A stretch of DNA of 52,121 nt, taken from NCBI GenBank assembly GCA_021796415.1, contig JAJYJC010000005.1, positions 1 to 52,121 on the forward strand. The letters are read 5' to 3'. This DNA comes from a bacterium (GTDB lineage: Bacteria; Patescibacteriota; CPR2; UBA1875; JAJYID01). Positions 1 to 52,121 of this stretch are shown here, in pieces. A program made the position numbers and the translations under genes. The notes beneath the pieces are model-generated. The model saw only the letters and a program-made list of their open reading frames with translations. It was not told where the DNA came from and did not search any database. Positions within the stretch are counted from its first letter, which is position 1, and every line of letters starts with the position of its first letter.

Positions 1-93
1 TATTTGCACTTCAAATCCTTCAAGCTGGAACTTTCGCTTGTACATCTCAACAAGTTGGATGTCATCTTCGGCAAGAAGAATTTTATAAGCCAT
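1..93 (-). CDS. Response regulator receiver domain, N-terminus only (truncated by window start)
   Basis: Reverse strand from the ATG at 93 reads MAYKILLAEDDIQLVEMYKRKFQLEGFEVQI, a CheY-like receiver N-terminus (LLAEDD). Confidence 0.75.
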   Translation of the reverse strand, partial: MAYKILLAEDDIQLVEMYKRKFQLEGFEVQI

Positions 94-235
94 GATGCTC
101 GTATTAGTGATTCTGATATTATGATTAATTTGCGCGCGTGTCAATTGGGTAATTATTTTTTAAAAAAATTTCTTGTTTGCAGAGGCATTTTATGATAAAA
201 TCTTTACCGTTCGTTAGCTCCACTCTGATCTTTCT

Positions 236-294
236 GTCATTCCCGCGCAGGCGGGAATCCGGGTTGAATAGATTCCCGCCTGCGCGGGAATGAC
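236..294. repeat. REP-like inverted repeat (gtcattcccgcgcaggcgggaatc...gattcccgcctgcgcgggaatgac)
   Basis: Near-perfect inverted repeat; same family as many other copies in the window. Confidence 0.85.
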
Positions 295-367
295 TTTGGG
301 GTAGTTGGAATGGCAAGATGTTAAGCCTAGTTATTCAATTAGAGATCGTGTAGTTGCTTGAATTGTT

Positions 368-2125
368 GTGATGAAAAATCTGAGAAAATTATATCAAATA
401 ATGAAATCGCTGAAGTGGGTGATGCTGTCACTCTCTGTTTTAGCTATTGTTGAGGCGCTAGTTGGAGCTGCTGCCCCCTTGGTTTACAAGCAAATCATAA
501 ATAACATTACAGGCATCGTTTCAAAATCTATCGGCAGGCAGCAAGGAATCGAAAACGGTATAGTAATCGGCGCCATTCTTTTCATAATGTTTTTAATTTA
601 CACATTTATAAATATCACGAAGAATTATTTGGCTCCCAAGCTTGAGGCGGGCGCTCAGAGCATACTTCGTGACAGGATTTTTAAGCATTTGACTGAGCTT
701 TCTCTTGATTTCTATGAAAAGGAGAGAGTAGGTTCGATGATGGCCACTTTTAACCGCGGTATCTCGAGAGCCGGTTCGCTGCTTAGCCAGATATCAAACT
801 GGGTTGCGGCTCAAATGATTCAAGCTTTATTTGCTCTTATAATGATGTTTATCATCGACCCTATTGCCGGTGGCATTATCCTTGTTTCAGCATGCATTTT
901 CCTCACAAGTACTATCAGGCTTGTCAAAAAGATCAATCCAATGCATCTAAAGGTCAATGAGGAATATGACAAGATCGGAGGCCAGACTTATGAAGTGGCT
1001 GCCGGCATACATACTGTCAAATCATTTGTTCAGGAAGACAACGAGACGAAACTTTTCAGGAAAAAGAACAGAAAATGGACAGACCTAAATGTAGCTCGCG
1101 GCAAGAAGAGGGCGGCGTTCGTCTTGGGCCGATACGGCGTCATGGACTTTGCCAGGGTGGTCATTTTGACCATGGCAGCATTCAAAGCGCTGTATGGGCA
1201 GATAACTCCGGGCGATGTCCTTCTCTACGTGACCTACATCAATTTTATCATCTGGCCGATTGGCAACTTGACATGGTTGTATGACGACGCTCAAGAAGCG
1301 ATGAAATCCATCGAAGATGTCTTGGATTTCCTTGAAATAAAGCCGAAGGTTGTCGACAAGGCAAATGCCAAGAGAATCAAAAAAGTAAAAGGAAAAGTTG
1401 AGTTCAAAAATGTTGGATTTGCCTACAATGGCGGGAGAAAAGTCCTGCATAATGTTTGTTTTGCGGCAGATCCCGGCCAGTCTGTAGCTCTTGTCGGGCC
1501 TTCAGGGACAGGCAAATCCACCATTGCCAAGCTTTTGGGCAGGTTCTACGACGTAAGCGAGGGACAGATTTTAATTGACGGCAAGGATATCCGTGATGTG
1601 ACGCAGAAATCCTTGAGGGATAATATCGGCGTCGTTCAGCAGGAAACCATGCTTTTTAATGATTCTGTCAAAGAGAACATAAAGTACGGCACCCCGAAAG
1701 CTTCAATGAAAGAAATTAAAGAAGCAGCAAAGGCTGCCAACATTCACACCTTTATCATGAGCTTGCCTCACGGTTATGACACGATTGTCGGTGAGAGGGG
1801 TATCAAGCTTTCCGGCGGCGAAAAGCAAAGAGTGGCCATAGCTCGCGCCCTTCTCAAAAATCCGCCGATTCTCATTCTGGATGAAGCCACTTCTCATCTT
1901 GACTCAAAATCCGAGCAGCTCGTTCAGGAAGCTATCTGGAGAGTGATCAAGGGCAGGACCACCATCATCATTGCCCATCGGCTAGCGACTGTTATGGAAG
2001 CTGACAAGATCATCGTTCTGGAAAAGGGGCGAATAGTTGAGGAAGATACTCACAAAGAACTCGTCGAAGCCGGCGGGCTGTATTCAGAATTGTTCAGAAT
2101 CCAGTCCGGTGCTATGCTTGAGTAA
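368..2125 (+). CDS. ABC transporter, fused permease/ATP-binding (MsbA-like)
   Basis: N-terminal TM region; Walker A GPSGTGKST, signature LSGGEKQR, Walker B ILILDEATSHLD. Confidence 0.93.
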   Translation: MMKNLRKLYQIMKSLKWVMLSLSVLAIVEALVGAAAPLVYKQIINNITGIVSKSIGRQQGIENGIVIGAILFIMFLIYTFINITKNYLAPKLEAGAQSILRDRIFKHLTELSLDFYEKERVGSMMATFNRGISRAGSLLSQISNWVAAQMIQALFALIMMFIIDPIAGGIILVSACIFLTSTIRLVKKINPMHLKVNEEYDKIGGQTYEVAAGIHTVKSFVQEDNETKLFRKKNRKWTDLNVARGKKRAAFVLGRYGVMDFARVVILTMAAFKALYGQITPGDVLLYVTYINFIIWPIGNLTWLYDDAQEAMKSIEDVLDFLEIKPKVVDKANAKRIKKVKGKVEFKNVGFAYNGGRKVLHNVCFAADPGQSVALVGPSGTGKSTIAKLLGRFYDVSEGQILIDGKDIRDVTQKSLRDNIGVVQQETMLFNDSVKENIKYGTPKASMKEIKEAAKAANIHTFIMSLPHGYDTIVGERGIKLSGGEKQRVAIARALLKNPPILILDEATSHLDSKSEQLVQEAIWRVIKGRTTIIIAHRLATVMEADKIIVLEKGRIVEEDTHKELVEAGGLYSELFRIQSGAMLE

Positions 2126-2131
2126 TTATAA

Positions 2132-2171
2132 TCATGTCAACACCTGGTGTCGACACCAGGTGTTGACATGA
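2132..2171. repeat. 40-bp perfect palindrome upstream of RAYT transposase
   Basis: tcatgtcaacacctggtgtcgacaccaggtgttgacatga is its own reverse complement. Confidence 0.95.
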
Positions 2172-2197
2172 AAAACTAGGAAGTTTAATATCGGTGT

Positions 2198-2866
2198 ATG
2201 CCTTATAGAAAAACAAATTTTGTTAATGGTAATTTTTATCATGTTATCAATCGTGGTGTAAACCATGATGCGATTTTTAAGGATGAAAAAGATTACCGGC
2301 GTTTTTTAGACTCAACTAATTTTTCAAGATTTGATTCAGAAGTTCAGTTCTCCTATTTTAATAGGATTTCCGAAAAAGCAAGGGGTGAAATGTTGGAGAG
2401 ATTTGAAAAAACAAAAGGTCCTTTAGTTGATATTTTGGTTTTTAGTTTGATGCCAAACCATTACCATTACCTAATGAGACAACTTTTGGATGGTGGAGTG
2501 CAAACGTTTATGAGGAATTTTCAGAATAGCTATGCGAAATTCTTTAATATCAAACACGAAAGAATCGGCCCTTTGTTTCAATCAGCTTTTAGGGCTACAC
2601 CAATTGAAAGCGAGGAACAGCTAGTTCACACCTCAAGATATATTCATTTAAACCAAGTCTCCTCGTCACTAGTGGAAATAACAGATCTGGAAAAATATCC
2701 TTGGACTTCTTTTCCTGAATATTTAGGCAAAAAAAGATATAACTTCGTAAATACCAAACCAATATTAGAATTCTTTGATGGCGATAGGATTAAATATAAA
2801 AAATTTGTTTTTGAGCAAGCTGATAATCAGAAAGAATTGCAAATTATAAAAAATCAATTAAACTAA
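2198..2866 (+). mobile_element. REP-associated tyrosine transposase (RAYT, Y1_Tnp-like)
   Basis: NGNFYHVINRGVNHDAIFKDEKDYRRFL, LMPNHYHYLMRQ (HUH), RYIHLNQV; bracketed by palindromes. Confidence 0.93.
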
Positions 2867-2871
2867 TACTG

Positions 2872-2903
2872 ACACCTGGTGTCGACACCAGGTGTTGACA
2901 TGA
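2872..2903. repeat. Second copy of the RAYT palindrome, left arm truncated
   Basis: acacctggtgtcgacaccaggtgttgacatga matches the last 32 bp of the 2132-2171 palindrome. Confidence 0.93.
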
Positions 2904-2913
2904 GAAAAATAGG

Positions 2914-3459
2914 ATGAAGATAGGGTATTTTGCCACAGGCAATGAAAACAAACTCAGGGAATTTAATCAAATTCTCGGCTTGGAATTGGAACAGATTGAT
3001 CTGGATTTGCTGGAACCTCAAGGAATTGCTGTTTTAGAAATTGTTAAAGAAAAGGCGCGTGATGCATACGAAAAAACGGGCAAGCCGGTACTGGTAGAAG
3101 ACACCGGCCTAGAATTTTCGGCTTGGAATGGCTTGCCCGGTGCACTTATCAAGTGGTTTCTTGATTCGGTTGGCAACGAAGGTATCCTGAAAATGATGGT
3201 CAAAGAGGATGACAGGCAGGCCAAAGCAAAAACGGCGGTTGGTTTTTATGATGGCAAAAAATGTCACGTATTTTTAGGCGAGGTGGAGGGAGAAATTCCG
3301 ACAGAAATTCGCGGCGTGAGCGGCTTTGGCTGGGATCCGATATTTATCCCTGATGGCTACCAGAAGAGCTTTGCCGAGATGGAATCATCTGAAAAAAATG
3401 AGGTTTCAATGCGCAAATTAGCACTTGAAAAATTAAAGTTAAGCATGGAAATCAAATGA
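2914..3459 (+). CDS. rdgB: XTP/dITP diphosphatase (RdgB/HAM1 family)
   Basis: ATGNENKLREF, VEDTGLEFSAWNGLPGALIKWF, GFGWDPIFIPDG, SEKNEVSMRKLAL. Confidence 0.9.
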   Translation: MKIGYFATGNENKLREFNQILGLELEQIDLDLLEPQGIAVLEIVKEKARDAYEKTGKPVLVEDTGLEFSAWNGLPGALIKWFLDSVGNEGILKMMVKEDDRQAKAKTAVGFYDGKKCHVFLGEVEGEIPTEIRGVSGFGWDPIFIPDGYQKSFAEMESSEKNEVSMRKLALEKLKLSMEIK

Positions 3460-4277
3460 CAAACAATAAGGGTTCGTATAGAGGCAGCAAAAAGATTAAA
3501 GACGAAGCTAGGCGCCTAAACCTCATATCAGAAATAGCAAACGAAGAGGCAGAGCGAGTGTTGCTTAACATGAAGAACTCTGGTTTTAGCCCTCGGGTAA
3601 TTTGTGATTTCGGATGCGGAACAGGTGATGCGTTTAGCGTTCTGCAGAAAGTCTTTCCGAGATCTCGGATATTTGGAGTAGACCAGTCAGAGACAGCAGC
3701 TTCACTGGCAAAAGAAAATAATAAGGATGTACAGGTATTTAAAAAAGACATGAATCTAGATGGCGCTTTTGATGAAATAGGACAGCAAACAGGGCCGATA
3801 GACCTTGCTTTTTTCCGAAACGTTTTATTGCACATACCCAAACCATCAATGGCTTTAGAAAAAGCAAAAGAACAGGTTAAAAAGAATGGTTTCTTGTTTG
3901 CCCAGGAACCAGACTGGAGTAAAGCAGAGGGAAACTGGCAAGAATTCTCGGTTTTTGTTAATGCTATAACCAAGATGATGCAATCTGTCAAAATAAATCC
4001 TTATATTGGTCGGGATATGGAAGGGGTATTTAAAAATTTAGATCTAAAAGACGTTGAGGTCGATGTTTCTAGGCGAAAGGTAATACCCAAAGATACCACG
4101 TGGGAGATTCTCTATTATTTGCTTGAGGTGGCAGGTGAAGGCATAGATCCGTACCTGCAGGAGAGAGGTATTAAAAGTAGAAAAGAGATGAAACAAAGGA
4201 TGGAAGTTGTGAGAGGAGCTAAAGGCAACTATTACTATACACCGGCATGGTTTATAGCGACTGGCCGTGTTGTTTAA
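3456..4277 (+). CDS. Class I SAM-dependent methyltransferase
   Basis: VICDFGCGTGDAFSVLQKVFPRSRIFGVDQSE motif I. Confidence 0.85.
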   Translation: MTNNKGSYRGSKKIKDEARRLNLISEIANEEAERVLLNMKNSGFSPRVICDFGCGTGDAFSVLQKVFPRSRIFGVDQSETAASLAKENNKDVQVFKKDMNLDGAFDEIGQQTGPIDLAFFRNVLLHIPKPSMALEKAKEQVKKNGFLFAQEPDWSKAEGNWQEFSVFVNAITKMMQSVKINPYIGRDMEGVFKNLDLKDVEVDVSRRKVIPKDTTWEILYYLLEVAGEGIDPYLQERGIKSRKEMKQRMEVVRGAKGNYYYTPAWFIATGRVV

Positions 4278-4288
4278 GCGCCAGGATT

Positions 4289-4711
4289 TTAAAAATGAAT
4301 TTTTTCTTCTCTAAGGTAATCTTTGAGGTCTTGGTGTGTTAGGATTTTGGCCGCTTCTTCTGTTGATACCCATTTTAAACCGTCGTGTTTAAACTCCGGG
4401 GTAAGGTGTCCGTCTAAAATTTTTGCCAAAAACATGTGCTGCGTGACATGGTGCACCTTGCCGGTTTGCTCAAATTCGTAGTTTATATCGGGCAGTTTCT
4501 CAATTAACTCCACGTCAAATCCGGTTTCTTCCTTTAGCTCGCGAATGGCGGTCATCTCTGGGGTTTCTCCGTCTTCCATGTCGCCCTTAGGAAAAGTCCA
4601 GTCGTCGTAGCCGCGGGCACGGTACTCAAGCAATACCTCCTCCATACCATTATTGTCTCGAATTAGCACTGCCCCGGCTTTCTCTAGATTAGTTTTGGTG
4701 TATTCCTTCAT
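4289..4711 (-). CDS. NUDIX hydrolase
   Basis: GDMEDGETPEMTAIRELKEETGFDVEL Nudix box. Confidence 0.92.
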   Translation of the reverse strand: MKEYTKTNLEKAGAVLIRDNNGMEEVLLEYRARGYDDWTFPKGDMEDGETPEMTAIRELKEETGFDVELIEKLPDINYEFEQTGKVHHVTQHMFLAKILDGHLTPEFKHDGLKWVSTEEAAKILTHQDLKDYLREEKIHF

Positions 4712-4807
4712 GATTCAAATTATATCATAACCATGGAATTAAAAACTTCCAGGCAGATTATTTTAACGGTAAATCGTAAACCTAAATGAAAGCCCATACT
4801 CAGGGAG

Positions 4808-4877
4808 GATTCTGGGTAAGCAGAATGACAGTATACTAAGTTTCTCCCCAGTTCGTCATTCTGGCTTGCCCAGAATC
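4808..4877. repeat. REP-like pair (gattctgg...cagaatgac / gtcattctggcttgcccagaatc)
   Basis: Two facing copies of the dispersed repeat. Confidence 0.75.
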
Positions 4878-4964
4878 TTTTATCCCATATGAATTCTGTC
4901 TGGTTTTTGTTAAATTTGTTGGTCTACCCTTGTTTTGTGCTGGAAAGGTGTTACTATAAGCGTA

Positions 4965-6071
4965 ATGGCAAAAGCGATTTCCATAATCTTTACAATTATT
5001 TTACTTCCGACCTTTTTTGTTTGCCTGTTTTTAATTTCTTTAAAATTCACTATTTTTAATCCCGGATTTATCAAAAATGAGCTGAAAAGCCACAACGCCT
5101 ACACCGTAATTCACAATAACTTTTCTGAGATAGGAACGAGTATCATTGGCGGAGATGGAAAGGATGCAAACGGCGCGCCGGTTGCCGGAGCGGAAAATGC
5201 AAATCCTTTTAGCCAAGCAGACACAATAGCTTTTGCCCAAAACGTCTTAACGCCCCAACTTATGCAGAAAGAAACCGAATCGTTCATTGATTCGGTTTGG
5301 CCGTGGCTTTTTTCCGGGAAAAAGCTGGCGCCTGTTGCTACCGGAGATCTGAAGGACAATATTTACAATGGTATCATGGCGCAGTTTAGGGCAAAGTACA
5401 GCGCTTTACCGGTTTGCTCTTATCCCGGCCAGTTTACCATGAATCTTGGAACTTGCAGGATTGCCGGCGTTAGTTTTGACGACCTGGTTAAACAGGCGCA
5501 GATGCAGAAGTTTGGCAATACCACTATGCCGCTTTTTGCCGTAAACAGTATCTCTGATAACTTTAACATTTCCCAAGCGGCTTCAAATAATCCCAAGCTC
5601 GGAAACAGTTTTCAGAATCTTTCAGGTGCACAGAGCTGGTTGTCACCCATTACGAAGAACTTTTATTTCATCCCGGCTGTACTCTTAATTATCTTGTTGC
5701 TTCTGGCCCGGCTGTTTGCCGGCGCATGGAAGAAAACACCAATGATTTTCGGGATATATTTGATCATCATAACCGGATTGTTCTATCTGATAAGCTTTTT
5801 GGAAACGAAATTTGGATTTTCGTGGCTCATAAACTTTGCAGATAGCAAAATTACTGCTCTTCCAAATATCAAAACACAGCTAGTAATTCCCATGGTGCGT
5901 GACATCGCCGCAAAGGTGGAGAGAATGAATCTTGAGATTATGATCATAGCTATCATTATCGGCATTATATTAATTTCAGGTAATGTTGTACTCAAGAAGT
6001 TTTTTGAAAAAAAAGCAAATGACATAGGTAAGCCTGCGCTGACAGAGACGACAAATTCGAAAAAAGAATAG
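4965..6071 (+). CDS. Hypothetical multi-pass membrane protein
   Basis: Long ORF with N-terminal and several C-terminal hydrophobic segments; start set to MAKAIS within the listed 4935 ORF. Confidence 0.7.
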   Translation: MAKAISIIFTIILLPTFFVCLFLISLKFTIFNPGFIKNELKSHNAYTVIHNNFSEIGTSIIGGDGKDANGAPVAGAENANPFSQADTIAFAQNVLTPQLMQKETESFIDSVWPWLFSGKKLAPVATGDLKDNIYNGIMAQFRAKYSALPVCSYPGQFTMNLGTCRIAGVSFDDLVKQAQMQKFGNTTMPLFAVNSISDNFNISQAASNNPKLGNSFQNLSGAQSWLSPITKNFYFIPAVLLIILLLLARLFAGAWKKTPMIFGIYLIIITGLFYLISFLETKFGFSWLINFADSKITALPNIKTQLVIPMVRDIAAKVERMNLEIMIIAIIIGIILISGNVVLKKFFEKKANDIGKPALTETTNSKKE

Positions 6072-6245
6072 AGTGCTTGAGTAAACCTTACAAGCAGAAT
6101 AATCCATGTTATCATAGACAATAAGTCAAATATCCAGGAGGAATCAAAATAGAAACAAAAATCGATAATGTCATACTGGCCGCAACTAGTTTATTATATG
6201 GTTCAAAGCTTGTTTTAGTGTTAGCATATTACAGTAGAGGTTAGC

Positions 6246-7706
6246 ATGGCATCCAGGAAAACAATGAATCAAAACACAGAAAATATAAAAAGCGCAATAC
6301 AGCTCTTTCGTGAAGCTGCCCAAAGAGTACCTGCGTACAAGGATTTTTTGAAACAGAACAAGGTTAATCCTGACGAGGTGGTATCAGGTAAAGACTTTGA
6401 GCGGGTTCCGCCGGTAGACAAGAAGAATTACCTAAGAAAGTATTCATTAAAAGACTTGTGCTGGGATGGCTCATTAAATAAACCGCTGGTTTTTACCTCA
6501 ACATCCGGCTCAACAGGGAAGCCTTTTTACTTTGCAAGGAATGAATCGATAGATTTGCAAAGCGCCATGATATATGAGTCTTTCTTGAAGCAAAATGTTC
6601 TTAAAAATGGTGGCACAACTCTGATTATTGTTTGTTTTGGCATGGGTGTGTGGATTGGGGGGCTTATCGCTTACGAATCTTTAAGGATGTCGAGCTGTGA
6701 AAACAATTATCCGATTTCGATACTGACGCCGGGCATTAACAAAAAAGAGATATTTGAAGCGCTTCGAGAGCTGGCCCCAAACTTTAATCAAGTCGTTATG
6801 ATTGGTTATCCGCCCTTTATCAAAGATGTGATTGATGAGTCGTCCAGTATGGGTATTGACATCAAAGCGATGAATATCAAGTTAATTTTTGCCGCAGAAA
6901 TTTTTACCGAAAAATTTCGCGACTATATAGTAAAAAAAGCAGGGATAAAAAATACATATTTAGACATAATGCACATTTATGGCAGTGCCGACATAGGCAC
7001 CATGGCGTGGGAAACGGGCATTTCAACGCTCATTAAAAAGTTGGCATGCAAAGACAAAAACTTATTTTCATCCTTGTTTCCGGGGTTGGAAAACAAAACA
7101 CCGACGCTCGCCCAATATAACCCCCGATTCATTAACTTTGAAGAACAAAACGGCGAGATATTACTTACGGGCAATAACGTTGTCCCGTTGGTGCGCTACT
7201 CTATTGGAGACCGGGGGGGAGTTATGAGCTACTCCGAAGTAAGCAGGATATTTCAAGAGAATGGTTATGATCTCGAGAAGGAATTGCGTAAGGCATCTAT
7301 TGAGGGTCATGTCGAGAAGCTGCCCTTTGTCTATATTTATGAAAGGATCGATTTTGCGACAACTCTTTATGGGTTGCAGATTTTTCCAGAGATGATAAGA
7401 GATTCATTGTTGCATGATGCTGCCACAGAATTTTTAACGGGTAAGTTTACTTTATTGACGAAGTTCGACAACAAACAAAATCAATATTTGGAGATAAATG
7501 TGGAGCTCAAAAATAACGCAAAGCCTGACAGCGGCTTCAAGAGAATGCTGGCCAACAAAATAACATCTGATCTGTCTAAGAAAAGTTCAGAGTTCAGAGA
7601 ACTGCATGCCCATCTCAAGAAAAGGGCTGTGCCAAAGCTGGTTTTTTGGGATTTTAATGACCCCACATACTTTAAAGCGGGAATCAAGCAGAAGTGGGTT
7701 GCATAA
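6246..7706 (+). CDS. PaaK-like (phenylacetate-CoA ligase family) adenylate-forming enzyme
   Basis: FTSTSGSTGKPFYF AMP-binding P-loop, YGSADIG, VRYSIGDRGG. Confidence 0.85.
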   Translation: MASRKTMNQNTENIKSAIQLFREAAQRVPAYKDFLKQNKVNPDEVVSGKDFERVPPVDKKNYLRKYSLKDLCWDGSLNKPLVFTSTSGSTGKPFYFARNESIDLQSAMIYESFLKQNVLKNGGTTLIIVCFGMGVWIGGLIAYESLRMSSCENNYPISILTPGINKKEIFEALRELAPNFNQVVMIGYPPFIKDVIDESSSMGIDIKAMNIKLIFAAEIFTEKFRDYIVKKAGIKNTYLDIMHIYGSADIGTMAWETGISTLIKKLACKDKNLFSSLFPGLENKTPTLAQYNPRFINFEEQNGEILLTGNNVVPLVRYSIGDRGGVMSYSEVSRIFQENGYDLEKELRKASIEGHVEKLPFVYIYERIDFATTLYGLQIFPEMIRDSLLHDAATEFLTGKFTLLTKFDNKQNQYLEINVELKNNAKPDSGFKRMLANKITSDLSKKSSEFRELHAHLKKRAVPKLVFWDFNDPTYFKAGIKQKWVA

Positions 7707-7718
7707 ATTTTATTTAAT

Positions 7719-8756
7719 ATGAATACCAAAACAGTCAACAAAAAATCTTTCAAGTTGCTTCCGGGTAAAGAAAAAATTAAAACTTTGCTGGAGTACGCCA
7801 CTTTAGCGCCTTCCACACACAACACGCAACCGTGGATTTTTAGCGTTGCCGAAAACTCCTGCAAAATCTATGTCAATCCCTCACTCTATTTGAGGGAGGC
7901 AGACAGGAAGGGCAGATACATAGCTATTAGCCTGGGATGCCTCATCGAAAATCTTGTTATAGCCGCAAAACATTATGGTTATTACCAGGATATTGAGTAT
8001 AATATCGCTCTGAAAAACATTAAACAATATAAGAAAGGCGACAAATTTCTAATCGCCGAGGTGTTTTTGGAGAATAATGGAGCCAAAGAAGAGAATAATG
8101 AACTATTTGACGCAATACCGAAGCGATTCAACGCAAGGGGCCCATTTGAAGAGAAAGCCCTGCCAAAACCGCTCAAAGACCAGCTTTGCGGCATAAAAAA
8201 AGAAATACCGGAAGTTGACATGACAATGGTTGCTGACAAAGAAAAGATACTCGAAATTGCCAGACTCACTGCAAAGGGGATGATGGCGGCCCATAAAAAC
8301 GTTAATTTTAGGAGAGAGCTTTCCGGTTGGGTCAGAAATGCTTTTTCCAGAAAGAGAGACGGCATGTCATGGAAATCTATGAGAATCCCAGCCCCCTTTG
8401 CCGGATTTATTTCTTACATGATTCGTTTTTTCAATATGGGACCGGTGTTAGGGAAGCTGAATTTCAAGAGCGTGGCTTCTGCTCAGGCTGTATGTGTTTT
8501 TGGGTCAGGTGAAAATATGTTTAGCTGGCTGCAGGTTGGGCGAGCCGCCGAAAAAGTTATGTTAAGCACATATGCAAAGGGCTTCAATACTTCTGTTTAT
8601 GTTGCGGCGATTGACATTGATTCTTTGAGAAAGAACCTAAAAAGTATCATTGATAGTGAGAGTGAGCCTCAATTTCTACTATGCCTAGGTTACATGGACC
8701 AAAAACATCCCAAAACGGCTCGCAAGGACATTAAGGAGGTTATTATAAATGAGTGA
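7719..8756 (+). CDS. Nitroreductase/Acg-like FMN-dependent family protein
   Basis: LLEYATLAPSTHNTQPWIFSV, GRYIAISLGCLIENLVIAAKHYGY, WLQVGRAAEKVMLSTYAKGF. Confidence 0.8.
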   Translation: MNTKTVNKKSFKLLPGKEKIKTLLEYATLAPSTHNTQPWIFSVAENSCKIYVNPSLYLREADRKGRYIAISLGCLIENLVIAAKHYGYYQDIEYNIALKNIKQYKKGDKFLIAEVFLENNGAKEENNELFDAIPKRFNARGPFEEKALPKPLKDQLCGIKKEIPEVDMTMVADKEKILEIARLTAKGMMAAHKNVNFRRELSGWVRNAFSRKRDGMSWKSMRIPAPFAGFISYMIRFFNMGPVLGKLNFKSVASAQAVCVFGSGENMFSWLQVGRAAEKVMLSTYAKGFNTSVYVAAIDIDSLRKNLKSIIDSESEPQFLLCLGYMDQKHPKTARKDIKEVIINE

Positions 8757-9837
8757 TATAAAAGACAGCTTGGTTGAGTTACAAAACTATGACCTCAAAA
8801 CCTATTCTCCGATTGTTTTTGACCTTGGAAAAGAAAGTGATATTCAGAGTATTGATGAATTAATAGAGAAAAAGAAGATAACCAAGGTGGTAGATTATTT
8901 GCATGAGCAAAAAAAAGAACTGCAGCTGATAAACGACCCGAAGCTCTTATACGAGGGGGTCGATGCAGTAAAAATAAAAAATGAAGAAGGGGTATGGATC
9001 TATTACCCGTGGCTTTCATCGCTGGTACACTGCCTGAAGGAGGGTGATTACAATAGATTGCGTTTGTCCAGAAATAGAGAACTGATTACAGAGGAGGAAG
9101 AAAAAGAGTTTGCCAGCCTTAAAATAGGCTTTGCCGGGCTGAACGTAGGAAACCCAATAGCGATTTGTACCGCCCTGGAAGGTGGTAGTTTGGCTCTCAT
9201 GAAGTTAGCCGACAACGATACTCTGGACTTCACGAATTTGAATAGGTTCAGAGCGACTGTTGCAGATCAAGGGATAAACAAGGCTATTTTGACAGCTCGC
9301 CAGGTATATGAAGTGAGCCCGTTTGTCAAAACAGAAGTTTTAGATAAGGGAATTAGCGCGGAAGGAATTGAAGATTTCCTATTAAGACCCAGGATAGATA
9401 TTCTCGTTGAAGAGATGGATAACTTGCCCCTAAAAATTAAAATTAGAGAGAAGGCCAGGGAGCATGGGATACCAGTTGTGATGATCACGGGAAATGGTGC
9501 TGGCGTGATTGTGGACGTGGAAAGATACGATAAAGACAAATCTTCAAGGGTATTAAACGGCTATTTGAAAGATGATGTTATCGAGAGGATTAAGAACCCC
9601 GTTAGCACATTGGATGAAAAAATTGCTCTTGCCAGGGATTTCATGGGGAAAGAGCATTTGTCACCGAGATTAAATAAATCATTTGGCTTGATTGGTCGAG
9701 AATTAGTTGGTATACCGCAAATTTCCGAGGCGTCATTTTTGAGAGGGGCGGTTGTGTGCAATATATTAAGAAATCTGTTGCGTAAGGATATACCATCCGG
9801 GAGATATAGTTTTAGCCTAAGCGATATAATAAAATAA
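8749..9837 (+). CDS. ThiF/MoeB/E1-like adenylating protein
   Basis: KIGFAGLNVGNPIAICTALEGGSLALMKLADNDTLDFTNLNRF...GINKAILTARQVYEVSP...DILVEEMDN; overlaps the previous ORF by 8 nt. Confidence 0.83.
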   Translation: MSDIKDSLVELQNYDLKTYSPIVFDLGKESDIQSIDELIEKKKITKVVDYLHEQKKELQLINDPKLLYEGVDAVKIKNEEGVWIYYPWLSSLVHCLKEGDYNRLRLSRNRELITEEEEKEFASLKIGFAGLNVGNPIAICTALEGGSLALMKLADNDTLDFTNLNRFRATVADQGINKAILTARQVYEVSPFVKTEVLDKGISAEGIEDFLLRPRIDILVEEMDNLPLKIKIREKAREHGIPVVMITGNGAGVIVDVERYDKDKSSRVLNGYLKDDVIERIKNPVSTLDEKIALARDFMGKEHLSPRLNKSFGLIGRELVGIPQISEASFLRGAVVCNILRNLLRKDIPSGRYSFSLSDIIK

Positions 9838-9841
9838 ATAG

Positions 9842-12106
9842 ATGATACTACTCGCAGTAACTATTACCATACTTCTAATAAATACCCTTCTGGGTTATTT
9901 GGTTTTGGTGAGAAACTATAAAAGCGGCAGCAACCTCATCTTCTTTCTGATAACCTTTGCCTTTTCTCTTCTGGGGCTTGTGAACTATATATCCATACGA
10001 GTTACCTCTCCGGATAGTATTCTACTATGGGCAAGATGGGTGATGGCCCTCGCCACTTTGCATACATTTCTTCTGGTTGTTTTTGCAAGCGTATTTCCGC
10101 AGAAAAAATTTCAGATAAACAAATTTCTAGCGGTATATCCAATATCATTTCTTGCAATTTTTGCCATGTCTCTTACCTCCTTGGTTTTTAAGGGGATTGA
10201 TGTTTCTGGCGGCAAAATTACGGTTATGCCCGGCAGCCTCATTCCGCTATACGGAGCCTGGGTTATTTTCTCGGTAGTTGCAGCCTTTATTATTCTGTTT
10301 AAAAAATATCGCCGTTCAGCAAATCGCCTCGAGAAATTACAACTGAAGTACATTATAGCGGGCTTAATAATTACATACACAACACTGTTTACCATGAACT
10401 TCATAATCGTTAATGTCTTTAAATACACAGACATCGTAAAGCTTACGCCTTTATTCACTTTGCCATTCATCTTCCTTTCTGCTTATGCCATCATTAAACA
10501 TCGCTTTATGGATATACGAATGGTGGCAGCGAGATCGGTTGTGTTTGCGGTACTCCTGTCTCTGATCGGCTTTATTTACACTTTTTCTATGCTCTGGACC
10601 GACCGCGTCATGTTTCCCACCTCTGGAAGCGTGCTAAGCGTTTGGCAAATTTTATTCAGGGCAGCTTTGACCTTATTTATTATTTTCTCTTTCCAGCCGC
10701 TAAAAAGGTGGATTGGAAAAAGAACAGATAGAATTTTCTTCAAACAATCTTATGACCCGGAAAAACTGCTGGACGAGCTATCCCACACCATGGCTTCGAG
10801 CATTGTCTTGATTGAACTGCTATTTAAAGTTATGAATATATTGATTGATAAGATGAAGGTTTCCAAAGGATTCTTTATCTTACTGAAGGATGGAGAAGTC
10901 TATACAACCCAAGGCATTGGTTATAAAAAGAATTTACGGGTAAACCCAAAAGACATTGAGGCTCTAACTCATGATGGCATATGTATATATGATGATCTGG
11001 AGGAGGGTTCGCATTTAAAGCAAATCTTGAAAAAATATGACGCCTACATTGCTCAGCCATTAAAAAACGATAACCGCATAACCGGAGTACTGCTTTTGGG
11101 GGATAAGAGTTCAGGCGACATATACTCCAAACAGGATATAAGAATATTTGAAATTATCGGTCCGCAGATATCGGTTGCCATTGAAAACGCTAAATCTTAT
11201 GAAGAGATTCAAAAATTTAATACCGTGCTCAGAAGCGAGGTGAAAAAAGCGACAAGCGAGCTCGAGACGGCAAACGAGAACTTAAGGGAGCTGGATAAAG
11301 CAAAAGACGAGTTTATTACCATGGCTTCCCATCAGTTAAGGACGCCGTTAACTGCAATTAAAGGATACCTTTCCATGCTGCTTGAGGGTGATGCCGGTGA
11401 GATAAAGGTGGGGCAGTACGAGTTTGTTGAAGAAGCCTACTCGGGAGCGACAAGAATGGTGGCATTGATAAATGACCTTTTGAATGTTTCCAGGATGGAA
11501 ACGGGAAAATTCTTCCTGGAGCCTACGGAATTTGAGCTGACGAAAATGGTTGAGGAAGAGATCAAACAGCTTGAGAAGACAGCAAGGGATAAGGGTCTAA
11601 AGGTTGTGTTTGAAGGGAGGGGAAAAATAAATCTCTATGCTGACGAAATGAAAGTAAGGCAAGTGGTTATGAACTTTATTGATAATGCCATTTACTACAC
11701 TCTGCAAGGCAAGATAAAAGTCAAGGCTTACAAGGAGGGTAAAAATGCATGTTTTGAAGTTACGGACAACGGCATCGGAGTTCCTAAAGAACAACAAAAA
11801 AACTTATTTACCAAATTTTATCGTGCCGAGAATGCACGTAGAACCAGGCCGGACGGGACGGGACTAGGGCTCTTTATGGCAAAGAAAGTGGTGGAGGATC
11901 ATAATGGAGAAATTATTTTTCATTCAGAAGAAGGGGTTGGGTCTACTTTTGGTTTTCGTCTGCCGATAGCAGCTAAGATTAAAAAACAAGACCACCTGGC
12001 CGAAGCGGCGAAAAATGTTGCTGCCGAAACAAAGGTGGCAGATGCTCCGCGGCAAGAAAAAGACGAGATAATCAAAAAGAATAAAGAAGCGGTTCCAACC
12101 TCCTAA
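9842..12106 (+). CDS. Sensor histidine kinase with N-terminal 7TM-type region, GAF-like domain, HisKA and HATPase
   Basis: Multiple N-terminal TM segments; ASHQLRTPLTAIKGYL (H box), DNAIYY, DNGIGVPKE, GTGLGLFMAKKVVE. Confidence 0.92.
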   Translation: MILLAVTITILLINTLLGYLVLVRNYKSGSNLIFFLITFAFSLLGLVNYISIRVTSPDSILLWARWVMALATLHTFLLVVFASVFPQKKFQINKFLAVYPISFLAIFAMSLTSLVFKGIDVSGGKITVMPGSLIPLYGAWVIFSVVAAFIILFKKYRRSANRLEKLQLKYIIAGLIITYTTLFTMNFIIVNVFKYTDIVKLTPLFTLPFIFLSAYAIIKHRFMDIRMVAARSVVFAVLLSLIGFIYTFSMLWTDRVMFPTSGSVLSVWQILFRAALTLFIIFSFQPLKRWIGKRTDRIFFKQSYDPEKLLDELSHTMASSIVLIELLFKVMNILIDKMKVSKGFFILLKDGEVYTTQGIGYKKNLRVNPKDIEALTHDGICIYDDLEEGSHLKQILKKYDAYIAQPLKNDNRITGVLLLGDKSSGDIYSKQDIRIFEIIGPQISVAIENAKSYEEIQKFNTVLRSEVKKATSELETANENLRELDKAKDEFITMASHQLRTPLTAIKGYLSMLLEGDAGEIKVGQYEFVEEAYSGATRMVALINDLLNVSRMETGKFFLEPTEFELTKMVEEEIKQLEKTARDKGLKVVFEGRGKINLYADEMKVRQVVMNFIDNAIYYTLQGKIKVKAYKEGKNACFEVTDNGIGVPKEQQKNLFTKFYRAENARRTRPDGTGLGLFMAKKVVEDHNGEIIFHSEEGVGSTFGFRLPIAAKIKKQDHLAEAAKNVAAETKVADAPRQEKDEIIKKNKEAVPTS

Positions 12107-12217
12107 CCCGTGATTTGTAGGAATTAACATAGCACGAGGGCTATTTTTTGTTTATGATGCGCTTAAATATTAATAATTTGCCCCGGTAAGGGCAAAGTAG
12201 ATGAAAAGGAGATTATT

Positions 12218-12406
12218 ATGCAGTTCTATAATGTGAAAAAGAGAGAAAAGGTAGAAATATCCGACGACCAGCTGAAAAAGACCGTATACACGGGTAAAAG
12301 CGGTCAGAAGAGATACGCTGTGCGCGCTGTCGATGACGATGGCACAAATCTGACGCGATTTGTTTCCAAGGATGATTACGATGCGCTAGATGCACCGGAA
12401 GAGTAG
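12218..12406 (+). CDS. Small hypothetical protein (62 aa)
   Basis: RBS-like aaaaggaga upstream, followed by a terminator. Confidence 0.65.
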   Translation: MQFYNVKKREKVEISDDQLKKTVYTGKSGQKRYAVRAVDDDGTNLTRFVSKDDYDALDAPEE

Positions 12407-12411
12407 AAAAG

Positions 12412-12437
12412 AAAAAAGCTTCTTTCGAAGCTTTTTT
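12412..12437. terminator. Bidirectional rho-independent terminator between the 62-aa ORF and rnpB
   Basis: aaaaaagcttctttcgaagctttttt hairpin with A/T flanks. Confidence 0.85.
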
Positions 12438-12442
12438 CAATT

Positions 12443-12823
12443 GCTCAAGTGAGTCTATAAGCCGGGTTCTGTTATCGATGACCATCTATCTATGCGTCCG
12501 GACCGCAGTTTTCAGCGCGAGCAACACTTTTCTAATCAAGAGCCATACCTTGCTTTCACAAAGTTAAGACACATTTTAGGAAAACTTTGGCCCACCGGAC
12601 TTGCACCAGGTAAGGTTTACCTCCATTTATCGTCGCCGATAAATGCTGTGGGCTCTTACCCCACTCTTTTCACCATCGCCGGCTAATTTGCATTAGCTTA
12701 GGCAGTTTTGTTTCTGTGGCACTAGCTCGGGCCTTTCGACCGGTCACATTTCGTGACTACCATGCTCTTTGGTGCCCGGACTTTCCTCCCCTTTTACAGG
12801 GTAGCCATCCGACTCACTCAAGC
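12443..12823 (-). ncRNA. rnpB: RNase P RNA, bacterial type A
   Basis: Reverse strand contains gggaggaaagtccgggca near the 5' end and acagaacccggcttatagactcac at the 3' end; P1 arms gcttgagtgagtc/gactcacttgagc. Confidence 0.93.
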
Positions 12824-12948
12824 TATGAGAATATACCACAAATTTCAGCTTAAATCAAGCATATTTTCCTTGAATTCTGCTGTTATTTTTGTTATAATTT
12901 CGTGGTATTTCATTACAAATTTCGAATTGTAAATTTCAAATTATTCCC

Positions 12949-13023
12949 GGCCCGTTCGTCTAGTGGTTAGGACGCCAGGTTTTCATCCTGGTAACAGGGG
13001 TTCGATTCCCCTACGGGCTACCA
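12949..13023 (+). tRNA. tRNA-Glu (anticodon TTC), CCA encoded
   Basis: ggcccgt...acgggct acceptor, ccagg-ttttcat-cctgg anticodon arm, aggggttcgattcccct T-arm, then acca. Confidence 0.95.
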
Positions 13024-14530
13024 ATGAAGATTTCTTGCCATCAAAAGTGGCATTTATACTATAAACAAGCCCTAAACGGGCGGTTCCAAAACCTACATTC
13101 TTTTTATATGAAACTCCCTCAGGAAAGACCAACTTTTGGAACCGAGGTTTTATTTTGTCTGGCATATCAAACCACTGCCTGCCTAAATCATCAATAAAGT
13201 GCATTGCATAGTTCAAAGCCCCCTCAATATCAAGCTGGTCTATTTTAGATTCATTTAATGAAATCTGTTCGGCAACAATTTCGTTATCAACCTCCGCCTT
13301 CCTAGTAAAAAACTCCTCTTTTGTATAAGAGCCATCTTCTCTCATTTCATATAAACGTTTTCTCTTTTTCTCTAGAAGATTTATTGCTTTTTGTATTCTT
13401 GCAGTTTCCGTTTGGTAAGCTTGACCCTTCTCTTGCCAAAAATCTAAGGCAGTTTCTTTGAATAGTTCTAGAAATTCGTTTTTAGGTGTTATAGTTCGGA
13501 GGTGTTTAATAAAATCCGCCTCAATGTCTTTTTTCGGCAATGACTTCCCATACATTGAGCATTCTTTATTATAGCAATGATAGTTAGCATATTTCCCGCC
13601 ATTGCCCCTTGAATAACTGCCCGTTAAAGTGTGCCCACATTCTCCGCAAAGGATAGTTCTTCTTAGAGCAAAGTCGGGATTAAACCTATGTCTTTTGAGT
13701 TTCAATTTTCCGCCACTTTTAAAGTAGGTAATCTTACCCATCTCTTCTTCGCTAATCATCGGTTTGTGCAAACCTCGTCTTTCTTCCTGAGTCCAAGGAT
13801 TTACAATAATGCCTGTATAAAATTTCAGATGTTTGCTTAGCATTTTGTCTACAAACTGCATGGAGGTCTCTTTGCCTCTGATTCTGGCAAGACCCCACTC
13901 GTCAAGTTTGCCAGTTAATTCTTTTTGTGAATATATGCCCTTTGAAAATTCCTTTAATGCCTTTTGAATAATAGGGAAAGATTGCTCGTCTGGCGGGTCT
14001 GGTCGTGTTTTCTTCTCACCATGCTTTTTAGAGTGAAGACATCTATATCCAGTGGGAGCTTTCCATGGATAAATACCTCTGTTGATTTGAGTCATCATTC
14101 CGTCGGTACACTGCCTTTTTCTTATAGCGTTTTCGTATTCTGAAGCTCCTGCAATGATTGTTTCAAAGAATTTACCAGTAGGGGAACTGTCAATCGGTTC
14201 CGTGACAGAGTGGAGAGTCGTGCCGTAATCTATAAGTATTTTTCTGACCGCAAAATGGTCTTCGGTATTTCTAGCAAAGCGGTTTAATCTTAGGACAATG
14301 AAAGCTTCCACATTTCCCTTATTTTTACGGCAATATTCAAGGGCATCTAAGAAAACCTTGCGATTATTCAGGCTTAAATCCTTTGCACTTTCACCTTCTT
14401 CCCGAAAAACAGATACCACTTCGATACCTTTTTCTTGACAATATTTTTTGCATACTTCTTCTTGGAACTCTAAAGATGTGCCTTCAACCTGCTCACCGCT
14501 TGAGACTCTTGTATAAATTATTCCTTTCAA
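12983..14530 (-). CDS. Large serine recombinase (resolvase + recombinase + zinc ribbon); C-terminus reads antisense into tRNA-Glu
   Basis: IIYTRVSSGEQVEGTSLEFQ, VLRLNRFARN, CGECGHTLTGSYSRG zinc ribbon; TTG start at 14530 after aaaggagc. Confidence 0.92.
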   Translation of the reverse strand: MKGIIYTRVSSGEQVEGTSLEFQEEVCKKYCQEKGIEVVSVFREEGESAKDLSLNNRKVFLDALEYCRKNKGNVEAFIVLRLNRFARNTEDHFAVRKILIDYGTTLHSVTEPIDSSPTGKFFETIIAGASEYENAIRKRQCTDGMMTQINRGIYPWKAPTGYRCLHSKKHGEKKTRPDPPDEQSFPIIQKALKEFSKGIYSQKELTGKLDEWGLARIRGKETSMQFVDKMLSKHLKFYTGIIVNPWTQEERRGLHKPMISEEEMGKITYFKSGGKLKLKRHRFNPDFALRRTILCGECGHTLTGSYSRGNGGKYANYHCYNKECSMYGKSLPKKDIEADFIKHLRTITPKNEFLELFKETALDFWQEKGQAYQTETARIQKAINLLEKKRKRLYEMREDGSYTKEEFFTRKAEVDNEIVAEQISLNESKIDQLDIEGALNYAMHFIDDLGRQWFDMPDKIKPRFQKLVFPEGVSYKKNVGFGTARLGLVYSINATFDGKKSSLVARRGIEPLLPG

Positions 14531-14550
14531 CTCGGCTCCTTTCTTTTAAA

Positions 14551-14648
14551 TAAACCAAAGAGGGACAACCCTGCTGTACACAGTTCCTCGCGGATACTGA
14601 ACAGGATTGCCCCTCAAAGGCAAAATCCGCGAAATTGAAACTGTGTAC
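14551..14648 (-). ncRNA. Candidate structured leader RNA, copy B, upstream of serine recombinase
   Basis: P1 gtacacagtt (14639-14648)/aactgtgtac (14576-14585), P2 tcgcggat/atccgcga, apex ttgcct..aggggcaa, 3' agggttgtccct; TATAAT with extended -10 TG at 14655-14660. Confidence 0.65.
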
Positions 14649-14680
14649 AATCTAATTATACCATTCTTGTCAAACTTTTG

Positions 14681-14946
14681 CTACCTAGCATTTAATTTTT
14701 CGAGTTCCCTTTGTACCAAACTATTCAAGTACCTTTTCCTATCCCGTACACTCGGGGATTCCTTAGTCAGTCCATAGAGCCTCTCAAACACCGCTAGACC
14801 AAGTTTGTTGTAGCTACTCAAGATAAAGTTCATGTTTTCTTCTCCTAGCTCTTGGGCAATCTCATAGCATCGGTACTCATCAGGTGACCCTGGCTCAAAC
14901 CCCCTTACTGGAATCTCTTTAAAAGATTTATTAATCATCGATGTTT
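14681..14946 (-). CDS. Small hypothetical protein of the element
   Basis: ORF listed to 15007; a likely start MINKSFKEIPVRG overlaps the stop of the upstream gene. Confidence 0.5.
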
Positions 14947-15491
14947 TCATTATCTTTTTCTTTATCCTTATTATTATTACAACTTCTGACTTGATTGGTT
15001 CCACCATCCATTGAAAAGCTTTCTATAAGAGCCTTTTTCCCTTCATTTAAGTTCTGACTAACAGACATCGGCTTAGTACTAACTTCTGACTCTAGAGGCT
15101 CCTGAGTTTTCTCTTCACCTCTGACTAAGTTGTCTTCAAAATATTTATCTAGCTTTTTGATTTTCTTATCGGGAAGGATAAAATCGCCAAAATGTATCTC
15201 AAATGAACCTCTGCACCCTCGACGGTCTTTGAACCATATCAACCTCTTCCTCTTTAATGACAACACTAACTTTTCGATGTAGTTGACTCCCTTAAGTTTT
15301 GGAAACAAGTCGCTTTTAATTGTCTCAAGGTTTGTTGTACAAATTCCATAAGCATTACAGGTTAGTCTAAGGTGGAGATAGAGTGTATATTCGTTCCTGT
15401 TTATCCCACCGTTCCTATATAAAGAAACAATATCTCGCTTATAGGCTATCCAGTTTTCTAGCTTTTCATCATCTAGTGATTCCTGTGTCAT
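14931..15491 (-). CDS. Hypothetical, replication-organizer-like N-terminus (helix-turn-helix type)
   Basis: MTQESLDDEKLENWIAYKRDIVSLYRNGGINRNEYTLYLHLRLTCNAYGICTTNLETIKSDLFPKLKGVNYIEKLVLSLKRKRLIWFKDR; family assignment is tentative. Confidence 0.5.
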   Translation of the reverse strand: MTQESLDDEKLENWIAYKRDIVSLYRNGGINRNEYTLYLHLRLTCNAYGICTTNLETIKSDLFPKLKGVNYIEKLVLSLKRKRLIWFKDRRGCRGSFEIHFGDFILPDKKIKKLDKYFEDNLVRGEEKTQEPLESEVSTKPMSVSQNLNEGKKALIESFSMDGGTNQVRSCNNNKDKEKDNENIDD

Positions 15492-15642
15492 TTTTCTTCT
15501 CCTTATTATAATTTTTATCTTCATTCCATTGCTCAAATATGATTTCAACAAGAGAACGCATAGAATCTCTTACTGTCTCTGCTTCTTCGTCAGTAATATG
15601 GGGGTTGCCTATCAGGCTCTTGGTGCGTTCAATACTCAGCAT
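15469..15642 (-). CDS. 57-aa small ORF not in the ORF track
   Basis: MLSIERTKSLIGNPHITDEEAETVRDSMRSLVEIIFEQWNEDKNYNKEKKNDTGITR; overlaps the start of the next gene. Confidence 0.5.
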   Translation of the reverse strand: MLSIERTKSLIGNPHITDEEAETVRDSMRSLVEIIFEQWNEDKNYNKEKKNDTGITR

Positions 15643-15643
15643 T

Positions 15644-15895
15644 TCATTGTCTTATGTTATAAATTCTGGTTTTTACTTCCTTGAGATAATTGAAATAGGT
15701 TAAGGCATCAACATTAAGCTGATGGTCAAAATAAAGTTTAAGGATGTCATTCAGCTGGTCATCCTTGTTAAAGGAAAATGTTGCCTTGCCCGAAATTTGC
15801 TTTGTAATATCGACTATCACGTAACCTTGGCATATGAGAGCCGTGCAAAGAGCAATATCAGTAGTTGTATATACACTATCTCCGTTCATTGCCAT
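15644..15895 (-). CDS. Small hypothetical protein (83 aa)
   Basis: ORF in tight minus-strand series. Confidence 0.5.
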   Translation of the reverse strand: MAMNGDSVYTTTDIALCTALICQGYVIVDITKQISGKATFSFNKDDQLNDILKLYFDHQLNVDALTYFNYLKEVKTRIYNIRQ

Positions 15896-16143
15896 TCTCC
15901 TTCCTCTACATACCTTAAGAGTGTGGGTTCAGTCCACGAGTGCAGTGCTCGTAAAAGGTCTTGTTTATTTGAGAAGTCTCCATCGTTATAAATTTTTTTT
16001 GTGTAATGTACTTTTAGGTAGGCACTTTTAAAATTTTTAAGCTCAGGGTTACGAGATATTTTGCTTTTTCGGGTCGGGTATAGGGATTTGGTCGTCCCGT
16101 CATTGCGAGTAATAGATAATGCGTACTTTGGCTTTATTTTCAT
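15886..16143 (-). CDS. Small hypothetical protein (85 aa)
   Basis: Preceded by aaaaggagaatt RBS; first gene of the minus-strand series. Confidence 0.55.
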   Translation of the reverse strand: MKIKPKYALSITRNDGTTKSLYPTRKSKISRNPELKNFKSAYLKVHYTKKIYNDGDFSNKQDLLRALHSWTEPTLLRYVEEGEWQ

Positions 16144-16216
16144 TTTTTAATTCTCCTTTTCAAAAGATTAGTATTGTCTATTTCGGTTTTTGGGAAAATT
16201 ATAAAAGAAAAAGTAG

Positions 16217-16240
16217 CCCTTGTTATTGAAGGGCTAAAAG
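16217..16240 (-). terminator. Rho-independent terminator downstream of the 272-aa gene
   Basis: Minus strand tagcccttcaataacaagggcta followed by ctttttctttt. Confidence 0.7.
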
Positions 16241-16272
16241 TTGCGTTTTCTAAGGGTTAATCTAGCTATACT

Positions 16273-17091
16273 TTAGGTCTTTTTTGACGATTTGGAGCGG
16301 TTTTTGACGATTAATCTTTCATAATCAATCTTTGGGAGATTCACTTCACTCTTCATCAGTAGCTTATCTGCCCCACAGACAGGGAAGAAATGAGGCTTTA
16401 ATTTTTTGTCAAACCCTGCCCTTCTAACAACCTCAGATAAATTATTGAGACCTTGTTGGTTGGGGTATGCATTATTTAAATCTTGTTTCGTCACAGTTTG
16501 ATTCAATTTATTATTAACCAAATAATTGAAAAGTAGGTCAGGAGCTAGCCCATCTCTAAGTGTTCTAAATAGGATATTTTGTTCCTTGGTTTGCATAAAT
16601 AATTTAGTCCCATCTTTATAAAGCTTGATGTGTACGGCTTGATGATTATCATTATTGTCACTTGAAAACTTTGGGGGTAATCTCTTAGCAAGAATCTGTC
16701 GTGTGAGCAATAACACGTCGGTATAATCCCAATGGGTGTAGCCAGTGCTATCTACCAGTTTCAAAACAATCGATGTTTTTACATTGTTATTTGCTGGCTC
16801 ATAGTCTCTTATACCAGTACCAATACAGTCGCCACTATATTTCTCAAATGTCATCAATTCAATTATTTGATGAGAGTGTAGCACTCTAATTATTCGCTCG
16901 ATTTCTTGCTGAGGTATTTTGATTTCTGATGCAGTTGGGATGTCAACAAATTCATTTTGAGTTAGTTCATAGGTATCTAGTATGAAACAAACTACTTTTT
17001 GCAAATTGTTAAGTCTGTTTATTGCTTGGATAGAACCAAGCCATTTATTAAGCTCTTTGGTTCTCCTTTGTATGTAACTTTCATTTTTCAT
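16273..17091 (-). CDS. Hypothetical protein with possible winged-helix region; candidate replication initiator/regulator
   Basis: 272 aa; YELTQNEFVDIPTASEIKIPQQEIERIIRVLHSHQIIEL resembles wHTH; sits next to iteron-like repeats. Confidence 0.5.
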   Translation of the reverse strand: MKNESYIQRRTKELNKWLGSIQAINRLNNLQKVVCFILDTYELTQNEFVDIPTASEIKIPQQEIERIIRVLHSHQIIELMTFEKYSGDCIGTGIRDYEPANNNVKTSIVLKLVDSTGYTHWDYTDVLLLTRQILAKRLPPKFSSDNNDNHQAVHIKLYKDGTKLFMQTKEQNILFRTLRDGLAPDLLFNYLVNNKLNQTVTKQDLNNAYPNQQGLNNLSEVVRRAGFDKKLKPHFFPVCGADKLLMKSEVNLPKIDYERLIVKNRSKSSKKT

Positions 17092-17141
17092 AATAATTTT
17101 AATTGTGTGTTGTGTTATGACAACTTAAATACAAAAATACT

Positions 17142-17291
17142 ACCTATTAACACTTTTTAATTGCCCATATTTATTATATTACATTCTCAACCACCTATAA
17201 ACAGATAAAAAAACACCTGTAAACTAGGAAAAATCACACCTATAAACGCATAAAAGTACTGTCTAAACAGAAAATAATCATACCTATTAAC
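17142..17291. repeat. Iteron-like array, core ACCTATAAAC
   Basis: Core copies end at 17151, 17202, 17224, 17247, 17268, 17291; the last five are spaced 21-23 bp. Confidence 0.75.
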
Positions 17292-17378
17292 TAAAAATAA
17301 TTAAAAGCTTAGAATTTAACCTCGTGTGTTGTATAGGGATTATCTTTGTTTTGTCTCGCCATTCCCCCAACGAAGTAA

Positions 17379-17406
17379 TTGCTTTTTATAAGGAAAAAAG
17401 TATAAT
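17379..17406 (+). promoter_or_regulatory. Promoter TTGCTT-16-TATAAT for leader RNA copy A
   Basis: ttgctttttataaggaaaaaagtataat. Confidence 0.6.
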
Positions 17407-17412
17407 ATAAGC

Positions 17413-17540
17413 GTCTAGACTAGCATAGATTGCAAATTCATTCTTCCGAGAGTGATTGCGCCTTATTTTAGGGCAATCACTCGATAAACAGGGCGCAATC
17501 CCTGCTGGTCTAGACACCTAGGGTGGTTGTCCTTTTTGTT
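17413..17540 (+). ncRNA. Candidate structured leader RNA, copy A, upstream of the membrane-protein operon
   Basis: P1 gtctagactagca (17413-17425)/tgctggtctagac (17503-17515), gattgc/gcaatc (17428/17495), gagtgattgc/gcaatcactc (17450/17473), then agggtggttgtccttttt. Confidence 0.65.
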
Positions 17541-17578
17541 TCAAAATGTGTTACATAGATAATCAAGAAAGAGGAAAA

Positions 17579-17806
17579 ATGAATAAGAAAACTATATTAT
17601 TAACGCTAATCATTCTTTTTTTCGGAATAGGTTTGTTCTATTGGTTTCAGATAAGACCAGGCAACATAAAACAACGATGCGATGCACAAGCAAATCAAGG
17701 TCTAAAAGATAACAATTTTGGTGTTAATCCAGGTATTTCCGACCCAGACAATGCTCGTGAATACAATGATTTCTTTCAAAAATGTCTACATGAAAAGGGA
17801 TTATAA
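17579..17806 (+). CDS. Small single-TM protein
   Basis: MNKKTILLTLIILFFGIGLFYWFQI; RBS gaggaaaa upstream; listed ORF starts earlier at 17546. Confidence 0.6.
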   Translation: MNKKTILLTLIILFFGIGLFYWFQIRPGNIKQRCDAQANQGLKDNNFGVNPGISDPDNAREYNDFFQKCLHEKGL

Positions 17807-17820
17807 TTTAATCTACTACT

Positions 17821-18381
17821 ATGGGAACAAGCATATTCGATTCAGAAGAAAAAATTGAAACCAAAAAGACAGATACACCTACTAGTTGGCATTACTGTCC
17901 AAAGTGTGGAGAGAAAATTAAGCAAGAGGCTAGTTTTTGTACTCAGTGCGGTTTTCAGATAGTGGAAAAGTCGGATACAACAAAAGATTTTCAAGCAGTT
18001 TCTAAGAAAAAAGCTCCCTCAAAAACGAAGGGCGTTATTTCGAGAGTTGTGGGAATCATATTTATACTAATTGCCATAGCCGTGGGAAGATACTTAGGTC
18101 AAACTTTGGGTATATTATATATTTTTCTACTAATACCAGGTTTAGCTGGTTATTACCTCCCCAAGTATTACATAAATAAGCCTAGATTCATTCGTTTCTT
18201 AGCCTGGTCGAATGTTATAACTTGGCTCTTACCATTCGCTGGTCTATATACTGCAATTTCAACACTTAAAACGGCTAGTAGCTCTAAGAAGAAGGTGAAG
18301 TATGAGACATTGGGCATCATTGGGTTATCACTGTCAGTCATTAACTGCTTATTGGGGGTTTATATATCAAGCCTAAAATAG
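17821..18381 (+). CDS. Zinc-ribbon membrane protein
   Basis: YCPKCGEKIKQEASFCTQCGF followed by several TM segments. Confidence 0.7.
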   Translation: MGTSIFDSEEKIETKKTDTPTSWHYCPKCGEKIKQEASFCTQCGFQIVEKSDTTKDFQAVSKKKAPSKTKGVISRVVGIIFILIAIAVGRYLGQTLGILYIFLLIPGLAGYYLPKYYINKPRFIRFLAWSNVITWLLPFAGLYTAISTLKTASSSKKKVKYETLGIIGLSLSVINCLLGVYISSLK

Positions 18382-18387
18382 AAAACT

Positions 18388-18870
18388 ATGAAGTGCCATA
18401 ATTGTAAAAAAGAAAATTCCATAAAAGATAAATTCTGCTTTCATTGTGGCACTAGTCTTGTTGAAGCTGAGAGTGACAATCTGATAGAGCTGAGACCCAA
18501 GAGAAAGACGAAGAGAAAAATAAAATTTGCCTTCAAGTCTCTGGCAATAGTTGTTATTGTCGGGGTTATCAGCACTCTGTCCTATCTCCTCTATACCTCA
18601 TATCAGTCAAGCAAAGGTCTTAAAGCAAAGAATGCAGAATTAACAAAGCAACTAAAGGACACTGACTCAAAACTACAAGACACAAGTTCACAGCTTAATG
18701 ATTCTCAAGATAGGATAAGCCAACTAGAACGCCAACAGTCTGCGAATCAATCGCAAATCAATAGCCTCAATTTTTCTAATAGTATGCAAAGAAGTAATCT
18801 CGGATATGAACAACTTAAAAACCAAGAATTACAGGACAATATTAATGCACAGAGGTACAACTGGTGGTAA
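18388..18870 (+). CDS. Zinc-ribbon, single-TM, coiled-coil protein
   Basis: MKCHNCKKENSIKDKFCFHCG, TM, then Gln/Ser-rich coiled coil. Confidence 0.7.
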   Translation: MKCHNCKKENSIKDKFCFHCGTSLVEAESDNLIELRPKRKTKRKIKFAFKSLAIVVIVGVISTLSYLLYTSYQSSKGLKAKNAELTKQLKDTDSKLQDTSSQLNDSQDRISQLERQQSANQSQINSLNFSNSMQRSNLGYEQLKNQELQDNINAQRYNWW

Positions 18871-18874
18871 AATC

Positions 18875-19183
18875 ATGAAAAAGAAAATTTTAGATGTCTT
18901 GAAAAATCCAGTAGTAATAATTTGTGCAATTGTTATGTTAGCAATCGGCTTATTTCTCTCTTACAAATACGGGTATATTCCATATAAGCAAACACAGGAA
19001 GGATGGGTGAGTTCAAATTCTTGGGATTGTCCTGCCGACCATCCAATCAAAGGCAATCTTCACAGCATGATTTATCACACAAAATCAAGTCGCTGGTATA
19101 GTAAAACCAATGGTAGAAATTGTGAATGTTTTGATACGGAGGAGCATGCAAAAGCTCAAGGATTTAGGGCACCATTAAGGTAA
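18875..19183 (+). CDS. Small single-TM hypothetical protein
   Basis: MKKKILDVLKNPVVIICAIVMLAIGLFLSYKYG; start chosen inside the listed 18806 ORF. Confidence 0.55.
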   Translation: MKKKILDVLKNPVVIICAIVMLAIGLFLSYKYGYIPYKQTQEGWVSSNSWDCPADHPIKGNLHSMIYHTKSSRWYSKTNGRNCECFDTEEHAKAQGFRAPLR

Positions 19184-19186
19184 CTT

Positions 19187-19714
19187 ATGTTTCAAACTAT
19201 CAAAAGACTTATTGATAAGTACAAGAGTGTCATAGAAATGATAGAGGGTTTATTGATATTGATAGCAATTCCATTAGTAATAATCGGCATTGGCTCTGGC
19301 TATTCATACATTAGTAATATTCTCAAACAACCGCAACAAGCAGCAGAACAGAAAAGGATAGATGAGCAAAAGGCAAAAGATAAGGTCAAGCAACAACAAG
19401 AGAAAGCAGATTTTTCAAAATATCTAGACGATTTATCAATGATTTGCAATGGTAATGTATCCGATGTCACTGGAGAACAACTCAATCAATGTTATTACTT
19501 CAGCGAAGATTTAAAGAACAGAGGCAACAAAAACCCCAACTCTGACTTTGACTATGTTGATAAAGAAACCTATGATGATTATTTGAAAGACAACCCATTA
19601 CCTAAAAATTGCCTTGAAAAAGTGTCTCAACTTAAGCCAAGTGATTTATCCCAATGCTTACACTCGTATGATGAGCTAAATCCGCCTGATAACACAGATA
19701 CATCTCAAAACTAG
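19187..19714 (+). CDS. Single-TM hypothetical protein with charged coiled coil
   Basis: TM then QQAAEQKRIDEQKAKDKVKQQQEKADF. Confidence 0.55.
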   Translation: MFQTIKRLIDKYKSVIEMIEGLLILIAIPLVIIGIGSGYSYISNILKQPQQAAEQKRIDEQKAKDKVKQQQEKADFSKYLDDLSMICNGNVSDVTGEQLNQCYYFSEDLKNRGNKNPNSDFDYVDKETYDDYLKDNPLPKNCLEKVSQLKPSDLSQCLHSYDELNPPDNTDTSQN

Positions 19715-19808
19715 CTAGTAGTTCTTAACTCGTTCAAATAATCTCGCCACTAGTTGTTTGATAGGAAACGGGAAGTTCTCTTTTCGTTGAGGGACAAAAG
19801 ATTTATTT

Positions 19809-20051
19809 TTAGAAAAGGGCACTAAGGAGTGCTGCCAAACTAGCCAAAATGCCTCCTACGAAACTAACGATGGTTGATGAAGTAGTATATTTTTGGATTA
19901 AATCAAATGTGGCATATTTTCGTTGTCCTTCTTTTTGAAAATTGGCTTTCATCTTGTTGTAAACCTTATCTAACTTGCGGTTATACCAAAAGCTTACAAA
20001 AGACAGGGTAAAATATGATATAGAAATAACTAGCCAAAAAATAACTTTCAT
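19809..20051 (-). CDS. Small two-TM protein
   Basis: 80-aa ORF with hydrophobic ends. Confidence 0.4.
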   Translation of the reverse strand: MKVIFWLVISISYFTLSFVSFWYNRKLDKVYNKMKANFQKEGQRKYATFDLIQKYTTSSTIVSFVGGILASLAALLSALF

Positions 20052-20214
20052 ATTTTGAATTATACCAAGATTTTTTACAACTGACTATTTCAGACCCAAT
20101 ATCCCACACTATCAGACTCCAAACTCTACTTGAAGTCTTTGCCACTCTAGTAATTCCTTTATTAATGAGTTCCAATTAAATCGGAGGTAGTCTACCAACT
20201 TTTGACCCCTCAAA

Positions 20215-20278
20215 ATGCCTGCATATAGGTATTTTTTTTATGCCCAAAATCTTGACAGCGTAGAGGATTTGAACTTTC
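20215..20278. repeat. Left ~64-bp repeat flanking AbiE module (contains hairpin + T-run)
   Basis: atgcctgcatataggtattttttttatgcccaaaatcttgacagcgtagaggatttgaactttc; matches 21955-22017. Confidence 0.75.
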
Positions 20279-20365
20279 GAGTCTTTTCCACAGAAAAAAC
20301 CCTTGCAAGGATTTCCCCTATCTGTCTTAATCTTTACAGGATAATAACCCCAAGTAGAGTATTAT

Positions 20366-21136
20366 ATGGACATGAAAAAGACAATTTTATCGGAAAAAGA
20401 GCTCCAGCTTCTGGAAAGCCTTATTTCAAGCTATGGCTACATAGCTGATTTTAATCAGATCGAAGCCAGGCTTAAGATTAGTCATCAGGCTGTCAGGAAC
20501 CTAGTCGCCAAGCTGGTAAGCAACGGCTGGCTGGTCAGGATCAAGAAAGGCCATTTTGCCATTGCAAATCTAGAATCCCATAGCTTTTCAAATATTTCGC
20601 CTCTGGCGATAGCTCAGGTGCTGATTCCCGGTTCTTATGTTTCATTCGAATATGCCCTGAATTACCACGGTCATTTTGACCAGTTGTCTGCAAAGGTCAC
20701 TTCGGTAACCACTTCGAAAAAAAAGTCTTTTCAATTTCAAGATACAGAATATCTCTTTGTCAAAGCCAAGCCAGAAATGATGGCAGGTTTTAAAGAGATA
20801 ACGATTGAAGGACAGCCCGCCAATGTTGCGACCTTCGAAAAGGCTCTCCTTGATATTCTTCACTTCCGAAAAGACAGCTATACGATTGATCTATTAGTTG
20901 AAAAACTAAAAGAAGCTAGAAACGAGATCGATACAGAAGCTTTGATTCAATTATCAATGGTCTATCCCGTAACATTTAGGAGACGTCTCGGATTCTTGAT
21001 GGATCTAGCCGAGCTGAACAGCGACTTTCTGCAAATGGATCTAAAAGGGACCCCTGGTTTTGCCAAGCTGACTAAAAAATCAAATATCTTTAATCCTAAG
21101 TGGAGACTCTACTATGAAGATCGATTTGCTAAGTAG
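20366..21136 (+). CDS. AbiEi-like antitoxin/regulator (type IV TA)
   Basis: N-terminal wHTH, SYVSFEYALNYHG, ATFEKALLDILHFR; overlaps the AbiEii ORF. Confidence 0.85.
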   Translation: MDMKKTILSEKELQLLESLISSYGYIADFNQIEARLKISHQAVRNLVAKLVSNGWLVRIKKGHFAIANLESHSFSNISPLAIAQVLIPGSYVSFEYALNYHGHFDQLSAKVTSVTTSKKKSFQFQDTEYLFVKAKPEMMAGFKEITIEGQPANVATFEKALLDILHFRKDSYTIDLLVEKLKEARNEIDTEALIQLSMVYPVTFRRRLGFLMDLAELNSDFLQMDLKGTPGFAKLTKKSNIFNPKWRLYYEDRFAK

Positions 21137-21869
21137 AGCTCAGCTCTCCATTATCAACAAAAACAACTTCCGCTATCCTCTGCAAATCGCGGAGAAGGAT
21201 TATTTTCTTGCCATCGTTTTACAGATTATCTATAGCTCAAAATTAAAGGATTCGCTGGTCTTCAAAGGCGGCACGGCCATCCATCATCTATATCTCGACC
21301 AGTTGCGATTTTCTGAAGACCTTGATTTTCAGACAACCGGCAAGATTACAGAAGATAATTTGCGAGAAGTATTCCAGCCATATGATTTTCTGGAAATAAT
21401 CAAGAGCTACCAGTCTAATTTCACGCTAAAGATTCAGAGGCTGAAATTCACCGGTCCTTTGGGACAAGCAAACTCCATCAAGCTCGACGTTGATTTGACT
21501 CAAGAGCTAATCCTGCCGGCTGAAAACGCAGAATACAGAAATGTTTATGGCGTGCCGGTTTCGGTCAGAGCCATGGCGATCAAGGAAATCTGCGCTGAGA
21601 AAATTCGGGCTGTAAATGAAAGAGCCAGATATCGAGATTTCTATGACCTGGCCATGGTGATGAAAACTAATAGATTCGAACCTAACGATGTTTTGGCAAT
21701 TCTCAAAAAGAAAGAACTCAGAAAACCGCTTAGCAAGGATTCTGTACTAGAAAATCTGGAGATTGCCGAGGAAGCAAAAAAATCTGGAGCTGAGAGCCTG
21801 TATTACAGCAAAGAAATGAGCGAATCAGAGTTGAAGACAAGTTTGAATAGCATTCTATCCTTGATTTAA
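21114..21869 (+). CDS. AbiEii-like nucleotidyltransferase toxin
   Basis: LVFKGGTAIHHLYLDQLRFSEDLDFQT, KEICAEKIRAVNERARYRDFYDLAM. Confidence 0.9.
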   Translation: MKIDLLSRAQLSIINKNNFRYPLQIAEKDYFLAIVLQIIYSSKLKDSLVFKGGTAIHHLYLDQLRFSEDLDFQTTGKITEDNLREVFQPYDFLEIIKSYQSNFTLKIQRLKFTGPLGQANSIKLDVDLTQELILPAENAEYRNVYGVPVSVRAMAIKEICAEKIRAVNERARYRDFYDLAMVMKTNRFEPNDVLAILKKKELRKPLSKDSVLENLEIAEEAKKSGAESLYYSKEMSESELKTSLNSILSLI

Positions 21870-21953
21870 ATGCTTTACTGCTTTTTCAAGCTCAGCTAAG
21901 ACGCTATTGTTCGAATAGCTTACGATAGCGTCTACCAACAATTTGATTGACAT
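21855..21953 (-). CDS. 32-aa mini-ORF MSIKLLVDAIVSYSNNSVLAELEKAVKHLNQG
   Basis: Paralogous to the mini-ORF at 28414-28506; below the ORF-track length cutoff. Confidence 0.45.
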   Translation of the reverse strand: MSIKLLVDAIVSYSNNSVLAELEKAVKHLNQG

Positions 21954-21954
21954 T

Positions 21955-22017
21955 ATGCCTTAAATGAGGCATTTTTTTATGCCAAAAAATTAGACAGCAT
22001 AGGGGATTTGAACTTTC
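21955..22017. repeat. Right ~63-bp repeat flanking AbiE module; includes terminator atgccttaaatgaggcattttttt
   Basis: Matches 20215-20278; perfect hairpin plus T7. Confidence 0.78.
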
Positions 22018-22071
22018 AGCATAAAATAGGTTGACTATCTAGCAGATTAATGAGAATATGCTTCAGTACTT

Positions 22072-23283
22072 ATGAAGCTATTTAGAAGAACTAAAATAAA
22101 ATCAGAAGAAAGTATTCAATCCGTTAATTTCAAGGGTAAAAAGAAACTTTTTCGAAAGAAACGAGGCAAGAAAAAGCTCAAAAGAAGAATCATTCTAGGG
22201 CTCATATTAATTGTGTTGGCCGTTGGTAGTTATCTCGGATATAAAGCTTACACCGCTATGGAAAAAGCCTTCGCCGGTAACAATGACTTAATTGGTCTTT
22301 TGGACGGGCAATCAACACCGTTAAAAGGACAAGACAGGGGTCGAACCAATATTCTTGTTTATGGTATGACCAAAGACGGGCTAAGAACTGACTCCATTAT
22401 CTTAACTTCGTATTACTGGAAGGAAAAGAAATTAGTAACTCTCAACATTCCCCGCGACCTTTACTTTTATGATGGATACGAAAATGACAAAATCGGCGAG
22501 GTTTACGCATATGCATTGAACAGAAAGCATGGTGATCAAAATTATGCCATGCAGTTTGTCTCAGACCTTATCTCAAAAGAATACAACATCCCTATCGATT
22601 ATCGAGTTAAAGTCAACATGCAAGGCGAAGTGAATTTTATCAATACCATCGGCGGAATAGACGTCAATGCACCTGACTCATTTACTGATTATGAATTTCC
22701 AACCTGGGATTATAGCGGGTACATCAGACCTGCACCTCATTTTGATGCTGGTATGCAGCACATGAACGGCGATACCGCCCTTATATATTCTCGCAGCCGC
22801 CACAGTATGGATAATAACGAGGGATCTGACTTTGCCCGTTCAAAGCGCCAAGCACTAGTAATCCAGGCCATTATGAATAAGGTGAAATCTATGGGGCTGG
22901 TTGGCAATGTTGCCGACGTTACTCATTACTTGGATATCCTGGGAGATAATGTTCATACCGACATGAGTGTCAATGAAATGGTCAGCTTTGCAAAAACACT
23001 CAAAGAAATTGATCCCCAGCGAGATTACGTAAGAGCAAGTTGGGAGTCAGACAATGGTTTTCTTTGCGCGACCAGTAACTATGAAGGGTCATATATTGTC
23101 AAATACGGTACACAGGATGATTGTATAGTTGGAGGAGGTGGTTACAAAAACTCCAAATACAGAGATATGGCCAGATACTTTGTTCAGAATATGCTTGTAA
23201 GCGCTCCCCAAGCTCCTGCTGATTTTGTAAAGAGCGCGACTATAGCGCTTGGCAGTTCTCAAGAGAAGAGCACACAACAATAA
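22072..23283 (+). CDS. LytR-CpsA-Psr (LCP) family protein
   Basis: NILVYGMTKDGLRTDSIILTSY, LNIPRDLYF, INTIGGIDVNAP, ALIYSRSRHS...RSKRQALVIQAI. Confidence 0.92.
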   Translation: MKLFRRTKIKSEESIQSVNFKGKKKLFRKKRGKKKLKRRIILGLILIVLAVGSYLGYKAYTAMEKAFAGNNDLIGLLDGQSTPLKGQDRGRTNILVYGMTKDGLRTDSIILTSYYWKEKKLVTLNIPRDLYFYDGYENDKIGEVYAYALNRKHGDQNYAMQFVSDLISKEYNIPIDYRVKVNMQGEVNFINTIGGIDVNAPDSFTDYEFPTWDYSGYIRPAPHFDAGMQHMNGDTALIYSRSRHSMDNNEGSDFARSKRQALVIQAIMNKVKSMGLVGNVADVTHYLDILGDNVHTDMSVNEMVSFAKTLKEIDPQRDYVRASWESDNGFLCATSNYEGSYIVKYGTQDDCIVGGGGYKNSKYRDMARYFVQNMLVSAPQAPADFVKSATIALGSSQEKSTQQ

Positions 23284-23429
23284 CAGTTGGATGCCGTTTT
23301 TTTGTTCACTCGACAAATAAATTGAAAGGATAGAGACAGGAAGGCAGTTGCAAAAAAACCGGAGAAGCTGGTTAAAATTACCCAAAAGTAACAGGAAGAA
23401 AAAATCTATAAAACATTATACTTAGACAA

Positions 23430-23932
23430 TCCCTTGCCAGCCAAAAGCGTAGCTCTTACTTTCGATGACGGTTACGGTGACAATTACACGAACGCTTTTC
23501 CTATTCTTCAGAGATATCAGATGAAGGCAACGTTCTTTATTATCACAGGTGCTTTAGGCGAACCGGATATATGGCAGACTCCCAAATCAGGGAAATGTCA
23601 GAAAGCGGCATGGAAATCCAATCACACACCGTTCATCATGTAGCCTTAGGAAAGATTAATGCTGGACTGGCAGCAAAGGAAACTGCAGATTCGAAAAAAA
23701 CTTTGGAGCAGATCTTAGGAAAACCCTGCCTTTTCCTCGCTTATCCATCCGGCTCATTTAATACTACAGTTGAAAATAATCTTAAAAAATAAGGATGCTT
23801 GCTGGCTGTTACCACCGAATACGGTGATACTCAGAAAAGCGCTAAGCCATTTGAACTCATGAGAATCAGAGTAATGGAACGAACCAGCTTAAAGTCATTG
23901 CTCAGTAGAATTGCTGACCAAAAAACCAGGTG
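23430..23932 (+). pseudogene. Polysaccharide deacetylase (NodB-like), disrupted
   Basis: SVALTFDDGYGDNYTNAFPIL, frame change near 23570, MEIQSHTVHHVAL, then in-frame TAA after NNLKK followed by LLAVTTEYGDT. Confidence 0.85.
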
Positions 23933-24001
23933 AATGTCTTTTTTATGATTATGCGAGATTTTCAACCAAGCACTTAGGTAGTTGATTCAATTCCTGCTAG
24001 T

Positions 24002-26566
24002 TTACTCGTAGCCATATTTTCCAGTAAACCAATTTTTGATGAATTGGGTCAGGATGAGGTATGTCAAAGAGATGAGAGCGAGGATACCAAAAAATAGAAA
24101 AGGCAAAGGAACAAAGCCAAAGTAGTGACCAAGGGCAGTATAAGGTAAGAGGGCGCCAAAGGCAACGATAGCAAGTGTGGCAAAAAGCAGAGTTTTGCTA
24201 GGTCGGCTTTCAAGGAAAGGAATCCTATTGGTTCTGATGATATAGACAACAAAGACCTGGGTGGTCAGCGATTCAACAAACCAGCCGGTATGAAAGAGCT
24301 CTGGCGGCGCTTTGAAAATCCAGAGCATCACCCCGAAAGTGGCAAAGTCGAAAATAGAGCTGACTGGACCGATAAAAATTATGAAGTACTTAAGAAACTT
24401 AATGTTCCAGGGCCTCGGTGTCACCAAATACTCACTGTCAACCTTATCTGTCGGCAGGGCCACTTGCGAGAGGTCATAAAGAAAGTTGTTCAAAAGTATC
24501 TGAGTCGGCATCATTGGGAGAAACGGCAGAAGGAAGCTGGCACCAGTCATGGATATCATGTTGCCGAAGTTGGAGCTTGCCCCCATTTTGATGTATTTCA
24601 CGGTGTTGGCAAATGTTTGCCGGCCTTCCTTGATGCAGTCAGCCAGGATTGTCAAATTCTTTTCGAGCAGAATAATCTGGGCGGCGTCCCGAGCGATGTC
24701 GGTAGCGTTGTTGACCGAGATTCCAACGTCAGCAATTTTTAATGATGGCGCGTCGTTGATTCCATCGCCGATAAAGCCGACAACATGTTTGTTATCTTGG
24801 AGGGCAGTGATAATCCTCTCCTTTTGGAGGGGCGTCAGACGGACAAAGGCATGAGATTTCTCAACGGCAATTCTTAGCTCGGCGTCGTCTAATTTGTCAA
24901 TCTCTTCACCGGTCACAATTTCTCCGGTATCAATTTTTAGCTCTTGGCAGATTTTTTGAGTCACAAGAGCGTTGTCACCGGAGAGAACCTTAAATTGAAT
25001 GCCTTGTTTTTCCAATTTTGAAACAGCATGACTGGCCGTGGGTTTGGGAGGATCCATAAAATAGACAAAACCGAGAAATATCAAATTTTCTTCATCTCTG
25101 ATACTATAAGAATCCTTTTTCTCAATTTGTTTATAAGCCACCGCGAGAACCCTGAATCCATCATGGCTTAACGACTCGTAAACTTGCTTGATTTTTGCCT
25201 TTGTTTTAGCGTCCAGCTTGTGGACATTGCCGTCGGTTTCATAGCTGACAGACTTCCCAAGAATAGATTCCGGTGCGCCCTTGGTGATCAAAAGCAACCC
25301 GGCACTTTTTGCCACAACCGACATCATCCGCCTTTCAAAATCAAAGGGAATCTCATCAACCTTGGCGTATTTTGAAATGTCAATTTTTTGGTGCTTTACT
25401 ATGGCACTATCAAGAACATTTTCCATACTGGACTGCATAGTGCTGTTTAGGTAAGTGTATTCAAAGACTTTTTCATTTCTTTTCCTGTTCAGGTCATCAG
25501 CACCTATCAAAGAAACTTCGTCAAACGTCAGTGTCCCGGTCTTATCGGTGCAAAGGACGTCCATGGCTCCAAAGTTCTGTATCGAGCTAAGCTCTTTGAT
25601 GATTACTTTCTTTTTAGCCATGTCACGTGCTCCCTTGGAAAGGTTGATGGTCACAATCATTGGGAGCATTTCGGGAGTTAGCCCGATGGCCACAGCGAGT
25701 GCAAAGAGAAGAGATTCAGTAAAGTTGCCTTTCAGGAAAAAATTAGCGGCAAAAACCACTAAGACAAGGATGACAATGAGACGGATCATAAGCATGACAA
25801 AACGAGTTATGCCTTTATCAAAAGAGGTCGTAATCTTTGTTTTGGCAACCTCATGGGAAAGTTTTCCAAACTCAGTTTCCTTACCGGTTTTTAAAACGAC
25901 TGCCTCAGCCGATCCTCCAACAACATTCGAGCCCATAAAAATCAGGGAGTTAATGTCAAAAACCAGGCTGGTTTTCTTTCCATTCCAGGCCTCACTTTTT
26001 TTAACCGGGAAAGATTCGCCATTTAAAGCCGACTGATTTATGTGCAGATTATTACTCGAAATAATTCTGGCGTCGGCAGGAACCATTTTCCCAGCCGAAA
26101 GTTCGATAATGTCTCCGGGAACGACGTCTCTTAACGGCAGTTCCAGTTTCTTGCCATCGCGTTTTACGAAGACTGTGATTTTTACCATCTCTTGCAGTTT
26201 TTTGGCGGTTTTTGAGGCGCTATATTCCTGCAAGAATGACAAAACAACGCTTAAGACAGCCATGAGAATTACTATAAGCGAGTCAACCCGTTGGCCCAAG
26301 ACGAAGGAGACAACAGCAACAAAAATAAGGGTCAGGGTGAGAGGGCTTGTGAGCTTTGAGATAAATTTCAGGATAAGGCCCTTTTCATCTACAGAAGCAA
26401 TCTGATTCGGGCCGAACTTGGCAAGGCGGTCGATAGCTTCTTTCCCCGAGAGACCTAAGGAGGAAGTTTTAAGACTGCTGAATAGTTCAGACAGCGGTTT
26501 TTCTGCATCAGAGCGCTCTTCTATTGCTATTTTGGAACCTGGTTGGGATTTTGTAATGGTTGTCAT
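24002..26566 (-). CDS. mgtA: Magnesium-translocating P-type ATPase (MgtA-like)
   Basis: DVLCTDKTGTLT, VVGFIGDGINDAPSLK, LNGESFPVKKSE. Confidence 0.92.
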   Translation of the reverse strand: MTTITKSQPGSKIAIEERSDAEKPLSELFSSLKTSSLGLSGKEAIDRLAKFGPNQIASVDEKGLILKFISKLTSPLTLTLIFVAVVSFVLGQRVDSLIVILMAVLSVVLSFLQEYSASKTAKKLQEMVKITVFVKRDGKKLELPLRDVVPGDIIELSAGKMVPADARIISSNNLHINQSALNGESFPVKKSEAWNGKKTSLVFDINSLIFMGSNVVGGSAEAVVLKTGKETEFGKLSHEVAKTKITTSFDKGITRFVMLMIRLIVILVLVVFAANFFLKGNFTESLLFALAVAIGLTPEMLPMIVTINLSKGARDMAKKKVIIKELSSIQNFGAMDVLCTDKTGTLTFDEVSLIGADDLNRKRNEKVFEYTYLNSTMQSSMENVLDSAIVKHQKIDISKYAKVDEIPFDFERRMMSVVAKSAGLLLITKGAPESILGKSVSYETDGNVHKLDAKTKAKIKQVYESLSHDGFRVLAVAYKQIEKKDSYSIRDEENLIFLGFVYFMDPPKPTASHAVSKLEKQGIQFKVLSGDNALVTQKICQELKIDTGEIVTGEEIDKLDDAELRIAVEKSHAFVRLTPLQKERIITALQDNKHVVGFIGDGINDAPSLKIADVGISVNNATDIARDAAQIILLEKNLTILADCIKEGRQTFANTVKYIKMGASSNFGNMISMTGASFLLPFLPMMPTQILLNNFLYDLSQVALPTDKVDSEYLVTPRPWNIKFLKYFIIFIGPVSSIFDFATFGVMLWIFKAPPELFHTGWFVESLTTQVFVVYIIRTNRIPFLESRPSKTLLFATLAIVAFGALLPYTALGHYFGFVPLPFLFFGILALISLTYLILTQFIKNWFTGKYGYE

Positions 26567-26702
26567 AACTTATATAATTTTATCTTTGTGCATAAAATTG
26601 GTAAAGTATTAAATGGCTCCTTCGATAATGGATATGGGGCAAAAGAGTTGTTTTTTAAAGGGAGGTAATTGACTTTTTCAAACAGCTGCTTAAAATTTAA
26701 AT

Positions 26703-28346
26703 ATGCCAAAACTCTTTCGTAAAATATATTTCTGGGTTCCTTTGATAATAATTCTGATTTTGGTAATTGGAGCAGCAGGCTACTTGTTTCTATCAAATCA
26801 CTCCAGAACCGCCGGCTCTGATGAAACCGGCATCCACAAGATCAAACATATTGTGATCATCATGCAGGAGAACCGCTCTTTCGATAGCTACTTCGGTACC
26901 TTTCCCGGAGCTGACGGCATTCCAATGAAAGACGACCAGCCCACTGTCTGTGTTCCCGATCCGGCCACTGGTCAGTGCGTAAAACCATATCACGATACAA
27001 ATGACAAAAATGCTGGAGGACCTCACAGCCAATCAAATGCCACCGCCGACATCAACGGTGGCAGGATGGATGGCTTTATCGGCCAGGCAGAAATGTCCAA
27101 GAAGAAATGCGCCGCAAATGATCCGGCTTGCTCTAGTGGCGAGAATACTGATGTGATGGGATATCACACGGATGCCGAGATTCCCAACTACTGGGATTAT
27201 GCCAAAAACTTTGTTCTCCAGGACCACCTGTTTGAGTCCAACGCCTCCTGGAGCCTGCCATCGCACTTGTTTATGGTGTCGGAATGGTCGGCAAAGTGCT
27301 CTAAGAGCAATAATCCTCAGTCGTGCGTAAATGCACTGCAGAGTCCGGGTAATCCACCAGATTTCCTTGCCGGCGCAGGCAAAAACATCATCAAAGCATG
27401 CCAGAATGGTAGCAAATCAAAAACATGTGAGTCGGCATTGACGCAAATTGGCATTACGCCAGATATGGCTCAACAACTGCAATCAATTATCAAACAAAAT
27501 TGTACTGCCAATGAGGACGCCAATCAGTACATCCAGCAATGCATAGACAAGCTAAAATCAGTCAATATTCCTCCGAAGCTCAAGAAAAAGCTGACGGCGG
27601 CCGCGACTAAACTCAAGCCTCCCATCTATGCTTGGACCGACCTTACTTATCTACTGCACAAACAAAATGTGTCCTGGGGCTATTATGTTTTTAACGGCAC
27701 TGAGCCAGATTGTGAAAACGACGCGGATATGTCGTGTAAAGCGGTGCCTCAGAATGCCAAGACACCGGGTATCTGGAATCCTCTGCCATATTTTGACACT
27801 GTGAAACAGGACGGCCAGCTGGGGAACATCCAGTCGCTAAATAACTTCTACGCTGCCGCCAAGAAAGGCGATTTGCCGTCGGTTAGCTGGATCGATCCGA
27901 CCGGCTCAGTCAGCGAACATCCCCCGGCACTTGTAAGCAGCGGTCAGTCATATGTGACCGGTCTGATCAACGCAATCATGAAAAGTCCGGACTGGGACAG
28001 CACCGCTATTTTCCTTTCCTGGGACGACTGGGGCGGGTTTTACGACCACGTCGTTCCACCCACGGTAGATGAGAACGGTTATGGCCTCAGAGTCCCAGGC
28101 ATTGTCATCAGCCCATATGCAAAAAGGGGATATATCGATCATCAAACGCTCAGCCATGATGCTTACATCAAATTTATCGAAGATGATTTCCTTGGCGGCG
28201 AGCGGTTAGATCCCAAAACCGACGGACGTCCCGATCCTAGACCGGATGTACGGGAGAATAATCCTGCTCTCGGAAACTTAATAAGTGATTTTGATTTCAG
28301 CCAGACGCCCCAGGCACCTGTGATCTTAAACCCAAATATAAAGTAA
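26703..28346 (+). CDS. Phosphoesterase family protein (phospholipase C / acid phosphatase-like)
   Basis: [54 protein letters not shown]. Confidence 0.92.
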
Positions 28347-28413
28347 GGTAAAGCTTCTAGGACTATATGGTAAATTGATTTCTCGGTGAGACAGAGAAGA
28401 AAGTTTTTTCTAA

Positions 28414-28506
28414 TTAAGCAGGGATTTCTTTGAAGGCTTTCTCAAGCTGAATTAAGGCATCATTGTTCGAATAACTTACGATAGCGTCTACCAGAAAAGG
28501 TCTCAT
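28414..28506 (-). CDS. 30-aa mini-ORF MRPFLVDAIVSYSNNDALIQLEKAFKEIPA
   Basis: Shares LVDAIVSYSNN..L..LEKA.K with the mini-ORF at 21855-21953. Confidence 0.45.
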   Translation of the reverse strand: MRPFLVDAIVSYSNNDALIQLEKAFKEIPA

Positions 28507-28581
28507 CGCAAGATGGGATTTTTTCTTTGCAGACAGGACGTAAATTTTCGTGTAGAATAGAATAGTTAATAAGGGTCTTTT

Positions 28582-29877
28582 ATGTTTGAAATTATTCGCA
28601 ACATGTTTCGGAGGAAGCTAAGAACAATTCTTACAATATTTGGTATTGTCATCGGCGTTTTGGCATTAGTTGTTCTGGGCGCTTTGGCTGAAAAAATGAA
28701 CTTGATGCTAAAGGGCGGCGAGCAGTTTCTCACCGGGCAGATTACCGTTTCTTCTTCGCAAGGGGCAAGCGGCGAGAGAAACCCTTTTGCGTCCGGAGGA
28801 TTTCTAACAAAGGATCAGATTGACCAAATTGCAAAGGTTGATGGAGTAAAGGCGGTTCAGGCAGGAGTGGAGACAAGCTACATTGATCCCGATAAGAAGA
28901 ATGGAGGATCGGGGATCAGCTTTGGTCCGCCGCCGACCATTATGGGAGTCGATCTAAATAGCGACTTCAAAAATGAAAACTGGAAAACTTTAACCATGAA
29001 AAGCGGCAGAATGATCCAAAAGGGGGATGCGGGAGTTATTTCGGTCGGTTCAGACATCGCTTCTGATAAAAATTTAAAAACCGGCGATACATTTAAGATT
29101 GATAATAAAGACTTTAAAGTTGTCGGAGTTTTGGAAAAAACCATGACAGGCCCGGATAGTTATATTTTCATGAATATCGGAGATGCTCGGGCGATTTTAA
29201 TCGACCAGACGCCAACGTTAAAGGATTTGCAAGATAAATCAGCGAGTGCCAAACAGGCTGTGGCGGACCCATCATTTAAATACCTATCTCCTGCAGTGCA
29301 GAGCCAGATTGCCCAAGCAGCCAACTTTGACGTAAACAATATCAATTCTTCGGCTTCTGTAAGTTGGAAGGATGGCGCAGATCCGGAAAAGGTTTCCAAA
29401 GACATTGAGTCAAAAGTGAAGGACGTGAAGGCTCTTTCACCGGCGCAAGGCAAGAAGATGATCGAATCGGTATCAGTGCTTTTAAACGCCGTGATTATGG
29501 GAAGCGCGCTCATTGCTCTGGTTGTCGGATCGCTCTCCGTGATTAACACTATGATTATGTCGGTTTCAGAAAGAAGGCGCGAAATCGGCGTCAAGAAAGC
29601 GGTTGGCGCGCGCGACCGGCATATTATCAAAGAATACTTGATTGAATCATCCATGATTGGTCTTTTCGGCGGCCTTATCGGTCTGGGTATTGGTAGTGGA
29701 ATCGTATATCTAATCAATATGTCCACGGCGTCAAAGAATATCCAGATATTTGCCATCACACCGCGGCTTGCTATCGGGGCGATAGTATTTTCAATCGTGA
29801 TTGGCGCTGTAGCCGGTCTTTATCCGGCGTGGCATGCTGCGAGAGTCAACCCGGTATCGGCTTTAAAGGAAGAATAG
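28582..29877 (+). CDS. ABC transporter permease (MacB/FtsX type)
   Basis: NMFRRKLRTILTIFGIVIGV; ERRREIGVKKAVGA; YPAWHAARVNPVSALKEE. Confidence 0.92.
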   Translation: MFEIIRNMFRRKLRTILTIFGIVIGVLALVVLGALAEKMNLMLKGGEQFLTGQITVSSSQGASGERNPFASGGFLTKDQIDQIAKVDGVKAVQAGVETSYIDPDKKNGGSGISFGPPPTIMGVDLNSDFKNENWKTLTMKSGRMIQKGDAGVISVGSDIASDKNLKTGDTFKIDNKDFKVVGVLEKTMTGPDSYIFMNIGDARAILIDQTPTLKDLQDKSASAKQAVADPSFKYLSPAVQSQIAQAANFDVNNINSSASVSWKDGADPEKVSKDIESKVKDVKALSPAQGKKMIESVSVLLNAVIMGSALIALVVGSLSVINTMIMSVSERRREIGVKKAVGARDRHIIKEYLIESSMIGLFGGLIGLGIGSGIVYLINMSTASKNIQIFAITPRLAIGAIVFSIVIGAVAGLYPAWHAARVNPVSALKEE

Positions 29878-29940
29878 CTAAAAATTTCCAATTTCCAATG
29901 ATCAATTTCCAATAAAATTACAAATTTCAAAGGTAGATAA

Positions 29941-30636
29941 ATGGCAAAAAAAGACGAAAAAATACTTGAGGCAAGAAAGCTTACAAAAACTTATAAACCG
30001 AGCAAGGAAAACATTGTTCATGCTCTGAATAATTTAAACTTGGATATTAAAAAAGGTGAAATAGTAGCCATTATGGGACCGTCGGGATCGGGTAAGTCGA
30101 CGCTTTTAAATATGTTTGGTATTTTGGATCAACCATCGAGCGGCAAAGTAATTATCGATAAAAAAGATATTACAAAAGTTAAAAAGGGTGATTACCCGAG
30201 CATTAGATCAGAGATGGTTGGATTCATATTTCAGCAATACAACTTAATCCCAACGCTAACAGCTCTTGAAAACGTTATGTTGCCGCTTAAATACTCGGGA
30301 GTTAAGAAGAAGGAAGCAAAGAAAAGGGCGCTGAAGCATCTTGAAGAAGTAGGTATGGGCAAAAGAGCCAGTTCTAAGCCGACCCAGCTTTCCGGAGGCC
30401 AACAGCAAAGAGTAGCTATAGCGAGAGCCTTGGTTAACAACCCGGCGATTATCCTAGCCGATGAGCCGACCGGCAACCTAGATACCAAGACAGGCGATGA
30501 GATCATCGACATGATGACTGATCTCAACAAAAAAACCGGACAAACGTTCGTGATAGTTACCCATAATCCGGATGTGACGAGGATTGCGAACCGAGTGATA
30601 CATCTTCGAGACGGTAAACTAGAGAAGATAAAATAA
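29941..30636 (+). CDS. ABC transporter ATP-binding protein (MacB/LolD type)
   Basis: GPSGSGKSTLLNM, LSGGQQQRVAIARALVNNPAIILADEPTGNLD. Confidence 0.95.
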   Translation: MAKKDEKILEARKLTKTYKPSKENIVHALNNLNLDIKKGEIVAIMGPSGSGKSTLLNMFGILDQPSSGKVIIDKKDITKVKKGDYPSIRSEMVGFIFQQYNLIPTLTALENVMLPLKYSGVKKKEAKKRALKHLEEVGMGKRASSKPTQLSGGQQQRVAIARALVNNPAIILADEPTGNLDTKTGDEIIDMMTDLNKKTGQTFVIVTHNPDVTRIANRVIHLRDGKLEKIK

Positions 30637-30674
30637 AATAAAATAAAATAAATCTTTTTACCACGAGGGAAATT

Positions 30675-30702
30675 AAAAAAGCACCAATCGGTGCTTTTTT
30701 AA
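30675..30702. terminator. Rho-independent terminator
   Basis: aaaaaagcaccaatcggtgctttttt. Confidence 0.8.
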
Positions 30703-30720
30703 AGCATGTAGACTTTTATT

Positions 30721-30897
30721 TTACTCGCATCCGTGGCAGGCAGAACATCCTCCGCCACAGCCGCTTTCGATCTCTTTGGTTCCTTCTTTTTTCACATTTT
30801 TACTTTCGCAGCTGATGCATTTTACTTCCGGTGTATTGCCTTCAAGAAGTTCAAACTCAGCTTCGCAATCCTTGCATTTATATTTGTTGATTTTCAT
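30721..30897 (-). CDS. 58-aa FmdB-like zinc-ribbon protein, not in the ORF track
   Basis: MKINKYKCKDCEAEFELLEGNTPEVKCISCESKNVKKEGTKEIESGCGGGCSACHGCE. Confidence 0.75.
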   Translation of the reverse strand: MKINKYKCKDCEAEFELLEGNTPEVKCISCESKNVKKEGTKEIESGCGGGCSACHGCE

Positions 30898-30920
30898 ATT
30901 GCTCCTTTCGTTTGTTAATG

Positions 30921-30954
30921 GTTATTCAATGGTTATTCGGTGGTAATCCAATAG
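30921..30954. repeat. Left inverted repeat flanking four-helix-bundle gene
   Basis: gttattcaatggttattcggtggtaatccaatag; imperfect reverse complement of 31341-31374. Confidence 0.7.
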
Positions 30955-31344
30955 TTATTCAGTTGTTTTTCTATTGTTTTTCAAGATAGCAGTTATAAAA
31001 TTATTTAGTTTAATGCCCAGGTTTTTTATTTTCTTATCTAGATTATCATATTCTACTTGATTTATATACCTTAACTTGAGAGAAATATTTAAGAAGTGTA
31101 GGGTTTCCATTAAAGATCCGCGCGCTATGTAAAGAAACCTTGTGAAGTCCTTGTATGAATATCGTCCATAGCCCTCTGCGATGTTAGCCCCAACCGAATT
31201 AATTGCTCTTGTCAGTTGATCTCTGATCCCGTAGTGTTCGGATTTCGGCAGCTTATCAACCAAGCGATAAATATCTAATGCCAGCTCAACAGAAAGCCTA
31301 TATACTTCTAAATCCTGAAATCCCTCTTTTTTCTTATTATCCAT
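30955..31344 (-). CDS. Four-helix-bundle protein (23S rRNA intervening-sequence protein / S23 family)
   Basis: FQDLEVYRLSVELALDIYRLVDKLPKSEHYGIRDQLTRAINSVGANIAEGYGRYSYKDFTRFLYIARGSLMETLHFL. Confidence 0.9.
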   Translation of the reverse strand: MDNKKKEGFQDLEVYRLSVELALDIYRLVDKLPKSEHYGIRDQLTRAINSVGANIAEGYGRYSYKDFTRFLYIARGSLMETLHFLNISLKLRYINQVEYDNLDKKIKNLGIKLNNFITAILKNNRKTTE

Positions 31345-31374
31345 TGAGTAACTACCGAATAACTATTGAATAAC
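31341..31374. repeat. Right inverted repeat flanking four-helix-bundle gene
   Basis: ccattgagtaactaccgaataactattgaataac. Confidence 0.7.
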
Positions 31375-31384
31375 AACCGATGAT

Positions 31385-31717
31385 CTATTTTACTAGTTTT
31401 TTAAAAACTTCCGGCTCTGTTGCGGCAAGGTCTGCCAAAATCTTTCTATCAATCTCGATATGCCTGTCTTTTAGGGATTTCATAAAATCTGAATATTTTG
31501 TGCCGTTTAGCCTGCAGGCCGCTGAAATTCTAGCGATCCATAGCGATCTGAAGTCGCGCTTTTTTGTTCTCCTATCACGGTATGCATAGGACATGGAGTG
31601 GAGCAATGCCTCTTTTGCGCCCTTTATGGATGAAGTCCTGGCATGTGACATACCTTTGACTTGCTTCATTATTTTTTTATGCTTTTTGCGTGTAGTAACG
31701 CCTCTTTTGACTCTCAT
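31385..31717 (-). CDS. rplT: 50S ribosomal protein L20
   Basis: MRVKRGVTTRKKHKKIMKQVKG...YAYRDRRTKKRDFRSLWIARISAACR. Confidence 0.96.
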   Translation of the reverse strand: MRVKRGVTTRKKHKKIMKQVKGMSHARTSSIKGAKEALLHSMSYAYRDRRTKKRDFRSLWIARISAACRLNGTKYSDFMKSLKDRHIEIDRKILADLAATEPEVFKKLVK

Positions 31718-31720
31718 TTA

Positions 31721-31915
31721 TTATCCTCTGATTTGCTTTTTTACATTTTTATAGTCAGCGGGGGAAACCGATGCATTTTTTGTATCGTCTCTCTTCCTGT
31801 CCGGGGACTTTTTCTCCAAAATATGATTGCCGTAGGCTCGGGCTCTTATGAGCTTGCCCTTTTTGGTCAATTTAAATCTTTTTACCGCAGCTTTGTGCGT
31901 TTTCATCTTTGGCAT
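31721..31915 (-). CDS. rpmI: 50S ribosomal protein L35
   Basis: MPKMKTHKAAVKRFKLTKKGKLIRARAYGNHILEKKSPDRKR; start placed at MPKMK. Confidence 0.93.
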   Translation of the reverse strand: MPKMKTHKAAVKRFKLTKKGKLIRARAYGNHILEKKSPDRKRDDTKNASVSPADYKNVKKQIRG

Positions 31916-32055
31916 TACTAATTTTCTCCTTACTAATTCTCTTGTAACCAATTGCTAATCATGCTAATTTACTTATCTTCATTAAGGATGCTTGAATTTT
32001 AATCGCGCCCCTTATCTAGAGTATGTATATCGGTATTATTTGTAATTGGTTACGC

Positions 32056-32565
32056 TTATTTTTCTTTTTTTGGAGCCAGAATGATCCCAGCTTCTCTTCC
32101 CGTGAATGCTACATCTTGTTCAACCGTTGAAACGTCCTCTAACTTTTCAGCAAACTTTCTCAAGACCTTTTCACCAATGTCCTTATGGGTAATCTCTCTG
32201 CCCTTAAAGAATAATCTGACCTTTACCTTGTTTCCTGACAAGAGAAATTTTTTAGCGCTTTTTGCCTTCGTCTCCATGTCGTGCTCGCCTATCTTTGAGC
32301 TTAGGCGGACACCTTTCATCTCAACATTTCGTTGTTTTTTCTTCTGGGTTTGTTCCTGTTTGCGTTTCTCGTATTTAAATTTCCCCCAATCTATAATCTT
32401 TGCAACGGGGGGATTTGCATTTGGAGATATTTCCACAAGATCCAATCCTTCCTCTTCCGCGGTTCTTAGCGCTTCAGGCAATGAAACAACTCCGATTTGT
32501 TCGCCGTTTATGTCAAGCAGGCGCACTTCCTTTGCCTTAATCTGGTGGTTTATGTTGTATCTTAT
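32056..32565 (-). CDS. infC: Translation initiation factor IF-3, probable non-canonical start (ATA at 32565 or ATT at 32571)
   Basis: Conserved N-terminus RYNINHQIKAKEVRLLDINGEQIGVV begins upstream of the first GTG (32526); SD aaaggag at 32574-32580. Confidence 0.88.
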   Translation of the reverse strand: MRYNINHQIKAKEVRLLDINGEQIGVVSLPEALRTAEEEGLDLVEISPNANPPVAKIIDWGKFKYEKRKQEQTQKKKQRNVEMKGVRLSSKIGEHDMETKAKSAKKFLLSGNKVKVRLFFKGREITHKDIGEKVLRKFAEKLEDVSTVEQDVAFTGREAGIILAPKKEK

Positions 32566-32641
32566 AGAAATTACTCCTTTAATTTTCCTCGAATATCATA
32601 GCAAAAAATGAGCTTGGTGTCAATTGTATTTAAGATGCCTT

Positions 32642-33544
32642 TTAAGATGCCTTTGCCTTGGTTTTTGCCTCTTGTTTTGCCGGGGCTTTTTTGCGGGCTA
32701 CTATTAGCTTCAACTGTCTGGTGGAGATTTGGCAAACAATAGGAGTTTTGCAGGCAATTGATCCGTCGATTGCCACATCCATTGGTTTTGGCGTGTTTAT
32801 GGCTATTCGTTTGGCCCGAAACAGTGAAATGTCCGGCTTTTTCTCCGGTTTTAGCTTCTCGGGATCCATTATATATTTTAAAGAATTTAGCCCCGACATC
32901 TTTCCGGTAATTAAAATGTCCAGCAGATTTGATTTTGAATCTTGCGGCTGATTTTCTGAAAACCTGGCATTTGATATCTGAATATTGAAAAAGTCGGTCT
33001 CAACGATGAAGTCGTCATTAAAGTTCAAAATGGCTCGCTGAGGCTTAAACTTAGAAGCCCATGAAAGAGCGTTTCGATAGTATTTTGTTTTCTGGAACAG
33101 GGAATCTTCAGTCGGCTTTGCATTAGTAATTTCTGCGCTAAACCCGATATTTACGCTTGTGATAAAATATTTCTTTCCCACTTTTCCGACATCTAAAATG
33201 TCTATTTTTCTGGCAGCCAGAATGTTGCATGCGGTCTGCCAGTCAAGTATGCCAAGAGACTTGGCGAGTTCATTCTTGTGTCCTATGGGGATCATGCCGA
33301 CGGCCACGTCATTCTTGCCAATGCCGTTTATAACCTCATTTATCGTACCGGTACCGCCGACAGCAACAATCGTTTTGTAGCCCTTTTTAATGCCCAGATT
33401 CGTGAGCTTTGTGATGTCTCCTTCACCAATGCTTTTTACGAACTCACCGGCAATGCCAAGCTCCTTCAATCGCGCTTTCAAGCGATCCTGGATTTTATTT
33501 ATGCGCCCGCCTCCTGAAGCGGGATTTAGAATATAGTAGTACAT
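32642..33544 (-). CDS. Diacylglycerol kinase family lipid kinase
   Basis: YILNPASGGGRINK, VAVGGTGTINEVINGI, GMIPIGHKNELAKSLGI. Confidence 0.88.
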   Translation of the reverse strand: MYYYILNPASGGGRINKIQDRLKARLKELGIAGEFVKSIGEGDITKLTNLGIKKGYKTIVAVGGTGTINEVINGIGKNDVAVGMIPIGHKNELAKSLGILDWQTACNILAARKIDILDVGKVGKKYFITSVNIGFSAEITNAKPTEDSLFQKTKYYRNALSWASKFKPQRAILNFNDDFIVETDFFNIQISNARFSENQPQDSKSNLLDILITGKMSGLNSLKYIMDPEKLKPEKKPDISLFRAKRIAINTPKPMDVAIDGSIACKTPIVCQISTRQLKLIVARKKAPAKQEAKTKAKAS

Positions 33545-33593
33545 AAAAATAATTTACAATTTGAAATTAGAAATTTGAAATGGAATACGCCGA

Positions 33594-34028
33594 TCATTTT
33601 TTGGCGCTTTTTTCTTTTTCTTGTGTCTCTTCGACTTCCAGGATGGGTTCGAGCTCAACTTCCTTCTTTGTTTCAGCCATAGCGCATTTGCCTGAAAAGA
33701 CAGCGCCGGGAGAAACGACCAAGATCCCGGCTTGTATGTCGCCGTAAACTCTGCCGGTCTCAGATATTTGCAATGTGTCGGTAGCTTCGACATTACCTTG
33801 GACGACACCGGAAATGTAGACATTCTTTGCCTTGATGCTGGCTACGACATTTGCACTGCCGCCGATTTGGACGCTTGCTTTTGTTCTGATGTCACCAGAG
33901 ACGTGGCCATTGATGTTGATGTCCCCGTCACTTTTAAGGTTCCCCTTAAGTTTTACCGATGAGCCGACAATCGTTTCGATGTTTTGGCTGTCCATAGTGG
34001 GCGTGAAATCGTCTTTTTTCTCAAACAT
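33594..34028 (-). CDS. Bactofilin (polymer-forming cytoskeletal protein)
   Basis: IVGSSVKLKGNLKSDGDININGHVSGDIRTKASVQIGGSANVVASIKAKNVYISGVVQGNV. Confidence 0.93.
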   Translation of the reverse strand: MFEKKDDFTPTMDSQNIETIVGSSVKLKGNLKSDGDININGHVSGDIRTKASVQIGGSANVVASIKAKNVYISGVVQGNVEATDTLQISETGRVYGDIQAGILVVSPGAVFSGKCAMAETKKEVELEPILEVEETQEKEKSAKK

Positions 34029-34172
34029 GATAACTCCTTACTAATTTAATGTTGCTAAATACTAATCATACTAATTTACTAATTCTCATTAAAGCTACTT
34101 TGAATTTTAATCACGCTTCTTTTATTTAAAATACGTATATTATTATTTGTAATTGGTTACACTTATTTGCTT

Positions 34173-34643
34173 TCATTCTTTCATTGCTTTTTTTATTGCT
34201 TCTTCTTCCTCTGCGCTGAGAGTATTTGTGGATTTGCCGTCTTTGACTTGCTTTGCATAAACCCTTGTGCCTTCTCTGGCGTGCATGCTGGAGATTACAA
34301 AGCCATTATCGTCGTTATCAAGCAGTGCAACGGAAAAGCTCTGGTTTCCTCCTGTGTCGTTTTTGCCAAATGGGTTGTATCTGATAAAGCCTGTTTTTTG
34401 GAGGCTGCGCTGCATTTTCCTGCCGATTTTTACCATCTCGATCTGCATCTTCTTGGCGTATTGCTCGACTTCCTTGGTTTCATGCAAGTATTTTTCAAGG
34501 ACCTTGTATACATCGCCGTTTTTGTCGGTATTAAAAAGTTCGCTGGCGCGCTTGTAGATTTTGTTTTGGCGATAGGTTAAAAAGACTAGCCAAATGGCTA
34601 GAATAAATGTTGCTCCAGCGATGATAAGAAGATTTGTGTCTAT
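34173..34643 (-). CDS. DUF4446-like membrane protein; likely ATA start at 34643
   Basis: TGFIRYNPFGKNDTGGNQSFSVALLDNDDNGFVISSMHAREGTRVYAK; frame extends upstream to IDTNLLIIAGATFILAIWLVFLTYRQNKIYKRASELFNTD with no ATG/GTG/TTG. Confidence 0.75.
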   Translation of the reverse strand: MDTNLLIIAGATFILAIWLVFLTYRQNKIYKRASELFNTDKNGDVYKVLEKYLHETKEVEQYAKKMQIEMVKIGRKMQRSLQKTGFIRYNPFGKNDTGGNQSFSVALLDNDDNGFVISSMHAREGTRVYAKQVKDGKSTNTLSAEEEEAIKKAMKE

Positions 34644-34745
34644 TTTAAGGTCTCCCGCTTCAAAGTTAAGGGTATTATACCTTGCAATAAGTGCGACTTC
34701 AAGACTTATCTTGTAATGGTTTTGCCTATAAAATATAATCTAACC

Positions 34746-35015
34746 ATGGCAAAGAAAAAGAAATCTCCCAAAAAGAGAAATTTAAAGTATGGCACGATTA
34801 GCGCCGGTGCGGCGAAATCCGATGCGGTAGTTTCAATCGGCAAAAAAGAACCGAAAGATGAAGTTCAAGACGTCTGGTTTAAAAAAGAGCTTAGGCGAAA
34901 CCTGATATTCCTGGCAGTTTTCTTTTTAACCCTCATTACAATTTACATTTTGGTTACAAAAACAAATGCGCTGAATCCTGTTTTGGCAATCTTTGGACTG
35001 CAGAATCTATATTAA
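34746..35015 (+). CDS. Small basic single-TM hypothetical protein
   Basis: MAKKKKSPKKRNLKYG...RRNLIFLAVFFLTLITIYIL. Confidence 0.6.
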   Translation: MAKKKKSPKKRNLKYGTISAGAAKSDAVVSIGKKEPKDEVQDVWFKKELRRNLIFLAVFFLTLITIYILVTKTNALNPVLAIFGLQNLY

Positions 35016-35030
35016 ATACATTAATTTTCA

Positions 35031-35063
35031 ATTTTCAGTTCTCAATTTTCATTGAATGTCCCA
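35031..35063. repeat. Left direct repeat flanking IVP-like relic
   Basis: attttcagttctcaattttcattgaatgtccca; one mismatch to 35473-35505. Confidence 0.85.
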
Positions 35064-35069
35064 TTTGAT

Positions 35070-35453
35070 CAATTCTTTATTGTTTCTTTTTCTTTTAGCG
35101 AAGATGTGATTTTCTGAAATATCATTGTTAGCTCTTGCGCTTCTTGCCACAGCTTTCCAGCTTCTTCTTTTTTCTCGGGAAGACAGCGGACAATCATTCT
35201 CAACCAATGCTTGGTTTCCTGGGCCTCTTTTTTACAAATGAAGATCTTATTTTCGGAAATCTTTCTTTGAACTTGCCGCGTTGGCTTCCATGTAGTTCGC
35301 TCCGACGCTTGTTCCTGAACGAATCAGCTGGCTTACAAGCGGCTTTGTTATCGCATCTTGCTTTATGCTTTTACAGAAATCAATAATCATCTCGCCAAAC
35401 TTTGCTGTCCGCTCTTCCAGGGTGTATTCGTTTTTGTTTGAAAACTGCTTCAT
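35070..35453 (-). pseudogene. Four-helix-bundle (IVP/S23-like) gene, frameshifted
   Basis: LEERTAKFGEMIIDFCKSIKQDAITKPLVSQLIRSGTSVGANYMEANAASSKKDFRK* then in another frame IFICKKEAQETKHWLRMIVRCLPEKKEEAGKLWQEAQELTMIFQKI. Confidence 0.85.
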
Positions 35454-35472
35454 TTATTTTGGTTAATTTTTA

Positions 35473-35505
35473 ATTTTCAGTTCTCAATTTTCATTGAATG
35501 TTCCA
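35473..35505. repeat. Right direct repeat flanking IVP-like relic
   Basis: attttcagttctcaattttcattgaatgttcca. Confidence 0.85.
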
Positions 35506-35528
35506 TTGATACAATGCTTCATTGAAAA

Positions 35529-37040
35529 TTAATTTTTTGGCCTATACTGCAAGGCTTCGGCGATGTGACTGGATTTAATATTTTCGCTTGATTCAAGATC
35601 GGCAATGGTGCGAGCCAGCTTCAAAACTTTCGTGTAAGATCTTGCGGACAGATAGAGTTTTTCGATGGCGGACTTGAGCAGTTCGGAGGACTCTTTGTCG
35701 AGTTGGCAAAAATCCTTGATGTCGCGGGAATCCATCTCGGAATTTGTTATTTTTTTGCTTTCTTGAAATCGATCCAGCTGGATTTTCCTGGCTTTTTCGA
35801 CTCGTTCCTTGATTTTTGCCGAATTCTCAGCTTTCTTATCGGATAATAATTTCTCGTGCTCAACCCTTGGCACTTCGATGTGCAAATCAATCCTGTCTAA
35901 AATCGGCCCCGATATTTTCTTCTGATATTTTAGGATTTGGTAGGGCGAGCAAGAGCAGTTCTTGACAGGATCGTTCAAAAATCCGCAAGGGCAGGGATTT
36001 TGGGCGGCGACAAAGATAAACTTTGCCGGGAATGTGAGGGAGCCGCTGGCGCGGGAAATAGTTACGGTGCCGTCTTCAAGCGGCTGGCGCAGCATTTCCA
36101 CTACAAATCTTGGAAACTCCGGCAGTTCGTCCAGAAAAAGTACGCCGCGGTGGGCAAGAGATATCTCACCCGGTTTCGGCCATTGGCCGCCGCCGACAAG
36201 AGCGATGTTCGATGCGGTATGATGAGGGTTGCGGAATGGGCGAGCGGTGATTAAGGCTTTATCCTTTGGCAAAACACCGGTTATCGAATAAATCTTTGAT
36301 ATTTCCAGCGCTTCGTCGAAGGTTAGCTTGGGAAGAATTGTGGTAAGTGTCTTGGCAAGCAGGGTTTTGCCGGATCCCGGAGGACCGCTCATCAGGATGT
36401 TGTGTCCGCCGGCAGCGGCGATTTCCAGAGCGCGTTTGGCGTGTTCCTGTCCTTTGACATTCGCCATATCCAGGAATGTGTCTTCCGTTTCTGAAAAATT
36501 GATCTCAAAATCCTTTTCTTTGGCAATACCTTTCTCTTTTCTGAAGTGGAGAATCAGACTCCTCAATGTATCAACCGGGAGGATTTCGCTTCCCTTGACG
36601 ATTACCGCTTCCTTGGCGTTCACCTTGGGTACAATCATCTGCTTGTAGCCCTTTTGCTTTGCCATCATGGAAACAGGCAGGACTCCATTCACCTTTCGCA
36701 GTTTGCCGCCGAGCGAAAGTTCGCCGATAACAACAGAATTTTCCGTATCAAAAGCTATCTGCTCGGACGCCGCCAGGATGCCAAGCGCAATGGGCAGGTC
36801 AAATGCCGGGCCCTCTTTCTTGATATTTGCCGGGGCGAGATTTACTGTAATCCTCTTCTGCGGAAACTCTGCGCCTGAGTTTTTGATGGCGCTTTTGACC
36901 CTTTCCTTCGCTTCTTCGACCGCTTTGTCAGGCAGGCCAACGATATTAAAGCAGGGGAGGCCGCGTGACAGATCCACCTCGACATCTATTTCCTCGCATT
37001 CCAGCCCGATAACGGTTGCTGATTTCACTTTTGATAGCAT
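35529..37040 (-). CDS. comM: YifB/ComM family Mg-chelatase-like AAA+ ATPase
   Basis: MLSKVKSATVIGLECEEIDVEVDLSRGLPCFNIVGLPDKAVEEAKERV; MSGPPGSGKTLLAKTL; FRNPHHTASNIALVGGG. Confidence 0.93.
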   Translation of the reverse strand: MLSKVKSATVIGLECEEIDVEVDLSRGLPCFNIVGLPDKAVEEAKERVKSAIKNSGAEFPQKRITVNLAPANIKKEGPAFDLPIALGILAASEQIAFDTENSVVIGELSLGGKLRKVNGVLPVSMMAKQKGYKQMIVPKVNAKEAVIVKGSEILPVDTLRSLILHFRKEKGIAKEKDFEINFSETEDTFLDMANVKGQEHAKRALEIAAAGGHNILMSGPPGSGKTLLAKTLTTILPKLTFDEALEISKIYSITGVLPKDKALITARPFRNPHHTASNIALVGGGQWPKPGEISLAHRGVLFLDELPEFPRFVVEMLRQPLEDGTVTISRASGSLTFPAKFIFVAAQNPCPCGFLNDPVKNCSCSPYQILKYQKKISGPILDRIDLHIEVPRVEHEKLLSDKKAENSAKIKERVEKARKIQLDRFQESKKITNSEMDSRDIKDFCQLDKESSELLKSAIEKLYLSARSYTKVLKLARTIADLESSENIKSSHIAEALQYRPKN

Positions 37041-37171
37041 AAGGACTATTTTACGGCAAAGAAAAAACCAAAAACAAGTATACAAAGCGAGAATTTTCAA
37101 TTTTCAAGTATCAATTTTCCTGACCGCCGGCCGGCAGGCATTCAATGTTCAATTTTCAGGATTCAAAAGTT

Positions 37172-37216
37172 GTCATTCTGGCCTGCCTTGCCGGCAGGCA
37201 GGCCCGTCCAGAATCG
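37172..37216. repeat. REP-like repeat with gcctgccttgccggcaggcaggc core
   Basis: Same family as 39937 copy inside murT. Confidence 0.85.
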
Positions 37217-37327
37217 GTTGAACAATGGCTTTGGTTGTGCTAATATGTTTTTAACAGAAGGAGGGCAAAGTTTTACTCCTTCTTTTGCGTCCTTAATCAG
37301 CCTAATTTTCCTGGAAAAGGAGGAGTA

Positions 37328-37804
37328 ATGGCAACGCAAGCTTATGGAAAGATTGATTCTGTTCGTGAATGGGAAAAAATATACAATTTTAGATTTTTCC
37401 CGCTTATCCAGCAACTGATAAATGGCGGCACTGATGTCGAGCCGGTTTACAGCGGCAAGGGTTGCGAAGTATGCCCTTATTGTGCCGTTTATCCTTGGCA
37501 AGGTTTCATGGGAATGCACTTTTGCCTCCTTTGTTTTATGGAGACAAAGAAGATCCTTGAACTTGGCAATGGCCTTGACTTCGATGGCCAGGGCTGCGAC
37601 GGACGGCATCAGAAAGGTCGAATTTCCCGGAAAAAACGCAAGCAGCTTTTCCGGAAGCTCAGAGCAAAAACCGGCAATAGGCACGGACCGTACAAAATCA
37701 TCCGCACGAGGCCTTACGATCCCTTTACTCCTCTGATCAAGGATGACGCTGGCAGGATCGTCAACATCCTTTCTCAGAGGATAGAGGTCCTGAAAACCGG
37801 CTAG
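37328..37804 (+). CDS. Hypothetical cysteine-containing protein (158 aa)
   Basis: GGAG RBS (aaaggaggagtaatg); GKGCEVCPYCAVYPWQGFMGMHFCLLCFME. Confidence 0.6.
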   Translation: MATQAYGKIDSVREWEKIYNFRFFPLIQQLINGGTDVEPVYSGKGCEVCPYCAVYPWQGFMGMHFCLLCFMETKKILELGNGLDFDGQGCDGRHQKGRISRKKRKQLFRKLRAKTGNRHGPYKIIRTRPYDPFTPLIKDDAGRIVNILSQRIEVLKTG

Positions 37805-37813
37805 GAGGCGATA

Positions 37814-37972
37814 ATGGTGCGACAACTATATCGCAGGGAGCTTTGCGATCTGAAGAACCCGGAGGAAGCGGCAGTGGTCAGAAAGATTGCCGAAGCAGCA
37901 TTGCTTGGCGTCAACGAACCTCCGAAATCGAAGCCAGCATCCAAGGCTGACAAGCCTGAAGGGAAGCATTAG
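37814..37972 (+). CDS. 52-aa small ORF downstream of 37328 gene, not in the ORF track
   Basis: MVRQLYRRELCDLKNPEEAAVVRKIAEAALLGVNEPPKSKPASKADKPEGKH; RBS ctaggaggcg; followed by terminator. Confidence 0.6.
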   Translation: MVRQLYRRELCDLKNPEEAAVVRKIAEAALLGVNEPPKSKPASKADKPEGKH

Positions 37973-37994
37973 CTTCCGCAGTGTTATCATCCCC

Positions 37995-38022
37995 GAGAAA
38001 TCCCCTCGGGGATTTCTCTTTG
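37995..38022 (+). terminator. Rho-independent terminator
   Basis: gagaaatcccctcggggatttctcttt. Confidence 0.85.
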
Positions 38023-38087
38023 TGGATGTTTTTGTTTTCATGTGAGTTTTTTTGGAGCTTTGTATTGAGGCAATAAATTGCTCTACC

Positions 38088-38115
38088 GTTACACTAATAT
38101 GTATTAGTGTAGTAA
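38088..38115. repeat. Palindrome acactaatatgtattagtgt
   Basis: gttacactaatatgtattagtgtagtaac. Confidence 0.75.
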
Positions 38116-38165
38116 CTGAAACATTTTGATTATCTTTGATTCTGGTCAAGCCAGAATGACAGGGA

Positions 38166-38933
38166 CTAAATGTGCGCTGTTTTGGCGGTTTTTGCACGTA
38201 GAACAGCCGCTTTGTGGGCGGCCAACTCGATTCTGTCATCGATTTGCTTCATTCGTGCCCAGCTGCCGTATTTTCTATTTATTGCCATCTGGATTAAATG
38301 ATCAGCAAAATGAGGATTTTTGGGCAGGACCGGACCGTGCAGATAAGTGCCGTAACAATTATTATAGACGGCGCCTTCATACTTGCGGTCGCCGGTGTTG
38401 CCGTAACCGATTTTCACCTTGCCGAGGGGTCTGGTTTTTCCCTCCAGATATGTCAGTCCGCTGTGGTTTTCGAAGCCGACCAAGGTATTTAAAGTGGATT
38501 TCCATTTCTTCGCCTCAGCCTCGATGTCCAGAACGACATTCCCGATGCACCTTTTGTCTGACCCGACAGTGTAGGCGTCAAAAACGCTAATTCCCGGCAG
38601 CATTTCACCTTCTTTGGTTTTAAAATATTTGCCGAAGAGCTGAAAACCGCCGCAGATGGTTAGGCAAACCAAGCCTCGCTCGACCTCACGTTTAATTGCC
38701 GGACCGCGTTTGGCCAAATCGTCAGCTATAATTTTCTGCCCTCGGTCCTGGCCGCCGCCTAGAAAGACGATATCGGCTTTGGAAAAATCAGCTTTCACAC
38801 CGCGCCCGACATTTACGATGTCAACCGAAATGCCGCGCTCAAGCATGCGGCGGCGAAGCGTTACGACATTGCCAAGATCGCCGTATAGGTTCATGGCGTC
38901 AGGATACATGTGATAAATCGTTAAACTTTGCAT
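38166..38933 (-). CDS. gatD: GatD-like type 1 glutamine amidotransferase (lipid II isoglutaminyl synthase subunit)
   Basis: LTIYHMYPDAMNLYGDLGNVVTLRRR; GLVCLTICGGFQLFGKYF; adjacent MurT. Confidence 0.9.
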   Translation of the reverse strand: MQSLTIYHMYPDAMNLYGDLGNVVTLRRRMLERGISVDIVNVGRGVKADFSKADIVFLGGGQDRGQKIIADDLAKRGPAIKREVERGLVCLTICGGFQLFGKYFKTKEGEMLPGISVFDAYTVGSDKRCIGNVVLDIEAEAKKWKSTLNTLVGFENHSGLTYLEGKTRPLGKVKIGYGNTGDRKYEGAVYNNCYGTYLHGPVLPKNPHFADHLIQMAINRKYGSWARMKQIDDRIELAAHKAAVLRAKTAKTAHI

Positions 38934-38936
38934 AAT

Positions 38937-40451
38937 TTAAGTCCAGTAATTATCTAATATTTTTTCTTTGACCAGTAAATTTCTCAGCTCAAGCATGGCG
39001 GTGTAGGTGGGTAAAATATAGAGCTTCTCGTTCGGGCCGGTTTTTTTAATGGCCGTATCCAGCGCTTCAGAAATGTCTTTTTTTACCGTAATTATTTTTG
39101 ACGACACGTCGGCATATTTTAGCCTCAACCTGAGGTCTTCACTGCGGATGCCGCTGACGACGATGTTTGAGAAATAATTTTTGAAAACCTCGTACTCGCA
39201 GTCCCAAATCCAGGAAATGTCGGTGCCGTCGGCGAAGTTGTCGTTTAAAATCAAAAGCGCAGTTTTGGGTTTTCGGGTGGATGAGATTGCCTCTACAACT
39301 TGATTGAAGCCGGTTGGATTCTTAACTAAGTGGATAATGGCTTTTTTGCCGTTTTTCTCAAATGATTCCATACGGCCGAAAGCCGGCTTCAAGTGAGACA
39401 GGGTTTTAGCGATGGCGGCGCTTTTGACTTCCAGAAATGATGCTGCGGCCGTTGCTGCTAAAGCGTTGTAAATGTTGTAAAGTCCGACCATCGGCAGCTT
39501 CAAGTCGAAACTTTCGCGCTTGATAATCATTTTTGCGGTGATGCTTCCCGCTTCCAACCGGATATCCTTGGCGGAAATCTGAGGGTTTGGGCGCTTGAAT
39601 CCGCAGTTTGGACATTCATATACACCGATATGGCCGTAATATCTTCTCGCGTAATTTAGCTCGCTGCCGCAAACGAGGCAGTCCTTTGAGTCAATGGCAA
39701 GCTCGGAACTGGCCGAAATTCGCGTGTCTTGAACGCCGAAGTACAAGACATTGTCCTTGCCTTTTCCAAGCGAGGCAACCATGGGGTCGTCGGCGTTTAA
39801 GATCAGCTTGGCATCCGGCGCATCCTTGATCGCTTTCTCAATAATTGCGGCCGTTTTGTCGACCTCGCCGTAGCGGTCAAGCTGATCACGGAATATATTT
39901 GTAACCATAATCGCCTTGATTTGACTCTTGTTTTTCGTCATTCTGGCCTGCCTTGCCGGCAGGCAGGCTTGTCCAGAATCGGAATTTTTCTGGATTTCCG
40001 CCGGATGTTTATCCGACCTTTGGTGGGCGGGAATGACAGTGGATGGCCCATTTTGAATTTTAAATTTTAAATTTTTAATTAATTCCGGCATCGTTGCTTC
40101 GTCAACCTCATAAACGCCGATATCGGCTTTTAAACTGCCGAAAATACTAGCACGAGATATTAAGGCTGAGGCGATGCCGCGAGAAAGATTTGACCCGCCG
40201 GAGTTATTTAGGACTTTCATTCCAGCATTCTCCAGAATTTCAGTAATCATCTTTGCGGTTGTTGTTTTGCCGTTAGTGCCGGTAACCAAAATGACGCCTT
40301 TTGCCAAATTTTGGGTCAGCTTTGCATTAATTTCAGGATCAATCCGTTGGGCGATAACGCCGGGCAAAGCTCCGCCGCCGCCACGCCCAAAAGCGCGCGA
40401 CCAAAATCCCGCCTGCTTGGCAGCAAGAATAGCCAAATACTTTTTATCCAT
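38937..40451 (-). CDS. murT: MurT-like Mur ligase with repeat-derived insertion
   Basis: VTGTNGKTTTAKMI; LVCGSELNYARRYYGHIGVYECPNCGFKRP; VKNPTGFNQV. Confidence 0.9.
   Translation of the reverse strand: MDKKYLAILAAKQAGFWSRAFGRGGGGALPGVIAQRIDPEINAKLTQNLAKGVILVTGTNGKTTTAKMITEILENAGMKVLNNSGGSNLSRGIASALISRASIFGSLKADIGVYEVDEATMPELIKNLKFKIQNGPSTVIPAHQRSDKHPAEIQKNSDSGQACLPARQARMTKNKSQIKAIMVTNIFRDQLDRYGEVDKTAAIIEKAIKDAPDAKLILNADDPMVASLGKGKDNVLYFGVQDTRISASSELAIDSKDCLVCGSELNYARRYYGHIGVYECPNCGFKRPNPQISAKDIRLEAGSITAKMIIKRESFDLKLPMVGLYNIYNALAATAAASFLEVKSAAIAKTLSHLKPAFGRMESFEKNGKKAIIHLVKNPTGFNQVVEAISSTRKPKTALLILNDNFADGTDISWIWDCEYEVFKNYFSNIVVSGIRSEDLRLRLKYADVSSKIITVKKDISEALDTAIKKTGPNEKLYILPTYTAMLELRNLLVKEKILDNYWT
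39937..40037. repeat. REP-like composite inside murT
   Basis: gtcattctggcctgccttgccggcaggcaggcttgtccagaatc...gccggatgtttatccgacctttggtgggcgggaatgac. Confidence 0.85.
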
Positions 40452-40478
40452 GGTTATATTTTAACACAAAATCTGTTA

Positions 40479-40564
40479 TCATTCCGTAATTCCTGACTGT
40501 CCGGCAGGCGGGGATGCGGAATCCATGTAAATGTACCTGGATTCCCGATCAGAGCCGGGAATGG
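40479..40564. repeat. REP-like degenerate repeat upstream of murT
   Basis: cattccgtaattcctgactgtccggcaggcgg...ggattcccgatcagagccgggaatgg. Confidence 0.6.
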
Positions 40565-40637
40565 CAAACCTACTTTGCTGGACTGATTCAGAATAATAAA
40601 TGGGACGGATCTCAATCATTTCAATTTATGAATGGTG

Positions 40638-40671
40638 TATTGGTACACTAAACTAGTTTAGTGTACCAATA
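40638..40671. repeat. 34-bp perfect palindrome
   Basis: tattggtacactaaactagtttagtgtaccaata. Confidence 0.95.
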
Positions 40672-40685
40672 GTGTAAATAGTCAA

Positions 40686-40719
40686 AAGCACTACGCTAAT
40701 ACAGTTTAGCGTAGTGCTT
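40686..40719. repeat. Inverted repeat, 14-bp arms, 6-nt loop
   Basis: aagcactacgctaa-tacagt-ttagcgtagtgctt. Confidence 0.92.
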
Positions 40720-40749
40720 GCAATGTGTATTTAGGGCAGAATCGTATGC

Positions 40750-41745
40750 TTAGGTGCCCAAGAAATTTTTGACTGCTTTTTCTGCTTCGGATTTATTCTT
40801 TATCCAAGTCACATCTTTATTGCGACGAAGCCAGGTAAGCTGGCGTTTGGCAAGGTTGCGGTCGCCTTGTTTAAACTTCTCAGTCGCTTCTTTCAAACTA
40901 ATTTTTCCAGTTAGATATAGTCCAACTTGTTTGTAGCCTATACCGTTCATGCCAGGATCACCCAAAGAATATTTTTCGAGTAATTTTTTCACCTCGTCCA
41001 CAAATCCTTCCTTCATCCAGACATCGGCACGTTTGTTTATTCTGTCGTACAATTGCTTGCGGTCATTTCCCTTTGTCATTCTGGCTTGTCCAGAATCTGC
41101 TTTATTTTTCTGGATTCCCGCCTGCGCGGGAATGACAGAGGAGGGAGATTTCATCGCTTTAGCTCCAAAGCCTTCACAAAGAGCTAAATACAAAACATTT
41201 TTTGGTAAGGATTTCTTCTTTTCGCTGGCTTTTGGCGATCCGGTCTCATAGAAAATCTCCAAGGCTCTGATTAATCGGTGCCGGTTGTGGGAATCGATCA
41301 TTTTGGCTGTTCGGGAGTCGGCTTTTTGAAGCTCGGAAAAAATTTCCTCGGTTGATTTTTGGGCCAATCGCTCCCGCAGTTTCTGATTCGGCTTTGTATC
41401 GGACATTTCATAATTATAAATAACGGCATCGATATACATCATCGTTCCGCCGGCAATGATAGGGATTTTCCCGCGGCCGGCAATTTCCTTAATTTTTTCT
41501 TCTGCCAGCTTCTTGTACTCGGCTACCGAAAATTGCTCGTCGGGATCGGCAATGTCGAAAAGGTGATGCGGGATGCCTTCACGCTCTTCCGTTGTCGGTT
41601 TGCCGGTGCCCAGATCCATCTCTCTGTAAATGCTCCGGGAGTCGGCATTTATGACTTCGCCGCCGAGCTTCTTTGCCAAGTGAACCGCAAGCGCAGTCTT
41701 TCCGCTGGCCGTTGGTCCGGCAATGACTATAATTGGGTTCTTCAT
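40750..41745 (-). CDS. miaA: tRNA dimethylallyltransferase MiaA with repeat-derived insertion
   Basis: IVIAGPTASGKTALAVHLAKKLGGEVINADSRSIYREMDLGTGKPT; NRHRLIRALEIFYETG. Confidence 0.95.
   Translation of the reverse strand: MKNPIIVIAGPTASGKTALAVHLAKKLGGEVINADSRSIYREMDLGTGKPTTEEREGIPHHLFDIADPDEQFSVAEYKKLAEEKIKEIAGRGKIPIIAGGTMMYIDAVIYNYEMSDTKPNQKLRERLAQKSTEEIFSELQKADSRTAKMIDSHNRHRLIRALEIFYETGSPKASEKKKSLPKNVLYLALCEGFGAKAMKSPSSVIPAQAGIQKNKADSGQARMTKGNDRKQLYDRINKRADVWMKEGFVDEVKKLLEKYSLGDPGMNGIGYKQVGLYLTGKISLKEATEKFKQGDRNLAKRQLTWLRRNKDVTWIKNKSEAEKAVKNFLGT
41075..41136. repeat. REP-like repeat inside miaA
   Basis: gtcattctggcttgtccagaatc...ggattcccgcctgcgcgggaatgac. Confidence 0.88.
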
Positions 41746-41831
41746 TTCCTATTTATCTAATCCCTAATTAACTAATTGATTATATCAGAAAACTTATGTA
41801 TGATGAGGGAAATTAAAGAAGGGTTTCAAAA

Positions 41832-42395
41832 ATGAATGAAACTGGAGATGTAAATAGAGGTCCTAAAGCGGAAGAATCAATAGTCGAGGGAAATTCGAGA
41901 CACAAAGAAATGGTAAGAAGATTTGGCCAGGAAGGGATTGGTGAGAAACCAGTTACTGAAAAGCCTGACTTTACACTGAAAGATCAGCAAGGTATAGAAG
42001 AAATACGTTCAACATTTAACAGTCCAGTTGAGACTTCGGAAGGTAAGCAGGCAAGACAAATTCGAGAAGGTGACGATAATGTTGCAAGAGAGATAGCTAG
42101 GAATAAGGTGCGAAGAGAGGCCGAGAGAAATAAAAAAGGCATTATAAGAGCTGCTGTTTTAACTCCGTTGATCACGATTGGCTCCTTCATTGCAGTACAT
42201 ATTGGTTTGGGCAGACAGGAGAAAATAGATGACCAAAAGGAAGCAGGATATGAACAGGCAGTTTTCACCGATCAACAGAATGATATGAGCCTGCAAGTTC
42301 ATGTTGGCGAAGGTGGTAATGTAAATGCAACAGTTTCAGATGGTACTGAATATTCAACCGATGCTGCTAGCCAGGAAAGCAATCAAGGAAATTAG
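41832..42395 (+). CDS. Hypothetical single-TM protein
   Basis: Charged N-terminus, one TM (GIIRAAVLTPLITIGSFIAVHIGLG). Confidence 0.6.
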   Translation: MNETGDVNRGPKAEESIVEGNSRHKEMVRRFGQEGIGEKPVTEKPDFTLKDQQGIEEIRSTFNSPVETSEGKQARQIREGDDNVAREIARNKVRREAERNKKGIIRAAVLTPLITIGSFIAVHIGLGRQEKIDDQKEAGYEQAVFTDQQNDMSLQVHVGEGGNVNATVSDGTEYSTDAASQESNQGN

Positions 42396-43981
42396 ACAAC
42401 TCTTCCTTTTAGCATCCAAGCTTCAGAGCTAACAATCTCAACATCGACAAACTGGCCTAAGAGGCTAGTTTGTTTTCCGAGGTTCAACCTCACGTGAGGT
42501 TGAACCTCATTTTGCAACTCGACTATTTTATAATTATCGGTGCGGCCGTAGTATTTGCCGTTTTTCTCAGAGTCTATAAGCACCTTCATGATCATGCCGA
42601 CATACTTTTTGTTTTCTTTCTCAAGGTATTTCTTTAAAAGATTTGTTATTTCCTGCCATCTTTTTTCTTTTACTTTTTGAGGCACATTATCTTCCATTTT
42701 TGCTGCTCTCGTGCCTGATCGAGGAGAAAATTTGCCGATGTAAATCATTTCAAAACCGACATCGCGCACTACTTTCTTTGTCTCGTTAAAATCTTCTTCC
42801 GTCTCGCCCGGGAAGCCAACAATTACGTCAGTGGTAATGGCGACCTCAGGTATCGCTTTCTTAATTTTATTAACTAAACTAAAGTAGTTTTTCTGGGTGT
42901 AATGGCGATTCATAGCTTTCAAGATTTTATCGCTGCCGGACTGCAGGGGCAGGTGGATGTAATGAGGAAAATGCTCAGTTTTCGGAATAGCTTTGATTAG
43001 CTCGTCTGAGAAGTCTTTTGGGTGGTTAGAGTAGAAATAAACTCGGTATGTGCCGGGGATTTTATCAATTTTTTTAAGAAGTTTAGTGAAATCGGTATTA
43101 AGTGTTTTGCATTGAGAATCTGACCCAACATTGTCATTCTGAGCGACTTCACATAGTGACGAGTCGAAGAATCTCTTTTCTTCCTCATTTTTCTTTGAGA
43201 GATCCTTCGTTTCCTCAGGATTACTGCAAACATTATTCTTTTGTTTTTCAGTCCTTTTGTCCTTTTGTCCTTGGTAATTATGCGTATGGACAAAATCTGA
43301 GCCATAGGAATTCACATTTTGGCCAAGGAGGGTTATTTCTTTGTAGCCGGCAGACACCAGATTGCGGATCTCAGACAAAATCTCCGGCATTGGCCGCGAA
43401 ACTTCCCGCCCGCGAGTGTAGGGGACGGCGCAGTAGGTGCAAAAATTATTGCAGCCGGTAGAGATGGGCACGTAGGCAGAGAACGAAGATTCTCTTTTTG
43501 GAGTAATACTGAAATAATCTTCGTAATTTTCAATTTCCAATTCACAATTTTCAATCGAATCCCAATTTTCAATTTCCAAATCAGTTTTTTCGGGATTGGC
43601 TTTTTTGGGGTTTTGGTATTGTTTAGGATTTAGACTTTTGGATTTAGTGCTTGATTCCAAAAATTTTCTCAATTTTGGGAGATCTTTTATATCAAAAATC
43701 AGGTCAAAAAATTTGCTCATGGTAACTCTATCTTTATCTAAGACACAGCCGGAGAGAATAGTGACCAAACCTCCATTTTCCTTGCGTTTTTGCCACTCGC
43801 GAGCTTTGCCGTAAATGCGATCGATGGCGTGCTGGCGGACGCTGCAGGCGACAATAACTACAAAATCAGCATCAGATTCAGACGTCGTTTGTGTATGGCC
43901 GGCATCTTCAAAAACAGATGCGATCCTTTCCGCATCCGAGTGGTTCATAGCGCAACCCAAGGCCCAAATATAGTACTTCAT
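42392..43981 (-). CDS. miaB: tRNA-2-methylthio-N6-dimethylallyladenosine synthase MiaB with several insertions
   Basis: ALGCAMNHSDAERIA; ISTGCNNFCTYCAVPYTRGRE; LLGQNVNSYG; HLPLQSGSDKILKAMNRHYT. Confidence 0.94.
   Translation of the reverse strand: MKYYIWALGCAMNHSDAERIASVFEDAGHTQTTSESDADFVVIVACSVRQHAIDRIYGKAREWQKRKENGGLVTILSGCVLDKDRVTMSKFFDLIFDIKDLPKLRKFLESSTKSKSLNPKQYQNPKKANPEKTDLEIENWDSIENCELEIENYEDYFSITPKRESSFSAYVPISTGCNNFCTYCAVPYTRGREVSRPMPEILSEIRNLVSAGYKEITLLGQNVNSYGSDFVHTHNYQGQKDKRTEKQKNNVCSNPEETKDLSKKNEEEKRFFDSSLCEVAQNDNVGSDSQCKTLNTDFTKLLKKIDKIPGTYRVYFYSNHPKDFSDELIKAIPKTEHFPHYIHLPLQSGSDKILKAMNRHYTQKNYFSLVNKIKKAIPEVAITTDVIVGFPGETEEDFNETKKVVRDVGFEMIYIGKFSPRSGTRAAKMEDNVPQKVKEKRWQEITNLLKKYLEKENKKYVGMIMKVLIDSEKNGKYYGRTDNYKIVELQNEVQPHVRLNLGKQTSLLGQFVDVEIVSSEAWMLKGRVV
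42479..42508. repeat. 30-bp perfect palindrome inside miaB 3' end
   Basis: gaggttcaacctcacgtgaggttgaacctc. Confidence 0.95.
43133..43174. repeat. REP-like repeat (gtcattctgagcg...gagtcgaagaatctc) inside miaB
   Basis: Dispersed-repeat-like sequence in the coding region. Confidence 0.75.
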
Positions 43982-44029
43982 AGGGATTAATTTTAACAGA
44001 AAAATGGAGTTTTTGGAATGAAACTAATC

Positions 44030-44323
44030 TTAGATGTTATTCAACCCCTCTTCAAGAGCTTTAATTTTGTTTTCTATTTCTGTTATTTCTATTATTTTCT
44101 TAAGTGTTTCATCTTCTGTCTCATATTGATTGCTGGCAATTTCTCTTTTTTTTGTCAGAGATTCTATATTATCTGCTTTGAATCCCAAACGCTCACTTGT
44201 TGCCATCCCTTGATCAACCTCGTTTCTAAGAACCTCAAGCCTGTTCTTCAGCGACTCAATTTCTCTTGTTGCTCTTTCGGTGCTGAGATTGATAATATTT
44301 TCCGATCCACTTTCGGGAGGCAT
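44030..44323 (-). CDS. Hypothetical coiled-coil protein
   Basis: 97 aa, Glu/Lys-rich heptads; abuts malic enzyme stop. Confidence 0.5.
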   Translation of the reverse strand: MPPESGSENIINLSTERATREIESLKNRLEVLRNEVDQGMATSERLGFKADNIESLTKKREIASNQYETEDETLKKIIEITEIENKIKALEEGLNNI

Positions 44324-45528
44324 TATTTTTTCTTGCCCTGTTTATCGAAATCTTTCAGTGAATTTGCAATCGTTGGTACCAAGCCTTTGTCAAAGATAGA
44401 CGGAATAATTTTTTCTGCGGTTGGATTTTCTACCATTTTTGCGATGGCCTCAGAAACAGCGACCTTTATATCCATGGTTACTTTTTGAATGCCATTATCG
44501 AGCAACCCTCGGAAAAGGCCGGGGAAGACAAGTGCGTTATTGATCTGATTCGGAAAGTCGCTTCGGCCGGTGGCAATGACTTTGGCGCCACCTTTTCTCG
44601 CCTCATCCGGCATGATTTCGGGGATAGGGTTTGCCATGGCAAAGACTATCGGATCTGGGTTCATGGATTTTATGTCTTTTGTTGTAAACTGGCCGGGTTT
44701 TGAAACTCCTATCAAGACATCGGCGTCTTTAAGGGCCAGATTACAGCTTCCTTCCTTGCAAGGCGAGGCGCTTCTTGTGATTATGCTTTTTTTGTGTTCG
44801 CTTAAATCTTCTCTTCTTCCGTGAACTATTCCCCTAGAGTCGCACAGGCATAGGTTTTCAAAGCCGTAGTGAAAAAGTAAATTTGCTATGGCGATGCCTG
44901 CAGCTCCGGCGCCGGAGATAACAATTTTTACATTTTTGTCTTTGCCGACAACCTTTAAGGCATTGATCAAACCTGCCAAAACGACGATGGCGGTGCCGTG
45001 TTGATCGTCATGAAAGACCGGGATATCGAGATCTTCGGTTAATCTTTTTTCAATTTCAAAACAGCGGGGCGCCGAGATGTCTTCCAGATTAATCCCGCCA
45101 AAAGATGGTGCCATGGCTTTCACTATTCCAATAATTTCCTCAGTATCTTGGGTGTCTAGGCAAATCGGCACAGCGTTTATTCCGGCAAATTGGGCGAAAA
45201 TAGCTGCTTTGCCCTCCATCACCGGCATGGCAGCTTCGGGGCCGACGTTGCCAAGTCCAAGCACTGCGCTGCCGTCGGAAACAACCGGTACGGTATTTTG
45301 CCTTCCCGTCAAGACATTGACCTGCGATTTGTCTTTGGCGATGGCGTCTGACGCCTTGGCAACGCCCGGAGTATAGGCAACAGGAAGAGTCTCCTCATTT
45401 AGTTCGATTTTCGAACTGATGATGATTTTGCCCTTTAAATCCCTGTGCATCTTTATCGGATCTTCTAGATTCATTAATTCAATTCTACGCCTTGCATTAC
45501 GGAATTTCAAGATCTCCTTGGGCGTCAT
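44323..45528 (-). CDS. NAD(P)-dependent malic enzyme
   Basis: PVAYTPGVAKASDAIAKD; SDGSAVLGLGNVGPEAAMPVMEGKA; FHDDQHGTAIVVLAGLINAL. Confidence 0.94.
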   Translation of the reverse strand: MTPKEILKFRNARRRIELMNLEDPIKMHRDLKGKIIISSKIELNEETLPVAYTPGVAKASDAIAKDKSQVNVLTGRQNTVPVVSDGSAVLGLGNVGPEAAMPVMEGKAAIFAQFAGINAVPICLDTQDTEEIIGIVKAMAPSFGGINLEDISAPRCFEIEKRLTEDLDIPVFHDDQHGTAIVVLAGLINALKVVGKDKNVKIVISGAGAAGIAIANLLFHYGFENLCLCDSRGIVHGRREDLSEHKKSIITRSASPCKEGSCNLALKDADVLIGVSKPGQFTTKDIKSMNPDPIVFAMANPIPEIMPDEARKGGAKVIATGRSDFPNQINNALVFPGLFRGLLDNGIQKVTMDIKVAVSEAIAKMVENPTAEKIIPSIFDKGLVPTIANSLKDFDKQGKKK

Positions 45529-45585
45529 TCTGGCTTGGCCAGAATCTGGCTCTTGAAAATTGGATTCTGGCCAAGCCAGAATGAC
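45524..45585. repeat. REP-like pair between malic enzyme and gdhA
   Basis: gtcattctggcttggccagaatc...gattctggccaagccagaatgac. Confidence 0.88.
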
Positions 45586-45639
45586 AATTTAATTACAAAT
45601 CTCTTTTTTAAATTTCGAAAATGAACTAAAATAATTTTT

Positions 45640-46905
45640 ATGACAATAAAAGAGATGGAAAAAGAAACCGCTTTTGATAGTGCCTTGAGCCAGCTGGAAA
45701 AAGCATGCGAGATCCTCCAGGTCGGGGGAGACGTGCTGAAAGTTTTGCGCGAGCCGCAAAAAATCACCCTGGCTAGCATTCTGGTCCAACTCGACAATGG
45801 AAGCACGGAGGTATTCCAGGGTTATCGGGTGCAGCACAACAATGCCCGCGGGCCGTACAAAGGCGGCATTAGATTTCATCCGCGGGTTGATCTTGACGAG
45901 GTTAAGGCGCTGTCATTTTGGATGAGTATCAAAACTGCCGTTCTGGATGTGCCGTATGGCGGAGCGAAAGGCGGTGTGACGGTTGACCCGAAAAAGCTTT
46001 CACAAAAGGAATTAGAGCGATTATCACGCGGTTTCGTCAGGCAGTTTTACTCGGTCATCGGTCCCGATCAGGATATACCTGCGCCGGATGTTTATACAAA
46101 CTCTCAAGTGATGGCGTGGATGAGTGATGAATATTCCACCATTGCCGGCAAGAAAGAGCCGGCGGCATTTACCGGCAAGCCCATCGAGATTGGCGGGTCT
46201 ATCGACCGTGATACCTCGACATCTCAAGGCGGTGTTTACGTGCTGGAAGAGGTGATAAAGCACAGATTTAAGAGTAGAAAGAAGCCGCTTACCGTTGCTA
46301 TTTACGGCATTGGCAATGTCGGAGGAGGCGCGGCCGAAATACTTCATTACGCAAACAACGATTTTAAGGTGGTTGCCTTGGCTGATTCGAAAAATGCGGT
46401 GTACAATCCTCATGGTTTCGACGTCCCATTTTTGCTTGCGCAGAAACACGAGGAGGGAACTATTGCTGGATTTAAAGGCGCGAAAGAGATTACCCACGAG
46501 GAACTTTTGACACTCGGTGTCGACATTTTGATTCCTGCCGCTCTTGAGAACACCATCACGGCAGAAAATGCGGATGGCGTGCAGGCAAAACTTATCCTTG
46601 AGATGGCAAATGGTCCCGTAACGCCGGAAGCTGAAAAAATATTACTCAAAAATGGCACTTTAATCGTTCCGGATATCCTGGTAAATGCCGGCGGTGTGAC
46701 GGTGAGCTACTTTGAATGGTCGCAAAACAAAAGCGGATTTTATTGGGATAGTGAAGAGGTGCAGGCAAAACTTGCAAAGAAAATGAAAACCGCTTACAAA
46801 AATGTCCTAGAAATATCCAAAACTTACAAAACAGACCTTCGAACCGCTGCATACATACTTGCGGTTTCAAAAATCGTCAAAGCCCAGGGACAGTTGGGAG
46901 TTTGA
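45640..46905 (+). CDS. gdhA: Glu/Leu/Phe/Val dehydrogenase (glutamate dehydrogenase)
   Basis: RVQHNNARGPYKGGIRFHPRVDLDEVKALSFWMSIKTAVLDVPYGGAKGGV. Confidence 0.95.
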   Translation: MTIKEMEKETAFDSALSQLEKACEILQVGGDVLKVLREPQKITLASILVQLDNGSTEVFQGYRVQHNNARGPYKGGIRFHPRVDLDEVKALSFWMSIKTAVLDVPYGGAKGGVTVDPKKLSQKELERLSRGFVRQFYSVIGPDQDIPAPDVYTNSQVMAWMSDEYSTIAGKKEPAAFTGKPIEIGGSIDRDTSTSQGGVYVLEEVIKHRFKSRKKPLTVAIYGIGNVGGGAAEILHYANNDFKVVALADSKNAVYNPHGFDVPFLLAQKHEEGTIAGFKGAKEITHEELLTLGVDILIPAALENTITAENADGVQAKLILEMANGPVTPEAEKILLKNGTLIVPDILVNAGGVTVSYFEWSQNKSGFYWDSEEVQAKLAKKMKTAYKNVLEISKTYKTDLRTAAYILAVSKIVKAQGQLGV

Positions 46906-46912
46906 GCTTAAG

Positions 46913-47002
46913 TGTCATTCTGAACTTGATTCAGAATCTATACCAATAAATTCTGGATTCCGGATCAACTGATTATAATTTAAATGAATAGTCCGGAATG
47001 AC
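46913..47002. repeat. REP-like repeat
   Basis: gtcattctgaacttgattcagaatc...ggattccggatcaac...gtccggaatgac. Confidence 0.75.
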
Positions 47003-47009
47003 AAGAATC

Positions 47010-47726
47010 CTAAATGTCCTTTAATGAATTTTCATCTATATATTTCCAGTGCCATGATTCCCAAACAACACCATAAACATTATTTTTCGGATACGATTCT
47101 ACAAAACCAAATTCTTTAGCGTTTTTGGTGAGCCACGCATATTCTGTTGTTTTCTCAAAACCGTCACCTTTAATACCATCTTGGGTAATAAAGTCTATAC
47201 CCTGGACTACGCCGGAAGCATGTTCGCTATAGTGTGGCGGGAAAACACGCTTGATTGCTGCATCAAAATCAAAATGAAATGTTCTGTTTAGGTGATCAAA
47301 AAATAAGAAGACCTGTCTAGCGGGTGAACGGTAACCATATAGCACATTCAGTTCTTTGCCGAGATCTTCCCTTATCTCTTTGTTGAGTCTGGCTAAAGCT
47401 TTCACGTCTCTTGATGGGAGATACTGGACAGGAGGAACATCGGCAAGCTTATCTGTTGTAAAATGTTGATTCCTGATCGTGACAAGATTTTCCGGCTCCT
47501 TGATACCAAGAAAAGGGAGCGATTTACTGAGTTCTTTGGGATTGAAGGCAAGATACTTCTCAAAAATAGCGATCTCGTTATCAGAAAAGATATTGTACAT
47601 ATCCTCGAAGCTAAAAATGGCAAATCGTTCGTTATGCCTTTCTTCTTCCTTGCCTTTTGTGACCAGTGAGAGTATAGATTTTTTCTCTTGTTCTGATATC
47701 TTCCAAAGACTGCTTTTCATAATCAT
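47010..47726 (-). CDS. D-alanyl-D-alanine carboxypeptidase-like (VanY/M15B)
   Basis: YGYRSPARQ, HYSEHASGVVQGIDF, TTEYAWLTKNAKEFGFVESYP, ESWHWKYI. Confidence 0.8.
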   Translation of the reverse strand: MIMKSSLWKISEQEKKSILSLVTKGKEEERHNERFAIFSFEDMYNIFSDNEIAIFEKYLAFNPKELSKSLPFLGIKEPENLVTIRNQHFTTDKLADVPPVQYLPSRDVKALARLNKEIREDLGKELNVLYGYRSPARQVFLFFDHLNRTFHFDFDAAIKRVFPPHYSEHASGVVQGIDFITQDGIKGDGFEKTTEYAWLTKNAKEFGFVESYPKNNVYGVVWESWHWKYIDENSLKDI

Positions 47727-47746
47727 TTTTAGTGAATAAATTCTGA

Positions 47747-47769
47747 GATTCTGGACATGCCAGAATGAC
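47747..47769. repeat. REP-like short hairpin
   Basis: gattctggacatgccagaatgac. Confidence 0.7.
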
Positions 47770-47776
47770 GGATTAA

Positions 47777-48667
47777 TTATTGTGTATTAAATAAATACTT
47801 TCCGGCGCCGATGAGGGAGATGTCATCGCCGAAACTTGTAAATGATATTTCCGGCAGATCTTTAATCTCCTTTATGCCGTCCAAGACTTCCTTTTGGTTG
47901 TTTATAGCCGCCGATCCGCCGAAAACAATCTTCTCCGGATGATATTTTTCGATAACTTTTTCAACGGCTATTTTATTTATCCGTCCAAAGCCGTCTTTTA
48001 AAAATTTCTTGGCGGCTTCATTGCCATCACTTGCGGCGGTGAAAATGTCCTTGGCTTCTTTGGGCTCAAAATCTGAATCTATTTTCTCATTTGACTTCCA
48101 TGCGTTAAAGAAGCGCACCAAGTTATTACCGGAGCAGAAGGCTTCCCAGTGGTTGAACATTCCGGGTTTGCAGCCGCAGGGAAGATGATAGGCGCTATCG
48201 GCTATCTCAATATGGCCAAATTCCTCATCGGTGTCTTTAAATCTGATAAGCCCGCCATTTTTAATGACGGCTCCGCCGATGCCGGATGAAATAGTAATGA
48301 ATACTATGTCTTTTGCCGGGTCTTTGTAATGTTCCGCGTAAACTGCGGCAGCACCATCATTTAAGAATATAACCTCGGGGTTAATACCTCTAAAATCATC
48401 GCAGCACATCTCCGGCTGGCCGGGCAGATTGGTGAAGCTAGAAGACTCTCCGTCTACCGGACCTGCGATAGAGAAGGCAAGTCCGGCAAGCTTCTCGCCG
48501 TCGACAAAATCCCTGACCTTTTCCTTGATAATTTCAATCGTGTTCTCCTGAGGCGTCTTGATTCTCTCCGTTCGAAAAATTCGTCCTTGTTCATCCACAA
48601 TTGCAAGCCGGCAGTTGGTGGCGCCGATGTCTGCGGCAAAGCATTTTCGGGAGACGCTAGGATTCAT
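47777..48667 (-). CDS. Glucokinase/ROK-like sugar kinase
   Basis: CFAADIGATNCRLAIVDEQG; SIAGPVDGE; FLNDGAAAVYAE; ISSGIGGAVI. Confidence 0.85.
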   Translation of the reverse strand: MNPSVSRKCFAADIGATNCRLAIVDEQGRIFRTERIKTPQENTIEIIKEKVRDFVDGEKLAGLAFSIAGPVDGESSSFTNLPGQPEMCCDDFRGINPEVIFLNDGAAAVYAEHYKDPAKDIVFITISSGIGGAVIKNGGLIRFKDTDEEFGHIEIADSAYHLPCGCKPGMFNHWEAFCSGNNLVRFFNAWKSNEKIDSDFEPKEAKDIFTAASDGNEAAKKFLKDGFGRINKIAVEKVIEKYHPEKIVFGGSAAINNQKEVLDGIKEIKDLPEISFTSFGDDISLIGAGKYLFNTQ

Positions 48668-48863
48668 TTTTGTCTCTTTCTTCCTTTAGCCAGGCCAATT
48701 GTTGTTTCTTATCAGCTTCTTCTACCTCCAGAGCTTCCATTTTTCTCTGAATGTTCTTAATATCGAGCTCGAGACTACTTATGCCCTCATCAATTTCTTG
48801 ATTTGTCAGGGGTTTTTCCAGGCTGTCTCTGCCGCCTTCGGGAAATTTTAAAACTTCGTTCAT
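48657..48863 (-). CDS. Small coiled-coil hypothetical protein
   Basis: 68-aa ORF overlapping neighbours at both ends, operon-like. Confidence 0.55.
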   Translation of the reverse strand: MNEVLKFPEGGRDSLEKPLTNQEIDEGISSLELDIKNIQRKMEALEVEEADKKQQLAWLKEERDKNES

Positions 48864-50593
48864 TTTTTCTCGTTAATTTCTTTTTTGAGATTTGAGATCA
48901 GTTTCTTTAGTTCAATCTGGCCTTCGTCGCCTTTTTTATGCGAGCGGACGGCGACCTTGCCGGCTTTTTCTTCCTTCTCACCAAGTATCAGCATGTATGG
49001 AATTTTTTCGAGCTCTGCATTTCGGATCTTCTTGCCGACCGATTCATCGCTAGCATCAAACTCAACTCGCAAATCTGCGTCTTTCAATTCTTTCTCAACT
49101 TTTCTGGCAAATTCCTCAAACTTTTCCGAAACCGGAATTACCTTCACCTGCACCGGCGCAAGCCAGAGAGGGAAATATCCACCGTAGTGCTCGATCAAAA
49201 CGCCAATGAATCTTTCCAGGGAGCCGAGAAGCGCTCGGTGAATCATAACCGGCCTTTTCTTCTTGCCTTTTTCATCGACATATTCCATCTGGAAGCGTTC
49301 CGGCAGGTTGAAATCGAACTGGATGGTAGAGCACTGCCAGCTTCTGCCTAGAGAATCTTTAATCTTGATGTCGATTTTTGGCCCATAAAAAACACCTTCG
49401 CCCGGGTCAATTTCGTAGTTTATTTTTTCTCTCTTTAGGGCGCTTTCGAGAGCGCTTGTTGCCATTTTCCAGTTTTTATCGCTGCCGACAGCCTTTTCCG
49501 GTTTGGTTGAAAGATAGATCTGGATATCTGAAAATTCAAACTCCTTTAAGATTCGAAGTGCAAATGAAACCGTATCCCCAATTTCTTGTTCAACTTGATC
49601 CTCGCGGCAGATGATATGGGCATCGTCTTGGGTGAAGCCGCGTACCCTCATCAGTCCATGAAGAACGCCGCTTTTTTCATACCTATAAACAGTGCCGAAC
49701 TCAGCCAATCGCATCGGAAGTTCGCGGTAAGAACGCTGTTTGTTTTTATAAACCGCAATGTGAAAAGGGCAATTCATGGGCTTGACCAGAAACTCTTGCT
49801 TGTCGGCTTTAAACGAGGAATACATATTTTCCTTGTAAAAGCCAAGATGTCCGGAGGTTTCCCATAGTTCTTTGTGGGCGATATGCGGAGTTTCAACCAT
49901 CTGATAGCCCGACCGCTTCAGCTCATCCGTCAAAAACTCTTTGATAGCCGTTCTTAAAGCCGTGCCTTTTGGGAGCCAAACCGGCAGGCCTGCGCCAACC
50001 TCGTCGTTTATGGTAAAAATCTCAAGATCTTCACCCAACTTTCGATGGTCGCGCTTCTTGGCTTCTTCTAAGTTTTTCAAAAATTCATCCAGTTCTTTTT
50101 GTGTGGCGAAGGCGTAGCCGTAGATGCGCTGGAGCATCTTATTCTTTTCGTCACCCTTCCAGTAAGCGCCGGAAATGTGTGAGAGTTTGAAAGCGCCCAG
50201 CTGACTTGTGGAGGCCACATGCGGACCGGCGCAAAGATCGATGAAGTTTCCGGTTTTGTAGAAAGATACCGATTTCTCGCAGGATTTTTCGAGATCTTTG
50301 ATAAGCTCGGTTTTGTAAGTTTGCTTGGATTTCTTGGAAATCTCAAGCGCTTCTTTGATAGAGACATCCGCTCGCTCAAACTTCTCGTTCTTTTTTACTA
50401 TCTGCCTCATCTTTTTCTCGAGAATCGGCAAATCTTCAGGAATTAAAGTCCTCGGAAGGTCGAAGTCATAGTAAAACCCGTTCTCAATTGCCGGGCCCAT
50501 GCCGAGCTTGGCTTCCGGGAACATGTCCAAGACCGCCGCCGCCAGGATGTGGCTGAAGCTATGCCTCATAGTTTCTACATTGTTATTCTTCAT
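48860..50593 (-). CDS. thrS: Threonyl-tRNA synthetase
   Basis: METPHIAHKELWETSGHLGFYKENMY; VKPMNCPFHIAVYKNKQRSYRELPMRLAEFGTVYRYEKSGVLHGLMRVRGFTQDDAHI. Confidence 0.97.
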   Translation of the reverse strand: MKNNNVETMRHSFSHILAAAVLDMFPEAKLGMGPAIENGFYYDFDLPRTLIPEDLPILEKKMRQIVKKNEKFERADVSIKEALEISKKSKQTYKTELIKDLEKSCEKSVSFYKTGNFIDLCAGPHVASTSQLGAFKLSHISGAYWKGDEKNKMLQRIYGYAFATQKELDEFLKNLEEAKKRDHRKLGEDLEIFTINDEVGAGLPVWLPKGTALRTAIKEFLTDELKRSGYQMVETPHIAHKELWETSGHLGFYKENMYSSFKADKQEFLVKPMNCPFHIAVYKNKQRSYRELPMRLAEFGTVYRYEKSGVLHGLMRVRGFTQDDAHIICREDQVEQEIGDTVSFALRILKEFEFSDIQIYLSTKPEKAVGSDKNWKMATSALESALKREKINYEIDPGEGVFYGPKIDIKIKDSLGRSWQCSTIQFDFNLPERFQMEYVDEKGKKKRPVMIHRALLGSLERFIGVLIEHYGGYFPLWLAPVQVKVIPVSEKFEEFARKVEKELKDADLRVEFDASDESVGKKIRNAELEKIPYMLILGEKEEKAGKVAVRSHKKGDEGQIELKKLISNLKKEINEKK

Positions 50594-51281
50594 TTTCTTC
50601 CTCCTCTATAAAACTATTTTCAAAATCCTCAAGACTTAGTATTTCAGGATGCCTCTTTCGGATTGTCTCAACAAAAATTAAGGCCTCTTCTGAAAGTTCT
50701 TCAATTGGAACTCCAAATGCCTCATGAACTATCAATTCATAAGGTAGCTCGTCGCCCAGTTCCTTCACCAGTTCTTCTAAGTGTTTCATGTCTTTGTGCG
50801 GTTTTTCTAGTCTTATGATTCTATCGTGCAGATCACACTGATATCTGTAAAAAGATCTTCTTAAAAGGTCCACTCTAAATAGTTCTTGTGCATCTTCTCC
50901 TAATGCTTCCGGATCATGCCCCTTTTCTTGAAGCCATTTTTCAAACTTTTCCCAATCTTCTTTGAATTGTTCTTCATGCCGTTCTCCCTTTATAAAATCG
51001 AGGGTTAACTCTGATAAATCAATTTCGTATTCTTCAATTCTTTCGCCTGCAGCGCCTCTTTTTGATCGTTCTGCAATGTAATCGTGAAAGAATGCGGCTT
51101 TCGTTTTGTTTATCTCATCAACTTCATCGGCGCCTATCTTCTCAACAACAGCTTGGGTCCTTTCATACAACTGTTCTTTTTCTGTCTCAAGAATTTCTTG
51201 TCGTGATTTATATTCTGCTATTTCCGCCAATCGGCGCTCTTCTGCTGCCTCTGGTGAATTGCCTGAAATATCTTGTCCCAT
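50583..51281 (-). CDS. Hypothetical highly charged helical protein
   Basis: Likely start MGQDISGN; upstream part of the listed ORF covers a REP and leader sequence. Confidence 0.6.
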   Translation of the reverse strand: MGQDISGNSPEAAEERRLAEIAEYKSRQEILETEKEQLYERTQAVVEKIGADEVDEINKTKAAFFHDYIAERSKRGAAGERIEEYEIDLSELTLDFIKGERHEEQFKEDWEKFEKWLQEKGHDPEALGEDAQELFRVDLLRRSFYRYQCDLHDRIIRLEKPHKDMKHLEELVKELGDELPYELIVHEAFGVPIEELSEEALIFVETIRKRHPEILSLEDFENSFIEEEENEE

Positions 51282-51301
51282 TTTTCCTCCTTTCGATTTT
51301 C

Positions 51302-51348
51302 TGGATTCCCGCCGGATGTTTACCCGACTTTGGCGGGCGGGAATGACA
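51302..51348. repeat. REP-like repeat, near-identical to the right half of the murT copy
   Basis: tggattcccgccggatgtttacccgactttggcgggcgggaatgacag. Confidence 0.85.
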
Positions 51349-51357
51349 GGGTAATTT

Positions 51358-51580
51358 AAAAAACGACCTGAAATTAGGCCGTCAAGTCCCAAATTGGGAG
51401 GTTCCACTCGACTTCCCAGCACCTTTTAGTCTTCGAATTCTATTCTCTTCTTTAATTCCTGAAGACCTTTGCCATGGTGCCGGACTCTCTTTTGCCCATA
51501 TCGCTTCATTAATTCATTTTCACCTGGGTCTGGGTGGGGCTCAGAAGATGGTTAGTCTTCATCAAAGCCCTTATTTATTT
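51358..51580 (-). ncRNA. Candidate T-box-like leader RNA with terminator, upstream of the 50583 ORF-thrS unit
   Basis: Minus strand: ccggcacc..ggtgctgg stem; gtcgagTGGAACCtcccaatttgggacttgac; terminator acggcctaatttcaggtcgtttttt. Confidence 0.5.
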
Positions 51581-51586
51581 AAAGCA

Positions 51587-51615
51587 ATTATAATCATTTT
51601 TACCACCACAATCAA
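51587..51615 (-). promoter_or_regulatory. Promoter TTGATT-17-TATAAT for the thrS-unit leader
   Basis: Minus strand ttgattgtggtggtaaaaatgattataat. Confidence 0.7.
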
Positions 51616-51699
51616 GTATTGTTCGAAAATTTGTAGCAAAAAACGAAGAAACGTAAAGCACTTTATGTTAATTTTTCAACAAAGAGTTAAGGAGAGGTT

Positions 51700-51894
51700 A
51701 TGAACGGTAAGTTAGTTTTGGCATTTGTGGTAGCGATCCTGCTGGTAGCGGCTCTGATATTTTTGTCTTTTCTCTTGTCAAAACCGTTAACCACGACATC
51801 TACCACAACCACTCTTTTTGAGACTACGACATCGGTGCCTTCGACGACAACCTCTTCTGCAACATCCACCACAACTACAGTCCCGGGTCCGTAA
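51700..51894 (+). CDS. Small membrane-anchored Thr/Ser-rich protein
   Basis: TM then KPLTTTSTTTTLFETTTSVPSTTTSSATSTTTTVPGP; RBS aaggagagg. Confidence 0.6.
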   Translation: MNGKLVLAFVVAILLVAALIFLSFLLSKPLTTTSTTTTLFETTTSVPSTTTSSATSTTTTVPGP

Positions 51895-51930
51895 AATTGA
51901 TCATTAATTCAAGAGTGAAAGGAGGTGAAA

Positions 51931-52121
51931 ATGAAAAAACCGCTAGTTGCAGTTGCCGCCTTGGTGCTTATAGTTTCGTTTTTGGGCGCTTATCTTCTTT
52001 TAAAACCTCCTCCAAAACCGGTGGTAATGCTTCCAAACGAAACTACGGTGCTTGCGAAAGACAAAAACACCGTTTCTATAATGAACTTTGCTTTTACCCC
52101 GAGCACCCTACGAATTCAGCA
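51931..52121 (+). CDS. Membrane-anchored cupredoxin-like protein, truncated by window end
   Basis: MKKPLVAVAALVLIVSFLGAYLLLKPPPKPVVMLPNETTVLAKDKNTVSIMNFAFTPSTLRIQ. Confidence 0.65.
   Translation, partial: MKKPLVAVAALVLIVSFLGAYLLLKPPPKPVVMLPNETTVLAKDKNTVSIMNFAFTPSTLRIQ

Follow-up and report, generated by a model that had tools for sequence, protein, structure and literature searches.

A ThiF-fold protein together with a flavin oxidase defines the TyzBC, OxzB and TrzS systems (PMC10404671). Rv1355c, which is TrzS, is an N-acyl-tryptophan cyclase-desaturase that closes its substrate into an oxazolone; its essential Asp217 is an ATP-contacting aspartate, as in E. coli ThiF, and it acts beside a GNAT-like acyltransferase in TrzAS (Rv1356c-Rv1355c), which makes an N-acyl tryptazolone in Mycobacterium and Rhodococcus (PMC12856293). 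TyzABC of Mycobacterium tuberculosis and OxzAB of Pseudoalteromonas rubra make acyl-oxazolones with a FeeM-type acyltransferase dependent on acyl-CoA or ACP and an FDO-A oxidase, and contain no sensor (PMC10404671). Oxazolones do not survive acid or methanol (PMC12856293). Clusters for N-acyl dehydrotyrosines (stieleriacines, thalassotalic and kyonggic acids) combine ThiF, a nitroreductase and N-acyl amino acid formation by the NasY acyltransferase with taxon-specific methyltransferases (PMC12479983). In benzoxazole pathways, the PaaK-fold ligases NatL2, AjiA1 and ClxA activate aryl acids by adenylation and couple them, with no need of CoA, to an amine or a hydroxyl (PMC7204872, PMC12519233). 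The flexirubin cluster of Chitinophaga (FlxA-FlxY) has a tyrosine ammonia-lyase and an acyl ligase (PMC3992019).

We analyzed a 52,121-nucleotide stretch of DNA from a bacterium of the Patescibacteriota (contig JAJYJC010000005.1; hereafter the window). The genomes of Patescibacteria are tiny and in general no longer encode amino acid, lipid and cofactor synthesis, and to our knowledge hardly any secondary metabolites or signals of their own are known. The bacterium studied here has such a tiny genome and is probably a parasite or symbiont. Its genome is about 90% complete, and with some 10% missing the gene absences reported here are provisional.

The window carries four plus-strand genes at 6246-12106 (Table 1): the first two are 12 nt apart, the second and third overlap by 8 nt, and 4 nt separate the third from the fourth. 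This layout is exactly that described in an earlier note on this DNA, and the families given there (PaaK-like, Acg/nitroreductase, ThiF and 7TM-GAF kinase) were upheld by profile matches. The operon shares with TrzAS a homologous ThiF domain, with the same ATP-site residues, and a flavin oxidase adjoining it (fused to it in TrzS and in one relative, L050), and with TyzABC the encoding of the two as separate genes of one operon. It has the cyclase and the oxidase, in overlapping genes, of an acyl-oxazolone pathway, but no adjacent FeeM/GNAT acyltransferase. The present clusters instead contain a PaaK-fold ligase, deaminases and a 7TM kinase, and the window oxidase falls in the Acg clade; a PaaK-like ligase or kinase is unreported for the N-acyl dehydrotyrosine clusters. 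The benzoxazole ligases share the PaaK fold with the window ligase but are only 16% identical to it, and their partners and cyclization enzyme differ. A lyase and an adenylating ligase, as in flexirubin synthesis, occur together in the lyase-type relatives; the polyene synthase is absent here, and the window has no lyase. The linkage of synthase genes to a multi-TM histidine kinase is also found in modules of the CqsA/CqsS type. Our literature search found no published description of this operon and nothing linking oxazolones with Patescibacteria, co-mentions of the two being unrelated.

Table 1. Features of the operon in the window
Feature	Position	Strand	Remarks
PaaK-like ligase gene	6246..7706	+	486 aa
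Acg/nitroreductase-like gene	7719..8756	+	345 aa
ThiF-like gene	8749..9837	+	362 aa
7TM-GAF histidine kinase gene	9842..12106	+	754 aa
Kinase domains (Pfam)	residues ~1-230 (7TM), 323-447 (GAF), 487-555 (HisKA), 601-709 (HATPase_c)	+	
Terminator-like palindrome	12411..12438		12-pair stem, T/A runs on both sides; consensus match only

The palindrome is likely to mark the end of the transcription unit. A scan for sigma-70-type promoters gave 17 matches against 16 in shuffled sequence, i.e., no excess. Nothing similar to the 62-aa ORF that follows the kinase gene (12218-12406) was found next to other clusters.

Conservation of the operon

A search with ThiF only found a close relative in 46 of 379 Patescibacteria-type genomes, or about 1 in 8. 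In the 40 loci examined out of these 46, a PaaK-like ligase gene lay near ThiF in 35 and a 7TM kinase gene in 34. Conservation of all four genes in relatives had been set beforehand as a check on the operon, and among 103 distinct loci with both ThiF and PaaK we found a flavin enzyme in 89, the kinase in 85 and all four genes in 77. Of 118 pairs of neighboring core genes, 116 shared a strand and 103 were no more than 30 nt apart; the median gap was 2 nt. The clustering is real and far above chance, and the tight, co-directional order extends across the phylum; the operon occurs in dozens of families. Nonomuraea and Gemmatirosa also have distant relatives of PaaK, in unannotated high-GC records, but neither ThiF nor an oxidase was seen alongside them.

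An aromatic amino acid deaminase accompanies the core genes in about half of the 103 loci, as a dehydrogenase (33), an aminotransferase (9) or an ammonia-lyase (HAL; 8), and no locus has two of these types. The dehydrogenase scored 287 against the tryptophan dehydrogenase ScyB, and the lyase scored 599.7-610.1 bits against the flexirubin TAL profile (cut-off, 700). Because a profile built from all 35 PaaK members was too divergent, the contig scan used a subset profile, and it therefore favors dehydrogenase-type clusters. The window copy has no deaminase beside it. As a candidate elsewhere we considered the sole ELFV match in the genome, which is weak (24.6 bits) and belongs to a gene 36 kb away (45640-46905), and rejected it.

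The cyclase, the oxidase and the ligase

The ThiF-like protein matches PF00899 and scores 277-281 bits against the Rv1355c family NF005901 over model positions 8-338, which is the N-terminal half; it is 35% identical to plasmid-borne Rv1355c proteins. The 476-bit cut-off of that family is not reached by the separate genes (277-281 bits for ThiF and 57 bits for the oxidase), nor by the fused ThiF-oxidase protein of L050 (452 bits). In an AF2 model (pLDDT 92.3), the closest fold is that of AclA (9egb; Z 26.9), and E. coli ThiF (1zfn) gives Z 23.5. The D.D..NLNR and lysine landmarks noted earlier are present as ADxD...NLNR and K178 and are kept across 40 relatives; the alignment of relatives shows G130, G134, N163, N165, R166, K178 and D224 to be invariant, and no ATP-site residue is lost. 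D224 would correspond to Asp217 of TrzS. From these comparisons we assign the protein to the TrzS/TyzB/OxzB group as a predicted ThiF-fold adenylating cyclase with an intact ATP site.

The earlier note had connected the ThiF and nitroreductase genes with mycobacterial Rv1355c-type proteins and suggested that they are a split version of one. The connection is right for ThiF, an ortholog of the Rv1355c/TrzS N-terminal half, but for the oxidase we rejected a simple split on the basis of tree and HMM scores. The window oxidase groups with Acg-type oxidases, apart from the C-terminal domain of Rv1355c (branch support 1.0), and scores 197.1 bits against the Acg family NF047509, just below the curated cut-off of 199, with its closest relative, L032, at 202.7. 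An A-S..N.QPW motif and R140 are invariant across 33 relatives. Over the 103 loci, type A oxidases occur in 60 and type B in 29, never together, and most relatives have the Rv1355c type. The product of the window gene is best described as a putative Acg-type (FDO-B-like) FMN oxidase/desaturase.

The PaaK-like protein retains the conserved adenylation motifs S87-G88..G91 (TSGSTG), Y245/G246 (YGS), D322 and the C-terminal K481. It scores 52.9 bits (2.1e-14) against TIGR02155, far under the curated cut-off of 646 bits, and also matches the FlxY profile (2e-8). The structure nearest to its AF2 model (pLDDT 89.8) is PaaK1 with phenylacetyl adenylate (2y4n; Z 30.6, rmsd 2.6 over 394), followed by NatL2, AjiA1 and ClxA (Z ~26). 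Modeled fold and motifs agree in identifying it as a PaaK-fold (ANL) adenylating enzyme. The acyl-CoA-dependent N-acyltransferase of the known oxazolone pathways is missing, and the PaaK-fold ligase takes its position: no FeeM/GNAT-type amino acid N-acyltransferase gene adjoins within the operon, and profile searches of the ~90%-complete genome found no FeeM-type (PF21926) or Acetyltransf_5 (PF13444) acyltransferase, no ketoacyl synthase and no CoaE match over the cut-off. We propose that the ligase is a CoA-independent acyl-amino acid (amide) ligase. Against a CoA-free route, the protein could make acyl-CoA from imported CoA.

The sensor kinase

H497 of the kinase is invariant, and its sensor region occurs in a single copy in the genome. 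HisKA_7TM (PF16927) was matched by 30 of 34 kinase homologues, the window copy itself falling under the threshold. As first described, no response regulator adjoins the kinase in the window; one lies close by in 29 of the 103 loci (~28%), and its absence is a feature of the window's lineage. Six single-domain response regulators are encoded on other contigs of the genome. No single partner stands out genome-wide, the best candidates (L077 on C39 and L079 on C10) leading only marginally.

Proposed pathway and alternatives

Synteny and domain content support the earlier proposal of a small-molecule pathway in one operon with its own sensor kinase. On balance, and by a narrow margin over even chances, we favor a pathway that makes an aryl-acyl amino acid without CoA, cyclizes it to an oxazolone-type product and is coupled to the dedicated kinase. 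The ligase would activate an acid, probably aromatic, as the acyl-AMP and use it to acylate an amino acid directly at its amino group, standing in for the acyl-CoA-dependent N-acyltransferase. Like TrzS and TyzB, the ThiF-like enzyme would then adenylate the carboxylate of the N-acyl amino acid and close the ring of a 5(4H)-oxazolone (azlactone), and the Acg-type FMN oxidase would desaturate the amino acid part. The kinase may respond to this product, or to the conditions of its synthesis, and relay the signal to a single-domain response regulator whose gene lies elsewhere in the genome. Several points count against this reading: the window copy lacks both the deaminase and the response regulator; the characterized oxazolone desaturases are FDO-A enzymes and the window oxidase is of the FDO-B type; those desaturases use O2, yet O2 is scarce in the groundwaters of many relatives; and a kinase does not necessarily recognize what its own operon makes.

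The strongest competitor, which we consider rather unlikely, keeps the same building blocks but makes from them something other than a signal (a compound with an antimicrobial, redox or host-interaction role), with the kinase only regulating synthesis upon stress or oxygen. The window kinase has a GAF domain and the flavin oxidase is likely O2-dependent; moreover, resistance to oxidative stress has been linked to the M. tuberculosis tyz genes, and N-acyl tyrosines can act as antimicrobials (PMC10404671, PMC12856293). However, the association of the clusters with a recurrent, single-copy 7TM input (85 of 103 loci) is tighter than that expected for a generic stress sensor, and neither an exporter nor an immunity gene was seen to be conserved with them.

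Modification of a ribosomal peptide or a ubiquitin-like carrier by the ligase, ThiF and nitroreductase, as with MccB, PaaA (pantocin) or ThiF-ThiS, is improbable. The ThiF fold is indeed common to MccB (Z 22.6), PaaA (Z 21.5) and E1 enzymes, and nitroreductase-fold oxidases also act on RiPPs. But no column in the alignment of 40 ThiF proteins has cysteine in even 8 of them, leaving no common site for a thioester, a persulfide or CxxC zinc binding; this, with the lack of a recurrent small ORF, led us to reject activation of a sulfur carrier. The earlier note had left room for peptide modification and asked for a conserved substrate peptide; an all-against-all comparison of 512 short ORFs around the clusters gave none, the only recurrent one resembling ribosomal protein S15 (5 loci). 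The deaminases, too, are partners expected of metabolism. Slightly more improbable still is catabolism, in which aromatic amino acids are deaminated, converted to CoA thioesters and degraded under a substrate-sensing kinase: it would suit the phenylacetate-CoA ligase fold and the deaminases preceding the ligase in half of the loci, but it gives the ThiF cyclase no evident role, CoaE is below cut-off, and the neighborhoods contain no recurrent downstream degradation gene.

Retention of the operon and its sensor in about 1 in 8 sampled genomes suggests that a specific small molecule is made and monitored, perhaps for partner or density sensing. We offer only tentatively, as a possible but less probable extension of the oxazolone pathway favored above, that Patescibacteria use a CoA-free aryl-acyl amino acid or oxazolone, made by the PaaK-fold ligase, ThiF and desaturase and read by the co-encoded 7TM kinase, for cell-cell signaling. 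If so, it would be a new class of autoinducer in ultra-small, host-dependent bacteria. The favored pathway would itself be the first case of a small molecule both made and sensed in this huge uncultured group. It would extend oxazolone chemistry past actinobacteria, proteobacteria and planctomycetes, provide a first step that dispenses with CoA, and bear on the signaling function that has been proposed, though not proven, for the mycobacterial oxazolones. In the relatives, the aromatic amino acid dehydrogenase, ammonia-lyase or aminotransferase would supply the acid, and methyltransferases or hydrolases may tailor the product; these tailoring genes differ from locus to locus.

Conservation of the four-gene operon

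The four open reading frames (ORFs), their order, their strand, and their junctions are exactly as the earlier note had stated, and Pfam and NCBIfam confirmed the kinds of protein that it had named: a remote PaaK-like ligase, an Acg/nitroreductase-like flavin oxidase, a ThiF-like protein, and a GAF-HisKA-HATPase kinase. A search of 379 genomes of the phylum with the ThiF protein only, in which matches were kept at E ≤ 1e-10, gave 57 matches, 46 of which (E of about 1e-28 or better) constitute the subfamily of the window's protein; the remainder are MoeB/TcdA-like, judged by their shorter, weaker alignments. For 40 of the ThiF loci we retrieved up to 20 kb of sequence each and looked for partner genes at a distance of no more than seven genes from ThiF. 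A PaaK-like gene was present at 35 of these loci, a separate oxidase gene at 33, and a kinase gene at 34, and at one additional locus (L050) the oxidase is present as a ThiF-oxidase fusion. Of 118 pairs of neighboring core genes, 116 have both members on the same strand, and the median gap between neighbors is 2 nt.

A second, independent scan of GTDB contigs, with a PaaK subset as query, identified 556 relatives, and the best 80 of the 556 were nearly all from Patescibacteria; the closest matching loci belong to Wildermuthbacteria, Liptonbacteria, Brennerbacteria, and similar organisms, which, together with the size of the genome, suggests that the window too comes from Patescibacteria/CPR. 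Pooling and de-duplication of both searches left 110 ThiF loci, 103 with PaaK, and among these 103 the oxidase is present at 89, the kinase at 85, and all four genes at 77, so the synteny on which the earlier reading depended is found in relatives. Since the second scan had PaaK as its query, the pooled counts favor loci with PaaK; the ThiF-only counts are free of that bias. We conclude that the four-gene CPR operon is real and conserved. It is apparently new to the literature; the library that we searched contained no paper on oxazolones in Patescibacteria and none on this gene set.

The distribution near the window is patchy: ThiF and PaaK are both absent from two congeneric genomes, and only one other genome in the family has a PaaK relative, which is distant (28% identity). 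The copies L136 and L149 are on contigs that carry the labels Pseudomonadota and Chlamydiae, owing either to transfer or to errors in binning. In several lineages (L095, L102, L105, L106, L112, L143, L144, and L153), a recurrent run of ORFs of approximately 190, 630–665, 355, and 165–200 aa lies upstream of the ligase, which suggests a shared chromosomal site.

The ThiF-like protein and the flavin oxidase

Rv1355c (TrzS) catalyzes the ATP-dependent cyclization of N-acyl-tryptophan to an oxazolone, which is then desaturated by its flavin domain (PMC12856293), and TyzB and OxzB carry out the same reactions on tyrosine derivatives (PMC10404671). The window's ThiF protein matched the N-terminal half of the Rv1355c family (277 bits) and is approximately 35% identical to plasmid-borne Rv1355c proteins, with more than 90% of its length aligned. 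Residues that are invariant across 40 CPR homologs include G130, G134, N163, N165, R166, K178, and D224, the last of which shares an alignment column with the Asp in the "IDS" motif of TcdA. We take D224 to be the counterpart of the ATP-contacting Asp in E. coli ThiF, and we infer that it is equivalent to Asp217 of TrzS. Substitution of Asp217 with Ala abolishes TrzS activity (PMC12856293). The AF2 model is confident (pLDDT 92.3), and the structures nearest to it are Tenacibaculum AclA (Z 26.9, rmsd 2.0 over 234) and ThiF from E. coli (Z 23.5, rmsd 2.3 over 210).

No Cys column is common to even 8 of the 40 ThiF proteins, and sulfur transfer or ubiquitin-like activation is therefore disfavored. 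The earlier note had also allowed for a conserved short substrate peptide, but no recurrent short ORF lies beside the clusters (the operon's counterparts in relatives), and hence there is no sign of a peptide substrate.

Both a tree and family scores divide the oxidases of the clusters into two kinds. The first branches with the C-terminal domain of Rv1355c (support 0.97), and the members tested scored about 190–200 bits against that family; an oxidase of this kind follows ThiF in the L050 fusion, whose product, with 452 of 476 bits, is close to a full Rv1355c protein. The second kind, which includes the window's oxidase, branches with Acg-like oxidases (support 1.0) and scored about 150–208 bits against the Acg family. 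By similarity, the two look like the FDO-A (Rv1355c-like) and FDO-B (Acg-like) types of Grigg et al. The 89 oxidase-bearing clusters comprise 60 with the first kind, 29 with the second, and none with both (hypergeometric 2e-15, an indicative value that ignores phylogenetic relatedness), and the two kinds therefore seem to substitute for each other. The proposal that the window carries a split Rv1355c thus holds for the ThiF part and fails for the oxidase part; the pair in the window is a mosaic.

The ligase and the acylation step

Known oxazolone pathways start with an acyl-CoA- or ACP-dependent N-acyltransferase. In the window's genome (903 kb, approximately 90% complete), we found no acyltransferase of the FeeM or Acetyltransf_5 type and no ketoacyl synthase, and CoaE fell below the cutoff (18.7 bits versus 27). 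Because the acyltransferase is missing, the operon lies outside the known oxazolone pathways. The position of the acylation enzyme is held by the PaaK-fold ligase, in which the motifs for adenylation are conserved, as is the C-terminal Lys. The best fit for its model (pLDDT 89.8) is the phenylacetyl adenylate-bound PaaK1 structure (Z 30.6, rmsd 2.6 over 394). NatL2, AjiA1, and ClxA come second (Z about 26), and plant GH3 amido synthetases are more remote (Z 16–17). NatL2 (PMC7204872) and ClxA (PMC12519233) have the PaaK fold and join an aryl acid to an amine or hydroxyl via the adenylate, without CoA. Given this precedent, and a PaaK-fold ligase in place of an acyltransferase, the most economical reading is that the ligase is a CoA-free acyl-amino acid ligase. 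We infer that the operon behaves as an oxazolone pathway in which such a ligase replaces the acylation step and which has gained its own sensor.

Half of the clusters (50 of 103) contain a gene for removal of the amino group from an amino acid, encoding an ELFV dehydrogenase closest to the Trp dehydrogenase ScyB (33), a PLP aminotransferase (9), or an aromatic ammonia-lyase whose nearest match is the tyrosine ammonia-lyase of flexirubin synthesis (8). The three never co-occur (simulated chance 5e-4, again indicative, with phylogenetic relatedness ignored), and their simplest common role would be to provide the ligase with the acid for activation. In the lyases, the presumed substrate-selective position is occupied by Ser-His, so Tyr, Phe, and His are indistinguishable as substrate. 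Gene fusions at two relatives' loci, L045 and L055, hint at consecutive steps. Some clusters have added methyltransferases or alpha/beta hydrolases, as small-molecule pathways do. The window's operon has no deaminase gene; the sole ELFV-type match in its genome, the 421-aa ORF at 45640-46905, is probably an ordinary glutamate dehydrogenase.

The sensor kinase and the surroundings of the operon

The N-terminal 7TM module PF16927 is present in 30 of 34 kinase homologs. A minority are longer, including the window's kinase, in which the extra part is the GAF domain. The sensor region of the window's kinase occurs only once in the genome. Six single-domain response regulators are encoded elsewhere in the genome, and one lies within 6.5 kb at 29 of the 103 ThiF+PaaK loci; such regulators would be likely outlets for the kinase signal. 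An operon that couples biosynthetic genes with a multi-TM kinase is reminiscent of known synthase-receptor modules, with a putative ligand for the kinase.

Features of the window and of two relatives' loci
Feature	Position	Strand	Remarks
IS200-like (Y1) transposase-type ORF	2198-2866		Upstream of cluster; PF01797, 25.1 bits
Apparent membrane protein, 378 aa	4935-6071		Immediately upstream of ligase; no Pfam match, no relative beside other clusters
Four-gene operon	6246-12106	+	
62-aa ORF	12218-12406		Good ribosome-binding site; between kinase gene and strong palindromic terminator; no counterpart beside other clusters
Apparent integrative element	12949-15551		
tRNA-Glu	12949-13023		
Serine recombinase gene	12983-14530	-	
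421-aa ORF	45640-46905		Weakly like cluster-type amino-acid dehydrogenase, 30% identity
Dehydrogenase-ligase fusion	L045:6821-9364		Amino-acid dehydrogenase fused to ligase
Oxidase-hydrolase fusion	L055:3631-5532		Flavin oxidase fused to alpha/beta hydrolase

No direct repeat of at least 18 bases that would mark the other end of an element at tRNA-Glu was found in the window. The C terminus of the neighboring recombinase (...RRGIEPLLPG) is encoded within the tRNA, so the GC-poor stretch that follows (34–38% G+C) looks like an integrative element at this tRNA.

Follow-up and report, generated by a model that had tools for sequence, protein, structure and literature searches.

Structured leader RNAs with loop-tail complementarity in integrative elements of Patescibacteria: a candidate transcription attenuator

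The window, as the term is used here, is the whole stretch of 52,121 nucleotides that was analysed. It contains two structured leaders on opposite strands: leader B, in front of a large serine recombinase gene, and leader A, in front of a gene for a small protein with a likely membrane segment (Table 1). At its 3' end, the recombinase gene is overlapped by a tRNA-Glu gene on the plus strand, which suggests integration at tRNA-Glu; a second copy of the tRNA end was looked for in the window and not found. The TTG start of the recombinase is supported by a relative (locus L133) that has ATG at the same place (MKGIIYTRVSSGEQV). Between the leaders, at 17137-17300, repeated ACCTATAAAC-like units upstream of a minus-strand ORF (16273-17091) look like iterons, and the element, judged from its sequence, may be a plasmid that carries its own replication gene and has integrated. 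An AbiEi/AbiEii type IV toxin-antitoxin pair (20366-21869) is flanked by 46-nt direct repeats that are 87% alike (20233-20278 and 21972-22017). Genes for DUF5659 proteins recur in the window and at two related loci (L117 and L122), and a phage terminase gene near the leader of a further locus (L118) suggests that some carriers may be prophages.

Table 1. Leaders of the window, their predicted arms and the neighboring genes
Feature	Position	Strand	Basis or remark
Large serine recombinase, 515 aa, TTG start	12983-14530	-	Pfam Resolvase (E 8.6e-26), Zn_ribbon_recom; PHROG integrase
tRNA-Glu	12949-13023	+	overlaps 3' end of recombinase gene
Shine-Dalgarno AAAGGAG of recombinase	14536-14542	-	sequence
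Leader B: P1-P2 stem, apical-loop arm (2) pairing with tail (5)	14551-14648	-	sequence, fold energy, relatives
B arm (5), tail AGCAGGGTTGTCCCTC, then TTT	14560-14575	-	pairing with arm (2); covariation in B-type set
B P1 3' arm GGAACTGTGTAC	14576-14587	-	pairs with P1 5' arm
B P2 3' arm ATCCGCGA	14588-14595	-	
B arm (2), apical loop GAGGGGCAATCCTGTT	14600-14615	-	16 bp with tail; covariation in B-type set
B P2 5' arm TCGCGGAT	14625-14632	-	
B P1 5' arm GTACACAGTTTC	14637-14648	-	pairs with 14587-14576
-10 box TATAAT of leader B (extended, tggtataat; TGG ahead)	14655-14660	-	sequence; ends 6 nt before P1
-10 box TATAAT of leader A	17401-17406	+	sequence; 6 nt before P1
Leader A: P1 GTCT..AGAC, arms (1)-(5), U-run	17413-17539	+	sequence, fold energy, homologue alignment
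A P1 5' arm	17413-17425	+	pairs with 17503-17515
A arm (1) GATTGCGCCT	17454-17463	+	pairs with (3) or, plus upstream flank, with (2)
A arm (2) AGGGCAATCACTC	17470-17482	+	pairs with tail (pseudoknot) or with (1)
A arm (3) GGGCGCAATC	17491-17500	+	helix 1:3
A P1 3' arm TGCTGGTCTAGAC	17503-17515	+	pairs with 17413-17425
A arm (4) GACACC, 5' half of local terminator-like hairpin	17513-17518	+	
A arm (5), tail GGGTGGTTGTCCT	17521-17533	+	U-run at 17533-17537
First gene of A unit, 75-aa protein, one likely transmembrane segment (by eye)	17579-17806	+	

All parts that the original prediction had named for leader B (TATAAT, six nucleotides, P1, P2, apex, tail, Shine-Dalgarno sequence and TTG) are present in the sequence, and the promoter-to-P1 distance is, as it had claimed, common to both copies, with the -10 box 6 nt before P1 in each. 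P1 of leader B comprises 12 bp (14 counting two outer pairs) and P2 comprises 8 bp. The apex reads ttgcct..aggggcaatc, and the tail agggttgtccctctttggttt is followed by the Shine-Dalgarno sequence and the TTG start at 14530. The fold reaches -46.8 kcal/mol, compared with -29.9 ± 3.5 in shuffled sequences (z = -4.8; 0 of 200 as good). Overlooked in the original prediction is a 16-bp pairing between the apical loop and the tail, GAGGGGCAAUCCUGUU with AGCAGGGUUGUCCCUC, referred to below as helix 2:5 after its two arms. Leader A also folds better than its shuffles (z = -5.7 for plus 17413-17539) and has a loop-tail pairing of 13 bp, AGGGCAAUCACUC with GGGUGGUUGUCCU; the flanks of this pairing differ between copies A and B, with complementarity kept within each. 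If stems P1 and P2 stay intact, the predicted loop-tail helix is a pseudoknot. Such a pseudoknot would be tight yet may be feasible, with at least 22 stacked base pairs and, by hand estimate, only about 11-17 linker nucleotides; if P1 opened, helix 2:5 would be a plain long-looped hairpin. Leader A contains in addition a weak tail hairpin (-6.1 kcal/mol) formed by arms (4) and (5). Arm (4) reads GACACC in the window and GACAACC in most relatives, and the hairpin is weakened here. Although the AGGG..TTGTCC pattern occurs at 10 sites in the window's own genome, the architecture is found at A and B only.

Relatives of leader B were collected with a descriptor that combines the stem, loop-tail complementarity, a T-rich end and a -10 box, run on collected loci. 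Sixteen B-type leaders were found in total, and 14 of them lie directly upstream of serine recombinases: the window copy, twelve found by the descriptor (L007, L008, L014, L064, L082, L109, L127, L133, L135, L138, L147 and L156) and one added by reading the sequence (L141). The two others, which are B-like, stand before genes for a membrane protein (L130) and an MmeI-type restriction enzyme (L128). In 11 of the 16, as read by eye, the spacing between a -10-like hexamer and P1 is exactly 6 nt, and all 16 tails have at least three consecutive T at, or a few nucleotides from, the helix end. In several leaders (L082, L064 and L014), the Shine-Dalgarno sequence follows the pseudoknot within a few nucleotides. 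Some members depart from the common form. The leader at L128 (5394-5260, minus strand), before the MmeI-type restriction-modification gene, has an unrelated core (AAATGCGGCTATTTAC/GTAAATAGTCGCATTT), and that at L014 (1419-1553) is reduced, lacking P2 and having a loop-tail helix of 15 bp immediately ahead of the recombinase Shine-Dalgarno sequence.

A stricter descriptor (P1 of at least 9 bp, a -10-like box, a loop-tail duplex of -20 kcal/mol or better and a T-rich stretch after the tail) returns 29 sites from 468 kb of locus sequence, both window copies included, and a single site from ten dinucleotide-shuffled copies of the same 468 kb together; known members had been used to tune it, and a few of these sites may be chance matches. 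The expectation that related recombinases carry the leader, raised with the original prediction, holds in part. The leader is present at recombinase relatives of 58% and 56% identity, which are among the closest. The closest relative (59%, L132) has a reduced loop-tail hairpin only, GGGGCGGTTCC-AGAA-GGACCGTCCC, about 50 nt upstream; in this hairpin, two stretches resembling the loop and tail arms are fused, with the G-U wobble retained. At relatives of 53% and 40%, no leader was found in the stretch inspected, and many distant recombinases are without one, mostly where an ORF reaches the start or nearly so.

The A-type leaders form the second set. Relatives among 380 genomes of the phylum were first found with a pattern of the conserved core, and a covariance model (R1) was built from window copy A and two relatives from this search. 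R1 matched 14 of the 380 genomes, one of which (G222, E 0.056) was not accepted, leaving 13. A tail-pattern scan of the genome collection added Saccharibacteria/Saccharimonadia, Berkelbacteria and further metagenome-assembled genomes (MAGs); among the 54 matches to the tail pattern, those with strong R1 scores belong to Patescibacteria or to MAGs without assignment. Matches to the same pattern in Bacillus, Clostridia, Bacteroidota and others resemble ordinary terminators and were rejected. Eighteen full members, including window copy A, were aligned with MAFFT without fitting to any structure. In 16 of the 18 (read by eye), a -10-like hexamer lies at a distance of exactly 6 nt upstream of P1, and TTTT follows the tail in all of them (alignment columns 145-148). 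The constant bases of the leader are mostly paired ones, plus an A-rich linker. The genes that follow A-type leaders mostly encode small proteins, judged by eye to have a likely membrane segment, and Pfam assigns these A-unit genes to DUF4352, DUF805 or SHOCT/DUF4429, or finds no match.

Both types occur together in seven elements (the window, L064, L082, L109, L117, L122 and L127); except in L117, the two are divergent and lie roughly 1-3 kb from each other. These arrangements, with A-type leaders in 13 of 380 genomes and B-type leaders at 14 recombinase loci, bear out the earlier proposal of two copies of one RNA family in two divergent units of the same element. At mapped loci, a same-strand ORF begins about 17-130 nt past the tail; that the leaders control both units we infer. 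Common descent of A and B is supported by their shared architecture and core motif rather than by one alignment: MAFFT produced no joint alignment of A and B, with or without N padding, and R1, built on A-type sequences, did not report leader B of the window, so that no single homology model recovers both.

Compensatory changes, which had been proposed as a check on the pairing, are strongly evident in both types. For P1, helix 1:3 and helix 2:5 together, 96.0% of cells in the alignment of 18 A-type leaders are paired, and 78 cells are changed on both sides, compared with 22.5 in shuffles (0 of 500 as high), which ignore kinship; slid controls, which retain kinship, reach 33-43% paired, and at several paired positions from three to five pair types occur. 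Helix 2:5 alone is paired in 99.1% of cells (25 double-changed cells vs 6.6 in shuffles) and helix 1:3 in 92.7%. A competing set of P1, helix 1:2 and the terminator-like helix 4:5 is paired in 91.1% of cells, and helix 1:2 alone is weaker, at 84.7%. Conservation is stricter for the pseudoknot than for the local terminator: tail column 139 tracks arm (2) without exception and arm (4) with three exceptions. The summed energies of the two A-type folds, which include no pseudoknot penalty, differ by about 10 kcal/mol or less in all 18 members and by 4 kcal/mol or less in 14. Among the B-type leaders, of which 13 of 16 were aligned, helix 2:5 is paired in 91.6% of cells, with 35 double-changed cells vs 12.4 in shuffles and at most 55.5% paired in slid controls.

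The same alignments point to the strand on which selection acts. Helix 2:5 of the A-type leaders has 37 G-U cells and no A-C cells, and selection therefore acts on the sense-strand RNA, not on a DNA repeat or an antisense transcript. One G-U wobble, within GGGC/GUCC, hardly varies (present in 17 of 18 A-type and 10 of 13 B-type leaders); with this wobble left out, P1, helix 1:3 and helix 2:5 hold 56 G-U and 7 A-C cells.

Built on features that are observed directly (the helices, their covariation, the sense-strand RNA character, the promoter-like box and the downstream same-strand gene), the preferred reading is that the leaders are a family of cis-acting 5' leader RNAs of Patescibacteria integrative elements, most likely transcription attenuators (probability about 0.45). 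Transcription would start at the first base of the long stem, in which P1 is stacked on P2 or on helix 1:3, so that the 5' end would be base-paired. The apical loop (2) would then pair with the tail (5) right behind P1 to give a pseudoknot with the U-run directly after it. In the A-type alternative, the tail and (4) would form a small intrinsic terminator, and (2) would pair with (1). Folding of the tail at the U-run would set the share of polymerases that continue into the recombinase gene (B) or the membrane-protein operon (A). Termination at the U-run is what we infer, as are the identity of the terminating fold and any switching signal; because both A-type folds place a helix beside the same U-run, the sequence is silent on which of them permits read-through. 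An attenuator appears to fit best with the paired 5' end, the helix ending at the U-run, the competing A-type folds and the gene just downstream. The B-type leaders, however, have no consistent local terminator hairpin equivalent to 4:5; the T-run of some is no longer than TTT, and there are members whose tail helix reaches into it. A wider formulation, which is offered tentatively, is that a self-contained loop-tail pseudoknot switch or a put-like antiterminator sets the expression of the integrase and of a cell-surface operon, each copy being insulated by its own coevolved loop-tail pair.

Several other explanations bear on the same observations. Inverted repeats that act as DNA, for example as recombinase binding or attachment sites, would account for repeats adjoining serine recombinase genes, as the B-type ones do, and attP often lies beside such genes. 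However, A-type copies precede unrelated membrane-protein genes, the tRNA-Glu gene of the window overlaps the opposite end of the recombinase gene, and G-U cells far exceed A-C cells both in helix 2:5 and over P1, 1:3 and 2:5; this reading is rejected as barely credible. A product of a different kind is conceivable, namely that the terminated RNA of about 125 nt is itself a small RNA acting in trans, with the downstream gene read by leakage alone. The promoter, structured body and terminator-like end of the A-type leaders suit such an RNA, and the core GGGCAAUC/GGUUGUCC could also pair between window copies A and B. A closely spaced same-strand ORF nevertheless follows at mapped loci, and in a given genome the flanks of (2) match those of (5) inside the same copy and not in the other (e.g., L060, A-type, vs L135, B-type, of genome G307), which makes a trans-acting role improbable.

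The position of the leader at the very start of the transcript could instead serve mRNA stability or translation, in that a blunt 5'-terminal stem and pseudoknot would block 5'-dependent decay or position the ribosome. In most members P1 starts at the predicted +1, and the short distance from pseudoknot to Shine-Dalgarno sequence at L082, L064 and L014 is in keeping with this, yet the conserved U-run, the A-type terminator-like hairpin and the conserved competing pairings are left unexplained, and the idea is quite doubtful. Processive antitermination resembling that of HK022 putRNA, in which the folded 5' RNA would bind its own RNA polymerase and make it resist terminators in both units, is also judged unlikely. 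The layout does match that of putL and putR, two related structured RNAs behind two early promoters of one mobile element (PMC9378689), both leader copies are present in seven elements, and RNA antiterminators are known in Tn916 (canT; PMC11658703) and pLS20 (conAn; PMC8955417). The B unit, however, often consists of a single recombinase gene (about 1.1-1.7 kb), for which processivity seems unneeded, and a U-run is part of the leader itself, joined in A by a terminator-like hairpin. Its single stacked stem with a loop-tail helix also differs from the two side-by-side stem-loops of about 70 nt in putRNA (PMC9378689).

Whatever the mechanism, the leaders constitute a well-supported structured RNA family in a phylum whose regulation is almost unexplored. 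The family is absent from Rfam 15, where the window and 10 relatives gave no relevant match even at lax thresholds, and a search of openly accessible literature found no description of such an RNA. Other searches were also negative: the recombinase-based search for related loci returned nothing in genome or viral collections, A-type tail patterns had no match in viral contigs, the B-type stem pattern matched five viral contigs (with the architecture absent in the three examined), and phage and plasmid records held no leader similarity. The leader is a concrete candidate for how Patescibacteria elements restrain integrase expression. With two alternative folds that are both conserved and a strict distance to its promoter, the mechanism lends itself to direct testing in vitro. 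Searching for the loop-tail helix further offers a way to find such elements once their protein genes have diverged.

Among known regulatory RNAs, the fluoride (crcB) and preQ1-I riboswitches use a loop to pair with the 3' tail, in competition with a terminator-like hairpin. In the leaders, no constant unpaired ligand pocket was seen and no Rfam match was obtained, and the genes that follow them (recombinases, varied membrane proteins and one MmeI-type restriction enzyme) are not metabolic. The antisense-controlled attenuators of pT181 and pIP501, which control rep genes via a countertranscript, combine mutually exclusive leader arms with a terminator, and the A-type leader likewise has mutually exclusive arms and a terminator-like hairpin. 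HK022 putRNA, from a lambdoid phage of Escherichia coli, is about 70 nt long with two stem-loops; put acts as nascent RNA, and its two related copies at two early promoters of one mobile element recall leaders A and B, but no loop-tail pseudoknot is mentioned (PMC9378689). Compared by description, canT of Tn916 and conAn of pLS20 are, like the leaders, mobile-element RNAs near the transcript start, and they govern terminator read-through; they differ as processive antiterminators of long conjugation operons, and conAn needs a protein (PMC11658703, PMC8955417).

Follow-up and report, generated by a model that had tools for sequence, protein, structure and literature searches.

Two leader RNAs in the window (the whole stretch of 52,121 nucleotides that was analysed), copy A upstream of membrane-protein genes and copy B directly upstream of a large serine recombinase gene, belong to one leader-RNA family that is absent from Rfam. 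It is likely that both are cis-acting transcription attenuators of two operons in one integrative element, that is, of the recombinase operon and of a divergent membrane-protein operon. Comparison of sequences establishes the two alternative helices, their covariation, a fixed distance to the promoter and the link to recombinase genes. The first helix, P1, is the base of a long hairpin. The second one, T, is a candidate terminator formed by a segment in the apical part of this hairpin (T5) and a segment following it (T3). The features of the two copies are listed below.

17401..17406, plus strand: -10 box TATAAT of leader A, 6 nt ahead of P1
17413-17537, plus strand: leader A, upstream of the membrane-protein genes
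17413..17425, plus strand: 5' arm of P1, with the predicted transcript start at 17413
17428..17433 and 17495-17500, plus strand: arms gattgc/gcaatc of P2 in the predicted fold
17450..17459 and 17473-17482, plus strand: arms of P3 in the predicted fold
17470..17482, plus strand: T5 (AGGGCAAUCACUC), overlapping the 3' arm of P3 and serving also as the 5' arm of the alternative terminator
17503..17515, plus strand: 3' arm of P1, forming 13 pairs with 17413-17425
17521..17537, plus strand: T3 (17521-17533) and U-run, 3' arm of the alternative terminator
17579..17806, plus strand: first gene under leader A, encoding a small membrane protein; zinc-ribbon and membrane-protein ORFs continue to 19714
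14655..14660, minus strand: -10 box TATAAT of leader B, preceded by TGG (extended -10)
14650-14557, minus strand: leader B, directly 5' of the large serine recombinase
14637..14650 and 14575-14587, minus strand: 5' and 3' arms of P1
14600..14615, minus strand: T5 (GAGGGGCAAUCCUGUU), within the hairpin loop
14557..14575, minus strand: T3 and U-run, 3' arm of the terminator
12983..14530, minus strand: large serine recombinase of 515 aa under leader B, with the domains Resolvase (PF00239) and Zn_ribbon_recom (PF13408)

The stems and the TATAAT box ascribed to copy A in an earlier note on this DNA are all present. The RNA fold of 17413-17545 has the energy of -52.4 kcal/mol, compared with -30.4 +/- 3.3 in shuffles (z = -6.6, with none of 200 shuffles as stable). 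The most informative pairing of leader A, absent from that note, is the one between T5 and T3. Indeed, 17521-17533 (GGGUGGUUGUCCU) is complementary to T5 at 13 of 13 positions, G.U pairs included, and is followed by UUUUU, and thus the 3' part of the leader is an arm of an alternative terminator hairpin. Folding from T5 onward yields this hairpin at -26.6 kcal/mol (z = -3.2). A conformational switch had been suggested between the two gattgc and the two gcaatc segments. The leader is indeed capable of switching, but the alternatives are the rod P1-P3 and the terminator formed by T3 with the 3' arm of P3. The start codon at 17579 (GAGGAAAAATG), also favoured earlier, is a better candidate than the in-frame ATG at 17546.

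The second copy that the earlier note had mentioned is leader B. The two copies have a common architecture and no long sequence stretch in common. The order of elements in B is the same as in A: TATAAT, a few nucleotides, P1, T5 in the loop, the 3' arm of P1, T3, the U-run and the ORF. The segments T5 and T3 of leader B form a 16-bp terminator (-34.2 kcal/mol, z -6.5).

The same anatomy is found throughout the family: a -10 box, about 6 nt, the long hairpin P1 from about +1 with T5 in its apical part, T3 right after P1, a U-run and an ORF. The descriptor used in the scans consisted of P1, T5 in its loop, T3 after P1 and a U-run, with P1 crossing T, and the strict cut-off was a score of at least 24. 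This score was reached in 15 of 84 recombinase upstream regions from related genomes and on none of the 84 reverse strands, whereas none of 420 shuffles scored at least 22. Leaders above the cut-off were also found directly upstream of the recombinase in 23 of 81 further loci (80 from GTDB genomes and one from a viral contig; L137 duplicates the G001 contig, and L145 is a doubtful case). In four more loci (L125, L130, L165, L176) the leader is followed by a small gene and then by the recombinase. The latter gene in L165 has a group I intron match directly at its 3' side (8606-8880, minus strand). The recombinase loci in genome contigs were found with a five-sequence alignment; a single-sequence query gave none, and the alignment A7 was too diverse to be used as a search query. 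Descriptor matches in the loci L115 (12423), L117 (8581), L147, L195 and similar ones were rejected as unrelated repeats or chance matches.

The leaders span the Falkow-, Nomura-, Nealson-, Portnoy-, Sung-, WWE3, Gracili- and other Patescibacteria lineages. The genus mate G001 has both copies, and its A copy is 83% identical to that of the window. Rfam searches with leaders A and B and with relatives found no matching family (the earlier note had not recognised a known class in A either), and the leaders of the window, L157 and L130 had only sub-threshold chance matches in Rfam 15. No match was found by BLAST of leader A against plasmids and phages. In a thin sample of 12 phage serine integrases and 13 recombinases from outside Patescibacteria, the leader was found in none but two weak cases. 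One weak match is in a record labelled Mucilaginibacter (L179), which is perhaps misbinned, and a weaker one in Scalindua (L186) is 167 nt from the recombinase. On the recombinase tree the presence of the leader clusters weakly (15-19 changes, compared with the shuffled mean of 22.6), and thus many related recombinases have no leader.

A covariance model of 22 leaders, named R2, with P1 as the sole structure and no T pairs, was run over 380 genomes blind to genes. It matched 27 genomes, several of which had also supplied training leaders, so that the test, although gene-blind, retains some dependence on the training set. In 25 of these 27 matches a serine recombinase ORF (recombinase profile E at most 6e-69) lies directly downstream, at most 44 nt away, or has its first possible start just overlapped. 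Thus the candidate regulated ORF immediately follows the leader, as in attenuators. Of the two remaining matches, one is 473 nt from a recombinase, and the other is followed by a type III-like DNA methyltransferase.

Among the 22 leaders used for training, 94% of cells in P1 and T are paired, compared with 35-50% in slid versions, and the double changes number 42, while shuffles have 10 (0 of 500 shuffles as high). In 22 R2 matches, nearly all from outside the training set, T is paired in 100% of cells and P1 and T together in 99.4%, with 53 double changes where 10.8 are expected. The shuffle control ignores relatedness, whereas the slid control keeps it. RNAalifold chooses the T helix unprompted, and the T5 and T3 segments of the same leader pair with the score of 16.1, compared with 9.2 when swapped between leaders. 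Covarying homologs, on which the earlier proposal of a structured leader depended, therefore exist, and both P1 and T covary. The cells of the T helix contain 37 G.U and 3 A.C (19 of the G.U from one column), which suggests that selection acts on the leader-strand RNA.

Among 51 members, exactly 6 nt separate the end of the -10 box from P1 in 28, and a box within the allowed spacing is present in 41, the shuffled mean being 10.6 and the maximum 18. As this distance is fixed, P1 probably begins at about +1, which is consistent with the transcript start near 17412 assumed earlier. Thus the leader is directly preceded by a predicted promoter, as expected for an attenuator.

In most members T3 starts 0-5 nt past the end of P1, and T5 is located apically in the hairpin of P1. 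The T5:T3 pairing crosses P1, so that the rod and the terminator hairpin are mutually exclusive. A full pseudoknot is, by our own estimate, sterically impossible in most members, where P1 and P2 together have about 20 pairs. In the main subtype, the motif GCCAA after T5 pairs with the 3' arm of P1 in 90% of cells, forming the inner helix of the T fold, and thus the T fold displaces the 5' arm of P1. Two exclusive conserved folds, one of which is a hairpin followed by a U-run, are characteristic of attenuators with intrinsic terminators. The U-runs are short in some leaders (3-5 U), and the A copy of G024 has a local hairpin before the U-run that could terminate transcription without T5.

The computed energies favour the rod, the presumable default fold, in 43 of 55 leaders and T in 12, with the median difference of 3.7 kcal/mol; in 25 of the 55 the two folds differ by at most 5 kcal/mol. 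In copies preceding non-recombinase genes the rod is mostly more stable by 13-21 kcal/mol (by 5.7 in G024), and thus termination there would need an active trigger.

The regulatory mechanism may be as follows. Transcription would start with the first base of P1 or immediately beside it, and the nascent RNA would fold into the P1-P2-P3 rod holding T5 in its apical part. The segment T3, emerging right after P1, could pair with T5 and form an intrinsic terminator with the U-run. Since this pairing crosses P1, the terminator would form only if P1 opens. In the main subtype, GCCAA after T5 would compete with the 5' arm of P1 for its 3' arm. The rod would correspond to read-through, and T, which presumably acts as a terminator in vivo, to termination before the gene. 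We infer that the switch is thrown by some signal acting on P1, be it a protein, an RNA or the state of the element.

The family resembles known attenuators with intrinsic terminators (leaders of the trp/pyr type, transcriptional riboswitches) in having a promoter-proximal leader, antiterminator-like and terminator folds, a U-run and a downstream ORF. However, unlike in trp/pyr-type leaders, no leader peptide was seen, and no ligand or protein is known for the family. Besides, P1 starts at the predicted transcript start and contains the terminator 5' arm in its apical part, so that the two folds cross, unlike those of the trp/pyr type.

Another possibility, which we consider unlikely, is that the terminated leader is itself the product, a small RNA acting in trans on other transcripts. 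The T fold with its U-run would yield a discrete RNA of about 70-140 nt, and the LOOT RNA considered below, an analogue of the leaders, has a piece of its hairpin repeated before the start codon in some loci. However, almost all matches of the gene-blind model (25 of 27) precede one type of gene, as expected for action in cis. There is no excess of leader repeats downstream (6.8 nt for own regions, 6.6 nt for swapped ones), and the sequences of P1 and T vary widely among members. Thus, of the cis- or trans-acting RNA of an integrative element proposed in the earlier note, the cis-regulatory, switch-capable leader is retained, and the trans role finds no support.

It is quite unlikely that the P1-P3 rod is the aptamer of a riboswitch binding a metabolite or an ion. 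The main subtype does contain conserved stretches outside P1 and T (UUUUUAUU, GCAAGU), but they are missing in the subtypes winA, winB, L104, L106 and L107, and the target genes belong to mobile elements, not to metabolism.

An attenuator set by an RNA transcribed from the opposite strand is very unlikely. In plasmids pIP501 and pT181, antisense-controlled attenuators of rep have alternative leader folds. The logic of alternative folds controlling a gene of a mobile element is similar here, and iteron-like repeats adjoin leader A, as in replicons. On the other hand, the controlled genes are recombinases and cargo, and no signal of antisense promoters was observed over the leaders: antisense -10 boxes occur at the shuffled level (39 of 51 compared with 38.3), and so do extended ones (2 compared with 4.0).

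Finally, the suggestion that the inverted repeats act as DNA (a recombination site, a pair of operators or a cruciform) is highly improbable, since, although a recombinase gene is close by and the P1 arms are inverted repeats, the distance to the -10 box is fixed, T keeps G.U far more than A.C, A-type copies lie kilobases from the recombinase before other genes, and the spacing between the P1 arms, tens of bases, differs from that in a compact crossover site.

An arrangement similar to that of the candidate cis-acting attenuators was found in LOOT RNA (RF03000), which is typed in Rfam as an sRNA gene and is mentioned only in passing in the open-access literature searched. LOOT occurs in Patescibacteria, with matches in 83 of the 380 genomes. 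For 8 of the 27 R2 leaders, there is a LOOT RNA at the distance of 2.9-7.1 kb, always divergent, that is, in the place of copy A. In L127 the LOOT RNA (3536-3665, minus strand) is in the divergent position directly upstream of a type III methyltransferase. In all 21 examined LOOT loci, which include L127 and L243-L262, the apical segment of the long hairpin can pair with the segment right after the Rfam body, mostly with a U-rich stretch next to it. The mean score of this pairing is 13.2 for own segments, 8.5 for swapped and 7.9 for shuffled ones. In five of the 21 loci (L243, L244, L247, L249, L127), 9-17 nt of the 5' arm of the long hairpin are repeated just before the next start codon. We regard LOOT as a probable leader, not an sRNA gene, and propose attenuation as its role as well.

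LOOT thus resembles the leader family in its occurrence in mobile elements of Patescibacteria and in the arrangement of T5, T3 and the U-run. However, it differs from leaders A and B in having several tandem hairpins, GAAA-type loops and the conserved pattern CCUAA..AUGGC, and is a different sequence family. The LOOT covariance model (gathering score 46.4 bits) does not match A or B in the window and has no matches in 17300-17700 at E at most 5. Tentatively, the leader family and LOOT might be branches of a single regulatory design specific to Patescibacteria: the 5' arm of the terminator would be caged by a hairpin of the same leader, and a pair of such leaders would coordinate the recombinase and cargo operons on an element-specific signal, for example, excision, transfer or entry into a new host.

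Patescibacteria are episymbiotic and mostly uncultured, and the source bacterium is ultra-small. The open-access literature searched contains no account of how their integrative elements time their movement. A conserved RNA leader directly before the recombinase would be a concrete control point for this movement, and if LOOT shares the leader logic, an orphan Rfam family can be assigned a genomic setting and a plausible mode of action.

A-type copies, those preceding other genes, were found in the window, G001, G024, G076, G210, L121 and L157. Most of them diverge from the recombinase leader, but the two leaders of G001 have the same direction. The genes under A-type copies encode membrane proteins or type III methyltransferases (L157, L223). 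The P1 sequence GUCUARACYAGYA is common to the A copies of the window, G001 and, in nearly the same form, G024. Among the genes shared by the elements there is no obvious candidate for a common regulator. A shared trans-acting protein was considered and rejected: apart from the recombinase, the families found most often are small proteins, and these are present also without the leader.

Several other features of the element were observed. The recombinase ORF, whose stop is at 12983, extends into the 3' part of a tRNA-Glu (12949-13023), and no direct repeat of the tRNA-Glu end that could form a simple element boundary was found within the window. Iteron-like repeats ACCTRTAAAC / ACCTATTAAC, seen by eye at 17130-17300 between the ORF 16273-17091 (minus strand) and leader A, suggest a replication origin of the element. 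Direct repeats of 46 nt (87%) at 20233-20278 and 21972-22017 flank an AbiEi/AbiEii toxin-antitoxin pair (20366-21869), which is perhaps a mobile cassette. Direct repeats of 58 nt (84%) with a hairpin-like core are 6.6 kb apart (21880-21937 and 28436-28493). One more hairpin repeat, with the core GTCAACACCTGGTGTCGACACCAGGTGTTGAC, is present in two copies (2124-2175 and 2856-2907) flanking the ORF 2198-2866.

Follow-up and report, generated by a model that had tools for sequence, protein, structure and literature searches.

Palindromic repeats that lie in frame within genes are best known from Rickettsia, and to our knowledge it is unresolved how such elements enter genes and persist in them. 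The window analysed here, a stretch of 52,121 nucleotides from a bacterium of the Patescibacteriota, raises this question at murT, encoding a subunit of the lipid II isoglutaminyl synthase. An earlier note on this DNA reported a REP-like composite repeat inserted in frame in this gene, and the peptide and positions it gave proved exact. What is this repeat, how did it come to be translated, if it is, and why has it been retained?

The in-frame insert of murT

The murT gene (38937..40451, minus strand) is an intact ORF of 504 aa. Its in-frame insert comprises 48 residues (MurT residues 130-177; 39921..40064, minus strand) and is flanked by EATMPELIKNLK and IKAIMVTNIFRDQLDRYGEVD. Within it, a TGG-type REP (39937..39979, plus strand) with the tag GTC at 39937 is followed by an inverted CCC-type REP with an extended loop (39994..40037, minus strand), whose tag GTC is located at 40037, and together they form a heterodimer with the tags outward. 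The loop of the first repeat contains a nested palindrome of 21 nt (about 39948-39968), and the protein consequently reads SGQA-CLPARQA-RMT in place of the usual SGQARMT. An AT-rich block (40051..40084) adjoins the REP pair and lies partly within the insert.

The same repeat had been noticed at 37172 and 51302, and it does recur at both places, with one half of the murT composite at each. The insert is 95.7% identical to positions 37172-37217 over 46 nt and 92.6% identical to positions 51297-51349 over 54 nt. The copy of the first REP (37172..37214, plus strand) is probably intergenic. This also holds for the copy of the second REP (51305..51347, minus strand), which lies at the extreme N-terminus of an ORF called mechanically. 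As these copies represent different halves, neither locus has the whole composite.

In three genomes of sister genera (G003, G004 and G006) MurT has a length of 456-461 aa, and EATMPE..VK is directly joined to KAIVITN. The insert is also missing in relatives more distant than these. Since the sister-genus proteins are continuous across the site, the insert is foreign to murT, and the possibility allowed for in the earlier note, that relatives have the same length, does not apply. A second one, that murT is a pseudogene, can be rejected as well: besides the intact ORF, the protein gave Pfam matches to MurT_C and Mur_ligase_M, and the residues of the P-loop and the Cys4 site are conserved.

An AlphaFold model of MurT from a seven-sequence alignment, of moderate overall quality (mean pLDDT 70), predicts the insert to be disordered. 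Residues 130-174 have a pLDDT below 50 and are placed between a helix (121-128) and a strand (178-183). The remainder of the model shows the MurT fold, with TM-scores of 0.82-0.85, normalised by target length, against 9SQ9, 9SQJ and 6FQB chains.

Features and distribution of the repeat family

The sequence GTCATTCTGG (at most one mismatch) is present in 20 copies in the window compared to 3.0 expected (0/100 shuffles), and TGTCATTCCCGC in 82 copies in the 903-kb genome (G000) compared to 0 for the reversed pattern. A search by the rule GTCATTC, hairpin, GAAT, in which the GTC tag and the AT start of the stem are built into the pattern, detected 200 REP singlets in sampled stretches covering 488 kb of this genome, and 0 with a scrambled tag. 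These stretches were picked around pattern matches, so that the density is biased, the fraction within genes not obviously.

The stems are of the types CCCGC, TGG, CCGGA and TGAAC and follow one plan, with a T/C-GTC tag, a stem of 7-8 bp starting with AT and a loop of 3-5 nt. GTC is preceded by T in 137 and by C in 47 of the 200 REPs. Stems comprise 8 bp in 100/200 (60+26+14) and 7 bp in 46 more, and loops are mostly of 4 nt (60) or 5 nt (46+26). A minority has loops of about 25 nt containing a nested palindrome, as seen in murT. The 3-nt tail is CCA in 62/200 and CTA in 64/200, a small departure from the published CCA. Close pairs are tags-outward in 36 of 42 cases (2 tags-inward, 4 tandem) with spacers of 3-27 nt. 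By these features the repeats largely fit the CGTC/TGTC-tagged REP superfamily. Of 15 AT-rich blocks, 6 had a REP-like tag at a distance of at most 80 bp, compared to about 14% for random positions. Such blocks occur together with REPs in the UvrB, Elp3-like, UvrD, SMC-like and hydrogenase genes. The proximity is only suggestive of the block as an obligate partner of the REPs.

The three sampled genomes contain 65-200 REPs in 295-488 kb each. With genic status judged from coding composition, 41/200 REPs lie within coding ORFs in G000 (27 genes), 14/65 in the sample of the congener G002 and 30/77 in that of G003. Coding sequence makes up 74-78% of the sampled DNA, indicating that genes are avoided by the REPs, yet are far from free of them. 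The suggestion of an RPE-like process in this lineage is thereby borne out: the family has many copies, both intergenic and in frame within conserved genes that stay open.

Twenty-two REP-bearing host genes of G000 could be named via Pfam, and in several of them the domain match crosses the REP. They encode MurT, MiaA, an EF-Tu-type GTPase, YchF, a TlyA-like methyltransferase, uracil-DNA glycosylase, PolA, the large subunit of a NiFe hydrogenase, an Elp3-like radical SAM-GNAT protein, two UvrD helicases, QueA, RNase H, PrmC, an SMC-like ATPase, UvrB, a class IV aminotransferase, Dus, GatB, TGT, prephenate dehydratase and a D-Ala-D-Ala carboxypeptidase. In the latter the domain match does not include the REP, which could be located 5' of the true start. 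As a plain tally, the REP-bearing genes largely belong to DNA repair (UvrB, UvrD, PolA, UDG) and to tRNA modification (MiaA, MiaB, TGT, QueA, Dus). One UvrD helicase gene (L111 183-3599) carries an intein (Hint) domain in addition to an in-frame REP dimer.

Reading frame, re-use of sites and origin of the inserts

To assess frame-keeping without restriction to open ORFs, the sequence around each of the 157 REP loci was searched with proteins of relatives. At 21 loci a single relative protein spanned the REP, in every case in one continuous frame with no split between frames; at a chance of one third each, the probability of this is about 1e-10. Such conservation of the frame argues for translation of the murT insert. 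The choice among frames is biased, too, with one or two of them predominating. Read antisense, CCC-type REPs give DSRLRGND-like peptides in 22 cases and IPASAGMT-like ones in 3, and TGG-type REPs give DSGQARMT-like peptides in 26 and FWTSQND-like ones in 3, despite both antisense frames being open in both types. Hydrophilicity alone is rejected as the cause, as the commonest sense reading, VIPAQAGI, is hydrophobic. The bias may reflect properties of the peptide or the phase of insertion.

Two neighbouring genes, overlooked in the earlier note, have in-frame inserts as well. The gene miaA, adjacent to murT (40750..41745, minus strand, 331 aa), contains an insert of 36 residues (about 41071-41178) with a REP heterodimer (41075..41136), which is missing in the congener G002. 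A repeat-bearing insert in miaB (42392..43981, minus strand, 529 aa) includes a palindromic GTCATTC-tagged element (43133..43174). Between murT and miaA there is also a perfect 30-bp palindrome, TTGGTACACTAAACTAGTTTAGTGTACCAA (window 40640-40669).

The sites are re-used. In murT of G002 (JAJYQQ010000035.1) the same AT-rich stub, NLQFTIQNG, is followed by quite different repeats. The G002 protein has a second insert near residue 230, where a further genome (G005) has a repeat of its own. One site in miaB is occupied in three genomes by different, partly related elements.

Very probably, the inserts are selfish REP composites for which tolerance is limited to in-frame positions in permissive loops, and more repeats accrete at these loops. 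The unit is a CGTC/TGTC-tagged REP composite next to an AT-rich block, in murT the inverted tags-outward heterodimer, and would multiply in this genome as selfish DNA of a non-autonomous kind. An insertion would be purged where it causes a frameshift, introduces a stop or strikes the core of a protein, and would survive where it lies in a surface loop and leaves the frame open and unshifted; we infer that it is tolerance which allows this survival. MurT would in this way have gained a disordered loop of 48 residues between a helix and a strand of its central Mur-ligase domain. A site that tolerates extra sequence may then receive later repeats in or beside the first.

Mobilisation would occur in trans, possibly by a HuH/Y1 enzyme. 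The genome has three Y1/RAYT-like genes. One of them (window 2198-2866, plus strand) is bracketed by two CACCTGGTGTCGACACCAGGTG palindromes (window 2132-2895), the only copies of this palindrome in the 488 kb sampled. Around another Y1 gene (L079 8210-8967) there are four related TGCAAGGGTCTGACCCTTGCA-type palindromes. The two Y1 genes with nearby hairpins are bracketed by private palindromes and not by GTCATTC REPs, and no GTCATTC REP bracket was found in the Y1 flanks searched in G000, G002 and G003. A RAYT as proven mobiliser is therefore rejected, the flanks of Y1 genes having private palindromes or none. Among 59 genomes, the abundance of REPs goes along with the presence of Y1 genes (p = 0.0007). 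Beyond the class of the window this association is not convincing, so that shared ancestry may account for it.

Alternatively it might be that the composites are targeted in a homing-like manner and repeatedly enter a given gene at one and the same codon, or pass between genera into it. We consider this unlikely, although the re-use of the murT and miaB sites and, in particular, uvrB speak for it. G000 (L118, 1172-3340) and G003 (L153, 5398-7569), which belong to different genera, share in uvrB a unit of 44 codons that is inserted at an identical codon. The DNA of the two units is 94% identical with sharp edges, and identity at third positions amounts to 83-100% in most of the insert compared to about 45% in the flanks, which are saturated at synonymous sites. 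UvrB of the congener G002, as well as of G004 and G006, lacks the insert. G001, a third genome of this genus, has a match to uvrB (L166) that ends at residue 417, beside the insertion site, possibly because the contig breaks within the repeat. Neutral drift under plain vertical descent fails to explain that some shared inserts are far more similar than the synonymous sites of their hosts. Repeated insertion at the same site, passage from genus to genus, conversion between copies, precise loss in some lineages and constraint on the DNA itself are all candidates.

Other shared inserts point away from targeting. In the Elp3-like gene the distribution resembles that of uvrB, but the order of its several chained units is identical in the two genera, in favour of a single ancestral insertion and thus of common ancestry plus loss. 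For the hydrogenase insert common to G000 and G002, identity is only 78%. Furthermore, a target motif or an enzyme was looked for and none was found. Five filled and empty sites, aligned as nucleotides, proved too divergent for a target-site duplication to be read; the start AATGAT and end AATGAC of the uvrB insert are only suggestive of one. For UvrD, a motif search gave no clear indication of a site common to genera. There is a small chance that the uvrB unit, and perhaps that of the Elp3-like gene, is targeted and represents a protein-coding counterpart of a homing element, in contrast to selfish DNA that inserts at random and is then filtered by selection.

It is rather improbable that the inserts have been recruited, the added peptides being functional in regulation or interaction and held by selection. 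The strong bias to few peptides would fit this, as would the UvrB and Elp3-like inserts, which are open in two genera with dN < dS. The host proteins, however, are unrelated, close relatives do without the inserts, and the insert in MurT is predicted to be disordered. In the hydrogenase, dN is 0.25 in the insert compared to 0.07 in the flanks, as an unconstrained loop should behave.

Still less probable is that the insert is spliced out after transcription or skipped by ribosomes, leaving a protein of normal length. Its strong hairpins might serve such a removal, which however would not demand the frame-keeping seen at all homology-spanned loci. A pseudogene, a misassembly or natural variation in MurT length has next to no probability: the assembly is fragmented (49 contigs), but catalytic and zinc-site residues are conserved in an intact ORF, and chance or assembly artefact is rejected by the high copy number of the repeat and by comparable inserts in independent genomes.

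Comparison with known systems

Selfish REP composites tolerated at permissive loops, our preferred explanation, would provide small genomes with a route to lengthen conserved proteins stepwise. Peptides such as DSRLRGND, DSGQARMT and VIPAQAGIQ in proteins of such genomes are to be regarded as derived from repeats and not as domains. With three sampled genomes, dozens of decorated genes and filled as well as empty sites in close relatives, the enzyme that moves the repeats, the targeting of insertion and the importance of the added peptide have become testable. A literature search of incomplete coverage yielded no report of in-frame REPs in candidate-phyla bacteria.

The Rickettsia palindromic elements are likewise palindromic selfish repeats, present in frame in unrelated conserved genes that are kept open. 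In-frame palindromic repeats are unusually frequent here, with identical sites in use among several related genera. RPE-1 is described as a longer palindromic insertion, whereas the unit described here is a composite of several short repeats.

The CGTC REP superfamily is characterised by a terminal CGTC tag, often altered to TGTC or CCTC, a stem of 8-9 bp starting with AT, a loop of 4-5 nt and a 3-nt tail fitting CCA; HH (tags-outward) dimers predominate, and no associated transposase was found (PMC3733652). Our repeats share the tag, the AT stem, the 4-5-nt loop and the tags-outward dimers, and in part the CCA-like tail. They, too, lack an associated transposase as judged from the Y1 genes examined, and have in-frame intragenic copies often located in DNA repair genes. 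They differ in that stems of 7 bp with 5-nt loops and CTA tails are also common, in the palindromes nested in loops, in the recurring AT-rich partner block and in the larger fraction within genes. As Neisseria dRS3 and RPE-4 and RPE-6 of Rickettsia conorii were assigned to the CGTC REPs (PMC3733652), the term RPE-like chosen in the earlier note is correct, and since our repeats agree with most of the published description, the likeness goes beyond analogy. To RPE-4 and RPE-6, which have another host, it runs via that published assignment.

In-frame REPs as such were already reported, including those in uvrA, uvrB, uvrD and DNA polymerase I genes (PMC3733652). New are the host lineage, a bacterium with a reduced genome whose size and gene content suggest the candidate phyla radiation, the high genic fraction, the accretion of composites at permissive sites and the presence of near-identical DNA at the same codon across genera. 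The GTAG REPs associated with REPIN/RAYT systems are also short tagged hairpins in inverted pairs, and Y1 genes are present in our genome as well, but the tag here is TGTC/CGTC instead of GTAG and the Y1 genes are not linked to the repeats. In P. fluorescens SBW25 only 14 of 1,067 REP 16-mers overlap genes (PMC3116915), compared to 20-39% of the REPs in our samples.

Follow-up and report, generated by a model that had tools for sequence, protein, structure and literature searches.

Mobile DNA can add new sequence to proteins when palindromic repeats insert in frame, a route that is documented but has received little study. REPINs, another kind of palindromic unit, are tied to GTAG-type REPs and to a RAYT. 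The RPE of Rickettsia, including the CGTC-tagged RPE-4 and RPE-6, are short palindromes that lie in frame in conserved genes such as uvrB, and R. conorii produces an active guanylate kinase that includes the translated RPE insert (PMC3733652, PMC2229807). CGTC REP dimers have a TGTC/CGTC tag, an 8-bp stem starting from A-T pairs, and a loop of 4-5 nt; they form head-to-head dimers, including heterodimers, have some intragenic copies, and lack a linked transposase (Di Nocera et al. 2013, PMC3733652). REPINs consist of two inverted REPs that form one larger hairpin unit and are dispersed and non-autonomous (PMC3116915). The main text of Di Nocera et al. seems to cover no candidate-phylum genome (PMC3733652), and a limited search of mostly non-subscription literature found no reports of such inserts in candidate-phylum bacteria.

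The miaA gene in the window (the whole stretch of 52,121 nucleotides analysed here) contains an element that shares all these features of CGTC REP dimers, a linked transposase having been sought among Y1_Tnp genes, and resembles REPINs in being dispersed, non-autonomous and arranged as two inverted hairpins (Table 1). It resembles the RPE in being a short CGTC-tagged palindrome located in frame in conserved genes; the likeness is one of features rather than of aligned sequences, and the host differs in belonging to another lineage, which genome size and gene content suggest to be Patescibacteria-like. The locus is best read as a new example of in-frame palindromic insertion, in Patescibacteria-like genomes and with active turnover. 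Very probably, miaA received a REP dimer without loss of frame, and the insert is translated as a tolerated flexible loop, with selection filtering the surviving copies.

Table 1. Features of the window discussed in the text (strand: +, forward; -, reverse;., none assigned)
Feature	Position	Strand	Remarks
Intergenic doublet copy	237..293	.	
RAYT-like Y1 transposase gene	2198..2866	+	own perfect palindromes at ~2136-2171 and 2872-2902
Longer REP-like element, in frame in murT	39937..40037	-	murT at 38937-40451
miaA, tRNA dimethylallyltransferase	40750..41745	-	331 aa, otherwise intact
Whole extra MiaA loop	41065..41178	-	residues 190-227 (38 aa); includes ~46 nt non-repetitive
CGTC-type REP dimer (REPIN-like, 62 nt), in frame in miaA	41075..41136	-	encodes VIPAQAGIQKNKADSGQARMT = MiaA residues 204-224
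Second hairpin of miaA doublet	41078..41096	-	ATTCTGG-type arm
First hairpin of miaA doublet (gene orientation)	41114..41133	-	ATTCCCGC-GCAG-GCGGGAAT type
30-nt perfect palindrome in miaB coding sequence	42479..42508	-	TRAM region
Composite in-frame miaB insert, other dispersed repeats	43109..43306	-	miaB at 42392-43981
Intergenic doublet copy at malic-enzyme gene end	45525..45584	.	

Judged by its defining features, the miaA element belongs to the CGTC REP dimers, and it sits in the reading frame as the inserts of R. conorii do. It ends in TGTCATTC on one side and GAATGACA on the other, with CGTC in other copies, and this terminal CGTC/TGTC motif lies outside the stem. The arms ATTCCCGC and GCGGGAAT enclose a loop of 4 nt and conform to the 8-9 bp stem with an A-T start and the loop of 4-5 nt. 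RNA folding pairs ATTCTGG with CCAGAAT around a 5-nt loop in the second arm, which makes the element a heterodimer. The REP-like unit of the first-pass annotation is confirmed as a dispersed repeat but refined to a doublet of two hairpins. Read on the minus strand, positions 41075-41136 yield VIPAQAGIQKNKADSGQARMT inside an ORF of 331 aa.

Folded as RNA, the 62 nt form two stem-loops with an energy of -21.9 kcal/mol, compared with -10.7 for shuffled sequences (z -4.2). Comparably sized hop elements are known from other systems, and two such stable hairpins might indicate that the insert never reaches the mature protein because a self-splicing intron, excision of an RNA hairpin, or ribosomal bypassing eliminates it before or while the message is translated, leaving MiaA without the extra loop. 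Such removal is very improbable, because an Rfam scan of positions 38500-44200 gave no match at E up to 1, group I and group II introns included, and because the insert alleles of relatives keep the frame and are free of stops, which neither excision nor bypassing would require. Under insertion of a translated REP dimer, the ribosome would read through the element, and MiaA would gain a flexible surface loop of ~36 residues with a near-neutral effect; the insert would work like an RPE insertion.

The frame is kept on both sides of the insert, and the ORF passes the NCBIfam equivalog model for miaA (279.5 bits vs a cut-off of 148.65) and also matches Pfam IPPT. Between residues 189 and 228, the MiaA loop comprises 38 residues, compared with 2-3 in 11 close relatives (alignment A1) and 6-7 in 42 more distant bacteria (alignment A2). 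In the nearest relative with miaA, a member of the same genus (G002; 73-75% identical), YLAI is joined straight to DRDREELY; the gene was not found in the other sister genome (G001), whose assembly is 64% complete. All 15 relatives examined lack the insert, which rules out an ancestral loop; judged by these alignments, the insert is derived and has arisen in the lineage of the present genome (G000). The first-pass annotation had named an ancestral insert unrelated to the dispersed repeat as the contrary case, which the comparison does not bear out.

Compared with the relatives, MiaA has gained a net 36 residues (108 nt). Only 21 of them (62 nt) come from the repeat, which was correctly recognized from the outset as lying in frame; the others are CEGFGAKAMKSPSS before the repeat and KGN after it, and 46 of the 108 nt are not repetitive. 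The extra stretch on the 5' side (CTCTTTGTGAAGGCTTTGGAGCTAAAG...) has no second occurrence in its own genome. Among 59 relatives, the best match to the 46 nt (36 nt at 84%) falls within a G022 gene, where the protein reads SLCEGFG, a glycosyltransferase-like motif; the match was judged to be due to chance or unexplained, and the gene was rejected as a source.

An AlphaFold2 model of MiaA, based on an alignment of 43 sequences, places the insert between a strand (residues 184-189) and a helix (225-245). The mean pLDDT is 87.5, with most of the fold above 90 and residues 192-223 below 50, so the structure of the insert itself is not modelled with confidence. The structure that the model matches best is E. 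coli MiaA in complex with tRNA (Z 32.8, with an rmsd of 2.5 across 293 residues). Because no aligned sequence covers the insert, its low pLDDT is expected in any case, and the model supports only that the remaining fold, which is predicted to be intact, need not be disturbed. Because the reading frame is unbroken, MiaA probably carries an additional floppy loop.

The doublet is dispersed. A pattern consisting of both terminal motifs and a gap of 28-58 nt detects 43 copies in the 903-kb genome, whereas the reversed pattern, which served as control, detects none; the window contains six strand-matches (0.25 expected). All 43 are head-to-head dimers; matches to single arms also occur but are outside that count. 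Related genomes contain 34 (G001), 26 (G002), and, in another genus, 20 copies (G003). In a sample of 239 genomes of the phylum, most have 0-3 copies, which is close to the reversed control, and a few others have 7-11. The doublet is therefore abundant in the family but scarce in most of the phylum. At 45525, the one locus where the flanks of a doublet align in G001, that genome lacks the element at this position; the place is occupied by a different filler, so neither an insertion junction nor a target duplication can be defined.

Twelve doublets are common to G000 and G001 when paired by their flanks (150 nt on each side; e.g., L002:1469-1529 and L173:1748-1808). They show 12 differences within the elements vs 48 expected from the flanks (~4x less change), but the search pattern fixes 13 positions and thereby biases the arms towards identity. 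The free spacers differ by 2.0%, compared with 5.9% in the flanks. A slower change of shared doublets than of the flanking DNA is only suggested by these numbers and owes something to this bias.

Nine of the 43 doublets lie within ORFs of at least 150 aa, eight of them in the coding part of recognizable genes: queA, ychF, an elp3-like radical SAM gene, queH, prmC, uvrB, lepA (truncated by a contig end), and miaA. A methyltransferase ORF on contig C41 (L063:2075-2944) was discarded because the repeat is upstream of the domain and probably 5' of the true start; likewise, an apparent VIPAR insert in the ORF at 50586-51422 of the window precedes a likely later start and is probably outside the gene. 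The same repeat occurs both between genes and in frame within genes, at sites where orthologues lack it, as in Rickettsia, and the same pattern is seen in about nine genes. VIPAQAGIQ-like stretches in such proteins should be annotated as translated repeats, not as domains. The elp3-like (L063:298-2226) and uvrB (L069:172-2337) inserts also hold an AT-rich dispersed repeat (NDQFPxSNFQSISN), which indicates that several repeat classes share the same insertion sites.

Four of the nine host genes (queA, queH, elp3, and miaA) modify tRNA, and this marked weighting of the intragenic copies towards tRNA modification sets the doublet apart from the CGTC REPs of Di Nocera et al. The probability of four such hosts by chance is ~1e-5 to 5e-5, a post hoc estimate that assumes 15-25 tRNA-modification genes among ~900. 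Such genes may be dispensable, and queH of G001 (L185 / L163) is frameshifted downstream of its repeat insert, by decay or an assembly error. Some repeat-bearing genes may therefore be decaying, and miaA might be one of them, inactivated or crippled by an insertion that kept the frame by chance. For miaA, this is quite improbable. MiaA has no stops and retains every residue conserved in at least 95% of close relatives, and several of the hosts (uvrB, lepA, prmC, and ychF) belong to the conserved gene core.

Frame preservation in eight of eight genes likewise argues against decay; its probability is 1.5e-4 at 1/3 per event, in an ORF-based search that favours in-frame cases. Only 90 of the 258 element frames (43 elements in six frames) are free of stops. 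No gene split out of frame by a doublet was found among the main cases with same-strand frames abutting both sides; the flanking ORF pairs tested were either two different genes (among others, aldolase/triosephosphate isomerase, phosphoglycerate kinase/GAPDH, and superoxide dismutase/LigD-N) or had at least one side without a family match. Given the bias of the ORF-based search, the inserts of relatives, which were located by homology and not by frame, are the more independent evidence, and those at the elp3, ychF, murT, miaB, lepA, queH, and uvrB sites have no internal stops.

The findings are consistent with a REP dimer that, as one of dozens of non-autonomous palindromes, would have entered miaA in the G000 lineage at the loop linking a core strand to the next helix. 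With an insert of this length and frame, the gene would have stayed open, and the fold of MiaA, and probably its activity, would have been left in place. Selfish palindromes would insert widely, presumably transposed by an enzyme acting in trans, and selection would remove insertions that break the frame or add stops, so that only in-frame copies at permissive loops are seen, as with Rickettsia RPE and other CGTC REPs.

The genome holds three RAYT-like Y1_Tnp genes, one of them in the window. The latter is bounded on both sides (2129-2903) by a perfect palindrome with a ACACCTGGTGTCGACACCAGGTGT core, not by the doublet. The doublet flanks none of the three genes, each of which has its own, different palindrome, in line with the CGTC repeats of Di Nocera et al., for which no linked transposase was found (PMC3733652). 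REPINs differ in this respect: their association with GTAG-type REPs and a RAYT (PMC3733652) does not apply to the present doublet, because its tag is CGTC/TGTC and the RAYT-like genes lack flanks of the same REP. Mobilization by a RAYT was rejected for want of a physical link and because the counts do not track. Concerning mobility only, and compatible with a translated REP dimer, a Y1 transposase of the genome could still move the doublet, as is thought for GTAG REPs. The four genomes of the family with at least 20 doublets each have at least two Y1_Tnp genes; against this stand the different palindromes at all three genes here, a genome with 8-9 doublets but no Y1_Tnp match (G151), and one with eight matches but only 1-2 doublets (G014), which make such a role conceivable but rather doubtful.

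The first-pass annotation had placed the miaA repeat close to a similar insertion in murT, which holds, and further in-frame inserts are present in miaB (Table 1). At several host sites, including many of the inserts at the elp3, ychF, murT, miaB, lepA, queH, and uvrB sites, sister species hold in-frame repeats that differ from those of G000, which shows that such loops are repeatedly used. In G001 and G003, the miaB site matching 43109-43306 is occupied by a VIPAQAGI doublet. Two doublets lie in frame in G001 miaB (L197:353-412 and L197:755-819) at sites occupied by other repeats here; a MurD-like ligase and a protein with a Kae1-like carbamoyltransferase domain from the same genome also contain in-frame doublets. 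The composite uvrB insert is nearly the same in G003 (L168), a member of another genus, but is absent from G002 of the same genus, which requires loss or exchange between lineages. A comparable case is recB of two Xanthomonas species, where different REPs occupy about the same site (PMC3733652).

Differing inserts at one site in sister species distinguish the system from the RPE of Rickettsia. With about nine core genes affected in one 0.9-Mb genome and differences between species at the same spots, Patescibacteria offer a second good system beside Rickettsia, suited to learning where proteins accept added sequence in their loops and by what means the repeats move. Tentatively, and with less confidence than for the miaA insertion, unrelated classes of short repeats might keep entering and replacing each other in frame, family-wide, at fixed permissive loops of translation and tRNA-modification enzymes, with slow-changing doublets hinting at maintenance at the level of the element.

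The miaB gene contains, in addition, a 30-nt palindrome whose in-frame translation, NEVQPHVRLNLG, falls close to the C terminus of MiaB. Similar palindromes flank a RAYT-like gene on contig C32 (AGGTTCAACCTC... in miaB vs AGGTTCGACCTG...), so that genes may also be entered in frame by elements of a second class.
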